A stretch of 64,000 nt of DNA. Origin: Sphingomonas echinoides ATCC 14820. Lineage in GTDB: Bacteria; Pseudomonadota; Alphaproteobacteria; Sphingomonadales; Sphingomonadaceae. The stretch lies in contig NZ_JH584235.1 of NCBI RefSeq assembly GCF_000241465.1, positions 2,376,527 through 2,440,526 on the forward strand. The letters run 5' to 3'. The notes beneath the pieces are model-generated. The model did no database searches, was not told the DNA's origin, and worked only from the letters and a program-made list of their open reading frames with translations. Both the position numbers and the translations under genes were made by a program. Positions within the stretch are counted from its first letter, which is position 1. Each line of letters opens with the position of its first letter. Positions 1 to 64,000 of the stretch are shown in pieces.

Positions 1-71
1 ACATGCTTCAGTTCAGCGGGACCGTTCCGATGATCGACGTTGACGCGTATGCTGAATGGTTGGTCGACTGA
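1..71 (+). CDS. Possible C-terminal tail of a gene entering from the left edge
   Basis: Frame 3 is open from the window edge to a TGA ending at base 71, giving about 22 residues that end in AEWLVD. The start, if the gene is real, lies outside the window. The stretch is too short to assign a family and could be a chance open frame. It sits beside a region that looks rearranged, so it may belong to whatever element ends near base 620. Confidence 0.25.
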   Translation, partial: MLQFSGTVPMIDVDAYAEWLVD

Positions 72-566
72 GCGTTGCGCCGGTGCCCGTCGTGGAGAAC
101 TAGATGCGTCCCCTGCCAGAAAGATTGTACAAGAACCGGCGAAGCGCGTGTCCTTCGTCCGCGTCAGCACACTCCCCGTCTAACGCGACCACTGCGTGGC
201 AGGCTTCGAGCGTGCCTACTTCATCGACTGTCAACAGGCTGAACGCACTCCGCCTTGACGGAGATCAAGCCCCCTGCGCTACCGCATAAATGAAGGGCTG
301 GTTACGGCAAGCGCCGCCCGAAAGCGGCCGGGCCGATTTCCACCCGATGATGTCGATCGCGGATGTGGAAACGGATGTCGGCTTTTGGGAGTGCCAAGGA
401 GACCGCAAAACGTCCGATATGAGGCGCAAAGCGGACGCGAGTCGTGTCGCATCACTCCATTAAATCTCACCCCGAGTGTGGGGAAAAGTGTGGGGTAAGG
501 CCAAACGGTGCCGCGATATTCCCAAAGACATCAAGTCACTACCGCGAAATCTGAACTTCCTCCCGC
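72..566. other. Gene-poor stretch left of the truncated glycosyltransferase
   Basis: No reading frame here has a recognisable product, and the two frames of about 60 codons have unconvincing composition. The stretch is less uniformly GC-rich than the rest of the window, with AT-richer pockets around 440-500. It contains a short tandem direct repeat at 475-495 and leads into the point where the glycosyltransferase frame loses its family-like sequence. It may be the end of an inserted or rearranged segment. No transposase or integrase is visible. Confidence 0.4.
475..495. repeat. Two 9-base direct repeats, 12-base period
   Basis: AGTGTGGGG occurs at 475-483 and again at 487-495. Closely spaced short direct repeats can be protein-binding sites, for example arm-type sites of tyrosine recombinases, but no recombinase gene is visible. 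The function is unknown. Confidence 0.35.
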
Positions 567-1259
567 TCAGCCGATCGCCTGCGAAGCAGTGAGTCGGAAA
601 TGTACTGTTAGCGGCGAATTCGCTTCCGCAAACTCGTCCGCATAATGGCCCGATACGAGCCGCGCTTTGCCATCCACCAACGGCAAGACCGGCAATTGTA
701 CGGCGGCATAGCGCCCGATCAGCGCATCGATCACGCGCAATTCGCCCGGATGCACCATGTCCTCGGCATCGTGCAGTTCGACCGCCGCCACGCGAATCTG
801 CTCACGGTGCTCATCGCGCAGCAGCGTCGCCCATAGCGCGTTCAGGCAATCGGCCTTGGTCGTCGGTCCATCGTTCGGGCCGATCACCAACCGGATCCGG
901 TCATCGTCCGCCGCGACTTCCGCGACGGCGGCGATGGTCGGAAGATCATTGGGATAGGTGCCGACATAGATGCGGTAGTCGGGATGGTCGAAGCGTGCGA
1001 GGCATGTCCGCAACATCGCGCCGATAACGCCCGCTTCGTCCCAGGCGGCGACGAACACCGCGATCCGACGCGGCACCCGCCGGGTGTAGCCCTCCAGCGT
1101 GGCGGGCAACCCGTCCGACCGCCGCCACAGCCGCGTCCCCATCCACGCAACATCGACCGCGACATCATCGAGGCCACCGACGAGAAAGCCAAGCGCGGCG
1201 AACAGCATCGTCTCGCGCGCGACCGCGTCCAGCGCGGCGATAATCCACTCTCCCCCCAA
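567..1259 (-). pseudogene. Truncated family 2 glycosyltransferase (NfrB-like N-terminal part)
   Basis: The product starts with a hydrophobic N-terminus, then a GT-A-like core: RRIAVFVAAWDEAGVIGAML (nucleotide-sugar binding strand), a PNDGPTTKADCLNAL stretch, and an ELHDAEDMVHPGELR segment carrying the metal-binding D-x-D-like acids. These features match membrane glycosyltransferases related to the NfrB/N4-adsorption family, which run well beyond 350 residues. This frame ends after about 230. Family-like sequence stops near ADEFAEAN (about base 630) and the last 15 or so residues look unrelated, so the C-terminal membrane part is missing. The TTG start at 1259 follows a good GGGGAGG site. The product is probably non-functional. 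Confidence 0.6.
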
Positions 1260-1317
1260 GAGCGTTCCTCCCCTCGACCGGCCCCCCGAGTCGATCTACA
1301 CGGAGTGTCTAACAGCT

Positions 1318-1383
1318 GTGACGGCGTAGCAAGCTGTCATCACGCCGTCACCATTCGTCGCTGTACTAGCACGGTTCGTCGCT
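1318..1383 (+). promoter_or_regulatory. Inverted repeat plus paired direct repeats upstream of the macroglobulin gene
   Basis: A perfect 10-base inverted repeat (GTGACGGCGT at 1318-1327, ACGCCGTCAC at 1342-1351) is followed by two copies of TTCGTCGCT at 1354-1362 and 1375-1383. The copies are 21 bases apart, two helical turns, so both face the same side of the DNA. An AT-rich TTTATAGC follows, then a GGGGAGGA ribosome site before the ATG at 1418. This could be a binding region for an envelope-stress or two-component regulator. The regulator itself is not identifiable. Confidence 0.4.
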
Positions 1384-1417
1384 TTATAGCATGCAATAAG
1401 GTCTTGGGGAGGATTCG

Positions 1418-4400
1418 ATGAAGCTCGCGTTCCGAGTCGCACTGCTCGCTTTGGCGCTGGCTCCGATCACCGCTTTTGGCGACTCCAGCCCGCAAGTCAT
1501 CCTGGCCACCCCTGGCATTGGCGACGGCGCGATCGAACGCTTCACCGCGCGTTTCAGCCAGCCGATCGTGCCGCTGGGCGATCCGCGTGCGGCTTCGCCC
1601 TTCGACGTCACCTGCGCCGTTGGCGGGCAGGGGCGCTGGGTCGATCCGCAGACCTTCGTCTATGATTTTGCAAACGGCCTACCCGGCGGCACCGTCTGCA
1701 AGTTCAAGCTGCGCTCCGGGCTGAAGAGCGTGTCGGGCTATGCCGTGACCGGGCAACAGGAGTTTTCGGTCGACGCCGGCGGCCCGGTCGCGCGCGCCGT
1801 GCTGCCGAGCCAATATGATAGCGAGATTGAGGAAGATCAGGTCTTCCTGGTCGCCGCCAACCTGCCCGCCACCCCGGCCTCGGTTGCCGGCAACGCCTAT
1901 TGCGCGGTCAAGGGCATTGGCGAGAAGATCCCGGTCGAAGTGCTCGCAGCCGATGTGCCCGGCAAGCTGTTGGGCGAAATGGGCACCGACAATTGGAACG
2001 TGCGCAACTTCCTGGAAAGCGCCGGGCTCCCCGCTGCGATTCCGCCCGCCGCTGAGCGTGCCAAGGCCTATGCCGGGGTGTCCGCATTGAAGTGCCGCCG
2101 TCCCTTGCCGCCGGGCACCGACATGGCGTTGGTGTGGGGCGCCAACATCGCCGGGGCCAGCGGCAAGACCGCAGGTGCCGACCAGCGCTTCGACTATACC
2201 GTGCGCAAGCCCTTCACCGCGCGCTTCGAATGCGGCCGTGTCAATGCGCAAGCTGGGTGCAATCCGGTCGAAAAGGCATGGGTACGCTTCTCCGCGCCGG
2301 TCGCGACCGATCTCGCCAAGCAAATCCGTATCCAGACCGCCGATGGCAAGCTGCTGACCCCGACGCTGTTCGATGATTCGTCCGAGGATTCGGGGCATGG
2401 CGACGCCAAGAGCAAGGCGACTGTCTCCTCGGTCGGCTTCAAGAGCCCGCTGCCCGAATCGCAGACCGCCAAGCTGCTGCTGCCAACAGGCGTGAAGGAC
2501 GAGAGCGGGCGTGCGCTTTCCAATGCGGAACGCTTCCCGCTCGACGTGCGCTTCGATGCCGCGCCGCCGCTGGTGAAATTCGCCGCGCCCTTCGGCATTC
2601 TGGAATCCAAACAGGGCGGCGTGCTGCCGGTGACGGTGCGCAATGTCGAACCTGCGCTACAAGGCACCAACCTCAGCATCGCCGGGCAATCGCTGCGCAT
2701 CGATGCCTCGGACGGCAAGATCGCCGAATGGCTGCGCACCGTCGGCCATGCCGATGACACGGCCAGCCATGAGGAAACGCGCGGCAAGGACAAGGTCCGC
2801 ATCAACGACACCGGCGCGACCTCGATCCTCGGCAAGCAAGGCGCGTCGCTGAAGATCGGCCTGCCCGGCAAGGGCAAGGATTTCGAAGTGGTCGGCATGC
2901 CGCTCGGCGGCGGCAAGCCCGGTTTTTATGTCGTCGAACTGGCGAGCCCAGTGCTCGGCCAGGCGCTGCTCGGGCGCAAGGCCCCGCGCTATGTCGCCGC
3001 CGCCGCGCTCGTCACCAATATGAGCGTCCATTTCAAATGGGGCCGCGCCAAAAGCCTCGCCTGGGTGACCGCGCTCGACACCGGCAAACCCGTCGCCGGG
3101 GCCGAAGTGCGCGTGAGCGATAGCTGCACCGGCCAAGTGCTGGCGCGCGGCGTGACCGACAAGAGCGGCGGCGTCTATGCCCCGCCGGGCCTGCCCGAAC
3201 CCGAAACCTGGGGCAGTTGCGAAGGCACCAGCAGCCATCCGCTGATGGTCTCAGCGCGCGCCGCCGACGATTTCAGCTTCACGCTGACGGCATGGGGCGA
3301 AGGCATCCGCCCCTATGATTTCGACTTGCCCTATGGCTATCAAGCGCGCGGCGAAATGCTGCACACCGTGTTCGACCGGATGCTCGTCCGCCAGGGCGAA
3401 ACGATCCATATGAAGCACATCCTGCGTACATCGATCGCCGATGGCTTCGGCATGGCCCCGGCAGTGTCCGGCACGCTGCGGCTGCAGCATCGCGGGTCCG
3501 ACACGCAGTTCGACTTGCCGCTGACGATCGACGCCAATGGCATTGGCGAAAATGAGTGGACCGCCCCCGCCGGCGCGCCGATGGGCGATTACGACCTGTC
3601 GGTGATCGTCGATGGTCGTCGAATCGAAACCACGCAATCGTTCAAGGTCGACGAATATAAATTGCCGACGATGCGCGCGAGCGTCACCGGCCCCAAGGAC
3701 GCCGCGATCCGCCCCGCCAACCTGCTGCTCGATCTGTTCGTCGGCTATCTGTCGGGTGGCGGCGCATCGAACCTGCCGGTCGACATGCGCATCGGCTATT
3801 TCGCGCATGACACCAAGCCCGACGGCTATGAAAGCTACAGCTTCGGCGGCAAGGTGATCGCCGAGGGCACCAAACCGCTCAATGGCGATGGCGAAGAGGA
3901 GCAGACCGCGCTCCCGCCAACGCAGACGCTGCCGACCACGCTCGGTGGCGACGGGACCGGCAAACAGACCGTCGCCGTGCCGCAGACACTCGACGGCGTC
4001 ACCGACATGCTGGTCGAAATGGATTATCAGGACGCCAATGGCGAAATGCTGACCGCGTCCAAACGCATCCCGATCTTCCCCAGCGCTGTGCAACTGGGCG
4101 TGAAAACCGATGGCTGGCTGATGAAGCAGGACGATTTGCGGCTGCGCTTCGTCGCGCTCGACACCAGTGGCAAGCCCATCGCCAACCAGGCGATTTCGGT
4201 CGCGCTCTATAGCCGCCAGATCCTGACTGCCAGGCGGCGGCTGATCGGCGGCTTCTATGCCTATGACAACCGCATGAAGACGACCAAGCTTGCGCAAAGC
4301 TGCACCGCGACGACCGATGCGCAGGGGCTGGCGACGTGCAAGATCGCGCCGGGCATTTCGGGCGAAGTCTATGCCGTCGCCACGACCAAGGACGCGAACG

Positions 4401-7240
4401 GCAATGAAGCGCGCGCCACGCAAAGCGTGTGGCTGGCGGGCAATGACGATTGGTGGTTCGGCGGCGACAATGGCGACCGCATGGACGTGGTGCCCGAACA
4501 GCAAGCCTATAAAGCAGGCGACACCGCCCGCTTCCAAGTGCGGATGCCGTTCCGCAAGGCGACCGCTTTGGTCACGGTCGAGCGCGAAGGCGTGCTGTCG
4601 AGCTTCGTCACCGAGCTCAGCGGCACCGATCCAGTGGTCGAGGTCAAGATGCCGGGCAGTTACGCGCCCGACGTGTTCGTGTCCGTGATGGTCGTGCGCG
4701 GCCGCACCGAAAGCGGCATCTGGACGTGGCTGCACGGCATCGCGCAATCCGTTGGGCTGGCGAGCAGCCCGCCGGAGGGACAGGAGCCGACCGCTTTGGT
4801 CGATCTCGCCAAGCCGAGCTATCGCCTCGGCATCGCCAAGGTGAAGGTCGGCTGGGAAGCGCATCAATTGCAAGTCGCGGTCAAGGCCGATCGCGCGCGC
4901 TATGCGGTGCGCGACGTGGCGCAAGTCGATGTCGCGGTGAAGACGCCCGACGGCAAGCCCGCGCGTACCGCCGATGTCGCCTTTGCGGCGGTCGACGAGG
5001 CGCTGCTGCAACTCGCCCCCAATGACAGCTGGGACGTGCTGACCGCGCTGATGGGCGAACGCCCGCTCTCGGTGCTGACCTCGACCGCGCAGACCCAAGT
5101 CGTCGGCAAGCGTCATTATGGCAAGAAAGCGGTCGAGGCCGGTGGCGGCGGTGGCGGCGATTCCTCCGGGCTCAACCGCGAGAATTTCCAGCCGGTGATC
5201 CTGTGGAAGGGCCGCGTCGCGCTCGACGAGAACGGCCATGCCCGCATTCCGGTGACGCTCAGCGACGCGCTGTCGTCGTTCAAGCTGGTCGCGATCGCCA
5301 CCGATGGCGCGCAACTCTATGGCACCGGCATGACCAGCGTGCGCACCGCGCAGGATTTGTCGATCTATGCCGGGATTCCGCCGGTGGTGCGCACCGGCGA
5401 TTTCTATGCGTCGAGCTTCACGCTGCGCAACGGCTCGGACAAGCCGATGACGGTGACGGCAACGGTCGACCTGACCCCGGCCATCGCGCAGGGCAAACCA
5501 CTGACAGTCACGATCCCGGCAGGCGGCGCGGTGCCGGTTGCGTGGAATCTCACCGCGCCCGCCACTATCGATCGCTTGCGCTGGCATGTCAGCGCCAAGG
5601 CATCGAACGGCAAGGCGGTCGATCAGATCACCACCGATCAGGCGGTGGTGCCGCTCTATCCGGTCGAAGTCTGGGCGGGCACGCTGGCGCGCGTCGGCGC
5701 GGACACTACCATCCCGATCCAGCCGCCTGCGGGCGCGATCGCCGGGCGCGGCACGGTCGATATCCGGCTTGACGATACGCTGGCACCGCCGCTCGCCGGG
5801 GTACGCGAGTTCATGGCGCGCTATCCCTATGATTGCTTCGAACAGCGGCTGTCGCGCGCAGTGGCGCTCGGCGATGCCGGGCTGTGGCAAGCGCTGGCGG
5901 GCGATCTTCCCGCCTATCAGGCGGATGACGGCCTGCTGCGCTATTGGCCTTCGGGCAGCCTGAACGGCTCGGAAGCGCTGACCGCTTATGTGCTGGCGAT
6001 GACCTCCGACGCGGGATTGCCGATCCCGGCGGGGCCGCGCGCGAAGATGATCGAGGGGCTGAAGGCCGTGCTCGACGGGCGCTTGCGGCATGAGGATTAT
6101 GGCGATGTGCGCTGGCAGCGCGTCTATGCGTTCAACGCGCTCGCCCGCGCCGGCGCCGCGACGCCTGCAATGCTCGGCCAATTGAGCATGACGCCAAAGG
6201 AGATGCCGACCGCGTTGCTCGCCGATTATCTCGTGTCGCTCGATCATCTCCAGGGCCTTGCCAATGCCCCCGCGCTGAAGAGCGCCGCCGAGGCGGTGTT
6301 GCGCACGCGGCTGGTGTATGAAGGCACGCGGCTCGATCTCTCCGACAGCAGCAACCAGCCATGGTGGCTGATGTCGTCGGGCGATGAAGCGTCGATCAAG
6401 ACCGTGATCGCCACGCTGGGACGGCCCGGCTGGCAGGACGAAGCCGCCAAGATGATGGTCGGCGTGGCGCTGCGCCAGTCGCATGGACGGTGGGACACCA
6501 CCACCGCCAATGCCTGGGGCACGATAGCGGCGCGCAAGTTCGGCGCGCTCTATCCCGCCAGCGCGATCATCGGCACGACGACATTGGGGTTGGGCAACCA
6601 GACGATCAGCAAGAGCTGGCCGCTTGCCGCCACCGCACGCACCGCAAGCTTCGCGTTGCCGACAACCCAGACGCCGCTGAAACTCGCGCAGTCGGGTGGC
6701 GCGGGGCCGTGGGCCACCGTCTCGGTATCGGCAGCGGTGCCGCTGACCAGGCCGCTGTTCGCCGGTTATGAAATGCAGCGCCGTGTCGAGGTGGTGCAAG
6801 CGCGCACCAAGGGTGTTCTCACGCGCGGCGACGTGGTCAAGGTGACGATCACGGTCAAGGCCAGCGCCGAGCGCAACTGGGTGGTGATCAACGATCCGAT
6901 CCCGGCGGGCGCAACCATCATCGGCGATCTGGGCGGGCAGTCGCAAATCCTCGCCGGGCAAGCGCAGGCGGGGCCTGGCACCAAGTTCGAGGCGCGCGAT
7001 GCCGATGGCAAGCTGTGGGACATTCAGGTCGGCGTCGTCCCGGCCTATGTCGAGCGGCGCAACGATACCTGGCGGGCCTATTATGGCTGGGTGCCGCGCG
7101 GGGCCTTCAGTGCGTCGTACATGCTGCGGCTGAACGGGGCCGGGCGCTTCAACCTGCCGCCGAGCCGGGTCGAGGCGATGTATTCGCCCGCGATCCGTGC
7201 GCAACTGCCGCTCGATACGATGACGGTCGTGCAGCGATAG
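1418..7240 (+). CDS. Bacterial alpha-2-macroglobulin (YfhM-like)
   Basis: This 1940-residue secreted protein belongs to the bacterial alpha-2-macroglobulins, periplasmic protease traps thought to guard the envelope when the wall or outer membrane is breached. A type I signal peptide (MKLAFRVALLALALAPITAFG) is visible. It has no lipobox cysteine, unlike E. coli YfhM, so the protein should be soluble. Macroglobulin and MG2-type domains fill the first two thirds. The thioester motif is intact as YPYDCFEQRLSR (Cys1473, Gln1476), followed by the helical thioester domain and a C-terminal receptor-like domain. A glycine-rich insert lies near residue 1245. It is followed at once by pbpC, the standard partner. 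ATG start with a strong GGGGAGGA site. Confidence 0.93.
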   Translation: MKLAFRVALLALALAPITAFGDSSPQVILATPGIGDGAIERFTARFSQPIVPLGDPRAASPFDVTCAVGGQGRWVDPQTFVYDFANGLPGGTVCKFKLRSGLKSVSGYAVTGQQEFSVDAGGPVARAVLPSQYDSEIEEDQVFLVAANLPATPASVAGNAYCAVKGIGEKIPVEVLAADVPGKLLGEMGTDNWNVRNFLESAGLPAAIPPAAERAKAYAGVSALKCRRPLPPGTDMALVWGANIAGASGKTAGADQRFDYTVRKPFTARFECGRVNAQAGCNPVEKAWVRFSAPVATDLAKQIRIQTADGKLLTPTLFDDSSEDSGHGDAKSKATVSSVGFKSPLPESQTAKLLLPTGVKDESGRALSNAERFPLDVRFDAAPPLVKFAAPFGILESKQGGVLPVTVRNVEPALQGTNLSIAGQSLRIDASDGKIAEWLRTVGHADDTASHEETRGKDKVRINDTGATSILGKQGASLKIGLPGKGKDFEVVGMPLGGGKPGFYVVELASPVLGQALLGRKAPRYVAAAALVTNMSVHFKWGRAKSLAWVTALDTGKPVAGAEVRVSDSCTGQVLARGVTDKSGGVYAPPGLPEPETWGSCEGTSSHPLMVSARAADDFSFTLTAWGEGIRPYDFDLPYGYQARGEMLHTVFDRMLVRQGETIHMKHILRTSIADGFGMAPAVSGTLRLQHRGSDTQFDLPLTIDANGIGENEWTAPAGAPMGDYDLSVIVDGRRIETTQSFKVDEYKLPTMRASVTGPKDAAIRPANLLLDLFVGYLSGGGASNLPVDMRIGYFAHDTKPDGYESYSFGGKVIAEGTKPLNGDGEEEQTALPPTQTLPTTLGGDGTGKQTVAVPQTLDGVTDMLVEMDYQDANGEMLTASKRIPIFPSAVQLGVKTDGWLMKQDDLRLRFVALDTSGKPIANQAISVALYSRQILTARRRLIGGFYAYDNRMKTTKLAQSCTATTDAQGLATCKIAPGISGEVYAVATTKDANGNEARATQSVWLAGNDDWWFGGDNGDRMDVVPEQQAYKAGDTARFQVRMPFRKATALVTVEREGVLSSFVTELSGTDPVVEVKMPGSYAPDVFVSVMVVRGRTESGIWTWLHGIAQSVGLASSPPEGQEPTALVDLAKPSYRLGIAKVKVGWEAHQLQVAVKADRARYAVRDVAQVDVAVKTPDGKPARTADVAFAAVDEALLQLAPNDSWDVLTALMGERPLSVLTSTAQTQVVGKRHYGKKAVEAGGGGGGDSSGLNRENFQPVILWKGRVALDENGHARIPVTLSDALSSFKLVAIATDGAQLYGTGMTSVRTAQDLSIYAGIPPVVRTGDFYASSFTLRNGSDKPMTVTATVDLTPAIAQGKPLTVTIPAGGAVPVAWNLTAPATIDRLRWHVSAKASNGKAVDQITTDQAVVPLYPVEVWAGTLARVGADTTIPIQPPAGAIAGRGTVDIRLDDTLAPPLAGVREFMARYPYDCFEQRLSRAVALGDAGLWQALAGDLPAYQADDGLLRYWPSGSLNGSEALTAYVLAMTSDAGLPIPAGPRAKMIEGLKAVLDGRLRHEDYGDVRWQRVYAFNALARAGAATPAMLGQLSMTPKEMPTALLADYLVSLDHLQGLANAPALKSAAEAVLRTRLVYEGTRLDLSDSSNQPWWLMSSGDEASIKTVIATLGRPGWQDEAAKMMVGVALRQSHGRWDTTTANAWGTIAARKFGALYPASAIIGTTTLGLGNQTISKSWPLAATARTASFALPTTQTPLKLAQSGGAGPWATVSVSAAVPLTRPLFAGYEMQRRVEVVQARTKGVLTRGDVVKVTITVKASAERNWVVINDPIPAGATIIGDLGGQSQILAGQAQAGPGTKFEARDADGKLWDIQVGVVPAYVERRNDTWRAYYGWVPRGAFSASYMLRLNGAGRFNLPPSRVEAMYSPAIRAQLPLDTMTVVQR

Positions 7241-7252
7241 CCTTTGTTGAAT

Positions 7253-7357
7253 CCACCCCGGCGCAGGCCGGGGCCCAGTATCGAGCCGTTGAATGATCGA
7301 GCGTGGCGCTCTCTTGCAGAAACTGTCGCGACTGGGCCCCGGCGTTCGCGGGGGTGG
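7253..7357. repeat. Long inverted repeat overlapping the pbpC start
   Basis: Two 27-base arms, 7253-7279 and 7331-7357, are inverted copies of each other with 24 of 27 positions matching. The arms read CCACCCCGGCG... and the reverse complement ending ...GGGGGTGG. Each arm also contains its own small palindrome (CCCCGGCGCAGGCCGGGG in the left one). The layout resembles REP/BIME-type intergenic elements. The right arm lies inside the predicted pbpC coding sequence. Confidence 0.7.
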
Positions 7358-9491
7358 CGATAAGGTTTGGGCCGCGCTCAAGACTCGGGCGGGCGCGAGC
7401 ATCGCGGGGGTGACGCTCCTTCTCCTCGCCTTCGTCGCGCTCGACTACGCAACCCTGCCCCCGCCGCTCCCCGCTTACGCCCAGGTCCGCGCCACATGGC
7501 ACCCGTCCGAAGCGTGGCTCTATGATCGGAACGGCGTGCTGATCGACAGCGCACGCGTCGATTTCAAGGCGCGCCGCCTCGCCTGGACCCCGCTCGACCA
7601 TGTCGCCCCGGTGGCGCGCACCACCATCGTCGGGGTCGAGGACCGACGCTTTTTCTCGCACGGCGGGGTGGACTGGCTGGCGCTCGCTGGCGTCGCGCGC
7701 GACAAGGCCAAGGGCGAGCGTGCGCGCGGGGCGAGCACGCTGTCGATGCAGGTCGCCGGTTTCCTCGCGCCCGATCTCGCCGCCCCCGGTCAGCGCCATT
7801 TCTGGGACAAGATCCGCCAGATGCGCGCCGCCTGGGCGCTCGAATCGCGTTGGTCGAAGGAGCAAATCCTCGAGGCCTATCTCAATCTGGCCGGGTTTCG
7901 CGGCGAAGCGCAGGGTATCGGTGCCGCCGCCCTCGGGCTGTTCGGCAAGACGCCCGACGCGCTCGCGCGCGATGACGCGCTGCTGCTGGCGGCGCTACTG
8001 CCCGATCCGCAGGCCGATGCCGGGACCGTCGCGCGGCGTGCCTGCGCCGTGTCGCACGAGCAGGACTGCGGCCGCTTTGCCGGGGAAGCGGCCTCGATGC
8101 TCGGGCCCGCGCGCAGTCTCGCGCTCGATCCGGGGCTCGCCCCGCATCTGTCGGACCGGTTGCTGACCAAACCCGGGCTGAAGGTGACCACCACGCTCGA
8201 TCGCCGCATCCAGACGCTCGCCATCGTCGCGTTGAAGCGGCAGTTGCAGGGCCTTGGCGGCGCGCGCGCGCGCGATGGCGCGGTGGTGGTGATCGACAAT
8301 GCCAGCGGCGACGTGCTGGCCTATGTCGGCGGCATCGGTGGGGCATCGACCGCGCCTGCGGTCGATGGCGCGAACAGCTATCGCCAGGCGGGATCGACGC
8401 TGAAGCCGTTTCTCTACGCCCAGGCGATCGAGAAGGGGTATCTGACCCCAGCCTCGATCCTCGATGATTCCCCCGTGCAGCTCGACACCGCGTCGGGCCT
8501 GTACGTGCCGCAAAATTACGATCGCGGTTTCAAGGGGCCGGTGTCGGCGCGTTCGGCGCTGGCGGGGTCGCTCAACGTGCCTGCCGTCCGCACCTTGCTG
8601 CTCGTCGGGGTCGATCCGTTTCGCGACCGGCTATGGGATACGGGCTATCGCGGGCTGGTCGAGGATGGCGCTTATTACGGCTATTCGCTTGCTTTGGGAT
8701 CGGCCGAAGTCACCTTGCTCGAACAGGCTGATGCTTACCGCAGCCTTGCGCAAGGCGGGCGCTGGTCGCCGCTGCGACTGACCCTCGATGCGCCCCACAC
8801 CGCGCCCCGCGCGGTCACCACCCAGCAAGCAGCATGGATCGTTGCCGACATGATGGCCGATGCCAATGCCCGCGCGGTTACCTTCGGGCTCGATTCGGCG
8901 CTGCATTTGCCCTTCTGGGCGGCGGTGAAGACGGGAACGAGCAAGGCGCTGCGCGACAATTGGTGCATCGGCTTCACGCAGAAATACACGGTCGCCGTGT
9001 GGGTCGGCAATTTGGAGGGGGATTCGATGCGCGCAGTGTCGGGCGTCAGCGGCGCGGCACCGGTGTGGCGCGACATCATGCTGTCTCTCAACGCCGAGGA
9101 GCGCGGTGCCCCGCCGCCGCGCCCGGCGGGCGTGGAAGCGCGCTCGATCACCTTTGCGGGCGCGATCGAACAGCCACGCACCGAATATTTCCTGGCCGGG
9201 ACCGGGCAGAACCACATCGCCTTTGCCCCCGACGAATCGCGCCGCCCACGCATCACCAATCCGGTCTCAGGCAGCGTCTATGCGATCGACCCGGACATTC
9301 CGCATGACCGGCAACGGCTTGCGGTCGATGTCTCGGGGGCGGTGACCGCACACCGCTTGTGGCTCGACAAGACCGACATCGGGGCTGCCGATTCGCAGCC
9401 CGAGATCATTGCAGGCCCGGGCACGCACCGCCTGCGCCTGACCGATGTCGGCGGGCGCGTGGTCGACCAAGTGATGTTCACGATTCGCTGA
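7293..9491 (+). CDS. pbpC: Penicillin-binding protein 1C
   Basis: Bifunctional murein synthase of 732 residues, anchored by one membrane helix near residues 36-52. The glycosyltransferase (GT51) part shows VEDRRFFSHGG (catalytic Glu116), RGASTLSMQVAGFL and KEQILEAYLN. The transpeptidase part shows STLKPF (active-site serine and lysine), SLNVPA and KTGTS. The tail matches the PBP1C C-terminal domain. It acts in the periplasm on lipid II and glycan strands and probably works with the macroglobulin encoded just upstream. The ATG at 7293 lacks a clear ribosome site and lies inside an inverted repeat, so residues 13-22 are repeat-derived. The true start is uncertain. Confidence 0.92.
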   Translation: MIERGALLQKLSRLGPGVRGGGDKVWAALKTRAGASIAGVTLLLLAFVALDYATLPPPLPAYAQVRATWHPSEAWLYDRNGVLIDSARVDFKARRLAWTPLDHVAPVARTTIVGVEDRRFFSHGGVDWLALAGVARDKAKGERARGASTLSMQVAGFLAPDLAAPGQRHFWDKIRQMRAAWALESRWSKEQILEAYLNLAGFRGEAQGIGAAALGLFGKTPDALARDDALLLAALLPDPQADAGTVARRACAVSHEQDCGRFAGEAASMLGPARSLALDPGLAPHLSDRLLTKPGLKVTTTLDRRIQTLAIVALKRQLQGLGGARARDGAVVVIDNASGDVLAYVGGIGGASTAPAVDGANSYRQAGSTLKPFLYAQAIEKGYLTPASILDDSPVQLDTASGLYVPQNYDRGFKGPVSARSALAGSLNVPAVRTLLLVGVDPFRDRLWDTGYRGLVEDGAYYGYSLALGSAEVTLLEQADAYRSLAQGGRWSPLRLTLDAPHTAPRAVTTQQAAWIVADMMADANARAVTFGLDSALHLPFWAAVKTGTSKALRDNWCIGFTQKYTVAVWVGNLEGDSMRAVSGVSGAAPVWRDIMLSLNAEERGAPPPRPAGVEARSITFAGAIEQPRTEYFLAGTGQNHIAFAPDESRRPRITNPVSGSVYAIDPDIPHDRQRLAVDVSGAVTAHRLWLDKTDIGAADSQPEIIAGPGTHRLRLTDVGGRVVDQVMFTIR

Positions 9492-9496
9492 AACAC

Positions 9497-9520
9497 CGGC
9501 CGCGCCAAGGGGCGCGGCCG
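9497..9520. terminator. Hairpin between convergent pbpC and the RcnB-like gene
   Basis: A perfect 10-base stem (CGGCCGCGCC at 9497-9506, GGCGCGGCCG at 9511-9520) has a 4-base loop. It lies 6 bases after the pbpC stop and 12 before the opposing stop. There is no strong T run, so termination strength is uncertain. Confidence 0.6.
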
Positions 9521-9532
9521 ATGCGATACGGT

Positions 9533-9982
9533 TTAGCGATAAAAGCCGCGGATCACGTCGATGACATACCCGCGCCGCGTATCGACCAGGATCACGTCGT
9601 CATAATGGCGGATCCACTGCTGGCCATAAGCCGGGCGACGCAGGTGATAGCGCCACGGATCGGCGATGATGTAGCGCGGCCCATAATAAGGCGCGCCGAT
9701 GCGCAGGCCGGGGCGGAAGGCGGTATAGCGGAACGGAGCTTCCCAGCGGCCGCGCGCATACCAATTCGGGTTGCGATCACGCCAGCCGCGCCAGTCATCG
9801 CGGCCCCACGCACGCTCCCGATCGCGTACGTCTTCCCGATACTCGTGGCGCGCGTCGCGAAGATCGCGCTGGTCGCGCCGGATGTCTTGCCGATCCCGGC
9901 GCAGCTCTTCGTTCGATTGGGCGCTGGCGGCAACGGGCACCAGGGTTGCGGCGAGCAACGCGGTGGCAATGAATTTGCGCAT
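9533..9982 (-). CDS. RcnB-like periplasmic protein
   Basis: A 149-residue exported protein. The signal peptide is MRKFIATALLAATLVPVAASA, then a charged Arg/Asp-rich segment (RRDRQDIRRDQRDLRDAR) and a C-terminal region with WYARGRWEAPFRY and YGQQWIRHYDDVILVD, ending in VIRGFYR. The layout and the W-RHYDDVILVD motif fit the RcnB family, named for a nickel/cobalt homeostasis protein. In sphingomonads many paralogues exist and a metal role is not established. The chosen ATG (9982) has GGAGGA 4 bases upstream. An ATG one codon earlier is possible. Confidence 0.75.
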   Translation of the reverse strand: MRKFIATALLAATLVPVAASAQSNEELRRDRQDIRRDQRDLRDARHEYREDVRDRERAWGRDDWRGWRDRNPNWYARGRWEAPFRYTAFRPGLRIGAPYYGPRYIIADPWRYHLRRPAYGQQWIRHYDDVILVDTRRGYVIDVIRGFYR

Positions 9983-10117
9983 CATATCCTCCATATCTGG
10001 CTCGACCGGATCAAAAGGTCGAGCCATGCAAAGGAATTTGGCAAAGGCGCCCTGAACGCTTTACGAACGCCAGTGACAGCGATCTGTCAGGGTTGTCGCA
10101 AAAGCGTATCGCCGCCG

Positions 10118-10612
10118 TTACGGCGTATCGCGGCCACCGGTGTTGTTGTTGCCGCCCTGACCGCCGCCGATCGCGCCGACCGTGCCGATATTGCCGAACA
10201 GTTCGTCGAAGAAGCTGCGCTTCTTGCCCAAGGTCGGCGTGGTCTTGCCCGATGGGCTGATCGACGCGACCTGCTCGGCCCCCGAGCGCCGCACCGCTGA
10301 CACGACACCGCGCGAATCGAAGCTGATGCGCAGCGTCACCTGATCGTGCACATGCGGATTGTTGTACGCGAAATTGCGGACATCGCGCGAAATATAATAC
10401 CAGTCGCCCTGGTTGAACTCGCTGGTGAAGGTCGGCTTGCCGAGCACCGCGAGCACCGATTGACGATTATCGGTGCCCGCCTGGACCGAATTCACCAGAT
10501 CGGAATCGATGACATAGCCCTGATGTCCCTTCAGCGGAACGCAGGCGCTGGCCCCGAACACACTGGTGGCGAGGGCGGCGGCCGTCATCAGGCGGACGGA
10601 CTTGGGGCTCAT
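10118..10612 (-). CDS. bamE: Outer membrane assembly lipoprotein BamE (SmpA/OmlA)
   Basis: This 164-residue product has an export signal ending at SVFGASAC, so it is probably lipidated on Cys24. It then has the SmpA/OmlA fold: GYVIDSDLVNSVQAGTDNRQ, VLAVLGKPTFTSEF and DWYYISRDVRNFAYNNP. BamE supports the BAM complex that inserts beta-barrel proteins in the outer membrane. The C-terminal tail is long, rich in glycine and asparagine, and probably disordered. GGAGAG precedes the ATG. It is divergent from the bc1 chaperone gene, a pairing that may share a promoter region at 10613-10675. Confidence 0.88.
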   Translation of the reverse strand: MSPKSVRLMTAAALATSVFGASACVPLKGHQGYVIDSDLVNSVQAGTDNRQSVLAVLGKPTFTSEFNQGDWYYISRDVRNFAYNNPHVHDQVTLRISFDSRGVVSAVRRSGAEQVASISPSGKTTPTLGKKRSFFDELFGNIGTVGAIGGGQGGNNNTGGRDTP

Positions 10613-10675
10613 CGACACTCTCCACAGGCACGCAAAGCTCCGAGACGCATTGCATCGCGGACAGGGAGCCTCAAT

Positions 10676-11230
10676 ATGCCGGGAAACGCGGCCAAACAAG
10701 GGCGCATGGGGAACAAGGTTTTGGGCTGGCTTACCAGATTGCTGGGCGGGGAGCGCGATACGGTCGCGCTGCGGCTGTATACTAGCGTGATCGAACGCGC
10801 CCGCGCGCCACATTGGTATGAGGCGGGCGGCGTGCCCGATACGCTCGACGGGCGCTTCGATATGGTGGCGGCGGTGCTGGCGCTGGTGCTGTTGCGGCTG
10901 GAGGGCGACGCCGGGTCCGCCGCCGTCAGCGCGCGCCTGACCGAGCGTTTCGTCACCGACATGGACGGGCAATTGCGCGAAAGCGGCATTGGCGACATTG
11001 GCGTTGGCAAGCATATCGGCAAGATGATGAGCATGCTCGGCGGGCGGCTGGGCGCGTATCGCGACGGGCTGGCGCTCGGGGATCTTGCGACGGCGCTGCA
11101 GCGCAACCTCTATCGCGGTATCGCCCCCACCCCAGCCGCGCTGGCGCATACCCAAGCCGCGCTGATCGCCTTTCGAGACGCGCTCGCGGCTACCCCCGCT
11201 GCTGCGGTGATTGCTGGAGACTTGCCATGA
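10676..11230 (+). CDS. Ubiquinol-cytochrome c chaperone (CBP3 family)
   Basis: This 184-residue soluble protein has the CBP3/UQCC1 pattern: LYTSVIERARAPHWYEAGGVPDTLDGRFDM near the N-terminus, then FVTDMDGQLRESGIGDIGVGKHIGKMM. The family helps fold and assemble cytochrome b of the bc1 complex. The ATG at 10676 follows GGGAG by about 7 bases. The gene overlaps the next one by 4 bases (ATGA), which indicates translational coupling to the YceD protein. Confidence 0.85.
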   Translation: MPGNAAKQGRMGNKVLGWLTRLLGGERDTVALRLYTSVIERARAPHWYEAGGVPDTLDGRFDMVAAVLALVLLRLEGDAGSAAVSARLTERFVTDMDGQLRESGIGDIGVGKHIGKMMSMLGGRLGAYRDGLALGDLATALQRNLYRGIAPTPAALAHTQAALIAFRDALAATPAAAVIAGDLP

Positions 11231-11754
11231 CGGCCCCCGAATTTTCGCGCCTGGAGCGAATCGATACGATTGGCGAGGGTGCCCGCAGCGTCTCGATCAC
11301 CGCCAATGCGGCCGAGCGTGGCGCGCTCGCCGAGCGTTTTGGTCTGCTCGCGGTCGATCGGCTGGAGGCCACCTTCCGCGTGCAGCGCGATGCGGCGGGC
11401 GTGGTGGCGCGCGGCGAAGTGCGCGCGGCGGTGGTGCAGGCGTGCTCGGTGACCGAGGAGCCGTTGCCCGTCACCGTCAGCGAAGACGTCGCCTTGCGCT
11501 TCGTCACCGAGCAGGAAGCCGCCGCCGAGGAGGAGATTGAACTCGACCTCGATGCGCTCGACACCATGCCTTATGATGGCGCGGCGATCGATCTGGGCGA
11601 AGCGGCGGCGGAGACGATGGCACTGGCGCTCGACCCGTTCCCGCGCGGGCCCAATGCGGCGGCGGCGCTGCGCGCGGCGGGGGTGATCAGCGAGGAAGAG
11701 GCCAAGCCAGCGGGAGCATTGGCCGGTTTGAAGGGGCTGCTGGCGAGGGATTAA
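11227..11754 (+). CDS. yceD: DUF177 / YceD family protein
   Basis: This 175-residue protein carries the DUF177 pattern: an N-terminal beta segment with RVQRDAAGVVARGEVRA, the VVQACSVTEEPLPV motif with a conserved cysteine, and an acidic stretch (EEEIELDLDALD). YceD-type proteins are linked to 23S rRNA accumulation and usually lie before rpmF. Here it is instead coupled to the bc1 chaperone, and no rpmF is present. Its TAA shares bases with the stop of the opposing SixA gene. Confidence 0.82.
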   Translation: MTAPEFSRLERIDTIGEGARSVSITANAAERGALAERFGLLAVDRLEATFRVQRDAAGVVARGEVRAAVVQACSVTEEPLPVTVSEDVALRFVTEQEAAAEEEIELDLDALDTMPYDGAAIDLGEAAAETMALALDPFPRGPNAAAALRAAGVISEEEAKPAGALAGLKGLLARD

Positions 11755-12299
11755 TCCTCTTCGGGCCCCAATGCCGGATCAAGATCGCGCGGACGCACGA
11801 AGCGCACCAGCCGCGCGCCGCCCGCCGCCAGATCGGCCCAGCTTCCTTCGAATGCGAGTTCGGCGATGGTCGCGGTCGGATATTTTGCCTCGAGCGCAAC
11901 GCGCGCGGGCTCGTCCGAATTCGGCACCAGCAGCATCGCCAGATCCTCCAGCCCGGGATTGTGGCCGACCAGCAGGACCCGCGCGCTATCCTCGGAAAAT
12001 TCGTGGACGATATCGAGCAGGGTCACCGCCGAGGCGAGGTAGATCCGCCGATCCCACTCGGGCGCAAGCGTCCGGCCATAGCCCGTTTCGACCTGCGCCA
12101 GCGTCTCCACCACACGGAGCGCGGGCGAGGCGATGATGTGATCGAACACCGCGCCACCACTGCGCAGATAGCCACCGATCAACGCGGCGGCGCGCTTGCC
12201 GCGCGCGTTGAGGGCGCGGTCGTAATCGCGGAGCGCAGGATCGTCCCACCCCGATTTGGCGTGGCGGAGCAACGTCAGCGTCTTGGTGCCGGCGGTCAT
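11751..12299 (-). CDS. SixA-type histidine phosphatase
   Basis: This 182-residue member of the histidine phosphatase superfamily has the RHAK motif LTLLRHAKSGWDD at the N-terminus (catalytic His13) and a second catalytic histidine in VLLVGHNPGLEDLA. Size and motifs match SixA, which dephosphorylates phosphohistidine on signalling or phosphotransfer proteins. The real substrate here is unknown. ATG with GGAG about 6 bases upstream. It runs tail to tail into yceD with a 4-base stop overlap. Confidence 0.85.
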   Translation of the reverse strand: MTAGTKTLTLLRHAKSGWDDPALRDYDRALNARGKRAAALIGGYLRSGGAVFDHIIASPALRVVETLAQVETGYGRTLAPEWDRRIYLASAVTLLDIVHEFSEDSARVLLVGHNPGLEDLAMLLVPNSDEPARVALEAKYPTATIAELAFEGSWADLAAGGARLVRFVRPRDLDPALGPEED

Positions 12300-12310
12300 G
12301 CGGATCTCCG

Positions 12311-15040
12311 TCAGGCGGTTTCGCGCGCCTCATGCCCCGTTTGCGCGGCGGAGGGAAGCGCTGCTGCACGCGCCACCGCTTCATCGAGCGTAACGCGGGT
12401 GATCGTCACGCCCGGCGGGAAGGCCGTCAGCAGTCGCGAGGGCATTGCTGCCGAGAGCAAGATGAACACGCCGTGATCGTCGGCGCGGCGAATCAAGCGT
12501 CCGAACGCCTGCGCCAGCCGTGCCCGCACGATGCGGTCATCATAGCCGCTGCCGCCGCCTGCCAGACGCCGCGCGGCGTGCAGCACGGTCGGCTTGGGCC
12601 AGGGCACCCCCTCCATCACCACCATCCGTAGCGACCGGCCCGGCACATCGACACCGTCCCGCAGCGCATCGGTGCCAAGCAACGAGGCCGCCGGATCATC
12701 CCGAAAAATATCGACCAATGTACCGGTATCGATCGGATCGACATGCTGGGCGTAGAGCGGCAATCCCTCGCGGGCGAGCCGGTCGGCGATGCGCGCATGG
12801 ACGCCGCGCAACCGCCGGATCGCGGTGAACAGCCCGAGCATTCCGCCGCCGCTCGCCACGCCGAGCCGCGCATAAGCATTGGCGAGCGCGCCCATGTCGC
12901 CGCGCTTCACATCGGTGACGATCAGCACTTCGGCTTGGCTCGCATAATCGAACGGCGACGCCGCCTCGAACCGGCTTGCGCCGCGCAGCAGATGCGTCGC
13001 CCCGGTGCGCGCCTCGGCCACATCCCAATCGCCGCCGCCGCGCAACGTCGCCGAGGTTACCAGCACGCCATGCGCGGGTTTCAGCACGGTTTCGGCAAAG
13101 GGCCGCGTCGGATCGAGCCAGTGGCGGTGCAGCCCGACATCATAATCGCGCCCCTCGACGCGATCGACCGCCATCCAGTCGACGAAATCGGGCGAGGCGG
13201 GGCCGCCAATCCGCGCGAGCAGCGACAGCCACGCCGCCACCGTCTCGGCGCGCCAGCCAAGCGAGGCGATCGCCCCTTCGATGCGCGCGCGCGCCGGGCC
13301 ATCCATCCAGTCGGGTGCTTCGTCGAGCACCGCCTCGAGTCGCCGCCCAAGCGCCACCAGCGGGCGCACCAACGCATCCAGCGCTTCCGCCGCCGGGCCA
13401 GCCGCCTCGATCAAGCCGGGATCGGGCTCGGCCAGCTCGGTCTCCAGGCCATAACCGGCATCGCCGCCCGGATCGCGCCCCGATTCGGCGCGGGCATAGG
13501 TGAGCCCGCGCACCGCCGCCAGCAGCGCCTCGATCGGCCCGAACGGCGCACCTTCGCCTAGGCGCTGCAACCAGCCATCGCTCGCCAGCGCCTGCGCCGC
13601 GTTCACTGCATCGGCGATCGCGCGCGCGCCGCCCTCGTCATAGCTCGCCACATCGGACAGCCGCGCCGCGAGCCCGCGCCGCCGCCCGCGCCCGCCCGAT
13701 TCGGGGCCGAGCACCCAACGCCTGAGCTCGATCGTCTCGGCACCGGTCAGCGCGGTCGAGAACATCGCGTCGGCGGCATCGAACAGATGATGCCCCTCGT
13801 CGAACACATAGCGCGTCGGGCGCGTATTCGATTCGCGCCCGCGCGCGGCATTGACCATCACCAGCGCATGGTTGGCGATGACCAGATCGGCATCGGCACT
13901 CGCGCGCGCTGCCTTTTCGATGAAGCATTTGCGGTAATGCGGACAACCGGCATAGACGCACTCGCCGCGCCGGTCGGTGAGCGCGGTCGCGCCGTTGCGG
14001 CGGAACAGCGTGGGTAACCAGCCCGGCAGATCCCCGCCGACCATATCGCCGTCCGCGCTATAAGCGGCCCAGCGCGCGACCAGGTGCGCGAGGATCGCGG
14101 CCCGCCCGGCGAAACCGCCTTGCAGCGCATCCTCCAGGTTCAACAGGCACAGGTAATTCTCGCGGCCCTTGCGCGTCACCACCTTCGCCCGGCGGGTTGT
14201 CGCATCGGGAAAGAGCCGCGCGCTTTCATGCCCCAATTGCCGCTGCAGCGCCTTGGTGAAGGTCGACACCCACACCGCGCCATCGGCCTTCTCGGCCCAG
14301 AGCGAAGCGGGCGCGAGATAACCGAGCGTCTTGCCGATGCCGGTGCCGGCTTCGGCAAGCACCATATTGGGCATCCCCGCCGCCATGCGCGGCCCAAACG
14401 CCTCGCGCGCCGCCTGCGCATAAGCCCGCTGACCTGGCCGTTGCTCGGCGGTGCTGCCGGTCAAGCGGGCGAGCCGCGCCTGCGTTTCGTCCGCTTCCAG
14501 CGTGACGGTGCGCGGCTGCGCGCGCGGCGCGCCCTCCGACCATTCGCCGAGCTTGGTGAACAGCCAGCGTTCGGCCGTCTGGGGCTTTTTCAAACGCTGG
14601 GTCAGCACCGGTGCCCAGGTCCAGCGCAGCCGAAACAGCGACTGCGCCGCCGTCCACGCGCCCTCGCGTTCGGGCCACTCGCCCTCGATCATGCCGAGCA
14701 ATGCCCCGGCGGCTGCGCGCAGGAAGGTCGCGACTTCCGCATCGGCCGCGGGCGGCGTCAGCCCGGTCACGCGCGCAAGCCCGCGCGGCGTCGGCACCAT
14801 GAAGCGCGCCGGGCACAGAAAGGCGAACAGTTCGAGCAGATCGAGCCCCGACAGATCCGCATAGCCCAGCCGCTGCCCGACCAAGGCGGCATTGAGCAGG
14901 ATCACCGGCGTATCGGCGGCAATCCGGATCGCCTCCCCCCGCCCGATCGGTCGCGTGCCGTCCTGATCCGAAATCCAGATACCGCTATGGCTGGCGTGCA
15001 GCGCCGGATAGGGCAGCGCAAGATCGGGGAGCGGCGACAT
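12311..15040 (-). CDS. DinG-type ATP-dependent DNA helicase
   Basis: This 909-residue superfamily 2 helicase has Walker A in AEAGTGIGKTLGYLAPA (residues 231-238), a DEAH-like box VFDEGHHLFDAAD (DEGH variant) and SATLRGGG. Late motifs include GTDALRDGVDVPGRSLR and QAFGRLIRRADDHG. Cysteines in YLCLLN, CVYAGCPHYRKC look like the Fe-S cluster of the XPD/DinG group. The first 180 residues form an extra domain with no catalytic motif I can name. The role is probably unwinding DNA or R-loops during repair. The ATG at 15040 has a weak ribosome site, and a TTG at 15076 would add 12 residues. Confidence 0.88.
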   Translation of the reverse strand: MSPLPDLALPYPALHASHSGIWISDQDGTRPIGRGEAIRIAADTPVILLNAALVGQRLGYADLSGLDLLELFAFLCPARFMVPTPRGLARVTGLTPPAADAEVATFLRAAAGALLGMIEGEWPEREGAWTAAQSLFRLRWTWAPVLTQRLKKPQTAERWLFTKLGEWSEGAPRAQPRTVTLEADETQARLARLTGSTAEQRPGQRAYAQAAREAFGPRMAAGMPNMVLAEAGTGIGKTLGYLAPASLWAEKADGAVWVSTFTKALQRQLGHESARLFPDATTRRAKVVTRKGRENYLCLLNLEDALQGGFAGRAAILAHLVARWAAYSADGDMVGGDLPGWLPTLFRRNGATALTDRRGECVYAGCPHYRKCFIEKAARASADADLVIANHALVMVNAARGRESNTRPTRYVFDEGHHLFDAADAMFSTALTGAETIELRRWVLGPESGGRGRRRGLAARLSDVASYDEGGARAIADAVNAAQALASDGWLQRLGEGAPFGPIEALLAAVRGLTYARAESGRDPGGDAGYGLETELAEPDPGLIEAAGPAAEALDALVRPLVALGRRLEAVLDEAPDWMDGPARARIEGAIASLGWRAETVAAWLSLLARIGGPASPDFVDWMAVDRVEGRDYDVGLHRHWLDPTRPFAETVLKPAHGVLVTSATLRGGGDWDVAEARTGATHLLRGASRFEAASPFDYASQAEVLIVTDVKRGDMGALANAYARLGVASGGGMLGLFTAIRRLRGVHARIADRLAREGLPLYAQHVDPIDTGTLVDIFRDDPAASLLGTDALRDGVDVPGRSLRMVVMEGVPWPKPTVLHAARRLAGGGSGYDDRIVRARLAQAFGRLIRRADDHGVFILLSAAMPSRLLTAFPPGVTITRVTLDEAVARAAALPSAAQTGHEARETA

Positions 15041-15153
15041 CGCGCCGACAGTGCGCGAGCCGGAACGAAAGGGCAACCTTCAACCGCCCCTTGCGGCACA
15101 TACCGCCCGATGGAGGTTGTGCCGCGCCGCACCCATGCGCTACGCCCCCGCTT

Positions 15154-16773
15154 ATGACCGACGTTTTCCGCACCGCCGCCCTCGATTCCAAAGCCTGGCC
15201 GTATGAGGAAGCGCGCAAACTGCTGAAACGCTATCCCGAGGGCAAGCCGGGTGGCGCACCGATCATCTTCGAGACCGGCTATGGCCCGTCGGGTCTGCCG
15301 CATATCGGCACGTTCAACGAAGTGCTGCGCACGACGATGGTGCGTCACGCCTTCCAGACGCTGACCGATGCGCCGACGCGGTTGATCGAGTTCAGCGACG
15401 ATATGGATGGCCTGCGCAAGGTCCCCGACAACGTGCCCAACCAGGCGATGCTGACCGAAAACCTCGGCAAGCCGCTCAGCCGCATTCCCGATCCGTTCGA
15501 GAAGTTCGAAAGCTTCGCCGCCCACAACAACGCCATGCTGCGCGACTTCCTCGATCGCTTCGGCTTCGAATACGAATTCATCTCCTCCGCCTCGCAATAT
15601 GAAGCGGGCGTGTTTGACGATGCGCTGAAGGGCGTGCTGCGCCACTATCAGGCGATCATGGGCGTGATGCTGCCGACGCTGCGCAAGGAGCGCGCCGCGA
15701 CCTATTCGCCGATCCTGCCGATCAGCCCCAAGACCGGGATCGTGCTGCAAGTCCCGGTCGAGGTCGTGAATGTCGAAGAGGGCACGATCCGCTTCACCGA
15801 CAGCGATGGCGAAGTGCTGGTGCAATCGGTGCTGGGGGGGCAGGCCAAGCTGCAATGGAAGGTCGATTGGGCGATGCGCTGGGTCGCGCTTGGCGTCGAT
15901 TATGAGATGTACGGCAAGGACCTGATCGACAGCGGCGTGCAGTCGGGCAAGATCGCGCGCGTGCTCGGCGGTCGCCCGCCCGAGGGGCTGATCTACGAGA
16001 TGTTCCTCGACGAAAAGGGCGAGAAGATCTCCAAGTCCAAGGGCAATGGCCTGACGCTGGAGCAGTGGCTCGATTACGGCACGCAGGAAAGCCTGGCCTT
16101 CTTCGCCTATCGCGAGCCGAAAAAGGCCAAGCAGCTGCACATCGGCGTCATTCCGCGCGCGGTGGACGACTATTTCCAGTTCCGCGAAAGTTGGTGGAAT
16201 CAGCCTGTCGAGCAAAAATTGGGAAATCCAGTCCATCACATTCACGCTGGGGATGTGCCTGCCGGACAACCGCCTGTGACCTTCGGTTTGCTTTTGAATT
16301 TGGTCGGTGTGCTTGGCCCGCATGCTACCCGACAGCAGGTACTAAATTACCTAGGAAAGTACTTTGGAGAATCTTTGGAAGAAGCCATTTCTAGAGATAG
16401 GCTCGTCGTTTCAAAGGGTATGTCTTACGTAGAAGACGAGTTAACAAGACTCGTTGATCATGCGCTCGCCTATAACCGCGATTACGTCGCGCCGACGCTC
16501 CAGCGCCGCAAGCCGGAGGGGATCGAGGTGGCCGCGCTCGAACGGCTCGATCGCGAGCTCGCCGCCGCGCCCGCCGATGCCTCGGCGGTCGATTTGCAGA
16601 ACATCGTCTATGCGATCGGCAATGAAGGCGGGTTCGATCCGCTGCGGGCGTGGTTCGGGGCGCTGTACGAAACGCTGCTCGGCTCCGCCCAAGGCCCGCG
16701 CATGGGCAGCTTCATCGCGCTGTACGGCATCGACAACACCCGCACGCTGATCGCGGAAGCGCTGGCGGACTGA
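15154..16773 (+). CDS. lysS: Class I lysyl-tRNA synthetase
   Basis: Charges tRNA-Lys. The 539-residue enzyme is of the class I type found in archaea and many alphaproteobacteria, not the usual bacterial class II. The HIGH equivalent is PHIGT (residues 50-53) and the KMSKS equivalent is KISKS (291-295). A SGGxxHxGT-like GPSGLPHIGT loop is also visible. Residues about 350-436 are encoded by a stretch of roughly 48% GC with codons rare elsewhere in this window (TTA, CTA, AGA, AGG), against 67-73% in flanking lines. The frame stays open, so the enzyme is probably functional. The shikimate dehydrogenase-like gene follows after 14 bases. Confidence 0.93.
   Translation: MTDVFRTAALDSKAWPYEEARKLLKRYPEGKPGGAPIIFETGYGPSGLPHIGTFNEVLRTTMVRHAFQTLTDAPTRLIEFSDDMDGLRKVPDNVPNQAMLTENLGKPLSRIPDPFEKFESFAAHNNAMLRDFLDRFGFEYEFISSASQYEAGVFDDALKGVLRHYQAIMGVMLPTLRKERAATYSPILPISPKTGIVLQVPVEVVNVEEGTIRFTDSDGEVLVQSVLGGQAKLQWKVDWAMRWVALGVDYEMYGKDLIDSGVQSGKIARVLGGRPPEGLIYEMFLDEKGEKISKSKGNGLTLEQWLDYGTQESLAFFAYREPKKAKQLHIGVIPRAVDDYFQFRESWWNQPVEQKLGNPVHHIHAGDVPAGQPPVTFGLLLNLVGVLGPHATRQQVLNYLGKYFGESLEEAISRDRLVVSKGMSYVEDELTRLVDHALAYNRDYVAPTLQRRKPEGIEVAALERLDRELAAAPADASAVDLQNIVYAIGNEGGFDPLRAWFGALYETLLGSAQGPRMGSFIALYGIDNTRTLIAEALAD
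16201..16460 (+). other. Low-GC, atypical-codon segment inside lysS
   Basis: By hand count 125 of 260 bases are G or C (48%), and only 25 of 60 between 16321 and 16380. The line at 15961 gives 40 of 60 and the line at 16501 gives 44 of 60. Codons include CTA GGA, TCT AGA GAT AGG and TTA ACA AGA. It covers part of the helical anticodon-binding region and keeps the frame. Confidence 0.8.
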
Positions 16774-16787
16774 GGAGGACGCCGCCC

Positions 16788-17609
16788 ATGCCCACCAAAC
16801 CGCTGATCGGGCGCGAGACGCGGCTGTGCATGTCGCTATCGGCACGCCCGGGCAATTTCGGGACGCGCTTCCACAACCGGCTCTATGAGCTGCTCGGGCT
16901 CGATTTCGTCTACAAGGCGTTTTCGACGCGCGATCTGGAGGGCGCGGTGCGCGGCATTCGCGCGCTCGCCATTCGCGGGTGCGCGATCTCGATGCCGTTC
17001 AAGGAAGCGGTGATCCCGCTGCTCGACGGAATCGCCCCCTCCGCCGCCGCGATCGACAGCGTCAATACCATCGTCAACGATGAGGGCACGCTGACCGGGC
17101 ACAATACCGATTATGCGGCGGTGGTGCGGCTGATCGCCGATATCGACCCCGCGACGCCGTTCGTGCTGCGCGGATCGGGCGGCATGGCCAAGGCGGTGGT
17201 CGCGGCACTCTGCAATAGCGGGTTTCGCGACGGCACGATCGTCGCGCGCAACGCCGAGCAGGGACAGGCGTTGGCGACGCGCTACGGCTTTCGCTGGCAG
17301 GCCGATCTTGGCGCGGCGGGTGCGCCGTTGCTGATCAACGTCACGCCGATCGGCATGGCGGGCGGCGACGCCGACGCGCTCGCCTTTCCCGAGGCGATGA
17401 TCGCGGCGAGCCAAATCGTCATCGACGTGGTGCAATATCCGCCGGAAACACGGCTGCTGCGCGCCGCGCAAATGGCCGGCAAGCGGATCATCACCGGCAC
17501 CGAAATCGCGACCTTGCAGGCGCTCGACCAGTTCGTGCTCTATACCGGCGTCACCCCCAGCGACGCCCAAGTCGCCGACGCCGCCGCCTTTGCCCGCGCG
17601 GCGGGGTAA
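16788..17609 (+). CDS. Shikimate dehydrogenase-like protein (SdhL / HI0607 type)
   Basis: This 273-residue protein has the two-domain AroE fold, but its signature is that of the SdhL group typified by Haemophilus HI0607: LCMSLSARPGNFGTRFHN, RGCAISMPFKEAV (catalytic-type lysine), SVNTIVNDEGTLTGHNTDY (conserved aspartate), GSGGMAKAVVAAL and NVTPIGMAGG. HI0607 has very low shikimate dehydrogenase activity, so the true substrate may differ from shikimate. GAGGAGG lies about 9 bases before the ATG. Transcription is probably shared with lysS. Whether the genome has a canonical aroE elsewhere cannot be seen here. Confidence 0.82.
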   Translation: MPTKPLIGRETRLCMSLSARPGNFGTRFHNRLYELLGLDFVYKAFSTRDLEGAVRGIRALAIRGCAISMPFKEAVIPLLDGIAPSAAAIDSVNTIVNDEGTLTGHNTDYAAVVRLIADIDPATPFVLRGSGGMAKAVVAALCNSGFRDGTIVARNAEQGQALATRYGFRWQADLGAAGAPLLINVTPIGMAGGDADALAFPEAMIAASQIVIDVVQYPPETRLLRAAQMAGKRIITGTEIATLQALDQFVLYTGVTPSDAQVADAAAFARAAG

Positions 17610-17668
17610 AACCCCCGAACGGCTCCGGTTTCGGTTCCCCGCAGCGCCCCGTGCCGCTAGGCTGCGGC

Positions 17669-18892
17669 ATGACCAATTCCAGCACATCGCGCCGCGTAGC
17701 GCGGAACATCCGTTCGGCGCTCCGCACCTTCCTCGCCCAGGAAGCGGCAGGCGGCATGGTGTTGATGGCGGCGGCGGCGTTCGCGCTGATCTTCGCCAAT
17801 TCGGAGCTCGCGCACGCGTATTTCGCCTTCCTGCACCATGAGACGGGGCCGGTACTCGCTCCTGCCATCGGGCCGATGACAGTGCATTTGTGGATCAATG
17901 ACGGCCTGATGGCGGTGTTCTTCCTGCTGGTTGGCCTCGAGATCAAACGCGAGCTGGTCGACGGGCAATTGGCGAGCCCCGCGCGGCGGCGCTTGCCGAT
18001 CATCGCGGCGGGCGCGGGGATGGCGATGCCGGCCTTGGTGTTTCTCGCCATTACCGGCGGTGCCCCTGCGCTTAGCCCCGGCTGGGCGATTCCGGCGGCC
18101 ACCGACATCGCCTTTGCGATTGGCGTGCTGGCGCTGCTCGGCAAGCGCGTCAGCCCGGCGCTGAAGCTGTTCCTCACCACCGTGGCGATCGTCGACGATT
18201 GCGGCGCGGTGGCGATCATCGCGCTTGTCTATAGCCACGGTATCGACTGGATCGCGCTGGCGGGCGCGGCGGGTACGGTGCTGATCCTGTTCACGCTCAA
18301 CCGGCGCGGGGTGGTGGCCTTGTGGCCCTATCTGCTCGGCTTTGTCGGCCTGTGGTGGCTGGTGCTGCTGTCGGGCGTGCACGCCACCGTCGCGGGCGTG
18401 ATCACCGCCGCGCTGATCCCGGTCGCCACCTCACCCGGCGCGCCCGATGCCGCGCATTCGCCGCTCCACCGGCTCGAACATGCGCTGTCGCCGTGGGTGG
18501 CGTTCGGCATCGTGCCGCTGTTCGCCTTTGCCAATGCGGGGGTGTCGCTGCTGGGCGTATCCGCCGCAACGCTGGGCGATCCGCTGGTGCTGGGCATTGC
18601 GGGAGGTCTGTTCCTCGGCAAGCAAGCCGGGATCGTCGGCGGTGTGGCCATCGCCGAGCGTCTCGGGATCGCCAAGCGCCCCAAGGGGATGCGCTGGATG
18701 CAGCTTTACGGAGTCGGCCTGCTCGCCGGAATCGGTTTCACGATGAGCCTGTTCATCGGCGGCCTGGCTTTTCCGGGCGACGCGCAGGTGCAGGATTCGG
18801 TCAAGATCGGCGTGCTCGGCGGATCGATCCTGTCGGCGATCGCAGGCTATATTGTGCTGCGCTACATCGCGCCACGCACGAAGGCCGCCTGA
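17669..18892 (+). CDS. nhaA: Na+/H+ antiporter NhaA
   Basis: Inner-membrane antiporter of 407 residues that expels sodium in exchange for protons. The family landmarks are in place: [40 protein letters not shown] (Asp146), and [14 protein letters not shown] with the ion-binding pair Asp176-Asp177. The C-terminal [15 protein letters not shown] is also typical. The ATG at 17669 was preferred over an upstream GTG because it matches the usual family N-terminus. A strong hairpin follows the stop. Confidence 0.95.
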
Positions 18893-18904
18893 TCCCTCCA
18901 AACG

Positions 18905-18936
18905 AAGACGGGCGCTCCGTGTGGAGCGCCCGTCTT
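18905..18936. terminator. Bidirectional terminator between nhaA and etfA
   Basis: A perfect 14-base stem (18905-18918 with 18923-18936) has a 4-base GTGT loop and begins 12 bases after the nhaA stop. AA and TTT flanks make it usable from both sides. It serves nhaA on the plus strand and etfBA on the minus strand. Confidence 0.9.
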
Positions 18937-18955
18937 TGTTTCGACATGCGGACAA

Positions 18956-19885
18956 TCAGAGCTTTTCGGTCAGCTCCGGCACGATCTTGAACAGATCGCC
19001 TACCAGGCCGAGATCGGCGACCTGGAAGATCGGCGCATCTTCGTCCTTGTTGATGGCGATGATGGTCTTGCTGTCCTTCATCCCCGCCAGATGCTGGATC
19101 GCCCCCGAAATGCCGACCGCGACATAGACTTCCGGGGCGACGATCTTGCCGGTCTGGCCGACCTGATAATCGTTGGGCGCATAGCCCGCATCGACGGCAG
19201 CGCGGCTGGCGCCGACGCCCGCGCCGAGCTTGTCGGCAAGCGGATCGATCACGGCATGGAATTGCTCGCTCGACCCGAGCGCCCGCCCGCCGGAAACGAT
19301 GATCTTGGCCGAGGTCAGCTCGGGCCGCTCCGACTTGGCGATTTCCGAACCGACATAGGTCGACACACCCGCATCGCCGGTCGAGGCAACCGCTTCGATC
19401 GTGCCCGTGCCGCCTTCGGTCGCGGCCTTTTCAAAGGCAGTGCCGCGCACCGAAATGACCTTCTTGGCATCGCGGGTTTGCACCGTGGCGATGGCGTTGC
19501 CGGCATAGATCGGGCGCGTGAAGGTATCTTCGCTCTCGACCGAGAGGATGTCCGAAATCTGCATCACGTCGAGCAAGGCGGCGACGCGCGGCGCAATGTT
19601 CTTGCCGTTGGTGGTAGCGGGCACGAGGAACGCGTCATGCGTTTCCATCAGCTTGGCGACCAAAGGCGCGACGTTTTCAGCCAGCGCATGGGCATAGGCC
19701 GCATCGTCCGCGACATGCACCTTGCCGACGCCCGCGATCTTCGCGGCGGCCTCGGCCACTGCGCCGACGCCCTGGCCGGCGACGAGCAGATGGACTTCAC
19801 CCAGCTTGGCAGCGGCGGTGACGGTGGAGAGGGTGGCGTCCTTCACGGATGCGCCATCATGTTCGACCCAAACGAGCGTCTTCAC
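18956..19885 (-). CDS. etfA: Electron transfer flavoprotein alpha subunit
   Basis: 309-residue FAD-binding subunit of ETF, which takes electrons from acyl-CoA and related dehydrogenases and passes them to ETF-ubiquinone oxidoreductase. The C-terminal FAD domain shows [48 protein letters not shown] and [20 protein letters not shown], all diagnostic. It overlaps etfB by 4 bases (ATGA), so the two subunits are translationally coupled. Confidence 0.95.
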
Positions 19886-20631
19886 TTTGCGACTCCCATT
19901 GCCTTGAGCTTGGCCACCAGTTCATCGACATCGGCGACCTTGATCCCCGCCGAACGCTTGGGCGGCTCCACCACCTTGAGCGTGGTCAGGCGCGGGCTGA
20001 CATCGACGCCGTAATCGGCCGGGGTTTTCTGCGCGAGCGGCTTGGATTTGGCCTTCATGATGTTGGGAAGCGAGGCGTAACGCGGCTCGTTGAGGCGCAG
20101 ATCGACCGTGATGATCGCGGGCAGCGGCAGCGATTCGGTCTCGGCACCACCATCGACTTCGCGCGTCACCACGACGGTGCCGGGCGACAGCTCGACCTTA
20201 GACGCGAAGGTCGCCTGGCCGCGACCGAGCAGCCCGGCGAGCATCTGGCCGGTCTGGTTGTTGTCGTCATCAATCGCCTGCTTGCCGAGGATGACGAGGT
20301 CGGGCTGTTCCTCCTCGACGATCTTGGCAAGCAATTTGGCGACGCCGAGCGGCTCGACCTTGTCTTCGGACACGATCAGGATCGCGCGGTCGGCGCCCAT
20401 GGCGAGCGCGGTGCGCAGCGTTTCCTGCGCCTTCTGCTCGCCGATCGACACGACGACGATCTCGGTAACGCCCGCTTTTTCCTTCAGGCGGATCGCCTCT
20501 TCGACGGCGATTTCGTCGAACGGGTTCATGCTCATCTTGACGTTGGCGAGGTCGACCCCCGTCCCGTCCGCCTTCACGCGGGGCTTCACATTATAGTCAA
20601 GCACGCGCTTGACCGGGACCAGCACCTTCAT
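19882..20631 (-). CDS. etfB: Electron transfer flavoprotein beta subunit
   Basis: 249-residue AMP-binding subunit of ETF. Family motifs include [53 protein letters not shown] and [11 protein letters not shown]. First gene of the etfBA operon, transcribed leftward. A TTTACGTTTACGTCAA sequence lies 21-37 bases before the ATG and may be a control site. Confidence 0.95.
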
Positions 20632-20651
20632 TGCACGCTCTCCGAACGGTT

Positions 20652-20668
20652 CTTTACGTTTACGTCAA
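20652..20668 (-). promoter_or_regulatory. LiuR-like operator upstream of etfBA
   Basis: CTTTACGTTTACGTCAA lies just upstream of etfB. TTTACG/CGTAAA repeats of this kind resemble operators of MerR-family LiuR regulators, which control branched-chain amino acid and fatty acid catabolism and in several proteobacteria include etfBA. The match is by eye. Confidence 0.35.
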
Positions 20669-20714
20669 TCCAATGCAGATGTGGCGATGTCGCGCGAAAA
20701 GATCAAGCAATCGA

Positions 20715-21182
20715 TCACACCGATGTTGCATTGGCGCGCGCCGCGATGAATTCTCCAATGAGGGCCGGGAACTGCTCTCGGGGTGGAAACCCCTCAAATG
20801 CATGTGCAGCGCCAATCCGCGCCCAGGGCAGGGCTTCTGCGGTCACCGTCTCGATGAACGGCGCATCACTTGGGGGCGAGTCGAGCAACGTCGATCGGAC
20901 ATTTACGAAATCGTCCATGCCCTCGGGGCGTGTGAACACCCAGCTCAAGCAGGACGGGCAATAGAGGTGACGCTGCGGTCCCCGCAGCGCCCCCGCCACC
21001 GGCTCGCCCGCCAACACTTCGAAACGGTCGGCCGGGTAGAAGGCGCTGACCGAATAAGCGCTGGCAGTCATTCGCTGGCAGCCCCGGCAATGGCAGGCCA
21101 TAGTGATCAGCGGGTCGCCAAACACCTTGAAACGGATTTCTCCGCATCGGCAGCCGCCATCGCTGGAGCCGCTATCGCTCAC
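20715..21182 (-). CDS. GFA/CENP-V domain zinc protein
   Basis: This 155-residue protein of the glutathione-dependent formaldehyde-activating (GFA) fold family has zinc ligands [16 protein letters not shown] and YCPSCLSW. The substrate is unknown; most family members do not act on formaldehyde. The start is GTG at 21182, overlapping the sucC stop by 4 bases (GTGA), so expression is tied to the TCA-cycle gene. There is no SD apart from sucC coding sequence, which is consistent with coupled re-initiation. Confidence 0.82.
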
Positions 21183-22378
21183 GCAGCCTTTTTCACCTCA
21201 GCGACGATCTTCTTGGCGGCATCGCCCAGATCGTTGGCAGGCACAATCGCCAGGCCGGAATTGGCCAGGATGTCCTTGCCCAACTGAACGTTGGTACCTT
21301 CGAGACGAACCACCAGCGGCACCGACAGGTTCACTTCCTTGGCCGCCGCGACGATCCCCTCGGCGATGATGTCGCAGCGCATGATGCCGCCGAAGATGTT
21401 GACCAGAATGCCCTTCACGTTCGGATCGCTGAGGATGATCTTGAACGCAGCCGTCACCTTCTCCTTATTGGCGCCGCCGCCAACGTCGAGGAAGTTGGCC
21501 GGGAACATGCCGTTGAGCTTGATGATGTCCATCGTCGCCATCGCGAGGCCTGCGCCGTTGACCATGCAGCCAATGTCGCCGTCGAGCTTGATATAGGCCA
21601 GGTCATACTTGGAGGCTTCGAGCTCAGCCGGATCTTCCTCGGTCTCGTCGCGCAGTTCGAGCAGATCCTTGTGGCGGAACATCGCATTGCCGTCGAAGCC
21701 GACCTTGGCGTCGAGCACAACGAGCTTGTTGTCGTCGGTGACGGCGAGCGGGTTGATTTCGATCTGCTCGGCATCGGTGCCGAGGAAGGCGTCATACAGC
21801 TTGGACGCGACGCTGGCGGCCTGCTTGGCGAGATCGCCCTTCAGTTCGAGCGCGGCGGCCACGGCGCGGCCATGATGCGGCTGGAAGCCGGTTGCGCAAT
21901 CAATGTCGATCGCGTGGATCTTCTCGGGCGTCTCATGCGCGACGGTCTCGATGTCCATGCCGCCTTCGGTCGAGGCGACCATCGACACGCGACCGGTGGC
22001 GCGGTTGACGAGCAATGCCAGGTAGAATTCTTTGGCGATGTCGACACCGTCGGTGATGTACAGGCGGTTGACCTGCTTGCCATGTTCGCCGGTCTGCACG
22101 GTCACGAGCGTGTTGCCGAGCATGTCGGTTGCCGCAGCGCGCACCTCGTCGAGCGTCTTGGCGAGGCGGACACCGCCCTTGGCATCAGGCCCGAGTTCCT
22201 TGAACTTGCCCTTGCCGCGGCCACCGGCGTGAATCTGCGCCTTGACCACGTAGAGCGGCCCAGGAAGCTTGGCGGCGGCGGCGACAGCCTCTTCTACGGT
22301 CAGCGCAGCGAAACCCGCGGGCACCGGCACGCCGAATTTCGCGAGGACTTCCTTGGCCTGATATTCATGGATGTTCAT
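21179..22378 (-). CDS. sucC: Succinyl-CoA ligase (ADP-forming) beta subunit
   Basis: 399-residue ATP-grasp subunit of the TCA-cycle enzyme that makes ATP from succinyl-CoA. It begins [20 protein letters not shown] and carries [40 protein letters not shown] and the C-terminal [17 protein letters not shown]. sucD is not beside it, which is unusual because sucCD normally form an operon. It is instead coupled to a GFA protein gene. The ATG at 22378 follows a GAAAGG site. Confidence 0.95.
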
Positions 22379-22493
22379 GGGCTGCGTGCCTTTCGAAGAT
22401 CGGGGATAGAGTGGCCTTAAGCACAGCCGCCCGCGCGAATCCACCCCGTAGGCACGCGCATCGCTCGCCATTGCGTGTGCGGCTCGCTATATC

Positions 22494-23018
22494 ATGTCCA
22501 TGTCCTGGATCATCGGCCCGCTGCTGTTCATCGCCACCGTCGCCGGAATGGAGGGGTTCGCTTACGGCGCGCACCGCTGGCTGATGCATGGGCCGGGCTG
22601 GTTCCTGCATAAAAGCCACCACCGCCCGCGCACCGGCCATTGGGAGCTGAATGATCTGTATTTCGTGATCTTCGCAGCACCCTCGATCACGCTGTTGCTC
22701 GGCGGCGTGCAATGGGGCTGGGGCGACTGGACGATCTGGGTCGGCGCCGGGATTGCAGCCTATGGCGCCATCTATCTCGGCTTTCACGATGTGATCGTCC
22801 ACAAGCGCTTCAACCACCGCTATCTGCCGAAATCGGCCTATATGAAGCGCATCATTCAGGCGCACCGGCTGCACCATGTGGTGGAAACCAAGGGCGGGAC
22901 CGTCAGCTTCGGCTTTCTGGTCGCACCAAGCCCTGAAGCGCTGAAGGCCGAACTCAAACGCCGCGGCCATGCCGGCGTGCGCGCCGCAACACAGCAGGCA
23001 ACCCCCGTTTCCCCTTGA
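22494..23018 (+). CDS. crtZ: Beta-carotene hydroxylase
   Basis: This 174-residue membrane di-iron hydroxylase adds hydroxyls to the beta-ionone rings, giving zeaxanthin-type carotenoids (the route to the yellow pigments of sphingomonads). The histidine clusters are HRWLMH, HKSHHRPR, FHDVIVHKRFNHRY and HRLHH. Hydrophobic helices lie at residues 4-22 and 60-95. No other crt gene is adjacent. The stop overlaps the start of the TauE/SafE gene. Confidence 0.93.
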   Translation: MSMSWIIGPLLFIATVAGMEGFAYGAHRWLMHGPGWFLHKSHHRPRTGHWELNDLYFVIFAAPSITLLLGGVQWGWGDWTIWVGAGIAAYGAIYLGFHDVIVHKRFNHRYLPKSAYMKRIIQAHRLHHVVETKGGTVSFGFLVAPSPEALKAELKRRGHAGVRAATQQATPVSP

Positions 23019-23764
23019 ACGAGAGCGCTTTCTTCTACGCGCTGGCGATTCCAGCGGTGTTGCTGCTCGGCCTGTCCAAGGGTGGCTTTGTCGGGCTTGG
23101 CGCGCTGTCGCTGCCGCTGCTGGCGATGGCGATCTCACCGGTACGCGCGGCTGCGATCCTGCTGCCGATCCTGATCGTGCAGGACGTGGTTGGCGTATGG
23201 GCGTTCCGGCGCGATTGGGATGCGGGTATATTGGGCTGGATGCTGCCGGGTGCCGCGATCGGGATCGCGCTCGGCTATCTGTTTGCCGCGCAGGTTCCAA
23301 CTACGGCAGTGCTCGCGCTGGTCGGGGCGATCTCGGTGGTGTTCGGTCTGTACCGGCTATGGGCCGACCGGCGCGGCGCAGTCGCGGTCGGGGCCCATGC
23401 GCCGGGTTGGGTCGGTACGCTGCTGGGCATTGCCTCAGGCTTTACCAGCCAGGTTGCCCATGCCGGACAACCGCCCTTTCAAATCTATGTGCTGCCGCGC
23501 CGCCTGCCACGCGATGTGCTGGTCGGTACCACCGCGATCTTCTTTGCCGCGGTCAATTGGATCAACGTGCCGGCCTATTGGGCGCTCGGCCAGTTCAACC
23601 GCGACACGTTGGGCGTGGCGGCGCTGCTGCTGCCGGTCGCGATAGCGTCAACCTTTGCCGGTGTCTGGCTGGTGCGCCGCGTGTCGCCCGCACGCTTTTA
23701 CACCGCCATCTATGCGCTGATGGTGCTGGTCGGAGTGAAGCTGATCTGCGACGCGCTGGCCTGA
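23015..23764 (+). CDS. TauE/SafE family sulfite or organic anion exporter
   Basis: 249-residue integral membrane protein with about seven hydrophobic segments. Family cues are LLGLSKGGFVGLGALSLPLLA near the N-terminus and FTSQVAHAGQPPFQIYVLPR in the middle. The transported substrate is unknown. The start is a TTG at 23015 inside TTGA shared with the crtZ stop, so translation is likely coupled to crtZ. The link to carotenoid synthesis is not obvious. Confidence 0.82.
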   Translation: MNESAFFYALAIPAVLLLGLSKGGFVGLGALSLPLLAMAISPVRAAAILLPILIVQDVVGVWAFRRDWDAGILGWMLPGAAIGIALGYLFAAQVPTTAVLALVGAISVVFGLYRLWADRRGAVAVGAHAPGWVGTLLGIASGFTSQVAHAGQPPFQIYVLPRRLPRDVLVGTTAIFFAAVNWINVPAYWALGQFNRDTLGVAALLLPVAIASTFAGVWLVRRVSPARFYTAIYALMVLVGVKLICDALA

Positions 23765-23776
23765 GCTCCCGCGCCC

Positions 23777-24712
23777 TCAGTCAAACAGCGACGACACAGA
23801 GCTTTCATCGGCGATGCGGCGGATCGCCTCGGCGAGCAGCGGGGCGATCGTCAGATGGCGGATCTTCTTGGCGGCGGCGACAATGTCATGGCTGCCGAGC
23901 GAATCGGTGATCACCAGTTCCTCGAGCGCCGAGCTTTCGACGCGCGCCACCGCACCACCCGACAGCACGCCGTGCGTGATATAAGCAGCGACGCCCTCGG
24001 CCCCCGCTTGCTTGAGCGCAGCGGCGGCGTTGCACAGCGTGCCGCCCGAATCGACGATATCGTCGATCAGAATGCAGAAACGGCCCTCGACCTCACCGAT
24101 GATGTTCATCACCTCGGATTCGCCCGCGCGCTCGCGTCGCTTGTCGACGATCGCGAGGGGCGCATTGTCGAGTCGCTTGGCCAGCGCGCGCGCGCGCACC
24201 ACGCCGCCGACGTCAGGCGAAACCACCATCAGATTGCGCTTGCCATAGCGCGTGAGAATATCCGCCGACATCACCGGCGCGGCGAACAGATTGTCGGTCG
24301 GGATATCGAAAAAGCCCTGGATCTGCCCGGCGTGCAGATCGACCGAGAGCACACGGTCAGCGCCCGCGACGGTGATGAGATTGGCGACGAGCTTGGCCGA
24401 AATCGGGGTGCGCGGCCCCGGCTTGCGGTCCTGCCGGGCATAGCCGAAATAGGGGATGACGGCGGTGATGCGCTTGGCCGAGGCGCGTTTCAGCGCATCG
24501 ATGCAGATCAGCAATTCCATCAGATTGTCGTTCGCCGGATAGCCGGTCGATTGCAGCACGAACACATCCTCGCCGCGCACATTCTCGCGGATTTCCACGA
24601 AAATCTCTTCATCGGCAAAGCGGCGGACCAAGGCGTCGGTCAACGGCAGTTCGAGATAGGACGCGATATCGCGCGCGAGGGGCAAGTTCGAATTGCCGGT
24701 CATCAATTTCAT
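23777..24712 (-). CDS. prs: Ribose-phosphate pyrophosphokinase
   Basis: 311-residue PRPP synthetase that supplies PRPP for nucleotides, His and Trp. Motifs: [59 protein letters not shown] (metal-binding histidine), [11 protein letters not shown] and the PRPP loop [17 protein letters not shown]. Start chosen at the ATG giving [17 protein letters not shown]. It ends 12 bases from the convergent TauE/SafE stop, with no room for a separate terminator. Confidence 0.95.
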
Positions 24713-24848
24713 GGCGTTCGAAACTCCCTGTCGTCCCCATGCCCCGCGTCTGGCTGCGCGCGCTCTTGGCAAAGCGTCCTTTAGGCGCGGGCTTTGCGCG
24801 CGGTAAAGGGGCATTGCCGCACGAACCAGCGCTGCCTAGAGCAAATCC

Positions 24849-26177
24849 ATGACCATTCGCACCCGTTTCGCCCCCTCGCCCACCGGTATGCTGCATGTCG
24901 GCAATATCCGCACCGCGCTCCACAATTGGGTGTGGGCGCAAGCGCAAGGCGGGGAATTCTGGCTGCGCATCGACGATACCGATGCCGAACGCAGCGAGGA
25001 ACGCTTCGTCGACGCGATCCGCGCCGATCTCGCCTGGCTTGGCCTCACCGCGCACGGCGAAGAACGCCAGTCGGCGCGGTTCGCGCTCTATGAGGCACGC
25101 TTTGCCGCGTTGCGCGCGGCGGGCCGGGTCTATCCGGCGTATGAAACCGCGCAGGAACTCGATCTCAAGCGCAAGATCGCCGCCGGGCGCGGCTTGCCGC
25201 CGATCTATGATCGCGCAGCGCTGGCTTTGTCGGATGCCGACCGCGCCAGAGTGGAGGCCGACGGCATCGCCCCGCATTGGCGCTTCAAGCTCGATCATGA
25301 CACGCCGATCGTCTGGGACGATTTGATTCGCGGGCCCCAGAAATTCGATGCGGCAACGATGAGCGACCCGGTGATCCGCCGCGCCGATGGATCGTGGCTG
25401 TATATGCTCCCCTCGGCGATCGACGATGCCGAGATGGGCATCACCCATGTCGTGCGCGGCGAGGACCATGTCTCCAACACCGCGCTGCAATTGCAGATGT
25501 TCGCGGCGATGGGCGTCGCCGCCCCTGCCTTCGCGCATGAAGCGTTGCTGGTCGGCTCCGAGGGCAAATTGTCGAAGCGGCTTGGCTCGCTCGGTGTCGA
25601 GCATTTCCGCGAGGTCGGGATCGAGCCCGCCGCCGTGCGCGCGTTGCTCGCGCGAATCGGGACGAGCCTGCCGGTCGAACCATTGGTCGACACCGCCGCG
25701 CTGGTCGCAACCTTCGATTTCGCCAAATTCGGCCGCGCGCCTGCGCGCTTCGACGAGGCGGAACTGGCCGGGCTCAATGCCAAAATCGTCCACCAGCTCG
25801 ATTTCGCCAGCGTGGCTGAGCGGCTGCCAGCGGGCATGGGCGCGGCGGAATGGGAAGCGGTGCGACCGAACCTCTCGACCGTTGCCGAGGCAGCGGACTG
25901 GTGGAAGGTGATCGAAGGGCCGATCGACGCGGTGCGCGACCCCGCCGATGCCGATTTCCTCGCCGCCGCCGCGCGCCATATGGCCGCAATGCCGTGGGGT
26001 GCCGATCCGTGGCACGCGCTGACCGCCGCGTTGAAGGGCGAGACCGGACGCAGCGGCAAGGCGCTGTTCCTGCCGCTGCGCCGCGCGCTGACCGGACGCG
26101 ACCACGGCCCCGACATGAAGGCGCTGCTGCCGTTGATCGGTCGCGATCGTGCGGCAGCGCGGCTTTCCACGATCTGA
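24849..26177 (+). CDS. gltX: Glutamyl-tRNA synthetase
   Basis: 442-residue class I synthetase. Landmarks are FAPSPTGMLHVGNIRTA (HIGH equivalent HVGN at residues 16-19), LRIDDTDAERSEERFVDAI and KLSKRLG (KMSKS equivalent, 240-244), with a discriminating C-terminal domain after residue 300. Alphaproteobacteria often carry two gltX genes, one charging tRNA-Gln for amidation; which type this is cannot be settled here. A perfect TATAAT begins at its stop codon and probably serves the next gene. Confidence 0.93.
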   Translation: MTIRTRFAPSPTGMLHVGNIRTALHNWVWAQAQGGEFWLRIDDTDAERSEERFVDAIRADLAWLGLTAHGEERQSARFALYEARFAALRAAGRVYPAYETAQELDLKRKIAAGRGLPPIYDRAALALSDADRARVEADGIAPHWRFKLDHDTPIVWDDLIRGPQKFDAATMSDPVIRRADGSWLYMLPSAIDDAEMGITHVVRGEDHVSNTALQLQMFAAMGVAAPAFAHEALLVGSEGKLSKRLGSLGVEHFREVGIEPAAVRALLARIGTSLPVEPLVDTAALVATFDFAKFGRAPARFDEAELAGLNAKIVHQLDFASVAERLPAGMGAAEWEAVRPNLSTVAEAADWWKVIEGPIDAVRDPADADFLAAAARHMAAMPWGADPWHALTAALKGETGRSGKALFLPLRRALTGRDHGPDMKALLPLIGRDRAAARLSTI

Positions 26178-26218
26178 TATAATGTCTCTTGCGTCGTAAA
26201 TGTTATGATGTAACATTC
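26178..26218 (+). promoter_or_regulatory. tonB promoter with Zur-like operator
   Basis: A TATAAT hexamer at 26178-26183 is followed by the inverted repeat AATGTTA-TGATG-TAACATT at 26199-26217. The repeat closely resembles the Zur (zinc uptake regulator) box core ATGTTATA-N-TATAACAT. Placed just after the expected transcription start, it would repress tonB when zinc is plentiful. No clear -35 hexamer was seen. Confidence 0.5.
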
Positions 26219-26263
26219 TCTCCTGTCCGGCGTGCGACCGGACGCCATAGTGGGAGAGAAACG

Positions 26264-26935
26264 ATGTACGCAGATCGTTATTCCAGCCGCCAAGGCCTCA
26301 GCCCCGGGGGTGTCGGTTTCGCGCTCGGCGCGAGCGGGGTGCTGCTGTTCGGGCTTTCGCTGACCGCCCCCAGTCTCGTCACCCGTCTGGTCGATCCGCC
26401 GCTGACGACCATCAACATCCCCATCCCGACCGATCCGCCACCGCCGGAAAAGACCCAGCCCGCGCCGCATCTGAAGGACCCAATCCCGACCAACCCGCCG
26501 CCGGAAACCGTTGACAGTTCCAAACAGCAATCCACGACCGACCTCACCGCCGCCGCCTTGCCGATCGCTCCTCCCTCCAAGATCGAGGTGGAGGTCGGCA
26601 GCGGCGCTGGCGAGGTTCACACCGGCACCCCGCCACACCTTCCGACGATCGTCGCGCCCCAGCTCGATTCGCGCTACGCGACCCTGTTTCAACCCGCTTA
26701 CCCGAGCGACGAACGCCTGGCTGGCCACACGGGCCGAGTCGTCGTGCTTGTGCTGATCGGGACGGACGGGCGCGTGAAGGAGGTGCGGCAACTCAGCGCC
26801 GCCAGCACCGCCTTTTTCGAGGCAACGCGCAAGCAGGCACTGACCAAATGGCGCTTCACGCCGGGCACGCGCGACGGCGTGCCGGTCGAGGCATGGCGGA
26901 CGATGGCGGTGCGCTTTGAACTCGATGGCGACTAG
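26264..26935 (+). CDS. tonB: TonB energy transducer
   Basis: This 223-residue protein is anchored by one helix (about residues 18-38). A proline-rich periplasmic spacer (IPIPTDPPPPEKTQPAP) follows, then a C-terminal TonB domain: YPSDERLAGHTGRVVVLVLI, TRKQALTKWRFTPGTRDGVP. It passes proton-motive force to outer-membrane receptors. The ATG was chosen for its GGGAGAG site. ExbB and ExbD are not adjacent. The upstream palindrome points to zinc control. Confidence 0.9.
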   Translation: MYADRYSSRQGLSPGGVGFALGASGVLLFGLSLTAPSLVTRLVDPPLTTINIPIPTDPPPPEKTQPAPHLKDPIPTNPPPETVDSSKQQSTTDLTAAALPIAPPSKIEVEVGSGAGEVHTGTPPHLPTIVAPQLDSRYATLFQPAYPSDERLAGHTGRVVVLVLIGTDGRVKEVRQLSAASTAFFEATRKQALTKWRFTPGTRDGVPVEAWRTMAVRFELDGD

Positions 26936-26998
26936 CAGACCGTGGTTACGGTGCGGCGGGGGTGGCATCGGTGCCCCGCCGCGCCTATCTCCCTTTCC

Positions 26999-27349
26999 AT
27001 GAACTTTCTGCGCTATTTCTCCCCGCTGCGTGCCTGGCGCGATCTGCGTTATTACATCGTCACGCGGCAGCGGCATCAGCTCGGCTTCATGGGCGTCGCG
27101 CTGGCGCTGACCTATGTGATGGTGGTCGGCGTGATTTATGAATCGCGGATCCCGCCCAAACCCTATCACCGCGACATCATCTATGTGCAGCAATGGCGGC
27201 TCGACCGCACCGATGCCGAAATCGTCGCGCAGCAGAAGATCGACGGCATCGAACAGACCAAGCGCGAAAATGAGCTAAAGCGGCTGCAGGCCGAACGGCG
27301 CGCGCAGTTCAAGAAAGTGAATGACGGCCTCAAGGCTTACGGGCTCTGA
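26999..27349 (+). CDS. Small single-helix membrane protein, unknown
   Basis: I do not recognise the family. The 116-residue product has a basic N-terminus, one clear membrane helix (GFMGVALALTYVMVVGVIY) and YHRDIIYVQQWRLDRTDAEI. A charged, probably coiled-coil tail of Glu/Lys/Arg-rich repeats (QTKRENELKRLQAERRAQFK) follows. It is probably anchored with the tail in the periplasm. No good ribosome site precedes the ATG. It ends 2 bases before ribD, so it may be part of the rib operon. Confidence 0.65.
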   Translation: MNFLRYFSPLRAWRDLRYYIVTRQRHQLGFMGVALALTYVMVVGVIYESRIPPKPYHRDIIYVQQWRLDRTDAEIVAQQKIDGIEQTKRENELKRLQAERRAQFKKVNDGLKAYGL

Positions 27350-27351
27350 GC

Positions 27352-28338
27352 ATGATCGACGACCATCGTTGGATGGGGGCCGCGCTCGCACTCGGCGACC
27401 GCGGGCGCGGGCGCACCGCCCCCAACCCCAATGTCGGCTGCGTGATCGTGTCCGACGGCCGCGTCGTCGGGCGCGGCTGGACCCAGCCCGGCGGACGCCC
27501 CCATGCCGAGGCGATGGCGCTGGCTGAGGCCGGTGAAAAGGCGCGCGGCGCGTCGGTCTCTGTCACGCTGGAACCCTGCGCGCATGTCTCGCCGCGCGGC
27601 CCCGCGTGCAGCGATCTGCTGCAACTGGCGGGCGTGGCGCGGGTGGTGGTGGCGTTGGGGGACCCCGATATGCGCACCAACGGCGCGGGTATCGCGCGGC
27701 TGCGCGACGCCGGAATCACGGTCGAGGTCGGCGTGCGCGCCGACGAAGCGCGCCGGGCGATGGCGGGATTTCTCGCTCGACGCCTGCTCGCACGCCCGCA
27801 GGTCACGCTCAAACTCGCGCTGTCGCTCGACGGCGCGATGGCGCTGGCGTCGGGGCAAAGCGTCTGGATCACCGGTCCAGAAGCCCGCGCGCACGCGCAC
27901 CTGGAACGCGCGCGCCACGAAGCGATTGTGGTTGGACGCGGCACATTTGAGGCAGATGCTCCGACCCTCGACGTTCGACTCGCCGGCCTGGAGGCGCGCA
28001 GCCCGCGACGCCTGCTCCTGTCGCGCACCGAAGCCGATGGCTGGACGCGCCTCGCTGCACCCGCCGACATTGCAACGCTCGATTCGGTCGATCATGTGCT
28101 GGTCGAAGGTGGCCCGGCGGCCGCCGCCGCCTTTCTCTCCGCCGACCTGGTCGATCGGCTGTTGCTGTATCGCGCCCCGATCCTGATCGGCGGCGGACGC
28201 ACGCTGCCCGACATTGGCCTCACCGATCTCGCCGACGCGCATGGCCGCTGGTGCCTGATCGATTCGCGGAGCCTTGGCAGCGACCGGCTCGAGGTTTACG
28301 AGCGCGTAAGGGAGCCTGCACCAGGCGAAAGAGGATAG
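27352..28338 (+). CDS. ribD: Bifunctional riboflavin deaminase/reductase
   Basis: 328-residue RibD. The N-terminal cytidine-deaminase-like zinc domain has [16 protein letters not shown] (His51, Glu53) and [16 protein letters not shown] (Cys76, Cys86). The C-terminal NADPH-dependent reductase has [30 protein letters not shown] and a [12 protein letters not shown] loop. It performs the second and third steps of riboflavin synthesis from GTP. First clear enzyme gene of the operon. Confidence 0.95.
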
Positions 28339-28342
28339 CGCG

Positions 28343-28963
28343 ATGTTCACCGGCATCATCACCGATATCGGCACGATCGACCGGGTCGAGGCGCGCGGCG
28401 ACCGGCGCATCTTCGTGCGGACGGACTATGATATGGCAGGCGTCGATCTCGGCGCGTCGATCGCCTGTTCGGGCGTGTGCCTCACCGTCGTCGACAAATC
28501 GGGCGCAGGCGAGCCCGGCTGGTTCGCCGCCGACGTCTCGGGCGAAACCGTCTCGCGCACGCCGCCCGAGCAATGGACCGCCGGACGCCGCCTCAACCTC
28601 GAACGCGCGCTGAAGCTCGGCGAGGAACTGGGCGGACATATCGTGACCGGCCATGTCGATGGCATCGGCACCGTGGTCGGCGTTCATCCCGAAGGCGACT
28701 CGTGGAAAATCGACATTGCGGTGCCCGCCGATCTTGCGCCCTTCGTCGCGCAAAAGGGGTCGATCACCGTCGATGGCGTGTCGCTGACGGTCAATGCCGT
28801 CGCCGATCACGGTGCCACCTCGCATTTTTCGCTCAACATCATTCCGCACACCCAGGCGATGACCACGCTGGGCGATCTGCAACCCGGTGCCGCCGTCAAT
28901 ATCGAGATCGACGTCCTCGCCCGCTATTTGAAACGCATGGAGCATTATCGTGCCACAGCCTGA
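28343..28963 (+). CDS. ribC: Riboflavin synthase alpha chain
   Basis: 206-residue enzyme built from two lumazine-binding repeats. It opens with [16 protein letters not shown], has [11 protein letters not shown] and [20 protein letters not shown] in the first repeat, and [14 protein letters not shown] plus [16 protein letters not shown] in the second. It dismutates two lumazines into riboflavin. It overlaps the GTG start of ribB by 14 bases. Confidence 0.95.
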
Positions 28964-30098
28964 AGTCGCGCGTCTGCGCCATGGGTTCCTGTCCAGCCCC
29001 GAGGAGTTGATCGACGAGGCCCGCAATGGCCGCATGTTCATCTTGGTCGATGACGAAGACCGCGAGAATGAGGGCGATCTGGTCATCCCGGCACAAATGG
29101 CGACGCCCGAGAAGATCAACTTCATGGCCAAATATGGTCGCGGGCTGATCTGCCTCGCCATGACCAAGCGGCGCGTCGATGAGCTGGGCCTTGGGCTGAT
29201 GAGCCGCCACAATGGCACGCGGCACGAAACCGCCTTCACCACCTCGATCGAGGCGCGCGATGGGGTCACCACCGGCATTTCCGCTGCCGACCGCGCCCGC
29301 ACCATCTCGGTTGCGATCGATTCGTCCAAAGGCAAGGACGAGATCGTCACGCCCGGTCACATCTTCCCGCTGGTCGCGCGCGATGGCGGCGTGCTGGTGC
29401 GCGCCGGCCATACCGAGGCGGCAGTCGACGTCGCACGCCTGGCCGGGCTCAACCCGTCGGGCGTGATCTGCGAGATCATGAACGAGGACGGCACGATGAG
29501 CCGCCTCGACGATCTCGTCACCTTCGCGCAATTCCACAATCTCAAGATCGGCACGATCCGCGACTTGATCGCCTATCGCCGCCGTCACGACCATCTCGTC
29601 GAGAAGCGCGCCGAAATGGCGTTCGAGTCGAAATGGGGTGGCCAGTGGAAGGCGATGACCTTCCACAACAAGGCGACCGGCGACGAGACGATCGCTTTGG
29701 TCAAGGGCAAGATCGACCCGGCCAAGCCGACCTTGGTGCGGATGCACACAGCCTCCTATTTCGTCGACATGTTCGGCGAGGTGTCCGAACGCTCGGGCCT
29801 GCTCTCGCGCTCGATGGAAGTGATCGCCGAGGAAGGGGCCGGCGTCATCGTCGTGATCAACCGCCCGATGAAGGATTCGGTCACGCGCTTCATCAAGCTG
29901 CGCGGCGAGGGCAAGGGCGCGGGCGCGCCCGAGGTCGAGGAACTGCGCGATTACGGCGTTGGCGCGCAGATTCTGGCCGAATTGGGCGTTGAAGAAATGG
30001 TGCTGCTGACCAACACCCATCATGCGCTGGTCGGCCTCGAAGGCTATGGCCTGTCGATTGTCGACGAGCGCGCGATTCCCGGTACTGGAGGCGAATAA
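28950..30098 (+). CDS. ribB: DHBP synthase with a degenerate GTP cyclohydrolase II-like domain
   Basis: 382 residues. The first 210 form RibB, which makes 3,4-dihydroxy-2-butanone 4-phosphate: [27 protein letters not shown] and [24 protein letters not shown]. The rest resembles GTP cyclohydrolase II but lacks its three zinc cysteines. Where they should fall it reads [19 protein letters not shown], and the whole protein has only two cysteines, both in the RibB part. It should therefore not make the first intermediate from GTP, and a separate ribA is expected elsewhere. GTG start with GGAG 7 bases upstream. Confidence 0.9.
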
Positions 30099-30619
30099 TG
30101 CGCACCGGGATCGACGAGGCACGCGATCCCAAATATGCGCATATCGAACGCGAGCGGCGCTGGCTGGTCGATCCCGCGATACGACCCGACCTGTCGGCGC
30201 TGCCGTACGTTCTGATTGAGGACCGCTACATCGCCAACACACGGATGCGTTTGCGGCGAATGACGGCAAGCGCCAGCGGCGAGCAGGCTTTGAAGCTCAC
30301 CAAGAAATACGAATGCAGCGATCCGCTCGCGCGACCGATTGTGACCACGTACCTGACCCAGGACGAGTATGCGCTGCTGGAGACGCTGCCTGCTGCCGTC
30401 CTCATCAAGCGGCGCTATGAGGTGATGGATCAAGGAATCACGTTCGGACTCGATCAATTCCTCGGCGCGTTGGCACCGCTGGAACTCGCCGAGATTGAAT
30501 GGAGCGACGATGCGGGATTAACGGCCTTGCCCTCACCCAGTTGGGCAGTCCGCGACATCAGCGACGACCCGCGCTATCAAGGCGGCGCAATTTCGCATTC
30601 TGGCATTCCCAAGGATTGA
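30098..30619 (+). CDS. CYTH-like domain protein in the rib operon
   Basis: 173 residues with the alternating charged pattern of the CYTH triphosphatase tunnel: [10 protein letters not shown] at the start, [25 protein letters not shown] and [15 protein letters not shown] proteins hydrolyse inorganic or organic triphosphates with Mg or Mn. It lies between ribB and ribH, its ATG overlapping the ribB stop (TAATG). The placement may mean a role in triphosphate handling near the GTP-consuming pathway, but that is a guess. Confidence 0.7.
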
Positions 30620-30621
30620 TC

Positions 30622-31041
30622 GTGGCAAAGATTCTCATCGTCGAAGCCCGCTTCTACGACCATCTCAACGACATGCTGCTCGACGGCGCGCGCGCCGCAA
30701 TCGAGGAAGCGGGCCATAAGCACGAGACGATCACCGTGCCGGGCGCGCTGGAGATTCCCGCCGCCGTCGCGCTGGCGTCGGAGAGCGGGGCCTATGATGC
30801 GTTCGTCGCGCTGGGCGTCGTCATTCGCGGCGAGACCTATCATTTCGAGATCGTCGCGGGCGAAAGCGCACGCGGACTGATGGCGCTGTCGATGGACGGG
30901 CTGCCGATCGGCAACGGCATTCTGACCACCGAAGATGAAGCGCAGGCGATCGTCCGCGCCGACCGCGCGCAGCTCGACAAGGGCGGTGCAGCCGCCAAGG
31001 CAGCGCTGGCGATGCTGGCGCTGAAGCACCGCTTCGGCTGA
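30622..31041 (+). CDS. ribH: 6,7-dimethyl-8-ribityllumazine synthase
   Basis: 139-residue lumazine synthase that joins the RibB product with the pyrimidine from RibD. Motifs: [54 protein letters not shown] (catalytic histidine in YHFE) and [15 protein letters not shown]. It starts at GTG 30622, two bases after the CYTH stop. A hairpin follows about 40 bases downstream, ending the operon. Confidence 0.95.
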
Positions 31042-31080
31042 GCGGCGCAGCGGGTCCGGTATTTGTTCATTCCTTAAGCG

Positions 31081-31104
31081 CTTCCCCGGCCTTCGCCGGG
31101 GAAG
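31081..31104 (+). terminator. Hairpin after the rib operon
   Basis: A perfect 10-base stem (CTTCCCCGGC, GCCGGGGAAG) has a CTTC loop and lies 40 bases after ribH. There is no T run, so it could be a REP-like palindrome rather than a classic terminator. Confidence 0.55.
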
Positions 31105-31177
31105 TGTGGTAAAGGTGGGGCCTTCCCACCATCCCGCCGCTTACTTATACTGGTGTCAATAAGCGGGAGAGTGATCG

Positions 31178-32551
31178 ATGGCCTATGCGCACACCTTTCA
31201 GGCGAACCCCCATTGGCTGCCCCGCCAAAAGCAGTCCGCGATCCATGCCATTCCCGGCGAGGACGGGCTGCCTTTCATCGGCAATACCTTCCGCATGCTC
31301 CGCGATCCCGTCGCCTTCGGCAAACGGATGATCGACACGTACGGCCCGGTGTTCCGCAACAATGCCTTTGGCGGGCCGACCGTGACGCTCGTCGGTCCCG
31401 ATGCCAACGAACTGGTGCTGTTCGACCGCGATCGCGTGTTTTCGTCCGAACAAGGCTGGGGCCCGTTGCTCAATCTGCTGTTCCCGCGCGGGCTGATGCT
31501 GATGGATTTCGAAAAGCACCGCGCCGACCGCAAGGTGATGGCGGTGGCGTTCAAGCCCGAGCCGATGCGCCATTATGCCGAGACGCTGAATGCCGGGATT
31601 TCGCGTGCCGTCGCGACCTGGGGCAACAAACCCGTTCGCTTCTATGACGCGATCAAGGAACTGACGCTCGATCTGGCGGCGGAGAGCTTTCTCGGTATGC
31701 CGCTCGGGCCCGAGGCGACGCGGATCAACCAGGCCTTTGTCGATGAAGTGCAAGCGTCGATCACGCCGATCCGCATTCCGCTACCGGGATCGCAAATGCG
31801 CAAAGGCGTGCGCGCGCGCGCCTATCTGATCGACCTGTTCGCGCGCGAAATCCCGGCGCGGCGGGCTGGCGAGGGCCAGGATTTCTTCTCGCAATTCTGC
31901 CGCGCGACCGGCGATGACGGCCAGCCGCTGCCCGCCGATGCGATTGCCGATCATATGAACTTCCTGATGATGGCGGCGCACGACACCATCACCTCCTCGG
32001 CGACCAGCCTGATCATGCTGCTGGGGCGCAATCCCGACTGGCAGGAGAAACTGCGCGCCGAGATCGCCGACCTCGGGATGAATGCGGAGGGTGCGCTGCC
32101 GTATAGCCAACTCGACCGGCTCGAATTGACCGACATGGCGTTCAAGGAAGCGCTGCGGCTGATCCCGCCAGTGCCCTCACTGCCGCGACGCTCGATCAAG
32201 CCGTTCGATTTCGGCGGCTATCATATTCCAGCCGGCACCACGGTTAGCGTGAGCGTCGCCTATACCCACACCATGCCCGAGCTGTGGCCGGATCCGCAAC
32301 GCTTCGATCCGCTGCGTTTCACGCCGGAAGCGGTGCGGGCGCGGCACAAATATGCGTGGGTGCCCTTTGGCGGCGGCGCGCATATGTGCCTGGGGCTGCA
32401 TTTCGCGACAATGCAGATCCGCATTCTGGTGGCGCAATTGCTCAGCCGCTACCGCATCGAACTCGACGAGGGCGCGGGGGCGCAGTGGCAGGCCTGGCCG
32501 ATCCCACGACCGAAGGATGGCCTGCCACTACGCTTTGTCCCGCTTGGCTGA
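31178..32551 (+). CDS. Cytochrome P450
   Basis: 457-residue soluble P450 with no membrane anchor. The I-helix oxygen-binding motif is AAHDTITSS, the ExxR motif is KEALRL, and the haem loop is FGGGAHMCLG with the proximal ligand Cys404. The substrate is unknown. The sequence style recalls CYP120/CYP26-like enzymes acting on lipophilic terpenoids or retinoids, but that is only an impression. No ferredoxin or reductase gene is adjacent, so redox partners must come from elsewhere. GCGGGAGAG precedes the ATG. Confidence 0.9.
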   Translation: MAYAHTFQANPHWLPRQKQSAIHAIPGEDGLPFIGNTFRMLRDPVAFGKRMIDTYGPVFRNNAFGGPTVTLVGPDANELVLFDRDRVFSSEQGWGPLLNLLFPRGLMLMDFEKHRADRKVMAVAFKPEPMRHYAETLNAGISRAVATWGNKPVRFYDAIKELTLDLAAESFLGMPLGPEATRINQAFVDEVQASITPIRIPLPGSQMRKGVRARAYLIDLFAREIPARRAGEGQDFFSQFCRATGDDGQPLPADAIADHMNFLMMAAHDTITSSATSLIMLLGRNPDWQEKLRAEIADLGMNAEGALPYSQLDRLELTDMAFKEALRLIPPVPSLPRRSIKPFDFGGYHIPAGTTVSVSVAYTHTMPELWPDPQRFDPLRFTPEAVRARHKYAWVPFGGGAHMCLGLHFATMQIRILVAQLLSRYRIELDEGAGAQWQAWPIPRPKDGLPLRFVPLG

Positions 32552-32574
32552 TCCTCCCCGGCGCGGGGAGGATC
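32550..32574. terminator. Hairpin between the P450 and old yellow enzyme genes
   Basis: GATCCTCCCC (32550-32559) pairs perfectly with GGGGAGGATC (32565-32574). It overlaps the last bases of the P450 stop and ends 4 bases before the opposing stop. It shares the ATCCTCCCCGG core with the hairpin at 61525. Confidence 0.65.
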
Positions 32575-32578
32575 GGCG

Positions 32579-33667
32579 TTACGCCGTCGCCGTTTCCAGC
32601 GCGGGATAGTCGCTATAGCCTTCCGCGCCCTGGCTATACCACGTCGCGGGATTGCCCTCAGCCAGCGGCGCGCCCGTGCGCAGGCGTTCGGGCAGGTCGG
32701 GATTGCTGATGAATGGGCGACCGAAGGCGATGGCATCCGCCACCCCCGAATCGATCGCCGCCTGGGCTTGCGCCACGCTGCGATAATCCGAGTTCAGCAC
32801 CAGGGGTTTGGAGAAGACCTGGCGGATCGCCGGGCTGACCTTGGGCACGTCGGTGCGGCCGAAGGTGCCGTCGGGGCCGGGTTCGCGCAGTTCGAGGAAG
32901 GCGATGCCGATCTCGTCGAGCGCCTTCGCCGCCGCAGTGAACAAGGCTACCGGATTGCTGTCATCCACCCCTTGCGAATCGCCATTGGGCGACAGGCGGA
33001 TCGAGGTGCGCTCGGCCCCCGCGACAGAGGCAACGCGCTCGGTCACTTCGCGCATCAGACGGATGCGGTTTTCGATGCTGCCGCCATAAATGTCATCGCG
33101 GAAATTGGCGTTGTCGCGCAGGAACTGGTCGATCAGATAGCCGTTCGCGCCGTGGATCTGCACCCCATCGAAGCCAGCGCGGAGCGCGTTCTTCGTGGCA
33201 TGTTCGTAATCGGCCAGCAGGCGCGGGATTTCGGCGAGTTCGAGCGGGCGCGCGACTTCGAAATCCTTCTTGCCTTCATAGGTATGCGCCTGGCCCGCAG
33301 TGCGCGTGGCGGAGGACGAAACCGGTGCCACGCCGGTGACCGACGAATGCACCTGCCGCCCCATATGCCACAATTGCACGACGATATGGCCGCCGCTCGC
33401 ATGGACTGAATCGGTGACGGCTTTCCAATGCTCGACCTGTTCGTCGGTCCACAGGCCCGGTGCAAACGGCCAGCCCAGACCTTCGCGGCTGATGCCGGTT
33501 GCTTCGGTGATGATCAGCCCGGCGCTCGCGCGCTGGGTATAATAATCGACCATGATGTCGGTGGGCACGGCATCGCGCGTGGCGCGCCCGCGCGTGAGCG
33601 GTGCCATCAGGATCCGGTTGGGGGCATGGATCGTACCGAGCTGGATCGGGTCGAAGAGGCTGGGCAT
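32579..33667 (-). CDS. Old yellow enzyme family alkene reductase
   Basis: 362-residue FMN-dependent reductase that saturates activated C=C bonds using NAD(P)H. Family cues: LFDPIQLGTIHAPNRILMAPLTR, QLWHMGRQVHSS, DGVQIHGANGYLIDQFLRD (the HGAN substrate-binding pair), NRIRLMREV and ADAIAFGRPFISNPDL. Close in style to NemA/XenB-type enzymes. The ATG at 33667 has AAAGGA about 9 bases upstream. Probably monocistronic. Confidence 0.93.
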   Translation of the reverse strand: MPSLFDPIQLGTIHAPNRILMAPLTRGRATRDAVPTDIMVDYYTQRASAGLIITEATGISREGLGWPFAPGLWTDEQVEHWKAVTDSVHASGGHIVVQLWHMGRQVHSSVTGVAPVSSSATRTAGQAHTYEGKKDFEVARPLELAEIPRLLADYEHATKNALRAGFDGVQIHGANGYLIDQFLRDNANFRDDIYGGSIENRIRLMREVTERVASVAGAERTSIRLSPNGDSQGVDDSNPVALFTAAAKALDEIGIAFLELREPGPDGTFGRTDVPKVSPAIRQVFSKPLVLNSDYRSVAQAQAAIDSGVADAIAFGRPFISNPDLPERLRTGAPLAEGNPATWYSQGAEGYSDYPALETATA

Positions 33668-33721
33668 TGCGGACAAGTCCTTTTGCTGTGACGCACCATA
33701 AATAGGGGGCTACAGGGCCGC

Positions 33722-34636
33722 ATGCACGACACCCAGCGCAAAAGAATAACTGTTACGCCTGCAATATCCGCCAGCACGCTCGCGCTTCTTGCGGTGATTG
33801 TCGCCAATGCGGCGCTGGCATTCGGGCCGTGGTTCGTGCGTTTGTCCGATACCGGCCCGGTCGCGTCCGCCTTCTGGCGGATCACCCTCGCCGCGCCATT
33901 GCTCGTCGGGGCGGCCTTGTCACCGCGTTGGCGAGCCGTGGGTACCACGCCGCGCCGCCTTTCGCCCGGCCTGTGGTGGATGATCGCGCTGGGCGGCCTG
34001 TGCTTTGCCGCCGATCTGGCGAGCTGGCACCTCGGCATCCTGCGCACCACGCTCGCCAATGCGACCTTGCTCGGCAATGTCGCGACGCTGATGTTCCCAC
34101 TCTATGGCTTCGTTATCATGCGGGCATGGCCAACGCGCCTGCAGGGCCTTGCCTTGGCCCTCGCCGCGATTGGCGCGGGGCTGCTGTTGGGGCGGTCCTA
34201 TCAGCTCGACCCGCAGCATCTCGTCGGCGACCTGCTCTGCCTTCTCGCCGGGTTGCTCTATACGGCCTATTTCATCCTCATGGCCCGCGTGCGCGCGGTG
34301 CTCGCCCCGCTCCCGGCGCTGGCGCTGTCGACGGCGGCGAGCATCGTGCCCTTGCTGTGCTTTGCGCTGCTGCTCGGCGAGAAACTGCTGCCAACCGATT
34401 GGGCACCGCTGATCGGCCTTGCGCTGGTGAGCCAGATCGTCGGCCAGGGGTTGATGATCTATGGACTCGGGCGTTTGCCGCCATTGACGGTCGGGCTTGC
34501 CCTGCTCGTGCAGCCGATGGTCGGCACGCTGATTGGCTGGATCGTCTATCACGAACAGCTCGGTTGGGCCGATGGGATAGGTACGCTGCTGGTCGCGATT
34601 GCGCTGGTGCTGGTCAGCCGCCGCGCGCGCGCCTAG
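33722..34636 (+). CDS. EamA-type DMT exporter
   Basis: 304-residue inner membrane protein with about ten hydrophobic helices in two EamA repeats. Cues include VANAALAFGPWFVRLSDTGPVASAFWR, TTLANATLLGNVATLMFPL and the second repeat's VGLALLVQPMVGTLIGWIVY. Drug/metabolite transporters export amino acids or small metabolites, and the substrate here is unknown. It is followed 9 bases on by the COQ9 gene. Confidence 0.85.
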   Translation: MHDTQRKRITVTPAISASTLALLAVIVANAALAFGPWFVRLSDTGPVASAFWRITLAAPLLVGAALSPRWRAVGTTPRRLSPGLWWMIALGGLCFAADLASWHLGILRTTLANATLLGNVATLMFPLYGFVIMRAWPTRLQGLALALAAIGAGLLLGRSYQLDPQHLVGDLLCLLAGLLYTAYFILMARVRAVLAPLPALALSTAASIVPLLCFALLLGEKLLPTDWAPLIGLALVSQIVGQGLMIYGLGRLPPLTVGLALLVQPMVGTLIGWIVYHEQLGWADGIGTLLVAIALVLVSRRARA

Positions 34637-34645
34637 ATAAACGGC

Positions 34646-35323
34646 ATGACAGACTCGATCGCCCCCACGCCGCTGGCCGATGCAACGCTCGATGAAATCC
34701 GCGCAGCCCTCGCCCCGCTGATCGCCGCCAATGCCGGGTTTGACGGGTGGGGCGACGACGCGCGCGATCTCGCGGCCGACAGTGCCGAAGTCGACCGCGA
34801 TGTTGCGCGACTCGCCTTTCCCGGTGGTGCGGTCGACATGGTGGAGGCATGGTTCGCCCATATCGACCATGCGATGGTGCAGAGCCTGCCGGCCGAGCGG
34901 CTCGCAACGATGAAGATTCGCGACAAAATCACCGCGCTGGTCGAGGCGCGCCTCGCCGAAACCGCGCCTGACCGCGAGGCGCTGCGGCGCGCGCTCGCGC
35001 TGCTCGCTTTGCCACAGAACGCCGCGCGCGGGGTGAAGCTTGGCTGGCACGCCGCCGACGTGATGTGGCGCGCCGCCGGGGATGTGGCGACCGACTATAA
35101 CCACTATACCAAGCGGGCGATGCTGGCGGCGGTGTATGCGGCGACCGTCACGGTGTTCCTCGACGACGAAAGCGATGGCTATGCCGACACCCGCGCCTTT
35201 CTCGCGCGGCGGATCGCGGGGATCATGCAGTTCGAGAAAGCCAAGGCGAAGCTGCTCGGCCGCACCGAATTGCGCCCGAGCCTGTCGCGCTTCATCGGGC
35301 GACTGCGCTACCCCGCAGTTTGA
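34646..35323 (+). CDS. COQ9 family protein
   Basis: 225-residue helical protein related to mitochondrial COQ9, a lipid-binding factor needed for ubiquinone hydroxylation. Motifs are GFDGWGDDARDLAA near the N-terminus, MKIRDKITALVEARLAE, and WRAAGDVATDYNHYTKRAMLAAVYAATV. The ATG follows the exporter stop closely, so both may be cotranscribed. It ends just before the feoAB control region. Confidence 0.88.
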   Translation: MTDSIAPTPLADATLDEIRAALAPLIAANAGFDGWGDDARDLAADSAEVDRDVARLAFPGGAVDMVEAWFAHIDHAMVQSLPAERLATMKIRDKITALVEARLAETAPDREALRRALALLALPQNAARGVKLGWHAADVMWRAAGDVATDYNHYTKRAMLAAVYAATVTVFLDDESDGYADTRAFLARRIAGIMQFEKAKAKLLGRTELRPSLSRFIGRLRYPAV

Positions 35324-35324
35324 G

Positions 35325-35380
35325 AGTGATTCGCATTTAAAGCTGGCATTGCGCTCGCGTCATTGATAATCAGTCGCATC
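35325..35380 (+). promoter_or_regulatory. Possible Fur operator region of feoAB
   Basis: Two similar sites lie between the COQ9 stop and feoA: AGTGATTCGCATTT at 35325-35338 and CATTGATAATCAGTCGCATC at 35361-35380. The second contains the palindrome TGATAATCA, the core of the classic Fur box. Iron-responsive repression of feoAB would fit. Confidence 0.4.
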
Positions 35381-35668
35381 ATGGATATGTCCAACCCGGT
35401 GAAGACTGCGTCGTCGCTTCCATTGCTCAGCCTCGAGTCGCTGCCGCAGCGGCAATGCGCGACGGTGTCCGCGATCGATTGGGCACATTTGTCGACCCCC
35501 GAAGCGCGGCGCTTGCGCGAACTGGGTTTCGATGAAGGCGTCGGCGTCGAGGTGCTGCACCGCGCCAGCCTCGGCAACGGGCCGATCGCGTGCCGGATCG
35601 GGCGGATGACCGTCGCGCTGCGCCGCGCCGTCGCGGGTGCCGTCCTCGTTTCGCCCGTCACGCGCTAA
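35381..35668 (+). CDS. feoA: Ferrous iron transport protein A
   Basis: 95-residue SH3-like FeoA, a cytosolic partner of FeoB. The core reads LSLESLPQRQCATVSAIDW, LRELGFDEGVGVEVLHRAS and PIACRIGRMTVALRRAVAGAV. The N-terminus is longer than in many FeoA proteins. The start is uncertain among TTG 35363, ATG 35381 and ATG 35387, and none has a strong ribosome site. feoB begins one base after its stop. Confidence 0.88.
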   Translation: MDMSNPVKTASSLPLLSLESLPQRQCATVSAIDWAHLSTPEARRLRELGFDEGVGVEVLHRASLGNGPIACRIGRMTVALRRAVAGAVLVSPVTR

Positions 35669-35669
35669 C

Positions 35670-37544
35670 ATGCCCCCCGTCCCCGGTGCCGCGCCCTTGG
35701 TGGCGCTGGTCGGCAATCCCAATGCCGGCAAGAGCGCGCTGTTCAATGTCCTCACCGGCGCGCGCCAGAAGGTCGGCAATTATCCCGGCGTCACGGTCGA
35801 GCGCCATTCGGGCAAATTGGCGCTGCCCGATGGCCGCATCGTCGATCTGGTCGATCTGCCCGGTGCCTATAGCCTCGAACCGTCGAGCCCCGACGAGCGC
35901 GTGACGCGCGACTTCGTGACCGGCACGCAAGTCGGCGAGCGCTTGCCCGATGCGCTGGTGGTGGTGGTCGATGCCTCCAATCTCGACAATCATTTGCGCT
36001 TCACGCTGCAATTGATCGCGCTCGGGCTGCCGGTGGTGGTGGCGCTCAACATGTTCGATCTGGCCGAACGCGACGGGCTGACGCTCGATCCGGCACGGCT
36101 GTCAACCGAACTCGGCGTGCCTGTTGTGGCGACGGTGGCGGTGCGGCGGCGCGGGCTCGATGAGTTGAAGGCGAAGCTCGGAACGATCATCGACGAAGGT
36201 GCGGCGATCCGGCTGCGGCCGAGCAATGGCACGATCGGCGAGGACATCGTCACGCTGCAGCGCCGCGCGCGCAAGATAGCCGCCGCCGCGACGGTATCGG
36301 AGGCCCCGGTGCGGCGCTGGACGCACGCGCTCGATTCGGTCGCTCTGCACCCGATCTTTGGGCTGATGCTGCTGTTCGCGATCCTGTTCGTGATGTTCCA
36401 GGCGGTGTTTTATGCAGGGGCCGACCCGGCTGACGCGATTGCCGCCGGGTTTGACTGGCTGAGCGCCCAGGTGAAGGGCGCGATGCCCGATTCGGTGCTG
36501 CGCTCGCTCATCACCGATGGCATCATCGCCGGCGTCGGCGCGGTGGTGAAGTTCCTGCCGCAGATTCTGATCATGTTCTTCTTCATCCTGGTGCTGGAGG
36601 CGAGCGGCTATATGGTCCGCGCTGCCTTCCTGATGGACCGGGTGATGGCGAGCGTCGGTCTGTCGGGCCGCGCGTTCATCCCGCTGCTGTCGAGCTTCGC
36701 CTGCGCGGTGCCCGGCATCATGTCGACGCGCACGATCGAGGATGAGAAGGACCGGCTGACCACCATTCTGGTCGCGCCGTTGATGACCTGTTCGGCGCGG
36801 TTGCCGGTGTACACGCTGGTGATCGGCGCACTGATCCCCAACACCAAGGTGCTGCCGTTCGTCGGCTTGCAGGGGCTGGTGATGCTCGGCCTCTACATCA
36901 TGGGCGTGGTCGGGGCGTTCGTCGTGGCGCTGGTGCTGCGCCGCACGGTGACCAAGGGCGCGTCGTCGGGCTTCATGATGGAAATGCCCAAATATCAGTT
37001 GCCGCGCGCGCGCGACCTGGCGCTGGGCCTGTGGAGCCGTGCCGAGATTTTCCTGAAGCGCGCGGGCACGACCATCGCCTTCACCACGATCGTGCTGTGG
37101 GCGCTGCTCAGCTTCCCCAAGCCGCCCGACGGCAGCCCCGTCTCGGCGGTCAATTATTCGGTCGCCGGGCGCATTGCCAATGGAATCGAACCCGCTTTCC
37201 GCCCGATCGGCTTCAACCGCGACATCGTGCTGGCGCTGATCCCGGCCATGGCGGCGCGCGAAGTCGCAGTGGCGGCGCTCGGCACGGTCTATGCCATTGA
37301 TACCACAGGCGACAAGGATGAGGCCAAGATGGCGCAGACGCTGCACGCGCGCTGGAGCCTGCCGACCGCGCTCGCTTTCCTGATGTGGTTCGTCTTCGCG
37401 CCGCAATGCATCTCGACGATTGCTGTCACAAGACGGGAGACCAATGGCTGGAAGTGGCCTGCCTTCATGGTTGGCTATTTGTTCGCGCTCGCCTACATCG
37501 CTGCAGGAGCGGTTTATTGGGCCGCCATCGGACTCGGGCTTTAG
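35670..37544 (+). CDS. feoB: Ferrous iron transporter B
   Basis: 624-residue Fe(II) importer of the inner membrane. The N-terminal G domain has GNPNAGKSALFN (G1), GVTVE (G2), DLPG (G3) and NMFD (G4). The membrane domain has the two Gate motifs, including LSSFACAVPGIMSTRTIEDE and APLMTCSARLPVYTLVIGA. It ends with a FVFAPQCISTIAVTRRE segment. Slightly shorter than the E. coli protein, which has a larger C-terminal tail. Coupled to feoA. Confidence 0.95.
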   Translation: MPPVPGAAPLVALVGNPNAGKSALFNVLTGARQKVGNYPGVTVERHSGKLALPDGRIVDLVDLPGAYSLEPSSPDERVTRDFVTGTQVGERLPDALVVVVDASNLDNHLRFTLQLIALGLPVVVALNMFDLAERDGLTLDPARLSTELGVPVVATVAVRRRGLDELKAKLGTIIDEGAAIRLRPSNGTIGEDIVTLQRRARKIAAAATVSEAPVRRWTHALDSVALHPIFGLMLLFAILFVMFQAVFYAGADPADAIAAGFDWLSAQVKGAMPDSVLRSLITDGIIAGVGAVVKFLPQILIMFFFILVLEASGYMVRAAFLMDRVMASVGLSGRAFIPLLSSFACAVPGIMSTRTIEDEKDRLTTILVAPLMTCSARLPVYTLVIGALIPNTKVLPFVGLQGLVMLGLYIMGVVGAFVVALVLRRTVTKGASSGFMMEMPKYQLPRARDLALGLWSRAEIFLKRAGTTIAFTTIVLWALLSFPKPPDGSPVSAVNYSVAGRIANGIEPAFRPIGFNRDIVLALIPAMAAREVAVAALGTVYAIDTTGDKDEAKMAQTLHARWSLPTALAFLMWFVFAPQCISTIAVTRRETNGWKWPAFMVGYLFALAYIAAGAVYWAAIGLGL

Positions 37545-37568
37545 CCCCGGACAGCGCAGGAACAGACT

Positions 37569-38120
37569 ATGGCGGGCGGCAGCGTCAACAAGGTAATCAT
37601 CGTCGGCAATCTCGGGCGCGACCCGGAAAGCCGCACCTTCCAGAATGGCGGCAAGGTCGTGAACCTGCGCATCGCCACGTCGGAAACGTGGAAGGACAAG
37701 AATACCGGCGAGCGCAAGGAACAGACCGAATGGCATTCGGTCGCGATCTTCAACGAAGCATTGGGCGGCGTGGCCGAGCGCTATCTGCGCAAGGGCTCCA
37801 AGGTCTATATCGAAGGCGCGCTGAAGACGCGCAAATGGCAGGACGCCAGCGGTGCCGACAAATATTCGACCGAGATCGTGCTGCAGGGCTTTAACGGCGT
37901 GCTGACGATGCTCGACGGTGCGCCCGGTTCGGGCGGCGGTGGCGGCGGCGGCGGTGGACCGCGCGACGATTTCGGCGGCAATGACGATTTCGGTGGCGGC
38001 TCCAGCGGCGGCTATGGTGGCGGCAATCGTGGTGGGTCGCGCGGCGGCGGGGCCCCGGCCGGTGGCGGCGCGGCGCGCGGCGGCTTTGCCGACGATCTCG
38101 ACGACGACGTGCCGTTCTGA
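37569..38120 (+). CDS. ssb: Single-stranded DNA-binding protein
   Basis: 183-residue SSB. The OB fold runs to about residue 115 ([45 protein letters not shown]). A flexible glycine-rich linker of about 60 residues with repeated FGG/YGG units follows, then the acidic tip DDDVPF that binds partner proteins. It covers ssDNA in replication and repair. The position after feoB is unrelated to function. Confidence 0.96.
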
Positions 38121-38152
38121 ACCGAACGCGCGCCGCCGCGTTACGCTCTGCA

Positions 38153-39676
38153 ATGACTGACTCCCCCTCTCCCGCCATGTCCAACAGCTCGGGCTGGCGG
38201 AATGACGAACGCGCGCGCGCAGCTGCCATCGCCGAATATGGGTTGGAAGGGCTGCGCGACGACGCCGCCCTGAAGCGGATCACCGATTTTGCAGCGGCAC
38301 TATGCGACGCCCCGATTGCCTTGGTCAGCATCGTCGAGGAGCACCGCCAGACGTTCCTGTCGCGAACGGGGGTCGAGGCGACCGAGACTCCGCGGGAAAC
38401 CTCGTTTTGCGCGCACGCGATGGTGCTCGACGATCTGCTCGAAGTGCCAGACGCGACGCGCGATCCGCGCTTTGCCGACAATGCGCTGGTTACCGGCCCG
38501 CTTGGAATTCGCTTTTACGCGGGCGTGCCGCTTGTCCGCGACGACGGGCTCCCGCTCGGCGCGCTGTGCGTGATCGATACGGCACCGCGCGCTGGCCTGA
38601 GCGATCTTCAGCGTCAGGGGCTACGCGTGCTTGCCGCCGACGTTCTGGCACGACTGAGCGACAACCGGAGCGCCGCGCAATCGCGCGCTGCGCTCGACGA
38701 TAGCGAAGGGCGCTTTCGCGTCCTCGCCGACACGATGCCGCAAATGGTCTGGTCAACCCGACCCGACGGTTTCCATGATTATTACAATGCCCGCTGGTAT
38801 GAATTTACCGGAATGCCGGTTGGCTCGACCGATGGTGCGGAATGGAACGGCATGTTTCACCCGGACGACCAGGATCGCGCCTGGGCGGTATGGCAAGAAT
38901 CGCTGGCAACCGGCGCGCCATATCAGATCGAATATCGCCTGCGCCGCGCCGACGGCCAATATCGCTGGACGCTCGGCCGCGCGCTGCCCATGTATGACGA
39001 GAGCGGCACGATCGTTCGCTGGTTCGGCACCTGCACCGACATCCATGAGCAAAAGGAAGCCAGCGAGCAGCGCGAAATCGTCGCGCACGAGCTGAGCCAC
39101 CGCATCAAGAATATCTTCGCGGTGATTTCGGGTTTGATCAACCTGTCCGCGCGCAGCAACCCCGGTTTTGGCCCGATCGCCAGCGACTTGCGCGAGCGTG
39201 TCACGGCGCTCGGCCGCGCGCATGATTTCGTGCGGCCGCACAGTGCGCAGTCGCGCCCGTCGGCGTCGCAGAACAGCCTGCATGGTCTGCTGAGCGAGCT
39301 GTTCCTGCCCTATCAGCCCGAAACGTCCCCTCGCATCTTTGTGCAGGGTGCCGATTTCGAAATTGATGACCGCTCGGCGACCCCGCTCGCGTTGCTGTTC
39401 CATGAACTCGCCACCAACGCGATGAAATATGGGGCCTTGTCGAGCGACGCTGGCGTGGTTGAGGTCGCGACCCGTCGCGATGGCGAACACGCGGTACTGG
39501 AATGGCAGGAGCGCGACGGCCCCGCCGTCACGGTTCCCACCAAGACCGGGTTCGGCTCGCAATTGATCGAACTGAGCGTCGTGCGCCAATTGGGCGGGAC
39601 GATCGACCAGCGTTGGGCACCGGATGGGCTCCGCGTGGCCATCACCATTCCCAATCCGGCGCTGCGCCGGAACTGA
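38153..39676 (+). CDS. GAF-PAS HWE-family histidine kinase
   Basis: 507-residue soluble sensor kinase. A GAF domain covers about residues 30-175 (SFCAHAMVLDDLLEVPDA, FYAGVPLVRDDGLPLGALCVID). A PAS domain covers about 185-305 (MPQMVWSTRPDGFHDYYNAR, WRWTLGRALP-like core). The kinase part has the HWE-type phosphoacceptor ELSHRIKNIFAVISGL (His316), FHELATNAMKYGALS and the WxE signature in VLEWQERDG. Such kinases often feed the alphaproteobacterial general stress response. The tail-to-tail single-domain regulator is its likely partner. Confidence 0.9.
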   Translation: MTDSPSPAMSNSSGWRNDERARAAAIAEYGLEGLRDDAALKRITDFAAALCDAPIALVSIVEEHRQTFLSRTGVEATETPRETSFCAHAMVLDDLLEVPDATRDPRFADNALVTGPLGIRFYAGVPLVRDDGLPLGALCVIDTAPRAGLSDLQRQGLRVLAADVLARLSDNRSAAQSRAALDDSEGRFRVLADTMPQMVWSTRPDGFHDYYNARWYEFTGMPVGSTDGAEWNGMFHPDDQDRAWAVWQESLATGAPYQIEYRLRRADGQYRWTLGRALPMYDESGTIVRWFGTCTDIHEQKEASEQREIVAHELSHRIKNIFAVISGLINLSARSNPGFGPIASDLRERVTALGRAHDFVRPHSAQSRPSASQNSLHGLLSELFLPYQPETSPRIFVQGADFEIDDRSATPLALLFHELATNAMKYGALSSDAGVVEVATRRDGEHAVLEWQERDGPAVTVPTKTGFGSQLIELSVVRQLGGTIDQRWAPDGLRVAITIPNPALRRN

Positions 39677-39679
39677 GCC

Positions 39680-40075
39680 TTAGCTGGTGAGCGGAACGAA
39701 GTCGCCGGCGGCGACGGTGTCGACCTCGGCCGAGGCGCTGGCGATCGCCGCCGCAGCCAGGATCGCCGCTTCGCTGAACGGCTTGCGGACATAGCCGAGC
39801 GCCCCGCTCGGATGCGCGATCTGGCCGGGATTGGCGGTAACGAACACGACCTTGACCCCATAATCTTTCGCCAGCGTGCGGGCCAGTTCGGGTCCGGTCG
39901 GGCCGTCGCGGAGATTGATATCCACCAGCGCGAAACTGCAGTCGCTGGCGGCGTCGAGCGCGCCGTCGCGGTCCGCCGCAATCGCCTTCACCGCATAACC
40001 GGCATCAACCAGAATGCGTTCGAGGTCGAGCGCTACAAAAATCTCGTCTTCGACAATCAGGGCGGTGGCGGGCAT
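39680..40075 (-). CDS. Single-domain response regulator
   Basis: 131 residues, just a receiver domain: acidic pocket VEDE near residue 10, phosphoacceptor Asp52 in FALVDINLRDG, FVTANPG with the switch threonine, and YVRKPFSE with the conserved lysine. It has no DNA-binding or enzyme domain, so it probably acts as a phosphate shuttle or sink. It lacks the PFxFATGY motif of the FAT GUY regulators (SdrG type). It lies 3 bases from the HWE kinase stop, in the opposite direction. Confidence 0.88.
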   Translation of the reverse strand: MPATALIVEDEIFVALDLERILVDAGYAVKAIAADRDGALDAASDCSFALVDINLRDGPTGPELARTLAKDYGVKVVFVTANPGQIAHPSGALGYVRKPFSEAAILAAAAIASASAEVDTVAAGDFVPLTS

Positions 40076-40114
40076 GGCGTTTTTTTCATTCGCATTGGGG
40101 GTTTGGGACTATCT

Positions 40115-40140
40115 AACCCGGTATCGGGGGTGATGGTTCC
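40115..40140 (-). promoter_or_regulatory. Possible sigma-EcfG promoter of the response regulator
   Basis: Reading leftward, GGAACC at 40140-40135 is followed 17 bases later by GGTT at 40118-40115. The general stress sigma factor consensus is GGAAC-N16/17-CGTT, so there is one mismatch in the -10. It lies about 40 bases before the ATG. Confidence 0.35.
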
Positions 40141-40150
40141 TTGATCTCGC

Positions 40151-40753
40151 TCAATCCTTTCGGACGACCCCACCCAATTTGAACACCGCATGTTCGGCCA
40201 GCAAGTTCGCCTGCACCGATCCGGTCTGCTGATCGCCGGACAGGAACCAGGCACCCTGCACCTCAATCCCGCGCGCCTTCACGAACGCGCGAAAATCCTC
40301 GATCGTGACGTGGTGGATGTTGGGGGTATCGAACCATTGCTCCGGCAGCAGCCGCGTCACCGGCATCCGCCCGCCCCACAATAGCGACATGCGCACGCGC
40401 CAGTGGGCGAAATTGGGAAAGGAGACGAACGCTTGCCGACCGACCCGCAGCAAATGATCGAGCACGACGTCGGGGCGGCGTGCGGTCTGCAAGGTCTGGC
40501 TTAGGATCGCGTAATCGAAGCTCGCATCGGGATAATCGGCGAGATCGATATCGGCATCACCCTGAATCACCGACAAGCCGCGCGACACCGCCGCCGCGAC
40601 ATTCGCCGAATCCAGCTCCAGTCCGCGCGCATCGACGCCCTTGCTATCGCGCAGCGCCGCCATCAGCGCGCCATCGCCGCAGCCAACGTCGAGAATGCGA
40701 CTGCCCGGCGCGACATGGTCGGCGATGATCGCAAGATCCGGACGCAATGTCAT
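40151..40753 (-). CDS. metW: Methionine biosynthesis protein MetW
   Basis: 200-residue SAM-methyltransferase-fold protein: ILDVGCGDGALMAALRD (SAM loop), FDYAILSQTLQTARRPDVVL and FVSFPNFAHWRVRMSLLWGG, typical of MetW. MetW partners MetX for homoserine acylation in many proteobacteria. Its start overlaps the GNAT stop by 4 bases. Third gene of the metX-GNAT-metW run. Confidence 0.93.
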   Translation of the reverse strand: MTLRPDLAIIADHVAPGSRILDVGCGDGALMAALRDSKGVDARGLELDSANVAAAVSRGLSVIQGDADIDLADYPDASFDYAILSQTLQTARRPDVVLDHLLRVGRQAFVSFPNFAHWRVRMSLLWGGRMPVTRLLPEQWFDTPNIHHVTIEDFRAFVKARGIEVQGAWFLSGDQQTGSVQANLLAEHAVFKLGGVVRKD

Positions 40754-41175
40754 GCGCGCAGGCTCGCGGCAAAGGTTGGATCGAACCGTTCCATATAGTT
40801 TTCCGGTCGGATCGGCGCGTTAAACCCAAGTGCTGCGTAAACGCCGTGCGCGTCGCGTGTGACCAGGGCGATGCGGCGGATGCCGTGATAGCGCGGATGA
40901 TCGACGAACCATTGCACCATGCGCCGCCCGAGCCCGGCACCGCGCGCCTCATCGTCGACCCACACGTCGGCGATCCAGGCGAAGGTCGCATAATCGGTGA
41001 TCGCTCGCGCATAGCCAAGCTGCACCCCATCCCGGTACGCACCGAGACAATGCGACCCGGCGATGGCGCGCTCGACCAGATCACGCGCGATACCCGGCGA
41101 CCAATAACTGGAGGCGAGCCAGCCATGCACGCGGGCCACGTCGAGCAACGCCGTGTCGTCTGACAGTTCGATCAT
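40750..41175 (-). CDS. GNAT acetyltransferase between metX and metW
   Basis: 141-residue GNAT fold: [40 protein letters not shown] (acetyl-CoA loop with the R-G-x-G-x-G-type pattern) and [20 protein letters not shown]. The substrate is unknown. It overlaps both metX and metW by 4 bases, so it is fully embedded in the methionine operon, where metX and metW are normally adjacent. It may modify a pathway metabolite or simply be a hitch-hiker. Confidence 0.85.
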
Positions 41176-42305
41176 GCCCCCGCCCTCAAAAACCCGTCGA
41201 CCACGCGGTTCATCTCGGGTGCGTCGAGCAGAAAGGCGTCATGGCCGTACGGACTCGACAGTTCGACGAAGCTGACCGGCGCACCCGCTGCATTAAGCGC
41301 GTGCACGATCGCGCGCGAGGCCGGGGTCGGATAGAGCCAGTCGGTATCGAAACTGACCAGGCAAAAGCGCGCCTTGGTCGCGCGAAAAGCGTTGGCGAGA
41401 TGCCCGCCATGCTCGCTCGCCAGATCGAAATAATCGGTAGCGCGGGTGATATAGAGGTAGGAATTGGCGTCGAACCGGTCGACGAAGCTGATGCCCTGAT
41501 GCCGCAAATAGCTTTCGATCTGGAAATCGGCATCGAAACCAAAGCTGATCGCGCCATCGGGCCGATCGGGCCGCTGCTGCAAGCGCCGCCCGAACTTTTC
41601 GGTCAGGCCGGCCTCTGACAGATAGGTGATGTGCGCCGCCATGCGCGCCACGGCGAGCCCCGCCGCCGGCGGATCGCCCGTTTCATAATAGGCACCGCCG
41701 CGCCACTTCACATCGGCCATGATCGCTTGTCGGCCAACTTCGTGGAACGCGATGTTCTGCGCACTGTGCCGCGCCGTGGAGGCGATCACCACGGCGGCGC
41801 GCACGCGATCGGGGAAGGTGGCGGGCCAGCTCAGCGCCTGCATCCCGCCCATCGATCCGCCGATCACCGCCGCCAGCGTGGCAATGCCGAGATGATCCAG
41901 CAGGAGCGCCTGCGCGCGCACCATGTCGCGAATGGTGATGACCGGAAAGGCCATGCCCCAATGCGTGCCCGTTGCCGGGTTGATCGTGGCCGGGCCGGAT
42001 GACCCCATGCAACTGCCAATCACATTGGTGCAGATGACAAAATGCCGCGCCGGATCGACGGGCTTGCCCGGGCCCACCATGCGCGCCCACCAGCCGGGCT
42101 TGCCGGTCACCGGGTGCGGCGAGGCGACGTGCTGATCCCCGGTCAGCGCGTGGCAGATCAGCACCGCATTGCTGCGATCGGCGTTCAGCGTACCGTAGGT
42201 TTCGTAAGCGATCTCGACCGGCGACAGCAGCGCCCCGCCATCGAGCCTGAGCGGCCCGGGCAAACGTACATGGCGGGCAAGCCCGAAACGCGCATCTTCC
42301 GTCAT
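41172..42305 (-). CDS. metX: Homoserine O-acyltransferase MetX
   Basis: 377-residue alpha/beta hydrolase that acylates homoserine. Motifs: [43 protein letters not shown] (nucleophile Ser151), [20 protein letters not shown] and a late DWLYP plus GHDAFL with the catalytic histidine. Whether acetyl-CoA or succinyl-CoA is used cannot be told from family alone. First gene of the metX-GNAT-metW run. Confidence 0.93.
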
Positions 42306-42332
42306 TGCGCGCTGGTTAGGATCATGCGGCGA

Positions 42333-43904
42333 TCAACTCAAGCGTCGCGCATGCGCCCGGCTCGCGATGATGGTTGAGGCGGCGAGGCGTCCGGTCTGGG
42401 CGCTGCCATTCATATAGCCAGGATATGCGTCGGAGAGATGTTCGCCCGCGAAGAGAACGGGGCCGGCACCCACGGGCGGCTTCACAATGCCATTGACCTC
42501 GGTCCAGATCAGCCGCCCGAAGCGCGTCAATTGGCCCGGCCGGAAATTGACATAGGCCCCCATCGCCATCGGATCGCGGTGCCAGTTGGTGCGGCGCACG
42601 AATGGCCCCGTCGCGGCCAGCATCCCGGGCACGCCGGGTTCTGCCTGGACGGCATATTTGGCGGTCAGCGATAACGGCTCGGGTCGGTCGGCCGCCGCCA
42701 CTTGCGCACCGCCCAAAAACCACGTCCACATATCACCCGACGCGCCGCCGCCGCGCACGCTGCCGTCCCAGCCGCTTGCCACGCCCGCGCGCGCATTGGT
42801 TTGCCAGATGTCGCCACCGCGCCCGACCACCGCATCCCACGGGCGTGCCGTCATCCCGACCTGGACCTTCATGTTCATCCCCAACCCCACCTCGGCAATG
42901 AAGCGCGTCCACAAGGGCGGCAACGGCACGCGAAAATCGATGTTGCGCGTGATCGAGGCTGGGGTCGTCACGATCACGTTGGCGGCATCAACGGTCTTGC
43001 CATCGGCAAACACCAAGCGAACCCCCGCCCCGAACGGATCGATCCGGGTGACGCGGCGGTTGAGCTGAATGCGGGCCGACAGACGCGCCGCCATCGCATC
43101 GATCAACGCGCCGCTGCCGCCGGAGATCAGATAGCGCTCGTCGCTGCGGCCAAGAACGTCGATCCGCCGCCCTTTGACCGTCGGCAAGTTGAACACCAGT
43201 TCGATCGCCGACGCGTCATCCGGTTCCACCCCATATTCGGTGCGCGCGGTCGCCTCGATCAGGCGGCGGACCCACGGTTCGGGCATCAGATCGGCATGCC
43301 GGTCGAGATAATCGGTAAAGCTCAGCGCATCGAGCTCGGGCCCGACCCGCGCATAATCCTGGTCCATCCGCACCGAATCGGCGTCGATTTGCCCGGCAAT
43401 CCCGCGCAAGGCCGCCGCCAGCTTGCTCTCCGGCACTTCCTTGCCGTCGGCCAGGATCATCGTGCGGTGCGGCGTGGCCTTGCGATCGATCAGCGCCAGA
43501 CCGAATTCGCGGGTGAGCGCATGCATATCGGCATGGTCTGTATTGACCAGCTGCGCGCCTGCTTCGAACGTCGGCTTGCCCGGCTCGCGTGCGGTATAGA
43601 CGCGCCCGCCCAGCCGCGCGCGCGCTTCATACAGACGCGCGTCGATCCCGGCGCAGGTGAGGTGCCACAAAGCGGTCAACCCGGCGATGCCTCCACCGAT
43701 GATCGCCACCGGCCCGGCGCTGGGGGTCGCTGCCATGGCCGGGCGCGGCAACGCACTCGCCGCCCCCGCCGCCGCGAGCGCCGCTAAAACCGCGCGCCGC
43801 GTCTCGCCTGTTTCCCCCGCAACCGGTGCCGTAAGATGGGCGTCGGTAAGATTGGCCTGTCGTGCCATCGCCATCGCGCGCCAGACCGTTTCACTTCCCC
43901 GCAT
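42333..43904 (-). CDS. Flavin amine oxidase, probably Tat-exported
   Basis: 523 residues. After a leader of about 30 residues comes a twin-arginine signal (ETRRAVLAALAAAGAASALP), then the FAD fold: VAIIGGGIAGLTALWHLTCA, GARLGGRV-like YEARARLGGRVYT, YLISGGSGALIDAM, VIVTTPASITRNIDF and the C-terminal VLFAGEHLSDAYPGYMNGS. It would oxidise amines or related compounds in the periplasm; the substrate is unknown. ATG 43904 has GGGGAGA 6 bases upstream and was preferred over longer starts. Divergent from tyrA. Confidence 0.88.
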   Translation of the reverse strand: MRGSETVWRAMAMARQANLTDAHLTAPVAGETGETRRAVLAALAAAGAASALPRPAMAATPSAGPVAIIGGGIAGLTALWHLTCAGIDARLYEARARLGGRVYTAREPGKPTFEAGAQLVNTDHADMHALTREFGLALIDRKATPHRTMILADGKEVPESKLAAALRGIAGQIDADSVRMDQDYARVGPELDALSFTDYLDRHADLMPEPWVRRLIEATARTEYGVEPDDASAIELVFNLPTVKGRRIDVLGRSDERYLISGGSGALIDAMAARLSARIQLNRRVTRIDPFGAGVRLVFADGKTVDAANVIVTTPASITRNIDFRVPLPPLWTRFIAEVGLGMNMKVQVGMTARPWDAVVGRGGDIWQTNARAGVASGWDGSVRGGGASGDMWTWFLGGAQVAAADRPEPLSLTAKYAVQAEPGVPGMLAATGPFVRRTNWHRDPMAMGAYVNFRPGQLTRFGRLIWTEVNGIVKPPVGAGPVLFAGEHLSDAYPGYMNGSAQTGRLAASTIIASRAHARRLS

Positions 43905-43977
43905 TCCTATCTCCCCACGCGGCCTCCTAGCAGGCCAGGCGGACAACGCCAGCTTGCCATTGGAATGAGCATCCGCC

Positions 43978-44898
43978 ATGCGCGACGCCATGCTGCCCTT
44001 TGCCCGCATCACGATCATCGGTATCGGTCTTATCGGCTCCTCGATCGCCCGCGCGGCGCGCGCCGCGATGCCGACCGTCCGGCTGACCGGCTATGATGCC
44101 GACCCTGAGGTTCGGGCTATCGCCGATCAGCTCCAGCTGTTCGACGATGTCGCCGATAGCAGCGGTGCGGCGGTGATCGACGCCGACCTCGTCATCCTGT
44201 GCGTTCCGGTTGGCGCGATGGGGGCAGCCGCCGCTGATTTCGCCGCCGATCTGCCCGCCGACGCCGTGGTCAGCGATGTCGGCAGTTGTAAAGCCGAAGT
44301 GCTGCGCGCGCTGAGCGAAGCGCTGCCCGGGGCCACGATCATTCCCGCGCACCCCGTTGCGGGGACCGAGCGCAGCGGGCCCGAAGCAGGCTTTGCGACG
44401 CTGTTCCACAAACGCTGGTGCATTCTCACCCCGCCCGAGCATGCCGATCCGCTCGCCATCGCGCGCGTTGCCGAATTCTGGCGCAGATTGGGCGCGGAAA
44501 TCGAGACGATGGCCCCCGACCATCATGACCGCGTGCTCGCCATTACCAGCCATTTGCCCCATCTGATTGCCTATACCATCGTCGGCACGGCGTCCGACAT
44601 GGAGGAAGTTACCCAATCTGAAGTCATCAAATATTCGGCCGGTGGCTTTCGCGACTTTACCCGCATCGCCGCGTCCGACCCGACGATGTGGCGCGACGTG
44701 TTCCTGTCCAATCGCGAGGCGGTGCTCGACATGCTGCAGCGCTTCTCGGAGGATCTGACCGCGCTGCAACGCGCGATCCGTTGGGGCAAAGGCGACGAAC
44801 TGTTCGATTTGTTCACCAAGACACGCGCGGTGCGGCGCGGCATTATCGAACAGGGGCAAGACGATCCGGCTCCGGACTTCGGACGCGCGCACGACTAG
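43978..44898 (+). CDS. tyrA: Prephenate/arogenate dehydrogenase
   Basis: 306-residue NAD(P)-dependent enzyme of tyrosine synthesis: ITIIGIGLIGSSIARAARA (dinucleotide fold), VILCVPVGAMG, VSDVGSCKAEVL, IPAHPVAGTERSGPEAG with the catalytic histidine, and HDRVLAITSHLPHLIAY. There is no fused chorismate mutase and no ACT domain. Substrate preference (prephenate or arogenate) is unknown. A second in-frame ATG four codons in is possible. Confidence 0.92.
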   Translation: MRDAMLPFARITIIGIGLIGSSIARAARAAMPTVRLTGYDADPEVRAIADQLQLFDDVADSSGAAVIDADLVILCVPVGAMGAAAADFAADLPADAVVSDVGSCKAEVLRALSEALPGATIIPAHPVAGTERSGPEAGFATLFHKRWCILTPPEHADPLAIARVAEFWRRLGAEIETMAPDHHDRVLAITSHLPHLIAYTIVGTASDMEEVTQSEVIKYSAGGFRDFTRIAASDPTMWRDVFLSNREAVLDMLQRFSEDLTALQRAIRWGKGDELFDLFTKTRAVRRGIIEQGQDDPAPDFGRAHD

Positions 44899-44912
44899 AA
44901 GCGCCTGCGGTG

Positions 44913-45635
44913 CTAGGTTTGCGGCGTATCCAAGGCGTTGATCGCCGCATGGACGCGCCGTTCGATCTCGGCGCGCGGCAGACCCGGCGGAATCGGGTCG
45001 CCAAAGCGGAACGTTACGACCCCCGGCACTTTGGCCCCGTGTTTCGGCCAGACCAGCCCGCTGTTGATCGCCACCGGCACCACCGGGATTTTGAGCATCT
45101 GGTACAGCCCGGCGAACCCCGCGCGCAGCGGCGGCTGTTCGCCGGGCGCAACGCGCGTCCCTTCAGGGAAAATCAGGATCGAGCGGTGCTCGGCCAGCGC
45201 GGCGCGCGCCTCGCGCAACATGCGCCGCAACGCGCCCGCCGATGCCTCGCGGTCCACCACGATCACGCCGTAGCGCCGCGCCGCCCAGCCCCATACCGGG
45301 ATGTCGGTCAATTCCTGCTTCATCACGATCGCGGGGTTGCGCAGCATCCGCCCGAGTTCGAGCGTTTCGTACATCGCCTGGTGCTTGGCGGCATAGAGCA
45401 CGGGCACGCCCCCGATATGGCCCGGCCCGGTCGTATCCCCAAAGCGAGCGCCTTCGATATTCTGGTGAATGCCAAGGATCGTGCGCGTCGCCCAGCCATG
45501 GAAGCGCGTCCAGAAATGCGTATGCACCACCATCGCGCGCCAGCCGAACAGCGCCGAGATCGGCGAGGTCAGCACGATCGGCACCGAGCCCCCGTAAAAC
45601 ACCAGCAGGAACAGCCAATTGCGCACAGCGATCAC
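44913..45635 (-). CDS. plsC: 1-acylglycerol-3-phosphate acyltransferase (PlsC)
   Basis: 240-residue membrane acyltransferase that makes phosphatidic acid from lysophosphatidic acid. The acyltransferase blocks are AKHQAMYETLEL (motif 1), VDREASAGALRRML, ILIFPEGTRVAPGEQ (motif 3) and VVPVAINSGLVWP. Motif 1 has H-x4-E instead of the classical H-x4-D, a notable variant at the catalytic dyad. GTG start overlapping the ydcF stop (GTGA). Last gene of the coupled ftsE-ftsX-ydcF-plsC operon. Confidence 0.88.
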   Translation of the reverse strand: MIAVRNWLFLLVFYGGSVPIVLTSPISALFGWRAMVVHTHFWTRFHGWATRTILGIHQNIEGARFGDTTGPGHIGGVPVLYAAKHQAMYETLELGRMLRNPAIVMKQELTDIPVWGWAARRYGVIVVDREASAGALRRMLREARAALAEHRSILIFPEGTRVAPGEQPPLRAGFAGLYQMLKIPVVPVAINSGLVWPKHGAKVPGVVTFRFGDPIPPGLPRAEIERRVHAAINALDTPQT

Positions 45636-46168
45636 GTGACGGCCCCGATCAGCAAGGCGGCCTTGCGCAGGATGAGTTTGTTATATTCGCCGATCAGCAC
45701 GGCATAACGCGGGCTGCTCGGTACGCCATCGCCGAACACGGTGGCGTCGCCATCCAGCGCATTGACCAATTCGAGCCGCGCCCGCGCCAGATGCCAATCA
45801 GAGGTCACCAGCCGCACCGTCTTGTAACCATGCGTGCGCACCCAGTCCGCCGTCTCGTCGGCATTGGAGCGGGTGTCGACGGCTTCATGGCCCAAATCAA
45901 CGCAGCAGGCGAACAAAGCCGGGCTGACGCGATATTCATGCGCCAGTTCGGCGGGGCGGACTTCGGGCGCGACGCCGCTGATCAACATGCGTTTGGCCAT
46001 ATGCCCTTGCAGCAGCGCAAGACCGCGATCGATCCGCCCGGCCGAGCCCGTCAGCACGACGATCGCGTCGGTGCGCGGACCAGCGAGCGGCACCGGCATC
46101 GTCGCCAGAAACACCGCAAACCCCAGCATCCAGAGCAAGGCGAGCACCCCGAGAACCCGCGCGATCAC
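45632..46168 (-). CDS. ydcF: YdcF / DUF218 family membrane protein
   Basis: 178 residues: one N-terminal helix (VLGVLALLWMLGFAVFLATM), then a DUF218 domain, DAIVVLTGSAGRIDRGLAL, KRMLISGVAPEV, DTRSNADETADWVRTHGYK and VRLVTSDWHLARARLE. Relatives include SanA and ElyC, which influence envelope integrity and lipid carriers. The GTG at 46168 overlaps the ftsX stop (GTGA) and gives the expected N-terminus. The context with ftsEX and plsC supports an envelope role. Confidence 0.85.
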   Translation of the reverse strand: MIARVLGVLALLWMLGFAVFLATMPVPLAGPRTDAIVVLTGSAGRIDRGLALLQGHMAKRMLISGVAPEVRPAELAHEYRVSPALFACCVDLGHEAVDTRSNADETADWVRTHGYKTVRLVTSDWHLARARLELVNALDGDATVFGDGVPSSPRYAVLIGEYNKLILRKAALLIGAVT

Positions 46169-47058
46169 AGATAGCGTCCAAGCGCGCCAAGCACCGCCTG
46201 CCGTGCCGCCAGCGTCGCCAGCACCGCGAACGCGAACGGCAACGCGCCCAGCAACACCCAATCGCGGGTGCCAAGCGAAAGCCCCCCCAAAAGGTCCGAG
46301 CCCAATGTCGTCAATTGCCAGCCGACCAGCAGCACCACGCCGACCGCCCCGATCGTGCCAAGCACACCGCCAATCAGCGTATCCAGCGCAATCCGGCGCT
46401 GAAACAGCCGCGCGACCTGCACATCGGTCGAGCCCAGCATGTGCAGGACCTCAATCGTGTCGCGGTGCGTTTCCAGCCCCGCGCGCGCCGCCAGGATGAC
46501 CACCGCCGCGGTCGCCGCCGCCATCAACAACACCAGGCCCGCCGCGAGCAGCGTGACCATCCCCATGAAGCTGCGCACCGGCGACATCCAGCTTTCATGC
46601 CGGTCGATCCGCGCCGAGGGGGCAACCGCGCGCACGCCGTCGCGCACGCGCGCCACCGCCGCATCGCTGGCGGCGCGGAGATCGACATCGATCATCGCCG
46701 GAATCGGCAAATCGGGATCGGCCTCATCCGCCCCCAGCCACGGGCGCAGCAGCGTCGTCAGCTTGGCGCGATCGACCTCGACCGCACGGGTTACCACCGG
46801 ATCGGTGCGCAGCACCGCTAGCGCGCGCTGCGTCTGGTCGAGGCGCTTGCTTTCCACCGCCTCGACAATCTGCACCGTCAACCGCCCGGCCAATTGCCGG
46901 TCGAGCAACGCCGCCGCGCCCAGCGTACCCAGCCCCAGCGCCGCCGCCAGCACTGTTAAAAACAGCATGATCGCCATGATCCACGTCATCGCCCGCGTGC
47001 CGCGACTTTCGTCGAGCAAGCGCCGGTCCGCCGCCGTTGCAATCACCTTCACGCTCAT
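46165..47058 (-). CDS. ftsX: Cell division ABC permease FtsX
   Basis: 297 residues with four membrane helices: one near residues 25-48 and three between about 165 and 290, separated by the large periplasmic loop that activates murein hydrolases. Diagnostic parts are MTWIMAIMLFLTVLAAALGL, HRDTIEVLHMLGSTDVQVAR and LFQRRIALDTLIGG. With FtsE it controls wall cleavage at the septum. ATGA overlap with ftsE. Confidence 0.92.
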   Translation of the reverse strand: MSVKVIATAADRRLLDESRGTRAMTWIMAIMLFLTVLAAALGLGTLGAAALLDRQLAGRLTVQIVEAVESKRLDQTQRALAVLRTDPVVTRAVEVDRAKLTTLLRPWLGADEADPDLPIPAMIDVDLRAASDAAVARVRDGVRAVAPSARIDRHESWMSPVRSFMGMVTLLAAGLVLLMAAATAAVVILAARAGLETHRDTIEVLHMLGSTDVQVARLFQRRIALDTLIGGVLGTIGAVGVVLLVGWQLTTLGSDLLGGLSLGTRDWVLLGALPFAFAVLATLAARQAVLGALGRYL

Positions 47059-47771
47059 TCGCTGCCGCCCGGCGCGTTGGGCGGGGGAAAGCGCAGCGAA
47101 CCGGTCGGATCGAGCAAGCGCCCATGATCGAGCCGCATCATATGCGCCTTCTGGATGCGCCCGAGCAGGTGGAAATCGTGCGTCGCGACCACGACTGTCG
47201 TGCCGAGGCGATTGAGCGAATCGAACAAATGCAGCAGCCGCTCCGCCATGTCGGGATCGACATTGCCGGTCGGCTCGTCGGCAACGAGGATTTCCGGGCG
47301 ACCAATCACCGCGCGCGCAATCGCCACGCGCTGCTGCTCGCCGCCCGACAGCGTCGGCGGCTTGGCGTCGACGCGGTCGCTGAGCCCGACCCAGGCCAGC
47401 ATCTCGCGCACCGGCGCCTCGACATCGCTTTCGGGCACGCCCGACACGCGCAGCGGCAAGGCGATATTGTCATAGGCCGAGAGATGCGGGACGAGGCGGA
47501 AATCCTGGAACACCACCCCAATCCGCCGCCGGAAGCCCGGCAAGCGCGATCGCGGCAAGGTCACCGCATCTTCGCCGAACAGCCGGATGCTGCCGCGCGT
47601 CGGGCGCTGCGCCAGATAGAGCAGCTTCAACAGCGACGTCTTGCCCGCCCCCGATGCGCCGGTCAGGAAATAAAATGCCCCGGTCGACAGCGTAAAGCTG
47701 ACGTCGGACAGCGTCTCCTGGCCGGTGCCGTAGCGTAGCCCCACATTCTCGAACTGGACGATATTCGCCAT
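47055..47771 (-). CDS. ftsE: Cell division ABC ATPase FtsE
   Basis: 238-residue ABC ATPase: VQFENVGLRYGTGQETLSDV, Walker A GASGAGKTSLLKLLYL, Q-loop VVFQDFRLVPHLSAYDN, signature LSGGEQQRVAIARA, and Walker B ILVADEPTGNVD. First gene of the ftsE-ftsX-ydcF-plsC run on the minus strand. It is divergent from the zinc-ribbon gene across a 177-base gap at 47772-47948. Confidence 0.94.
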   Translation of the reverse strand: MANIVQFENVGLRYGTGQETLSDVSFTLSTGAFYFLTGASGAGKTSLLKLLYLAQRPTRGSIRLFGEDAVTLPRSRLPGFRRRIGVVFQDFRLVPHLSAYDNIALPLRVSGVPESDVEAPVREMLAWVGLSDRVDAKPPTLSGGEQQRVAIARAVIGRPEILVADEPTGNVDPDMAERLLHLFDSLNRLGTTVVVATHDFHLLGRIQKAHMMRLDHGRLLDPTGSLRFPPPNAPGGSE

Positions 47772-47948
47772 GTGGCGCGTGCTGCTCGCTCTCTAATCAA
47801 TGCCCTGCGCCTGCATCGCACGATCCGGCGCGCCGCCACAAGCGCGGGCAGCATGATCGACTTGCGAAAGGCTTGCCTAGCCCGGCTGCCTGGGCTTAGA
47901 TTCGGCAGATACGTTGCCACAGGGCGGTAACGGGGCCAAAGCCGTATC

Positions 47949-48671
47949 ATGATCCTCGAATGCACCGAGTGCCACACGCGTTACCTCGTCCCGGATTCCG
48001 CCATCGGGGCGGATGGGCGGACCGTGCGGTGCGCAAGTTGCAAGCACAGTTGGTTCCAGGCGGGCGCCCCCGTGCTCGATCTGGTTGCGCGGGCCGAAGC
48101 GGCCCCGATCGCGCCGCCGCCCGTCGCGGCCCGGACGGAGGCGGCGGTCGAGACTCCGCCGGAACCTGTCTCGGCACCGGCGGCCAGCGCAGCGACCGCA
48201 TCCTATGACGATTACGATGCGTTCGCGCACGAGCCGCCGTTTCGCCCGCGCCGCAACCCGGCGCGGCGCTGGACCGTGGCGGCGATCGCGGCTGGCATCG
48301 CCATGCTCGCGGCAGCAGCGCTGGTTTTCTATTCCGACCTGCCCGGGCTGGCGGGCCAGTTGTTTCGCCCGGCAACCGGCACGCCGCTGAAAATCGTCAG
48401 CAAGCCGGTCGACCAGCATACCTTTAACGGCAACGAGATTTTCGCGGTCAGCGGCATCGTGCTCAACCCGACCGACACCCGCCAGCCGATCCCCGACATC
48501 CGCGCCGACTTGCGCGATGCGCAGAAGCGGATCGTGTTCAGCTGGATCATCCGGCCGGAAGCGACCACGCTGCCGCCCAAGGGCCAAGTCCAGTTCAACT
48601 CAGCCCAAGTGAATGTGCCGGTCAACGCGCAGGAGCTGGTGCTCAGTTTTTCGGGCGAAGCCGCGCACTGA
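47949..48671 (+). CDS. MJ0042 zinc-ribbon / DUF3426 protein
   Basis: 240 residues. An N-terminal zinc ribbon has two CxxC pairs (LECTECHTRYLVPDSAIGAD, VRCASCKHSW). A variable linker and one helix (about residues 113-132, AAIAAGIAMLAAAALVFYSD) follow, then a C-terminal DUF3426 beta-sandwich with FAVSGIVLNPTDTRQPIPDI. The function is unknown; the ribbon is probably cytosolic and the sandwich periplasmic. Its last 29 bases overlap the 3' end of the opposing MATE gene. Confidence 0.85.
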   Translation: MILECTECHTRYLVPDSAIGADGRTVRCASCKHSWFQAGAPVLDLVARAEAAPIAPPPVAARTEAAVETPPEPVSAPAASAATASYDDYDAFAHEPPFRPRRNPARRWTVAAIAAGIAMLAAAALVFYSDLPGLAGQLFRPATGTPLKIVSKPVDQHTFNGNEIFAVSGIVLNPTDTRQPIPDIRADLRDAQKRIVFSWIIRPEATTLPPKGQVQFNSAQVNVPVNAQELVLSFSGEAAH

Positions 48672-50019
48672 TCCAGGCGAAGCGACCGCCATGCAGAAGT
48701 GCGGCGGCCACCATCCCTAGCCCGGAGGCATAGACGAGCCCAAGCGGCCCAACGCCCGCCTGCACGAACAGCCACCCCGCCCCGCCGGTGACGACGAAGA
48801 ACGCGATGATGCTGTTCACCCCCGCCGCAATCTGGTCGCCGAGCGACCGCAGCGCATAGACGAACACCACCTGCACGCCGTCGAACAGAATGAACGGTGC
48901 CCAGATCGGCAGCATCGCCAGCGCCACCGCATGCACGCCAGCGGCCGCCGGGAACGCCGCGACGATCGGCCAACGCGCCACCACGATCACAATCGCCAGC
49001 AAGCCCGTGAACAAGGCCGCCAGCGCAGCCGCGATCAGCGTGCGGGGCACTGCCAGCGCAGGGGTGCCCTCGCCCACTGCATTGCCGACGCGCACCCCCG
49101 CCGCCGATCCCAGCCCCAACGCGACCCCGAAGGTGACGTTGTGGACCGAGAAGACGATCTGGAATGCGTGCGCGGTCACCGGGCCGAAATCGGTCGACAG
49201 CGCGATCAGAATCGAAAAGCCCGCCAGTTCCAGGCCCGACGCGATTGCGGGCACGATCCCGAAGCGCGCCAGCCGCATGGCACCGGGCACGGCAGCCCCC
49301 CAAGCCCGCCGCGAAAGATCGCGCACCCCGCGCGCCCGCGCAGTGTCCGTCGTCCACACTGCCGCCAGCATCGCCACCGCGCCGATCAGCGAGGCGCTTG
49401 CCGTAGCCGAAGCCGCTCCGACCGCCCCCAAAGCGGGCAGCCCCAAACGCCCGCCCGACCACGCCCAGGCCAGCACAGCGTTGAGCGGCAGAATCGCAAG
49501 GTTGACCACCATCACCCGGCGTGGCCGCGAAATCGCCTCCAGAAAGAAGCTCGCCGCGATCGTCGTGAGTTGGAATGGATAGGACAATGCCATCACCCGC
49601 ACGACGCGCGCCGCCGGCCCCACCAAAGCGGGCGCGACGCCAATGCCGCCCAACATCACTTCGGCAAACAGCCCGAAACCGAGCGCACCCAGCGCGCCCA
49701 GCACCAGCGCCAGCACCAGCCCTTCGCGCAGCGTCGCGCCCGTACGCGGCAGGTCGCCCGCGCCATCGGCACGCGCGGTGAACACCAAAGTACCCGACAA
49801 CCACGCCAATCCGGCGACGATCGTCACGAAGGTCAGCGCGCGACTCGCGCCCAATGCGGCGACCTGGTCGGTGCCGGTCAAACCGACCACCACAATGTCG
49901 GTGACGCTCAAAATCGTCCAGTTGAGGCTGGTCAGCATCACCGGCCATGCCAGCGTGAGAATACGCCGCGTCTCCGCAACGCATCGGTCGGAGCGGGTTG
50001 GGAGTTGGGCAACGGGCAT
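48643..50019 (-). CDS. MATE family multidrug exporter
   Basis: 458-residue membrane protein with about twelve helices in two homologous halves. It opens with ETRRILTLAWPVMLTSLNWTIL and DIVVVGLTGTDQVAALGASR, and the second half has AHAFQIVFSVHNVTFGVALG and GVRVGNAVGEGTPALAVPRT, standard MATE sites. It exports cationic drugs or metabolites in exchange for Na+ or H+. Its 3' end overlaps the convergent zinc-ribbon gene. Confidence 0.9.
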   Translation of the reverse strand: MPVAQLPTRSDRCVAETRRILTLAWPVMLTSLNWTILSVTDIVVVGLTGTDQVAALGASRALTFVTIVAGLAWLSGTLVFTARADGAGDLPRTGATLREGLVLALVLGALGALGFGLFAEVMLGGIGVAPALVGPAARVVRVMALSYPFQLTTIAASFFLEAISRPRRVMVVNLAILPLNAVLAWAWSGGRLGLPALGAVGAASATASASLIGAVAMLAAVWTTDTARARGVRDLSRRAWGAAVPGAMRLARFGIVPAIASGLELAGFSILIALSTDFGPVTAHAFQIVFSVHNVTFGVALGLGSAAGVRVGNAVGEGTPALAVPRTLIAAALAALFTGLLAIVIVVARWPIVAAFPAAAGVHAVALAMLPIWAPFILFDGVQVVFVYALRSLGDQIAAGVNSIIAFFVVTGGAGWLFVQAGVGPLGLVYASGLGMVAAALLHGGRFAWISARLRPKN

Positions 50020-50129
50020 CCGGGCCTGCTACGCGCATCATCCCGATTGCGATAGGCATTGCGCCCGCCGCGATGCTTTGCTAGGGGCGCTCGCCTACCA
50101 GCTGCCGGGCGTGCCCGGTGATGTTACGT

Positions 50130-50216
50130 GCGGCCGTGGCGGAACTGGTAGACGCGCAACGTTGAGGTCGTTGTGGGCGAAAGCCCGTGGAAGTTCGAGT
50201 CTTCTCGGCCGCACCA
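50130..50216 (+). tRNA. tRNA-Leu (anticodon GAG)
   Basis: An 87-base cloverleaf with a long variable arm typical of leucine tRNA. The acceptor stem pairs GCGGCCG (50130-50136) with CGGCCGC (50206-50212), then A and an encoded CCA. The anticodon stem AACG/CGTT frames TT-GAG-GT. The T arm contains GTTCGAGTC. It reads CUC and CUU codons. Lower-GC sequence begins right after its 3' end, the usual place for integrated elements. Confidence 0.96.
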
Positions 50217-50296
50217 CTTTTTAAAGTGCCGAATTTTTTATAGTCCCTGCAGCGGACTGTTTGGAAGGCGGCAGGCAAGCAATCATGATGTAGCGC

Positions 50297-50332
50297 TTGC
50301 AATGTTGGAAAATGTTGCTGATATGTTCCAAC
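50297..50332 (+). promoter_or_regulatory. Possible promoter with inverted repeat before the cassette
   Basis: TTGCAA (50297-50302) and GATATG (50320-50325) are separated by 17 bases. An inverted repeat GTTGGAA (50304-50310) and TTCCAAC (50326-50332) overlaps this span and could bind a repressor. It lies 23 bases before the chosen ATG at 50355. Confidence 0.35.
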
Positions 50333-50354
50333 CTCTCCAACGGGGGTGGCACAA

Positions 50355-51371
50355 ATGGAAATATCAACAGCTGAGCGGCGACGAGCATTTTCCTGCTGGT
50401 TAAGAACCGGCCGATTGCCCTCTGTGCGCAACGCGAACGGCGTAGAATTCAAATTCAATCCGTATCATGATCGGCAGAACGGGAGGTTCACCTTCCGCAC
50501 GGGCGGAACCGCCGGAGGAAACCCTTTAGCCCCCCCTGGCGGCCAACAAACAGCGCAGGCTACCTCAGAAGCGGAACGGGAACCGGCGCGAGGCAGTAAC
50601 AGTCGAGCGTTCGAAATCCCAATGACGTTGGAACAGTCGTTTCCAGGACTACAAAATGCTCCTGGAGGCGCGCTGATTGCGGTCGCGGATACTCTGTTCG
50701 ATTTTACCGGACCTGCGAATGAATCGATGGCGCAGTTTCTTCAGGATCAGTCCAGGCACCTCATATCCCAAATCAAGGCGATCGATCCAAACTGGCATTA
50801 CGATGAGATTGGTCCGACCGACGCATTTGGAATGCCGATCGTGACGGTCCAAGGCCTAAGCGCAAAGGTCGACGATCTGCGCTTCCAACGCGCCGCAGCC
50901 TTTGCGCGGGTGAAGGGTGACTATGGTCCACTCCAGGTCGAAACACTGCGTTTTGTGCAGCAACGCGCTGACGGCGCGTATAGCGATGGTCTTGCGTTGC
51001 TCAAGGCTGGCCGCCTGACCCCGAGACTCTCGGACAGAGAGGCAGTAGGAAACTACGTCGATCGGGAAGTTCGGCGAGATCTTCGCGTGCGCTATAGTCA
51101 ATTGGGCATCGTCTCAAGCGGGCAGGGGCCTGTGCGGGTAAACCGGAGGGAAGACGACACTTCCGGCAATGACCTCACCTATCGGCGACCAGACGCGCGC
51201 GTTAAAGACGTTGCGTTCGACGTTACTTTGACGCGCAAGACGCTAAGAACGCCCCAAGTCCGCGGCTTTTTCAACACTGACTTTCGACCGAGCCGAGTCG
51301 TGATCATCCGTCCTCGTCAGCTCGGTATCGATCATACCTATGTTCTTTCCCGCCCGGAGACGAAACGATGA
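50355..51371 (+). CDS. Candidate toxin/effector with N-terminal delivery-like tag
   Basis: 338 residues, no family I can name. Three parts are visible. First, an N-terminal module with FSCWLRTGRLP and KFNPYHDRQNGRFTF, which recalls leaders seen on other sphingomonad and phage-linked proteins. Second, a Gly/Pro/Gln-rich linker (about residues 55-90). Third, a longer body ending in a compact domain, PDARVKDVAFDVTLTRK (Asp280, Asp289, Lys295), then QVRGFFNTDFRPSRVVIIRP. The Asp...Asp-x-Thr...Lys spacing is loosely like a PD-(D/E)xK nuclease core. GC is about 56% in two lines counted, below neighbours. ATG chosen for an upstream GGGGG; a GTG three codons earlier is possible. Confidence 0.55.
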   Translation: MEISTAERRRAFSCWLRTGRLPSVRNANGVEFKFNPYHDRQNGRFTFRTGGTAGGNPLAPPGGQQTAQATSEAEREPARGSNSRAFEIPMTLEQSFPGLQNAPGGALIAVADTLFDFTGPANESMAQFLQDQSRHLISQIKAIDPNWHYDEIGPTDAFGMPIVTVQGLSAKVDDLRFQRAAAFARVKGDYGPLQVETLRFVQQRADGAYSDGLALLKAGRLTPRLSDREAVGNYVDREVRRDLRVRYSQLGIVSSGQGPVRVNRREDDTSGNDLTYRRPDARVKDVAFDVTLTRKTLRTPQVRGFFNTDFRPSRVVIIRPRQLGIDHTYVLSRPETKR

Positions 51372-51760
51372 GCCCTAACCCCTACTTCAATCCAAAGCCG
51401 TACATCCCGGCGTCACTCAGCGAAATTTACGATCAGCTTGGATCAATGATATTACATGCCCCCACTTTTCTCGACCGAACGCTCGTTTTCCCCGATCGGA
51501 ACATCGACAGCGAGTTCGACACGCTGGTCAAAGGGTTTGACATCGTCCGGAAAAAGCTGGGGGAAGAGCGCTACGCTGCGCTGATCGATCTCGCGGCGCG
51601 CGCGAAGGCGCTGTTCGCCGCCGATCAGGACGATACCAACGGCAAGACCGACCAGGGGCGTGCGCTACTCTTCGAGATCGAGGATATTTTACGTGATGCG
51701 CGGCGCAGCCGCGTCAAGGCCAAACTTCCCGATGATGAAGGTGAGATAACTGGCGACTGA
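51368..51760 (+). CDS. Candidate immunity partner of the upstream gene
   Basis: 130-residue small soluble protein with no recognised family. It is mostly helical by eye (SEIYDQLGSMILHAP, YAALIDLAARAKALF, LLFEIEDILRDARRS) with an acidic tail (DDEGEITGD). Its ATG overlaps the upstream stop (ATGA), so the two are made together. A large effector followed at once by a small, coupled, acidic partner is the usual layout of toxin-immunity pairs. Function is inferred from layout only. Confidence 0.5.
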   Translation: MSPNPYFNPKPYIPASLSEIYDQLGSMILHAPTFLDRTLVFPDRNIDSEFDTLVKGFDIVRKKLGEERYAALIDLAARAKALFAADQDDTNGKTDQGRALLFEIEDILRDARRSRVKAKLPDDEGEITGD

Positions 51761-51837
51761 GGTAAATTCTGCGGTGATCGAGGTGCCCCTTTTAATGAGA
51801 CGAGGCATCGGCCCCCTAAGCTTGCAAGACCCTGCCC

Positions 51838-53085
51838 TCACTCCACCCAGTCGCGCGGGAGAAACCGGCTGGCGAGCGCCATCAACGCTCCGGCGACCAG
51901 ATACAGGCAGAGGCCCGTCGCAATCGCGTAGCGCAGCGCATCGGTGCCATAGGTCGGCGTCAAATGATCCGACAGCGCGCCGATCACCCAGGAACCCAGC
52001 CCGAGCCCGATCAAATTGTTGATCAGCAGGAAACTGGCCGAGGCGGTCGCGCGCATATGGGCCGGGACGAGATGCTGGACCGCGGTCAAGACCGGGCCGA
52101 GCCAGACATAGACCAGCGCCTGTGGCAGCAGGAACAAGGCGAATGCCGCCTGCCACGATTCGGCCAATACCCCGGCGATGAACAGCGGCGTCCCCACCAC
52201 ATAGCAGATCGCCGGAAACAGCGCGTACCAGCGCCGCCCGCGCGCGCCGAGCCGGTCACCCAACCATCCGCCCAGCACAATGCCCGCAACCCCGCCGCTG
52301 AGCAGCAGCGCGCCGAAGAACTGCCCGGTCTGGCTCAAGCCCAGACCGTAGTTGCGCATGATCATGCTCGGCAGCCAGAACGCGACGCCATAACCGCACA
52401 TCGACCCCGCTGCCGCGCCAAAGGCGAGCAGCCAGAAGCTCGGCTTGGCGGCGAGGATGCCGAAGACATGGGTGATCGGCACTTGATCCACCGGTGCCAC
52501 CGCGCGCGGGCGATCGCGCACAATCGCTTTGAACGCAGGCGCGAGCAGCAGCCCCGCCACCCCAACCGCGAGGAACGCGCTGCGCCATTCGACCGTCTGC
52601 GCGATATAGCCGCCGAGCAGGGCCCCTGCCGCCGCGCCCACCGGGATGCCGAGCGAATAGATCGACAGCGCCCGCGCCCGCATGTTGGCCGGATAATAAT
52701 CGCCGATCAGCGCATAAGAGGGTGCCACCCCGCCCGCTTCGCCAACGCCGACACCGAGGCGAAAGGCGAACATCTGCCCGAAGCTCTGCGCGGTGCCGCA
52801 CAATGCGGTGAACACGCTCCACACGCCGAGCGACAGCGCAATCACCCAGGACCGGCTGGTGCGATCCGCCAGCAAGGCGAGCGGGATCGCCAGCGTCGAA
52901 TAGAGCGCGGCAAAGGCCAGGCCGCCGAGCATCCCGAGTTGCGTATCGGTCAGCCCCAACGATGCCTTCACCGGCTGCGCGAGGATGCTCAGAATCTGCC
53001 GATCAAGAAAATTAAAGGTGTAGACCAGCAGCAGCATCGCCAGGACGAGCGCGCGGTTTGCCGGGCGGGGGGTGTCGGTGGTCAT
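51838..53085 (-). CDS. MFS transporter (spinster-like)
   Basis: 415 residues with about twelve helices. It opens LVYTFNFLDRQILSILAQPVK, has LADRTSRSWVIALSLGVWSVFT (the loop 2-3 signature) and RLGVGVGEAGGVAPSYALIGDYYP, typical of spinster-like carriers common beside TonB receptors in sphingomonads. It probably carries the ligand of the nearby receptor across the inner membrane. ATG with GAGGGCAGG upstream. A terminator separates it from the receptor gene, so it has its own transcript. Confidence 0.88.
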   Translation of the reverse strand: MTTDTPRPANRALVLAMLLLVYTFNFLDRQILSILAQPVKASLGLTDTQLGMLGGLAFAALYSTLAIPLALLADRTSRSWVIALSLGVWSVFTALCGTAQSFGQMFAFRLGVGVGEAGGVAPSYALIGDYYPANMRARALSIYSLGIPVGAAAGALLGGYIAQTVEWRSAFLAVGVAGLLLAPAFKAIVRDRPRAVAPVDQVPITHVFGILAAKPSFWLLAFGAAAGSMCGYGVAFWLPSMIMRNYGLGLSQTGQFFGALLLSGGVAGIVLGGWLGDRLGARGRRWYALFPAICYVVGTPLFIAGVLAESWQAAFALFLLPQALVYVWLGPVLTAVQHLVPAHMRATASASFLLINNLIGLGLGSWVIGALSDHLTPTYGTDALRYAIATGLCLYLVAGALMALASRFLPRDWVE

Positions 53086-53109
53086 GCTGCCTGCCCTCAA
53101 TCGTAAAAA

Positions 53110-53141
53110 GGGCCGGGCACCCTGTGTCGAGTGCCCGGCCC
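53110..53141 (-). terminator. Terminator of the TonB-dependent receptor gene
   Basis: GGGCCGGGCAC (53110-53120) pairs with GTGCCCGGCCC (53131-53141). Read leftward it is followed by a five-T run (AAAAA at 53105-53109 on the plus strand). It lies 22 bases after the receptor stop. Confidence 0.88.
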
Positions 53142-53163
53142 GCATGTTTGTAACCGCCGCGAT

Positions 53164-55524
53164 TCAGAATTTCGCGGTAATCGTCCCGAACACCTGGCGC
53201 GGATTGCCGTAAAAGGCGGTTGCAATCCCTTCCTTGCCCAGCGTCGGAACATAGGGGCCATTCGGCACCGCCACGTTGGCGAGATTGATCGGATTCCCGG
53301 CCAGATCGGTGCGGATATATTGGTAGCCCGAGGTCTTATAGTGCTTGTCGGTGATGTTCTTGGCATGGACGCCGATCGAATAGCGCCCCTTGCCGAAGGT
53401 GTAGGTCAAATGCGCATCCCATAGCGCATAGCCCGGCTGGTCGAGGAACGGGCTGGCGGTTTCGAACTGGTGCGTCAGGCTGCGATACGACACCGTGGTG
53501 GAGGCGTTGACCTTGCCCGGCCCGGCCGGCAGCGTGGCACCGAGCGTGCCCGACAGCGTCCAGTCCGGCGTGTTCTGGAACACGCGGACATTGGCGACAT
53601 CGGTGCCGGTCGGCCCGATGAACGTCTTATATTTGGCGCTGATATAGCCGAGCGTCCCGGCCAGCGTCACGTTCGACCCGGCCCCGGCAAAATCTCGCGC
53701 GAGGATCGCGTTCGATTCGAGTTCAACGCCTTTGATCGTCGCTTTGGCGGCGTTGGTGGTGATGCCGCAGAAGGACTGGACCCCGCCGATGATGCAGCCG
53801 ACCGATCCCGGCACCTGCACATTGCTATAGTCCGAATAGAAACCGTCGAGCGCGAAGGTCAGGCGCTTGTCGAACAGCGCGCCCTTCCAGCCGACCTCAT
53901 AGCTCTTCACCACTTCGGGCTTGAACAACAGATAGTTGTAGATTTCCTGATAGCTGCGCACGCCATCCTGATTGACGTCGGGGGCCGAGGTGCCCGACCC
54001 GCGCGGATCGAACCCGCCGCCCTTAAAGCCTTCCGAATAAGACGCATAAAACAGATGGTCGGCGGTCGGCTTAAAGCTCAGCGAGGCGCGCGGGGTGAAG
54101 CGTTTGAAATTGGCGGTGCCGCGGAAATTGGTCGATGGCGCACCGACCAGCGTCGGATTGCCGCCGAATTCCGAGGTCACGCCGAAATAGCTGGCCTTGA
54201 AGATATAGGACTCACGCTGGTCCCAAGTATAGCGCCCGCCCAGCGACAGGCTCCATTGCGGCGTGAAATCATAAGTGAAATCGCCAAAGATCGAGCTCGT
54301 CTCGGTCCGCACGTCGCCTGCGGTATAGGCGTCGAAGTTGGGGAGCGTCGTCGACAGGAGCACGTCGAAGCCGGTCGAAGCCTTCGCCCCCAGATAATAG
54401 AAGCCGACCAGGCCGTTGAGCTTGTCGCTCTTATAGGCGAGCTGGAATTCCTGGCTGGTCTGTTCGTTGCGATAGACGGCCGGCACATCGACATCGACCG
54501 CAGGCAGTGCGTCAAAGTCGATCGGCGTGAAGGAGCGGTCCTTGCGGAACGCGCTGATGCTTTTCAGCGTCAGATGATCGCTCAGTTCGCCGGTCGCCAC
54601 CAGCGACAGCCCGCCCGCCTGGATATTCTGACGCGGGCTGTTGAGCCCGGCGCGCGTATCGAACGGATTGGATTGAACCGGCGTCGCGCTGGCCAAGCTG
54701 GTGATCAACCGCGAACCGTTGCGCGCGTTCGATTTGTCCTCGGTATAATCGCCGGTCAGCCGCAGCGACATCCGCCCGTCGGGCGAGGCAAACTCGATCG
54801 TGCCGCGCCCGGCCCAGACGTCCTTGTTATAATTGTCGATGTTGAGGTTGGTGTTGCGCCCGAAACCGTCGCGCGTCAGCCGCGCGCCCGATACGCCGAT
54901 CTTGAACAGCGGCCCGACCGGCGTCGACAGGCTGATGATCCCGTCCGCCTGATTGAACGAGCCATAGCTCGCTTTGAAGCTCGCCTCGGGCACATCGGCC
55001 AGGCGCTTGGTCACATATTTGACCGCGCCGCCAATGGTGTTGCGGCCGTAGAGCGTGCCCTGCGGCCCGCGCAGCACTTCGATGCGATCGACTTCATACA
55101 CATCCAGCACCGCCGCCTGCGGCCGGTTGAGATAGACGTCGTCGAGATAGATGCCGATGCCCGCCTCGAACCCGGGCACCGGATCCTGCTGGCCGACGCC
55201 GCGAATGAAGGCGGCGAGCGTGGAATTGGTCCCGCGCGCATCCTTCAGCGTGGTGTTGGGGGTGACGTTCTGGATGTCGGTCAAATCGACCACGCCGGTC
55301 TTCTCGAGCCGATCCGCGCTGAAGGCGGTCACCGCGATCGGCACGTTGAGCAAGGTCTCGGCACGGCGACGCGCGGTCACGACGATGTCGCTGCTCTCCG
55401 CCACCGCTTCCGGTTCTGCTGTCGTTGGTGTGGGGGCGGTCTGGGCCATGGCAGGCACGGCGGCAATGGCAGCGAGCGCGACGCTGGCGCTGAGCAACAA
55501 GCGCACGGAATTCAGGCGTGTCAT
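53164..55524 (-). CDS. TonB-dependent outer membrane receptor
   Basis: 786 residues. Signal peptide (RLLLSASVALAAIAAVPAMA), TonB box SSDIVVTARRR, then the plug domain (LLNVPIAVTAFSADRLEKTG, DRIEVLRGPQGTLYGRNTIG) and a 22-strand barrel ending in the usual terminal phenylalanine (TITAKF). It imports a scarce or large nutrient using TonB energy; the ligand is unknown. AGGAGGGG precedes the ATG. The flanking TetR regulator and MFS carrier suggest one uptake pathway for an aromatic, terpenoid or similar compound. Confidence 0.94.
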   Translation of the reverse strand: MTRLNSVRLLLSASVALAAIAAVPAMAQTAPTPTTAEPEAVAESSDIVVTARRRAETLLNVPIAVTAFSADRLEKTGVVDLTDIQNVTPNTTLKDARGTNSTLAAFIRGVGQQDPVPGFEAGIGIYLDDVYLNRPQAAVLDVYEVDRIEVLRGPQGTLYGRNTIGGAVKYVTKRLADVPEASFKASYGSFNQADGIISLSTPVGPLFKIGVSGARLTRDGFGRNTNLNIDNYNKDVWAGRGTIEFASPDGRMSLRLTGDYTEDKSNARNGSRLITSLASATPVQSNPFDTRAGLNSPRQNIQAGGLSLVATGELSDHLTLKSISAFRKDRSFTPIDFDALPAVDVDVPAVYRNEQTSQEFQLAYKSDKLNGLVGFYYLGAKASTGFDVLLSTTLPNFDAYTAGDVRTETSSIFGDFTYDFTPQWSLSLGGRYTWDQRESYIFKASYFGVTSEFGGNPTLVGAPSTNFRGTANFKRFTPRASLSFKPTADHLFYASYSEGFKGGGFDPRGSGTSAPDVNQDGVRSYQEIYNYLLFKPEVVKSYEVGWKGALFDKRLTFALDGFYSDYSNVQVPGSVGCIIGGVQSFCGITTNAAKATIKGVELESNAILARDFAGAGSNVTLAGTLGYISAKYKTFIGPTGTDVANVRVFQNTPDWTLSGTLGATLPAGPGKVNASTTVSYRSLTHQFETASPFLDQPGYALWDAHLTYTFGKGRYSIGVHAKNITDKHYKTSGYQYIRTDLAGNPINLANVAVPNGPYVPTLGKEGIATAFYGNPRQVFGTITAKF

Positions 55525-55599
55525 CGGTTTTCCCCTCCTGCGGCGCATCCACATGGCCCGATATGCATCCGGGTTGTGCGCCTGTGATTCTCGCTTTAC

Positions 55600-55620
55600 T
55601 GAAACATGAACCAGGTTTCA
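55600..55620. promoter_or_regulatory. Palindromic operator between receptor and tetR
   Basis: TGAAAC at 55600-55605 and GTTTCA at 55615-55620 form an inverted repeat with a 9-base centre, in the divergent region. Size and symmetry suit a TetR dimer. Binding would control both the receptor gene and tetR. Confidence 0.5.
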
Positions 55621-55646
55621 ACTTGGGAATTGGGGAGGACGATCGG

Positions 55647-56336
55647 ATGGCGGCCAAACGTGGCGCGGTGGCAACAGCCGACCCGGCGCAATCGGGCGCT
55701 CCGGCTGCGGGCGGCTACGCTGTGCGTCTCGACGATTCGGCAAGCGCGGGCAAAGCCCCACGGACCGAGCGCGGCCGCAAGACGTTGCGCGCCATTCTGG
55801 ACGCCGCGGCGATCGAATTTGGCGAGCGCGGGTTCCACGAAGCCTCGGTCAGCGGCATCACGCGCCGCGCCGGCGTCGCGCTGGGCAGCTTCTACACCTA
55901 TTTCGATTCGAAGGACGCGGTGTTCCGCGCGCTGGTGCGCGACATGTCGGATCAGGTGCGCGAGCGCGTCGCCCCGGCGATTCGCGCCGCCCCAGACCAG
56001 ATTGCGGCGGAACGCGCCGGGCTGCTCGAATTCATTGCCTTTGTGCGCGGGCATAAGGAAATCTACCGGATCATCGACGAAGCCGAATTCGTCGATCCCG
56101 AATCCTTTCACCTGCATTATGCGACCACCGCCGAGCGGATCGCGGTGCGCCTGAAGGCGGGCGCGGCGCGCGGCGAAATCCGCAGCGACGTATCCGAAGT
56201 CCATGCCTGGGCGGTGATGGGGATGAACGTGTTCCTGGGCCTGCGCTACGGTGTGTGGACCGACGACCTCGCCCCCGAGGCGGTCGCCGATGTGATCGCC
56301 GATATGCTGGTCAACGGTCTGGCCGCGCGGCCCTAA
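55647..56336 (+). CDS. TetR family regulator
   Basis: 229 residues. A basic, poorly ordered start is followed by the TetR helix-turn-helix: RKTLRAILDAAAIEFGERGF, ASVSGITRRAGVALGSFYTYFDSKDAVF. The helical ligand-binding domain (EIYRIIDEAEFVDPESFHLH) occupies the rest. Most probably it represses the divergent receptor gene until a ligand arrives. Start chosen at 55647 because GGGGAGG lies 8 bases before it; an upstream start would overlap the receptor gene. Confidence 0.9.
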   Translation: MAAKRGAVATADPAQSGAPAAGGYAVRLDDSASAGKAPRTERGRKTLRAILDAAAIEFGERGFHEASVSGITRRAGVALGSFYTYFDSKDAVFRALVRDMSDQVRERVAPAIRAAPDQIAAERAGLLEFIAFVRGHKEIYRIIDEAEFVDPESFHLHYATTAERIAVRLKAGAARGEIRSDVSEVHAWAVMGMNVFLGLRYGVWTDDLAPEAVADVIADMLVNGLAARP

Positions 56337-56374
56337 CCACCGTTGCTTATGCCGCAGTCTTCCCACAGAAAAAG

Positions 56375-56398
56375 GGCCGGTGCGTTGCCGCACCGGCC
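56375..56398 (-). terminator. Terminator of the glnK-amtB operon
   Basis: GGCCGGTGCG (56375-56384) pairs with CGCACCGGCC (56389-56398). Read leftward the stem is followed by a T run (AAAAA at 56369-56373). It lies 66 bases beyond the amtB stop and also faces the tetR 3' end. Confidence 0.85.
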
Positions 56399-56464
56399 TT
56401 AGGTCGTCCGCAGGAGGAACATGGTTTGGCCGCCGGGCTCCCCCGAACCCGGCAGCCAATCTCT

Positions 56465-57916
56465 TCAATAGTGGTAAGCGCGCTCGCCATGCTCGGCGAT
56501 GTCGAGGCCTTCCTGCTCGACATCGGCGCTGACGCGCATGCCCCAGGTCTTGTCGATCAGGACGAACAGCACCGCTGCACCGACCCCCGACCAGACCAGC
56601 GTCAGGCCAACCGCCGAGCACTGGATGATGACCTGGCTCAGCATGTCATAGGTGCCCGCGACCATCGTGCCGGGCTTGGTCGAATAATCGGCCAGGCCCT
56701 GACCACCGAGTTTGGGCGCGACCAGGATCCCGGTCGCGATCGCGCCGGTGATGCCGCCGACACAGTGCACGCCGAACACGTCGAGCGAGTCGTCATATTT
56801 GAACCACGCCTTCACCTTGGCGACGAAGAAGAAGCAGAGCGGCGAAACGATCAGGCCGAGCACGACCGAACCCATCGGCCCGGCATAACCCGAGGCCGGG
56901 GTGACAGCGACGAGCCCTGCAACAACACCCGAGGCGGCCCCGAGCAGCGACGGCTTGCCGCGCACGATCTGTTCAACCAGCAGCCAGGACAGGCCAGCAG
57001 CGGCGGTGGCGACGAAGGTGTTGATGAAGGCGACCGAGGTAACGCCATTGGCTTCGAGGTTGGAGCCAGCGTTGAAGCCGAACCAGCCGACCCACAGCAG
57101 GCTGGCACCGATCATGGTCATGGTCAGCGAGTGCGGCGGCATCGGCTCCTTCGGGTACCCCAGGCGCTTGCCGAGCAGGATGCACATCACCAGACCCGTG
57201 ATACCGGCGTTGATGTGCACCACGGTGCCGCCCGCGAAATCGAGTGCGCCCCATTGGAACAGCTTGCCCGCATCGGCATTCTGCGCGGTGAGTGCGGCTG
57301 CGCCCTTGAGCGCCGCCGAAGCGATCGCGTCCGGGCCGCCCCAATACCACACCATGTGCGCGATCGGGAAATAGACCAACGTCACCCACAAAGCGGTGAA
57401 CAGCATCAGCGGCGAGAATTTCACCCGCTCCGCCACGCTGCCGATGAACAGCGCCGGCGTGATGCAGGCAAAGGTCATCTGGAAGCAGATATAGGCGAAT
57501 TCGGGAACATAGACGCCGTTGGAGAAGGTCGCTGCCTGGCTGTTCGCGTCGACTCCCATCAGGAACGCCTTGGAGAAACCACCAAAATAGGCGCTGCCGC
57601 CCGTGAAGGTGACCGAATAGCCATAAGTGACCCAGATCACCGCGACCATGCACACGATCATCAGCACCTGCGTGAGGACGCTGAGCATGTTCTTGGTGCG
57701 CACCAGGCCGCCATAGAACAAAGCGAGTCCCGGCACCGACATCATCAGCACCAAGAGCGAGGAAACCAGCAACCAGGCGGTATCGCCCTTGTCGACGGTC
57801 GCCTTTGGAATCGGCGAGACGGCCGCTGCCGCCGTGGTCTGCGCCCAGGCCGGGAGCGCGGCGAAGACGGCAGCCCCCGCGAGCGCCGCCAACCCCAATT
57901 TGGTCGATGCTTTCAT
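56465..57916 (-). CDS. amtB: Ammonium transporter
   Basis: 483-residue ammonia channel with a cleavable signal peptide (MKASTKLGLAALAGAAVFAA) and eleven helices. Cues: DTAWLLVSSLLVLMMSVPGL, ALFYGGLVRTKN, HMVWYWGGPDAI, DFAGGTVVHINAGITGLVMC and FGVHCVGGITGAIATGI carrying the twin histidines of the pore. ATG chosen for AAGGGGG upstream and a good signal peptide. It follows glnK by 23 bases, the usual arrangement in which GlnK plugs AmtB when nitrogen is ample. Confidence 0.95.
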   Translation of the reverse strand: MKASTKLGLAALAGAAVFAALPAWAQTTAAAAVSPIPKATVDKGDTAWLLVSSLLVLMMSVPGLALFYGGLVRTKNMLSVLTQVLMIVCMVAVIWVTYGYSVTFTGGSAYFGGFSKAFLMGVDANSQAATFSNGVYVPEFAYICFQMTFACITPALFIGSVAERVKFSPLMLFTALWVTLVYFPIAHMVWYWGGPDAIASAALKGAAALTAQNADAGKLFQWGALDFAGGTVVHINAGITGLVMCILLGKRLGYPKEPMPPHSLTMTMIGASLLWVGWFGFNAGSNLEANGVTSVAFINTFVATAAAGLSWLLVEQIVRGKPSLLGAASGVVAGLVAVTPASGYAGPMGSVVLGLIVSPLCFFFVAKVKAWFKYDDSLDVFGVHCVGGITGAIATGILVAPKLGGQGLADYSTKPGTMVAGTYDMLSQVIIQCSAVGLTLVWSGVGAAVLFVLIDKTWGMRVSADVEQEGLDIAEHGERAYHY

Positions 57917-57939
57917 CTTTACCCCCTTAACAGCCCCGC

Positions 57940-58314
<375 letters not shown>

Positions 58315-58318
58315 TTAC

Positions 58319-58333
58319 GCAATGAGCGTGCCA
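58319..58333 (-). promoter_or_regulatory. Sigma-54 promoter of glnK-amtB
   Basis: Read leftward the sequence is TGGCACG-CTCA-TTGC, an exact match to the RpoN -24/-12 consensus TGGCACG-N4-TTGC, about 41 bases before glnK. It indicates control by NtrC and nitrogen supply. Confidence 0.88.
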
Positions 58334-58377
58334 GAGTTGGAAAGACGCGTTTCCGCGTACAAATGCGTCACGAAAGA

Positions 58378-58391
58378 TTACCGCGCGGTAA
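58378..58391. promoter_or_regulatory. Palindrome upstream of the sigma-54 promoter
   Basis: TTACCGCGCGGTAA is a perfect 14-base palindrome about 45 bases upstream of the -24 element. The position suits an activator site for NtrC, although the sequence does not match the usual NtrC consensus closely. It could instead be an unrelated operator. Confidence 0.35.
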
Positions 58392-58417
58392 ATTTTTGTG
58401 CAGTTGCGAAGGTTTGC

Positions 58418-58627
58418 CTAAGAATCGGGCAGTGCCGCAATGATGTGGCGCGCGGCCGCGATATCGTCCGCATCGACCATCACCCGCACCGGGATGAAAA
58501 ACTGGCTGCCATCGGCAATGCTGGCGTTACCGTCGAGCGCGAGGGCGGGGATCCCCTCCGATTCAAGCCGCCCGATCACGATATGCGCTTCGTTGCGCGC
58601 AAAACGGCCGAGTTCTACCAGACTCAT
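58418..58627 (-). CDS. DUF2007 small protein
   Basis: 69 residues: MSLVELGRFARNEAHIVIGR, LESEGIPALALDGNASIADG, then VRVMVDADDIAAARHIIAAL. This matches the small DUF2007 (putative signal-transducing) family, whose function is unknown. It begins 8 bases after the PNPOx-fold gene stop and probably shares its transcript. The ribosome site is weak. Confidence 0.7.
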   Translation of the reverse strand: MSLVELGRFARNEAHIVIGRLESEGIPALALDGNASIADGSQFFIPVRVMVDADDIAAARHIIAALPDS

Positions 58628-58634
58628 CGGGCCG

Positions 58635-59201
58635 TCACGCGGACGGCGCGTCGAAGCTCGGCAACACCGCCTGCACACGGACGGGCAAGCCATCGATGCT
58701 GGTCGTGCGATCCGCGATTTTGGCGAGGCGCGCCGCCGGTTCCTGCTGGGCGTGATATTTGACCAACGTATCGCGCGGGCGATCGAGCGTCATGTGCGGC
58801 ACGCCCCATCCGCAGCTCGTCTGCAGGCTGTCGACCGTGATGTCGAAAATCTGCCGCGCACCGGGCAGGCGCGGGAAATGCTGGGCGAGGTCGTCAAAGC
58901 CCGGCTCCCCCGCAATCACGAAACGCCCCGTCCCATATAGCCGCAAAATCAGCGCCGGATTATCGAACGCGCAGAACATGATGGTGATGCGCCCATCGGC
59001 GGCAAGGTGCGCCTGCGTCTCATTGCCCGATCCGCCAAGATCGAGATAGGCGACGCGATTGGGGCCGAGCACGCGAAAACTGTCCATCCCCTTGGGGCTG
59101 AGATTGATGCGCGCGCCCTCCGCCGCCGTCGCCACGAAAAACATCGGTTGCCGCGCAATGAAAGCGCGGTGCTTGTCGCCAAGGGCGCGAAAGAATTCCA
59201 T
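58635..59201 (-). CDS. Pyridoxamine 5'-phosphate oxidase-fold flavoprotein
   Basis: 188 residues with the split-barrel FMN-binding pattern: FVATAAEGARINLSPKGMDS, VAYLDLGGSGNETQAHLAAD, ITIMFCAFDNPALILRLYGT, and CGWGVPHMTLDRPRDTLVKY. It is not PdxH proper, which is longer and has different PLP-binding motifs. It probably binds FMN, haem or F420 and acts as a reductase or oxygenase; the substrate is unknown. Confidence 0.83.
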   Translation of the reverse strand: MEFFRALGDKHRAFIARQPMFFVATAAEGARINLSPKGMDSFRVLGPNRVAYLDLGGSGNETQAHLAADGRITIMFCAFDNPALILRLYGTGRFVIAGEPGFDDLAQHFPRLPGARQIFDITVDSLQTSCGWGVPHMTLDRPRDTLVKYHAQQEPAARLAKIADRTTSIDGLPVRVQAVLPSFDAPSA

Positions 59202-59245
59202 GGCGAGCGTTTAGCATAAGCGCACCCCGTTGGCGATCCGCAGGC

Positions 59246-60676
59246 TTAGACCGCCGTGCCGCCGACCGTCAGCCCGCCGACCAGCAGCGTCGGCTGCCCG
59301 ACGCCGGCCGGCACGCTCTGCCCGCCCTTGCCGCACATGCCCACGCCCTCGTCGAGCGCGAAATCGTTGCCGATCCCTTCGACGCGCGTCAGGCAGGACG
59401 GGCCATCGCCGATCAACGTCGCGCCCTTGATCGGCGCACCGAGCTTGCCGTTCTCGACCAGATACGCCTCGGTGCAACTGAACACGAATTTGCCCGACAC
59501 GATATCGACTTGCCCGCCGCCAAAGCTCTTGGCGAAGATGCCGTTCTTCACGCGCGACAACAGCTCGGCCGGATCATCGCTGCCGCCGCGCATAAACGTG
59601 TTGGTCATGCGCGGCATCGGTGCGTGGGCGAAGCTCTCGCGGCGGCCATTGCCGGTCGGGGCCACGCCCATCAGCCGCGCATTGAGGCGGTCCTGGATAT
59701 AGCCTTTGAGGATGCCGTCCTCGATCAGCACATTTTCCTGCGTCGGCGTGCCTTCATCGTCGATCGACAGCGATCCGCGCCGGTCGGCGATCGATCCGTC
59801 GTCGACCACCGTCACGCCCGGGGCCGCGACGCGTTCACCAATGCGGCCGGAAAAGGCGCTGGTGCCCTTGCGGTTGAAATCCCCCTCCAGCCCGTGGCCG
59901 ATCGCCTCGTGCAGCAGGATGCCGGGCCAGCCCGGCCCGAGCAGCACGGTCATCTCGCCCGCCGGGGCCGCGACCGCATCGAGATTGACCAGCGCCTGCG
60001 ACAGCGCCTGGTCGATCGCGCGGTTCCACGTCGCCGGTTCCATCAGCTCGGTATAGAGATAGCGGCCGCCCATGCCGAAATTGCCGGTTTCGCGACGGCC
60101 ATTCTGTTCGACCACGATCGACACGTTTAAGCGCACCAGCGGGCGCACGTCGGTGGCAACGAAGCCATCGGCGCGGACGATTTCGACCACGTTCCAATTG
60201 CCCATCAGCGACACCGACACTTGCGCCACGCGCGGATCACGCGCGCGCGCGGCGGCATCGATCGTCTGGCACAGAGTCACCTTGTCGGCGAAGGGGATCA
60301 GGTCGAGCGGATCGGCGGCGGTATACAGGTGGCGGTTGGTGCTGCGCGGCGGCCCCGCTTTGGGCGCGGAGGATGGATCGATCAGCGCCATCGTCTCGCT
60401 CGCACGCCGGATCGCGGCGGCGCTCAGTTCATTGGCATGGGCGAAGGCGGTCATCTCGCCCGACACCGCGCGCAGGCCAAAGCCCGAATGCGTGTCGTAG
60501 CTCGCCGTCTTCAGCCGCCCGTCATCAAAGCCGAACGCTTCGGACTTGCGATATTGCAGGTACAGTTCGCCATCATCGGCCTTGCCGAGCGCAGCGGCGG
60601 TGAGCGCTTGCGCCTCGGCCGGATCAAGCTGGCCATCGTGGTACAGGAAGGCGCGGGGGTCTGTGGGGCTGGTCAT
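59246..60676 (-). CDS. tldD: Metalloprotease TldD
   Basis: 476-residue TldD subunit of the TldD-TldE protease, which trims peptides such as microcin precursors and modified RiPPs. The active-site HExxxH is LLHEAIGHGLEGDFNRKGTS (His256, Glu257, His261), followed by SIADRRGSLSIDDEGTPTQE and a distal cysteine region (VFSCTEAYLVENGKLGAPIK). The partner tldE/pmbA is not in this window. No peptide substrate gene is recognisable nearby. Confidence 0.95.
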   Translation of the reverse strand: MTSPTDPRAFLYHDGQLDPAEAQALTAAALGKADDGELYLQYRKSEAFGFDDGRLKTASYDTHSGFGLRAVSGEMTAFAHANELSAAAIRRASETMALIDPSSAPKAGPPRSTNRHLYTAADPLDLIPFADKVTLCQTIDAAARARDPRVAQVSVSLMGNWNVVEIVRADGFVATDVRPLVRLNVSIVVEQNGRRETGNFGMGGRYLYTELMEPATWNRAIDQALSQALVNLDAVAAPAGEMTVLLGPGWPGILLHEAIGHGLEGDFNRKGTSAFSGRIGERVAAPGVTVVDDGSIADRRGSLSIDDEGTPTQENVLIEDGILKGYIQDRLNARLMGVAPTGNGRRESFAHAPMPRMTNTFMRGGSDDPAELLSRVKNGIFAKSFGGGQVDIVSGKFVFSCTEAYLVENGKLGAPIKGATLIGDGPSCLTRVEGIGNDFALDEGVGMCGKGGQSVPAGVGQPTLLVGGLTVGGTAV

Positions 60677-60755
60677 CCAGCAGAGATAGGGAGGCGCTCT
60701 GCCTTCGTAAATGGCACAGAGGTCGTGACTGCGGTGTTATGGGCACCCGTTCGCC

Positions 60756-60782
60756 GTCACCCCGGCCGCGTGCCGGGGTGAC
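60756..60782. terminator. Hairpin between DUF3224 gene and tldD
   Basis: GTCACCCCGGC (60756-60766) pairs with GCCGGGGTGAC (60772-60782) over 11 bases with a 5-base loop. It lies 6 bases after the DUF3224 stop. There is no T run. The CACCCCGGC/GCCGGGGTG core also occurs in the element at 7253-7357, so it may be a REP-like palindrome. Confidence 0.55.
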
Positions 60783-60788
60783 CGACGA

Positions 60789-61196
60789 CTATTTGGTCGG
60801 CAGCGTATAGGCCAGATCGTAACGGTGCACGCCGCCCTCGATCGTGATCGCGAAGCTGCCGCTAATCCCTTCCAGCGCGCCGGTGCCGCTGTCGGGCGCG
60901 ATGATCACCGACAGATCGGCGCCGCCGACCTTGTCGATCGTGCCGCGGTGGAGCAGCAGGAAACTTCCCGCCTTGCCATCGACGCTCCCATTGAACTGAT
61001 CGATCGCGACATAGCCCGCCGGGTGCCCCGGCTTGGGCGTACCCGCTGCCAGCATCGTGCCGGTCGCGCTGCCGGTCATGCCGCCGATGAAGGTCTTGGC
61101 GATCCCCATCCGGCTGGTCGGCAAACCGCCGGTCGGCGCATCGCCTTTTGCCTCGGGCGTCATCTTGACCTCGAACGTGCCGGTCGCGTGCTGCAT
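60789..61196 (-). CDS. DUF3224 domain protein
   Basis: 135 residues: MQHATGTFEVKMTPEAKGD, GYVAIDQFNGSVDGKAGSFL, LLHRGTIDKVGGADLSVIIA, GALEGISGSFAITIEGGVHR. These match the DUF3224 beta-barrel family of unknown function. GAAAGGA lies 6 bases before this ATG. An alternative TTG at 61262 overlaps the zinc-finger gene stop (TTGA) and would add a signal-like stretch (RWLLLTPLALIAAA), so export is possible. Confidence 0.75.
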   Translation of the reverse strand: MQHATGTFEVKMTPEAKGDAPTGGLPTSRMGIAKTFIGGMTGSATGTMLAAGTPKPGHPAGYVAIDQFNGSVDGKAGSFLLLHRGTIDKVGGADLSVIIAPDSGTGALEGISGSFAITIEGGVHRYDLAYTLPTK

Positions 61197-61258
61197 CAAG
61201 GTCCTTTCAGGCGCTGCCGCGATGAGCGCGAGCGGCGTCAGCAGCAGCCAACGCGCTT

Positions 61259-61492
61259 TCAACGCCCCGCGCCATCCCCATGGTCGCGCAAGGTTGCCGG
61301 ATCGACCCCATCGGCGGGGCCGCCGATCAACACGAAACGCCGGTCGCAATAGCCGCAATCGACATAGCCGCTCTCGTCAATCTCGAGGAACACGCGCGGA
61401 TGGCCGAGGCTGGCACCGCCGGGGATATCCGACGCGCCATCGCAATGATTGCGGGTGTGGGTGACACGGACGATTTCGGGCGGTGCGATCAT
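61259..61492 (-). CDS. CHCC zinc-finger protein (NDUFS6-like)
   Basis: 77 residues with a Cys-His-Cys-Cys set: NHCDG, SLGHPRVFLEI and DCGYCDRRFVLIGG. The family includes the mitochondrial complex I assembly-linked subunit NDUFS6; bacterial members are probably involved in respiratory chain or metal-site assembly. ATG start. Its stop overlaps a possible TTG start of the DUF3224 gene. Confidence 0.82.
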   Translation of the reverse strand: MIAPPEIVRVTHTRNHCDGASDIPGGASLGHPRVFLEIDESGYVDCGYCDRRFVLIGGPADGVDPATLRDHGDGAGR

Positions 61493-61524
61493 GCGGGGCG
61501 TTTAGCAGCGGAGTCGCGCGCGAA

Positions 61525-61556
61525 CAATCCTCCCCGGCAGAGGATCGGGAGGATTG
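61525..61556. repeat. Palindromic element before the ABC ATPase gene
   Basis: CAATCCTCCC (61525-61534) pairs with GGGAGGATTG (61547-61556), loop of 12 bases. Same ATCCTCCCCGG core as the hairpin at 32550. It may be a terminator for an upstream transcript or a repeated intergenic element. Confidence 0.5.
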
Positions 61557-61589
61557 AGCTTGCCGCGCCGCGCGCGTAGGGCAGCAGCC

Positions 61590-62516
61590 ATGACCGAGGC
61601 CGCTATCTCCATCGCGAACCTGTGCAAGACGTATAAGGGCGGCAAACGTGCGCTCGACGGCGTCAGCTTCGATGTGCCGCGCGGGCAAATTTTCGGCCTG
61701 CTCGGCCCCAATGGCGCGGGCAAGTCGACGCTGATCAACATCCTGGCGGGGCTCGTTAACAAAACCAGCGGCAGCGCGTCGATCTGGGGCTTCGACATCG
61801 ATCAGCACCCGCGCAACGCCAAGGTCTCGATCGGCATCGTCAATCAGGAAATCCTGTTCGACCCGTTCTTCTCTCCGTTCGAGACGCTGGAGATTCAGGC
61901 CGGCCTGTACGGCGTGCCCAAGGCCAAGCGGCGCTCGATGGAATTGCTGCGCGCGGTGCATCTGGAGGACAAGGCCAATGCCTATGCGCGCACGCTGTCG
62001 GGCGGGATGAAGCGGCGGCTGATGGTCGCCAAGGCCATGGTCCATTCCCCGCCCGTGCTGGTGCTGGACGAGCCCACCGCCGGCGTGGATATCGAATTGC
62101 GCCAGCAGCTCTGGGCCTATGTCCGCTCGCTCAACGATGCGGGAATCACAGTGGTGCTGACGACGCATTATCTCGAGGAAGCCGAACAATTGTGCGACCG
62201 CATCGCCATCATCAACCATGGCAAGGTGATCGCCAACGAACCGACGCGCGAACTGCTCGCAAAGGCGACCGAGAAACTGGTCGAGGTGACCGTCGACCGC
62301 GACGTTGCCGCGCTGCCAACGGCGGCATGTTTCCAGAAGATCGCGCTCAAGGGCACGCGCACGCTCGCCATCACCTATGCCAAGGACCAGGTGAATGCGG
62401 GCCAGGTGCTCGCAACCGTGCAGGCCGATGGTTACGGCATCGTCGACGTCTCAACGCGCGAAGCCGATCTGGAGGACGTGTTCCTAAACCTCACACGGGC
62501 ATCGAACGCCGCCTAA
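61590..62516 (+). CDS. ABC transporter ATPase
   Basis: 308-residue single ABC ATPase: LCKTYKGGKRALDGVSFDVP, Walker A GLLGPNGAGKSTLIN, Q-loop VNQEILFDPFFSPFE, signature LSGGMKRRLMVAKAM, Walker B VLVLDEPTAGVD and the switch TTHYLEEAEQLCDR. A 60-residue C-terminal extension follows, as in DrrA/CcmA-type exporters. No permease gene is adjacent in the window, so the partner and substrate are unknown. Confidence 0.9.
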   Translation: MTEAAISIANLCKTYKGGKRALDGVSFDVPRGQIFGLLGPNGAGKSTLINILAGLVNKTSGSASIWGFDIDQHPRNAKVSIGIVNQEILFDPFFSPFETLEIQAGLYGVPKAKRRSMELLRAVHLEDKANAYARTLSGGMKRRLMVAKAMVHSPPVLVLDEPTAGVDIELRQQLWAYVRSLNDAGITVVLTTHYLEEAEQLCDRIAIINHGKVIANEPTRELLAKATEKLVEVTVDRDVAALPTAACFQKIALKGTRTLAITYAKDQVNAGQVLATVQADGYGIVDVSTREADLEDVFLNLTRASNAA

Positions 62517-62529
62517 TCCGCTTGTCTTC

Positions 62530-62604
62530 CCGTTCGGTTCGAGCGTAGTCGAGAACCCTGCGGGCCGCCGCGCCAGGTGTCTCGACTGCGCTCGACACGA
62601 ACGG
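62530..62604. repeat. Long inverted repeat before nadB
   Basis: Two 28-base arms, 62530-62557 (begins CCGTTCGGTTCGAGCG) and 62577-62604 (ends CTCGACACGAACGG), are imperfect inverted copies of each other (about 22 of 28 matching) around a GC-rich centre. The right arm ends 8 bases before the apparent nadB start. Such elements recur in sphingomonad genomes as far as I recall; this copy number has not been checked. Confidence 0.7.
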
Positions 62605-62612
62605 ATTCGCTT

Positions 62613-64000
62613 TTGCCCCAGACCAACACTTCGGACGTGCTCATCATCGGCTCGGGTGCCGCCGGGCTCACCGCCGCCCTCAATCTCGCCGATCGTTTCA
62701 AGGTCACCGTGCTCGCCAAAGGGCGGCTCGACGAAGGCTCCACCGCCTGGGCGCAAGGCGGCATCGCCGCCGTGCTGGAAGAAGGCGACACCTTCGAAAG
62801 CCATATCGAAGACACGATGATCGCGGGCGCGGGGCTCAACAACCGTGCGACCGTGGAAATGGTGGTCGAACGCGCACCCGCCGCGATCGCTCGGCTACGC
62901 GAACTGGGCGTCCCCTTTGCCACCGAAAGCGAAGAAAATGGCGGCGCGCTGCATTTGACCCGCGAGGGCGGCCATTCGCACCGCCGCATCGTCCATGTTG
63001 CCGACGCGACCGGCTGGGCGGTGCAGGAGGCGCTGCAACGCGCCGCGACCGACCATCCCAATATCACGCTCGTCCCCGATATGGTCGCGATCGACCTTGC
63101 CACCAGTCGGCATGAGGAGCGCTATTCGGGCGCGGGCCATGTCTGGGGCGTCTATGCCGTCAACCGCGCGACCGGGCGGGTCGAACTGTACACCGCGCGC
63201 GCGACCATATTGGCGACGGGCGGCGCGGGGCGCACCTATCTGTTTTCGACCGCGCCGCGTGGCGCAACCGGGGACGGCATCGCGATGGCGTGGCGCGCCG
63301 GGTGTCGGGTTTCCAACATGGAGATGATGCAGTTCCACCCGACCTGCCTCTACAATCTCGACGTCAAGAATTTCCTGATTACCGAGGCGGTGCGCGGCGA
63401 GGGCGGGCAATTGCTGCTGCCCGACAATGGCTATCGCTTCATGCCCGATTTCGACCCGCGCGCCGAACTCGCCCCGCGCGACATCGTTGCACGCGCGATC
63501 GACCATGAGATCAAGCGGCTGGGCCTCGATTACGTCCATCTCGACATCAGCCATATGGGGCCGGACTTCATCCACGAGCATTTCCCCAACATCCAGGAAA
63601 AGCTGCTCGGCCTGGGCATCGATATGACGCGCGACCCGATTCCGGTGGTGCCCGCGCAGCATTACACGTGCGGCGGGATCGTGATCGATCTCGACGGCCG
63701 CACCGACCTGCCCGGCCTCTATGCCGCAGGCGAATGCAGCGAGAGCGGGCTGCACGGGGCCAACCGCCTCGCCTCGAACAGCCTGCTCGAATGTTTCGTG
63801 TTCGGCGAAGCCTGCGCGCAGCATATCAGCGAGCATTGGGACGATTTGCCTCCCCCGCCGGCGATTCGCCCATGGGACGAAAGCCGCGTCGAGGATTCCG
63901 ACGAGGAAGTCGTCATCAAGCAGAACTGGACCGAAATCCGCCGCTTCATGTGGAATTATGTCGGGATCGTGCGCACCACCAAGCGGCTGGAGCGGGCGCA
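62613..64000 (+). CDS. nadB: L-aspartate oxidase, 3' end outside window
   Basis: First 462 residues of NadB, which oxidises aspartate to iminoaspartate for NAD synthesis. FAD motif SDVLIIGSGAAGLTAALNLA, GSTAWAQGGIAAV, LTREGGHSHRRIVHVADATG, MEMMQFHPTCLYN, and HYTCGGIVIDLDG plus GLYAAGECSESGLHGANRLA are diagnostic and separate it from succinate dehydrogenase. No ATG fits; TTG 62613 gives a natural N-terminus and GTG 62637 is the alternative. The frame runs off the right edge. Confidence 0.93.
   Translation, partial: MPQTNTSDVLIIGSGAAGLTAALNLADRFKVTVLAKGRLDEGSTAWAQGGIAAVLEEGDTFESHIEDTMIAGAGLNNRATVEMVVERAPAAIARLRELGVPFATESEENGGALHLTREGGHSHRRIVHVADATGWAVQEALQRAATDHPNITLVPDMVAIDLATSRHEERYSGAGHVWGVYAVNRATGRVELYTARATILATGGAGRTYLFSTAPRGATGDGIAMAWRAGCRVSNMEMMQFHPTCLYNLDVKNFLITEAVRGEGGQLLLPDNGYRFMPDFDPRAELAPRDIVARAIDHEIKRLGLDYVHLDISHMGPDFIHEHFPNIQEKLLGLGIDMTRDPIPVVPAQHYTCGGIVIDLDGRTDLPGLYAAGECSESGLHGANRLASNSLLECFVFGEACAQHISEHWDDLPPPPAIRPWDESRVEDSDEEVVIKQNWTEIRRFMWNYVGIVRTTKRLERA

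What the first reader, a model, noticed from the sequence alone, without database searches (positions are those of the whole stretch)
16201..16460. Low-GC mosaic segment inside class I lysS
About 260 bases fall to 48% GC by hand count while flanks are 67-73%, and rare codons (TTA, CTA, AGA, AGG) cluster here. The edges are abrupt and the frame is kept. Options are recombination with a distant donor, local recoding to escape an element that targets this site, or an embedded regulatory signal.
Basis: seen in the sequence. Interest (0 to 1): 0.7.

Follow-up and report, generated by a model that had tools for sequence, protein, structure and literature searches.

The report
Foreign patch in lysS swap hotspot
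A 272-base piece of an essential enzyme gene in a Sphingomonas-like bacterium was replaced by foreign, AT-rich DNA without breaking the gene, and the same stretch of this gene seems to have been swapped repeatedly in related bacteria.

Summary
The low-GC stretch in class I lysS holds the lowest-GC windows of the 64 kb. Against seven close relatives its edges are 16187 and 16458. Eight relatives, 94-96% identical in protein elsewhere, carry a GC-rich version, 18 codons shorter in seven and 14 in one. Silent codon changes are in excess only inside the tract (59-66% against 22-26%, p 1e-6 to 3e-8; four native pairs show no significant excess). So it is imported DNA replaced in frame, not protein selection alone. 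No donor was found.

The new part is recurrence. In 269 full-length lysS genes the five deepest AT-rich dips all lie at codons 337-463: window, L240, L205, L096, L098. Among gene pairs at least 90% identical elsewhere, drops over 0.25 appear only in the windows 344-441 and 393-490, in none of seven windows over 1-392. One GC-rich segment type is shared across lineages against the rest of the gene. Best reading: homeologous recombination between conserved blocks. No second copy, RNA match or phage source was found. Part of the sample was chosen for odd segments; what drives the hotspot is unknown.

The parts
15151..16773 (+). class I lysyl-tRNA synthetase gene (lysS); codon numbers in this report count from 15151; the likely start ATG is 15154
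   Evidence: PF01921 E 1.6e-133; NCBIfam NF001968 lysine--tRNA ligase 782 bits, cut-off 648; solved structure 1irx
16187..16458 (+). imported AT-rich tract (272 bases against 218 in seven of eight close relatives), about codons 346-436
   Evidence: mismatch positions against seven relatives, identity profiles, GC3 scan
16366..16437 (+). region of the 18 extra codons relative to seven of eight close relatives, in a predicted loop between two helices (approximate limits)
   Evidence: alignment with eight relatives; model pLDDT below 50 at residues 416-426
16150..16186 (+). conserved left block (IPRAVDDYFQFR), native; the left exchange point lies at its end
16459..16500 (+). conserved right block (ALAYNRDYVAPTL), native; the right exchange point lies at its start

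Best explanation
Shown: bases 16187-16458 of lysS are foreign to this lineage and stand in frame in place of the shorter, GC-rich segment that its close relatives carry. Inferred: DNA of a diverged, AT-richer lysS, probably from an unsampled member of the same bacterial family, entered the cell and replaced the native stretch by homeologous recombination (double crossover or gene conversion) whose ends fell at the two conserved blocks IPRAVDDY and ALAYNRD. The tract encodes helices and a tolerant loop at the start of the C-terminal helical domain, a piece that can be exchanged without breaking the enzyme. The same piece has been replaced repeatedly in other sphingomonad lineages, so it acts as an exchange hotspot within lysS.
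For: Edges at the same bases against seven relatives, and silent-codon excess inside only: 59-66% against 22-26%, p 1.1e-6 to 3.3e-8 over eight relatives; four native-native pairs show 27-30% against 19-30%, p 0.08 to 0.53. Outside the tract the window gene groups with its eight relatives (support 99.7). GC3 0.46 against 0.85. Conserved residues are kept but with codons rare at that position (mean surprisal 0.92 against 0.24). Recurrence: the five deepest GC3 dips of 269 genes all lie at codons 337-463. In 195 genes, 10 rows show a nucleotide-identity drop to the nearest neighbour beyond 0.2; 9 begin at codons 376-391 and one at 421; because neighbours report each other the 10 rows stand for about 7 lineages, and of these only L205 had been fetched for an oddity. 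Pairs at least 90% identical elsewhere: 13 drops over 0.25 in codons 344-441, 4 in the overlapping 393-490, 0 in seven windows over 1-392. Exchange of a known segment type: ten SLPG-type genes are one clade by segment (support 94) but rejected by the rest (AU p 0.0004; group named after seeing the segments). L256 and L332 have different nearest neighbours for segment and rest.
Against: No donor found: best nucleotide identity of the segment to any of 245 other lysS genes is 0.60. Protein searches of 385 class, 397 family, 295 genus and 45 genus-g363 genomes gave, in the rows printed, at most 73% over the first 62 residues, and that match is its own relative G031. The segment tree does not reject the window segment within its own clade (p 0.41); the KAVADY type (p 0.38) and the smaller SLPGVGD group (p 0.71) are not rejected as clades by the rest of the gene. 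For L096 against L153 the silent excess is only p 0.058, and one native pair, L071 against L059, shows p 0.012. The extra loop has no counterpart in the other alleles. Per Touzain et al. RecA works poorly at such divergence, so the route is inferred.
Confidence: 0.78

Rival explanations
1. The exchanges are driven by diversifying selection: something (a toxin, phage protein or inhibitor acting on this domain of LysRS, or change in the partner tRNA) favours alien versions of codons 341-445, so swaps at this place are kept while swaps elsewhere are lost. This adds a driver to the best explanation rather than replacing it.
For: Five AT-rich alien segments and several GC-rich types at one place; loops of 58, 60 and 62 codons against 42-46 in 151 of 154 measured.
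Against: No linked gene of that kind was seen: ten neighbours of lysS in the window and four other loci are ordinary families or unmatched, and ORF lists of two loci were read by eye only. Tolerance of the loop plus conserved flanks could give the same pattern. Other genes were sampled too thinly for a rate.
Confidence: 0.2
2. Recoding or co-conversion linked to an element that targets this site in lysS (homing endonuclease, integrase attachment site, RNA-guided element), leaving a recoded scar after loss of the element.
For: Recurrent replacement with similar boundaries in different lineages.
Against: No second copy in the genome. For the window segment no phage or viral-contig source and one ordinary plasmid lysS. 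No integrase among ten flank proteins tested, one of them without any match. Phage head genes by lysS in 1 of 336 sequences held, many of which are too short to show them. Amino acids also change and length grows, which escape alone would not need.
Confidence: 0.05
3. An embedded regulatory signal or structured RNA requires AT-rich sequence here.
For: Low GC inside a GC-rich gene.
Against: No Rfam match up to E = 1, folding z +0.31 and +1.45, no promoter or terminator pattern, GC-rich in eight close relatives, unrelated loop sequences in L096 and L098.
Confidence: 0.02
4. The segment diverged in place, by fast protein evolution or a local burst of mutation.
For: The window segment is not excluded from its own clade at protein level (p 0.41).
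Against: Silent-codon excess; no general acceleration: in 446 pairs at least 90% identical elsewhere the segment's median identity is 0.96 and 0.90 in the two identity bands; sharp edges and an 18-codon in-frame expansion.
Confidence: 0.06
5. Assembly artefact.
For: Only one genome of the species was available.
Against: Open frame through about 91 foreign codons with lysS-specific conserved residues; 6-contig genome, completeness 100, contamination 0.09; parallel cases in other assemblies.
Confidence: 0.02

Closest known systems
Intragenic homeologous or dimorphic variable segments of bacterial genomes (Touzain et al. 2010, PMC2884548; outline and sections 11 and 15 read)
   Same: Short divergent segment inside a conserved gene, silent changes enriched, explained there by segment replacement or homeologous recombination; polymorphic loci suggested there as recombination hotspots
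   Different: That work compares strains within species; here the same sub-gene piece is replaced in several genera, with AT-rich donors not found and in-frame length change
Mosaic outcomes of natural transformation (PMC13344027; abstract and outline seen)
   Same: Short clustered patches of donor DNA that do not follow simple homology rules
   Different: Laboratory Bacillus subtilis; the abstract names no recurrent site
Lateral transfer of lysyl-tRNA synthetase genes (PMC1475646; passages seen)
   Same: Class I lysS moves between lineages, including into alphaproteobacteria
   Different: Gene-level gains and losses in the passages seen; the word recombination does not occur in its main text

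Membership tests
class I lysyl-tRNA synthetase | match to the curated family above cut-off | tested here: met
   NF001968 782 bits against 648; PF01921
class I lysyl-tRNA synthetase | fold of solved class I LysRS | tested here: met
   model pLDDT 84.6; 1irx_A TM 0.74 (query length), E 2.4e-22
class I lysyl-tRNA synthetase | aminoacylation activity of the mosaic enzyme | not testable with these tools
   needs an assay
recombinant (mosaic) gene segment | sharp edges against close relatives | tested here: met
   16187 and 16458 against seven relatives
recombinant (mosaic) gene segment | silent-site excess inside only | tested here: met
   59-66% against 22-26%; four native pairs of the same clade not significant
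recombinant (mosaic) gene segment | rest of gene follows the species group | tested here: met
   clade of nine with support 99.7
recombinant (mosaic) gene segment | segment tree places it elsewhere | tested here: inconclusive
   AU p 0.41, few columns
recombinant (mosaic) gene segment | donor identified | tested here: not met
   best nucleotide identity 0.60
scar of a site-targeting mobile element | element, remnant or second copy present | tested here: inconclusive
   no second copy, no phage or viral source, no integrase among ten flank proteins; flanks were not searched exhaustively
embedded regulatory RNA | known family or unusual folding | tested here: not met

The most novel reading that the evidence does not exclude
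Codons 341-445 of sphingomonad lysS form a swap module of an essential synthetase that is kept diverse by an unknown antagonist or partner, fed by a pool of AT-rich lysS alleles carried by an unsampled lineage or element; the window carries one of the least blended cases found.
Probability: 0.15. Interest if true: 0.75.

Novelty: new member of a known kind. Interest (0 to 1): 0.42.

Why it matters
Housekeeping synthetase genes are often assumed to be inherited whole within a family and are used in species trees. A defined 100-codon piece of lysS that is exchanged repeatedly would mislead such trees, and gives a natural set of chimaeric LysRS enzymes for asking which parts of the tRNA-binding domain are interchangeable. 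If the hotspot is driven, it points to an unknown pressure on LysRS in sphingomonads.

Tried and rejected
Regulatory signal: not supported. Repeats: no direct repeats; two imperfect inverted pairs of 18-19 bases, of no evident meaning. Second copy in the genome: none. Phage, plasmid or viral source: none for the window segment except one ordinary plasmid lysS of Sphingomonas parapaucimobilis at 49%. The segment of L098 gave the same plasmid hit and one viral contig with an ordinary lysS; the whole L098 gene gave a distant Halogranum virus synthetase at 26%. A family search with the L098 segment and a genus search with the L240 segment showed no donor in the rows printed, which are only the best 150 or so. 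An early idea that the AT-rich segments of window, L096 and L098 form one donor clade was neither shown nor clearly rejected (AU p 0.07, long-branch warnings). Genus g363 looked closest by score (67-70% over 63 residues) but is not among the six nearest by DNA. PHROGs and NCBIfam gave nothing for the inserted loop.

Control on other genes: searches mislabelled lysS genes and are discarded; one search stopped with an error after its first two loci. In one search, z below -6.5 was seen in 1 of 351 other genes and 4 of 185 recognised lysS, below -5.4 in 5 and 7, below -5 in 12 and 13. The strongest other gene falls only from 0.97 to 0.84; one short dip (L080, 0.47 against 0.82 over 40 codons) is deep. 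One of the four lysS (L101, near the start of its open frame) is probably an upstream-extension artefact, and at least one of the 351 (L114) is probably an unrecognised lysS. This control is suggestive, not decisive.

Sampling bias: L205 was fetched because its gene was long, and L240 and the KAVADY genes because their segments matched poorly, so their number is no rate. L096 and L098 came in on whole-gene similarity: 2 AT-rich cases among the 109 loci and 8 other than the window, duplicates included. L096 and G965 are the same sequence and counted once. In one search two motif distances of 32 and one of 89 are probably misreadings by the search expression. The frameshifted L105 was dropped from the full-length counts.

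Full report
The observation. GC of 16201-16460 is 48.1% in a window of mean 65.3%, and the stretch contains the lowest 130-base and 260-base windows of the 64 kb. The left flank is 61.7%, lower than stated; the right is 67.6%. It lies inside a class I lysyl-tRNA synthetase gene, the only copy found in a 4.26 Mb, 6-contig genome. Codon numbers here count from 15151. Third-position GC is 0.46 inside and 0.85 outside. The codons AGA, AGG, CTA, TTA and ATA occur 6 times in 92 codons inside and not in 448 outside.

Comparison with relatives. Eight distinct lysS genes (L002, L003, L031, L032, L185, L191, L194, L311) are 94-96% identical in protein outside the segment but only 58-66% inside. Their segments are 80 codons (seven) or 84 (one) against 98 in the window, with GC3 0.78-0.89. 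A further relative, L105, is cut short by a frameshift and was left out. Dense mismatches against seven relatives begin at 16187 and end at 16458 in every case, with only scattered ones beyond. The tract is thus 272 bases where seven relatives have 218. Among codons for the same amino acid, the codon differs in 59-66% inside and 22-26% outside (Fisher p 1.1e-6 to 3.3e-8, eight relatives). Four native-native pairs of this clade give 27-30% against 19-30%, p 0.08 to 0.53. Outside the segment the nine genes form one clade (support 99.7). Protein selection alone cannot give the silent excess, so the tract is foreign DNA.

Donor. None was found. The best nucleotide identity of the segment to 245 other lysS genes is 0.60. 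Protein searches with the segment covered 385 genomes of the class (264 with a match), 397 of the family (388), 295 of the genus (291) and 45 of genus g363 (42). In the rows printed the best identity over the first 62 residues is 73%, to the window's own relative G031. Plasmid, phage and viral-contig searches gave only one ordinary plasmid lysS. The first 60 residues look like this bacterial family, so an AT-richer unsampled sphingomonad is the likeliest source; that is inference. The segment tree is too weak to place it (AU p 0.41).

Recurrence. Of 182 distinct genes, the distance between two motifs flanking the loop could be measured in 154: it was 42-46 codons in 151 and 60, 58 and 62 in the window, L096 and L098. 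L096 and L098 are 88% and 94% identical in protein to their nearest neighbours outside the segment, 54% and 49% inside. In ten-codon bins their identity falls at 341-350 and recovers at 441-450, like the window's; in L098 it stays uneven to codon 470. In 246 and then 269 full-length genes the five deepest GC3 dips all lie at codons 337-463: L240 (z -12.0), window (-11.2), L205 (-8.5), L096 (-7.0), L098 (-5.5); the next is -5.0. The changed part of L205 runs further, to about codon 500. The neighbouring helicase-like gene (PF13307) in 77 loci reaches only -4.8. A scan of nucleotide identity to the nearest neighbour in 195 genes gave ten rows with a drop beyond 0.2; nine began at codons 376-391 and one at 421; neighbours report each other, so these are about seven lineages. 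Among pairs at least 90% identical elsewhere, drops over 0.25 number 13 in codons 344-441 and 4 in 393-490, and none in seven windows over 1-392. For codons 341-438 there are also 13, tracing to the window gene (8), L098 (3) and L331 (2). The segment is not simply fast: its median identity in such pairs is 0.96 and 0.90 in the two identity bands.

Silent excess in the other cases. It is clear for L240 (p 7e-3 to 7e-5, three neighbours), L205 (3e-3 and 3e-5), L098 (5e-4 to 2e-6, three) and L096 against L174 (2e-4), but weak for L096 against L153 (0.058). One native pair, L071 against L059, also shows p 0.012.

GC-rich exchanges. Distinct segment types occur on different backgrounds. L332 is nearest to L303 outside (0.87) but to L331 inside (0.83); L256 is nearest to L188 outside (0.86) but to L259 inside (0.87). 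Ten genes with the SLPG type form one clade by segment (support 94), which the rest of the gene rejects (AU p 0.0004; the group was named after seeing the segments). Two smaller groupings were not rejected (p 0.38 and 0.71).

Bias. L205 was fetched because its gene was long, and L240 and the genes around L325 because their segments matched poorly, so the counts are not rates. L096, L098, L094 and L110 were not chosen by segment. The comparison with 351 other flank genes points the same way but is thin.

What the piece is. The AlphaFold2 model (mean pLDDT 84.6, pTM 0.81) matches 1irx with TM 0.74. The tract (residues 346-436) covers the end of helix 333-348, helices 353-358, 360-364, 378-388, 394-404 and 409-414, a poorly predicted loop with the extra codons, and the first half of helix 424-449. 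By recalled knowledge of class I LysRS and GluRS this is the start of the C-terminal anticodon-binding helical domain; that was not tested here.

Surroundings. Next to lysS lie ordinary genes: in the window a helicase-like gene, a shikimate dehydrogenase-like gene and nhaA; nhaA and a helicase-like gene also beside lysS in L240, nhaA in L205. No integrase was among ten flank proteins tested; one had no match. Phage head genes beside lysS were seen in 1 of 336 sequences held, many of them too short to show such genes.

Mechanism. Most likely diverged lysS DNA recombined with the native gene with ends at the conserved blocks on either side. Shown: replacement, edges, foreign codon use, recurrence at one place. 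Inferred: route of entry, donor, and that conserved flanks plus a tolerant module make the hotspot. A driver by selection remains possible. A regulatory signal, a mobile element and in-place divergence are disfavoured.

Literature. Touzain et al. [quoted passage not shown] they tend to exclude selection because silent changes are enriched too, as here. PMC13344027 (abstract) shows short mosaic patches after transformation. PMC1475646 (passages) treats lysS transfer between lineages. Searches for Sphingomonas with lysyl-tRNA synthetase and recombination (2 listed), for synthetases with intragenic recombination or mosaic gene (15 of 44 listed), for class I LysRS terms (15 of 39 and 10 of 10 listed) and for synthetase hotspot terms (2 listed) showed no title or abstract start describing this hotspot; the library is open-licence only.

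Verdict. A real, imported tract; a new member of a known kind. The recurrence at one sub-gene site in an essential synthetase is the part worth following.

Noticed in passing
L209 3163-5921: A viral-collection contig carries an ordinary lysS directly followed by terminase small and large subunit, portal and tail-like genes, possibly a gene transfer agent or prophage cluster; no other of 336 sequences held shows this, many being too short.
   Followed up: partly
L105 and G938:C48:10405-11966: lysS of Sphingomonas sp. Ant H11 (L105) is frameshifted within the same segment, at about codon 398; G938, which may be the same genome, shows the gene in two pieces at that point. It may be a sequencing error.
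   Followed up: no
window 50130-51800: A tRNA-Leu (GAG) is followed by an AT-richer stretch with two open frames without Pfam match, possibly a small tRNA-linked island.
   Followed up: no
NZ_CP155751.1 130170-130421: Sphingomonas parapaucimobilis carries a lysS on a 425 kb replicon listed as a plasmid.
   Followed up: no
L094, L327, L328: A further GC-rich segment type (YSLLLNLIGVLGAQANEDAV) differs from near relatives over codons of about 371-470, reaching further towards the 3' end than the window tract.
   Followed up: partly
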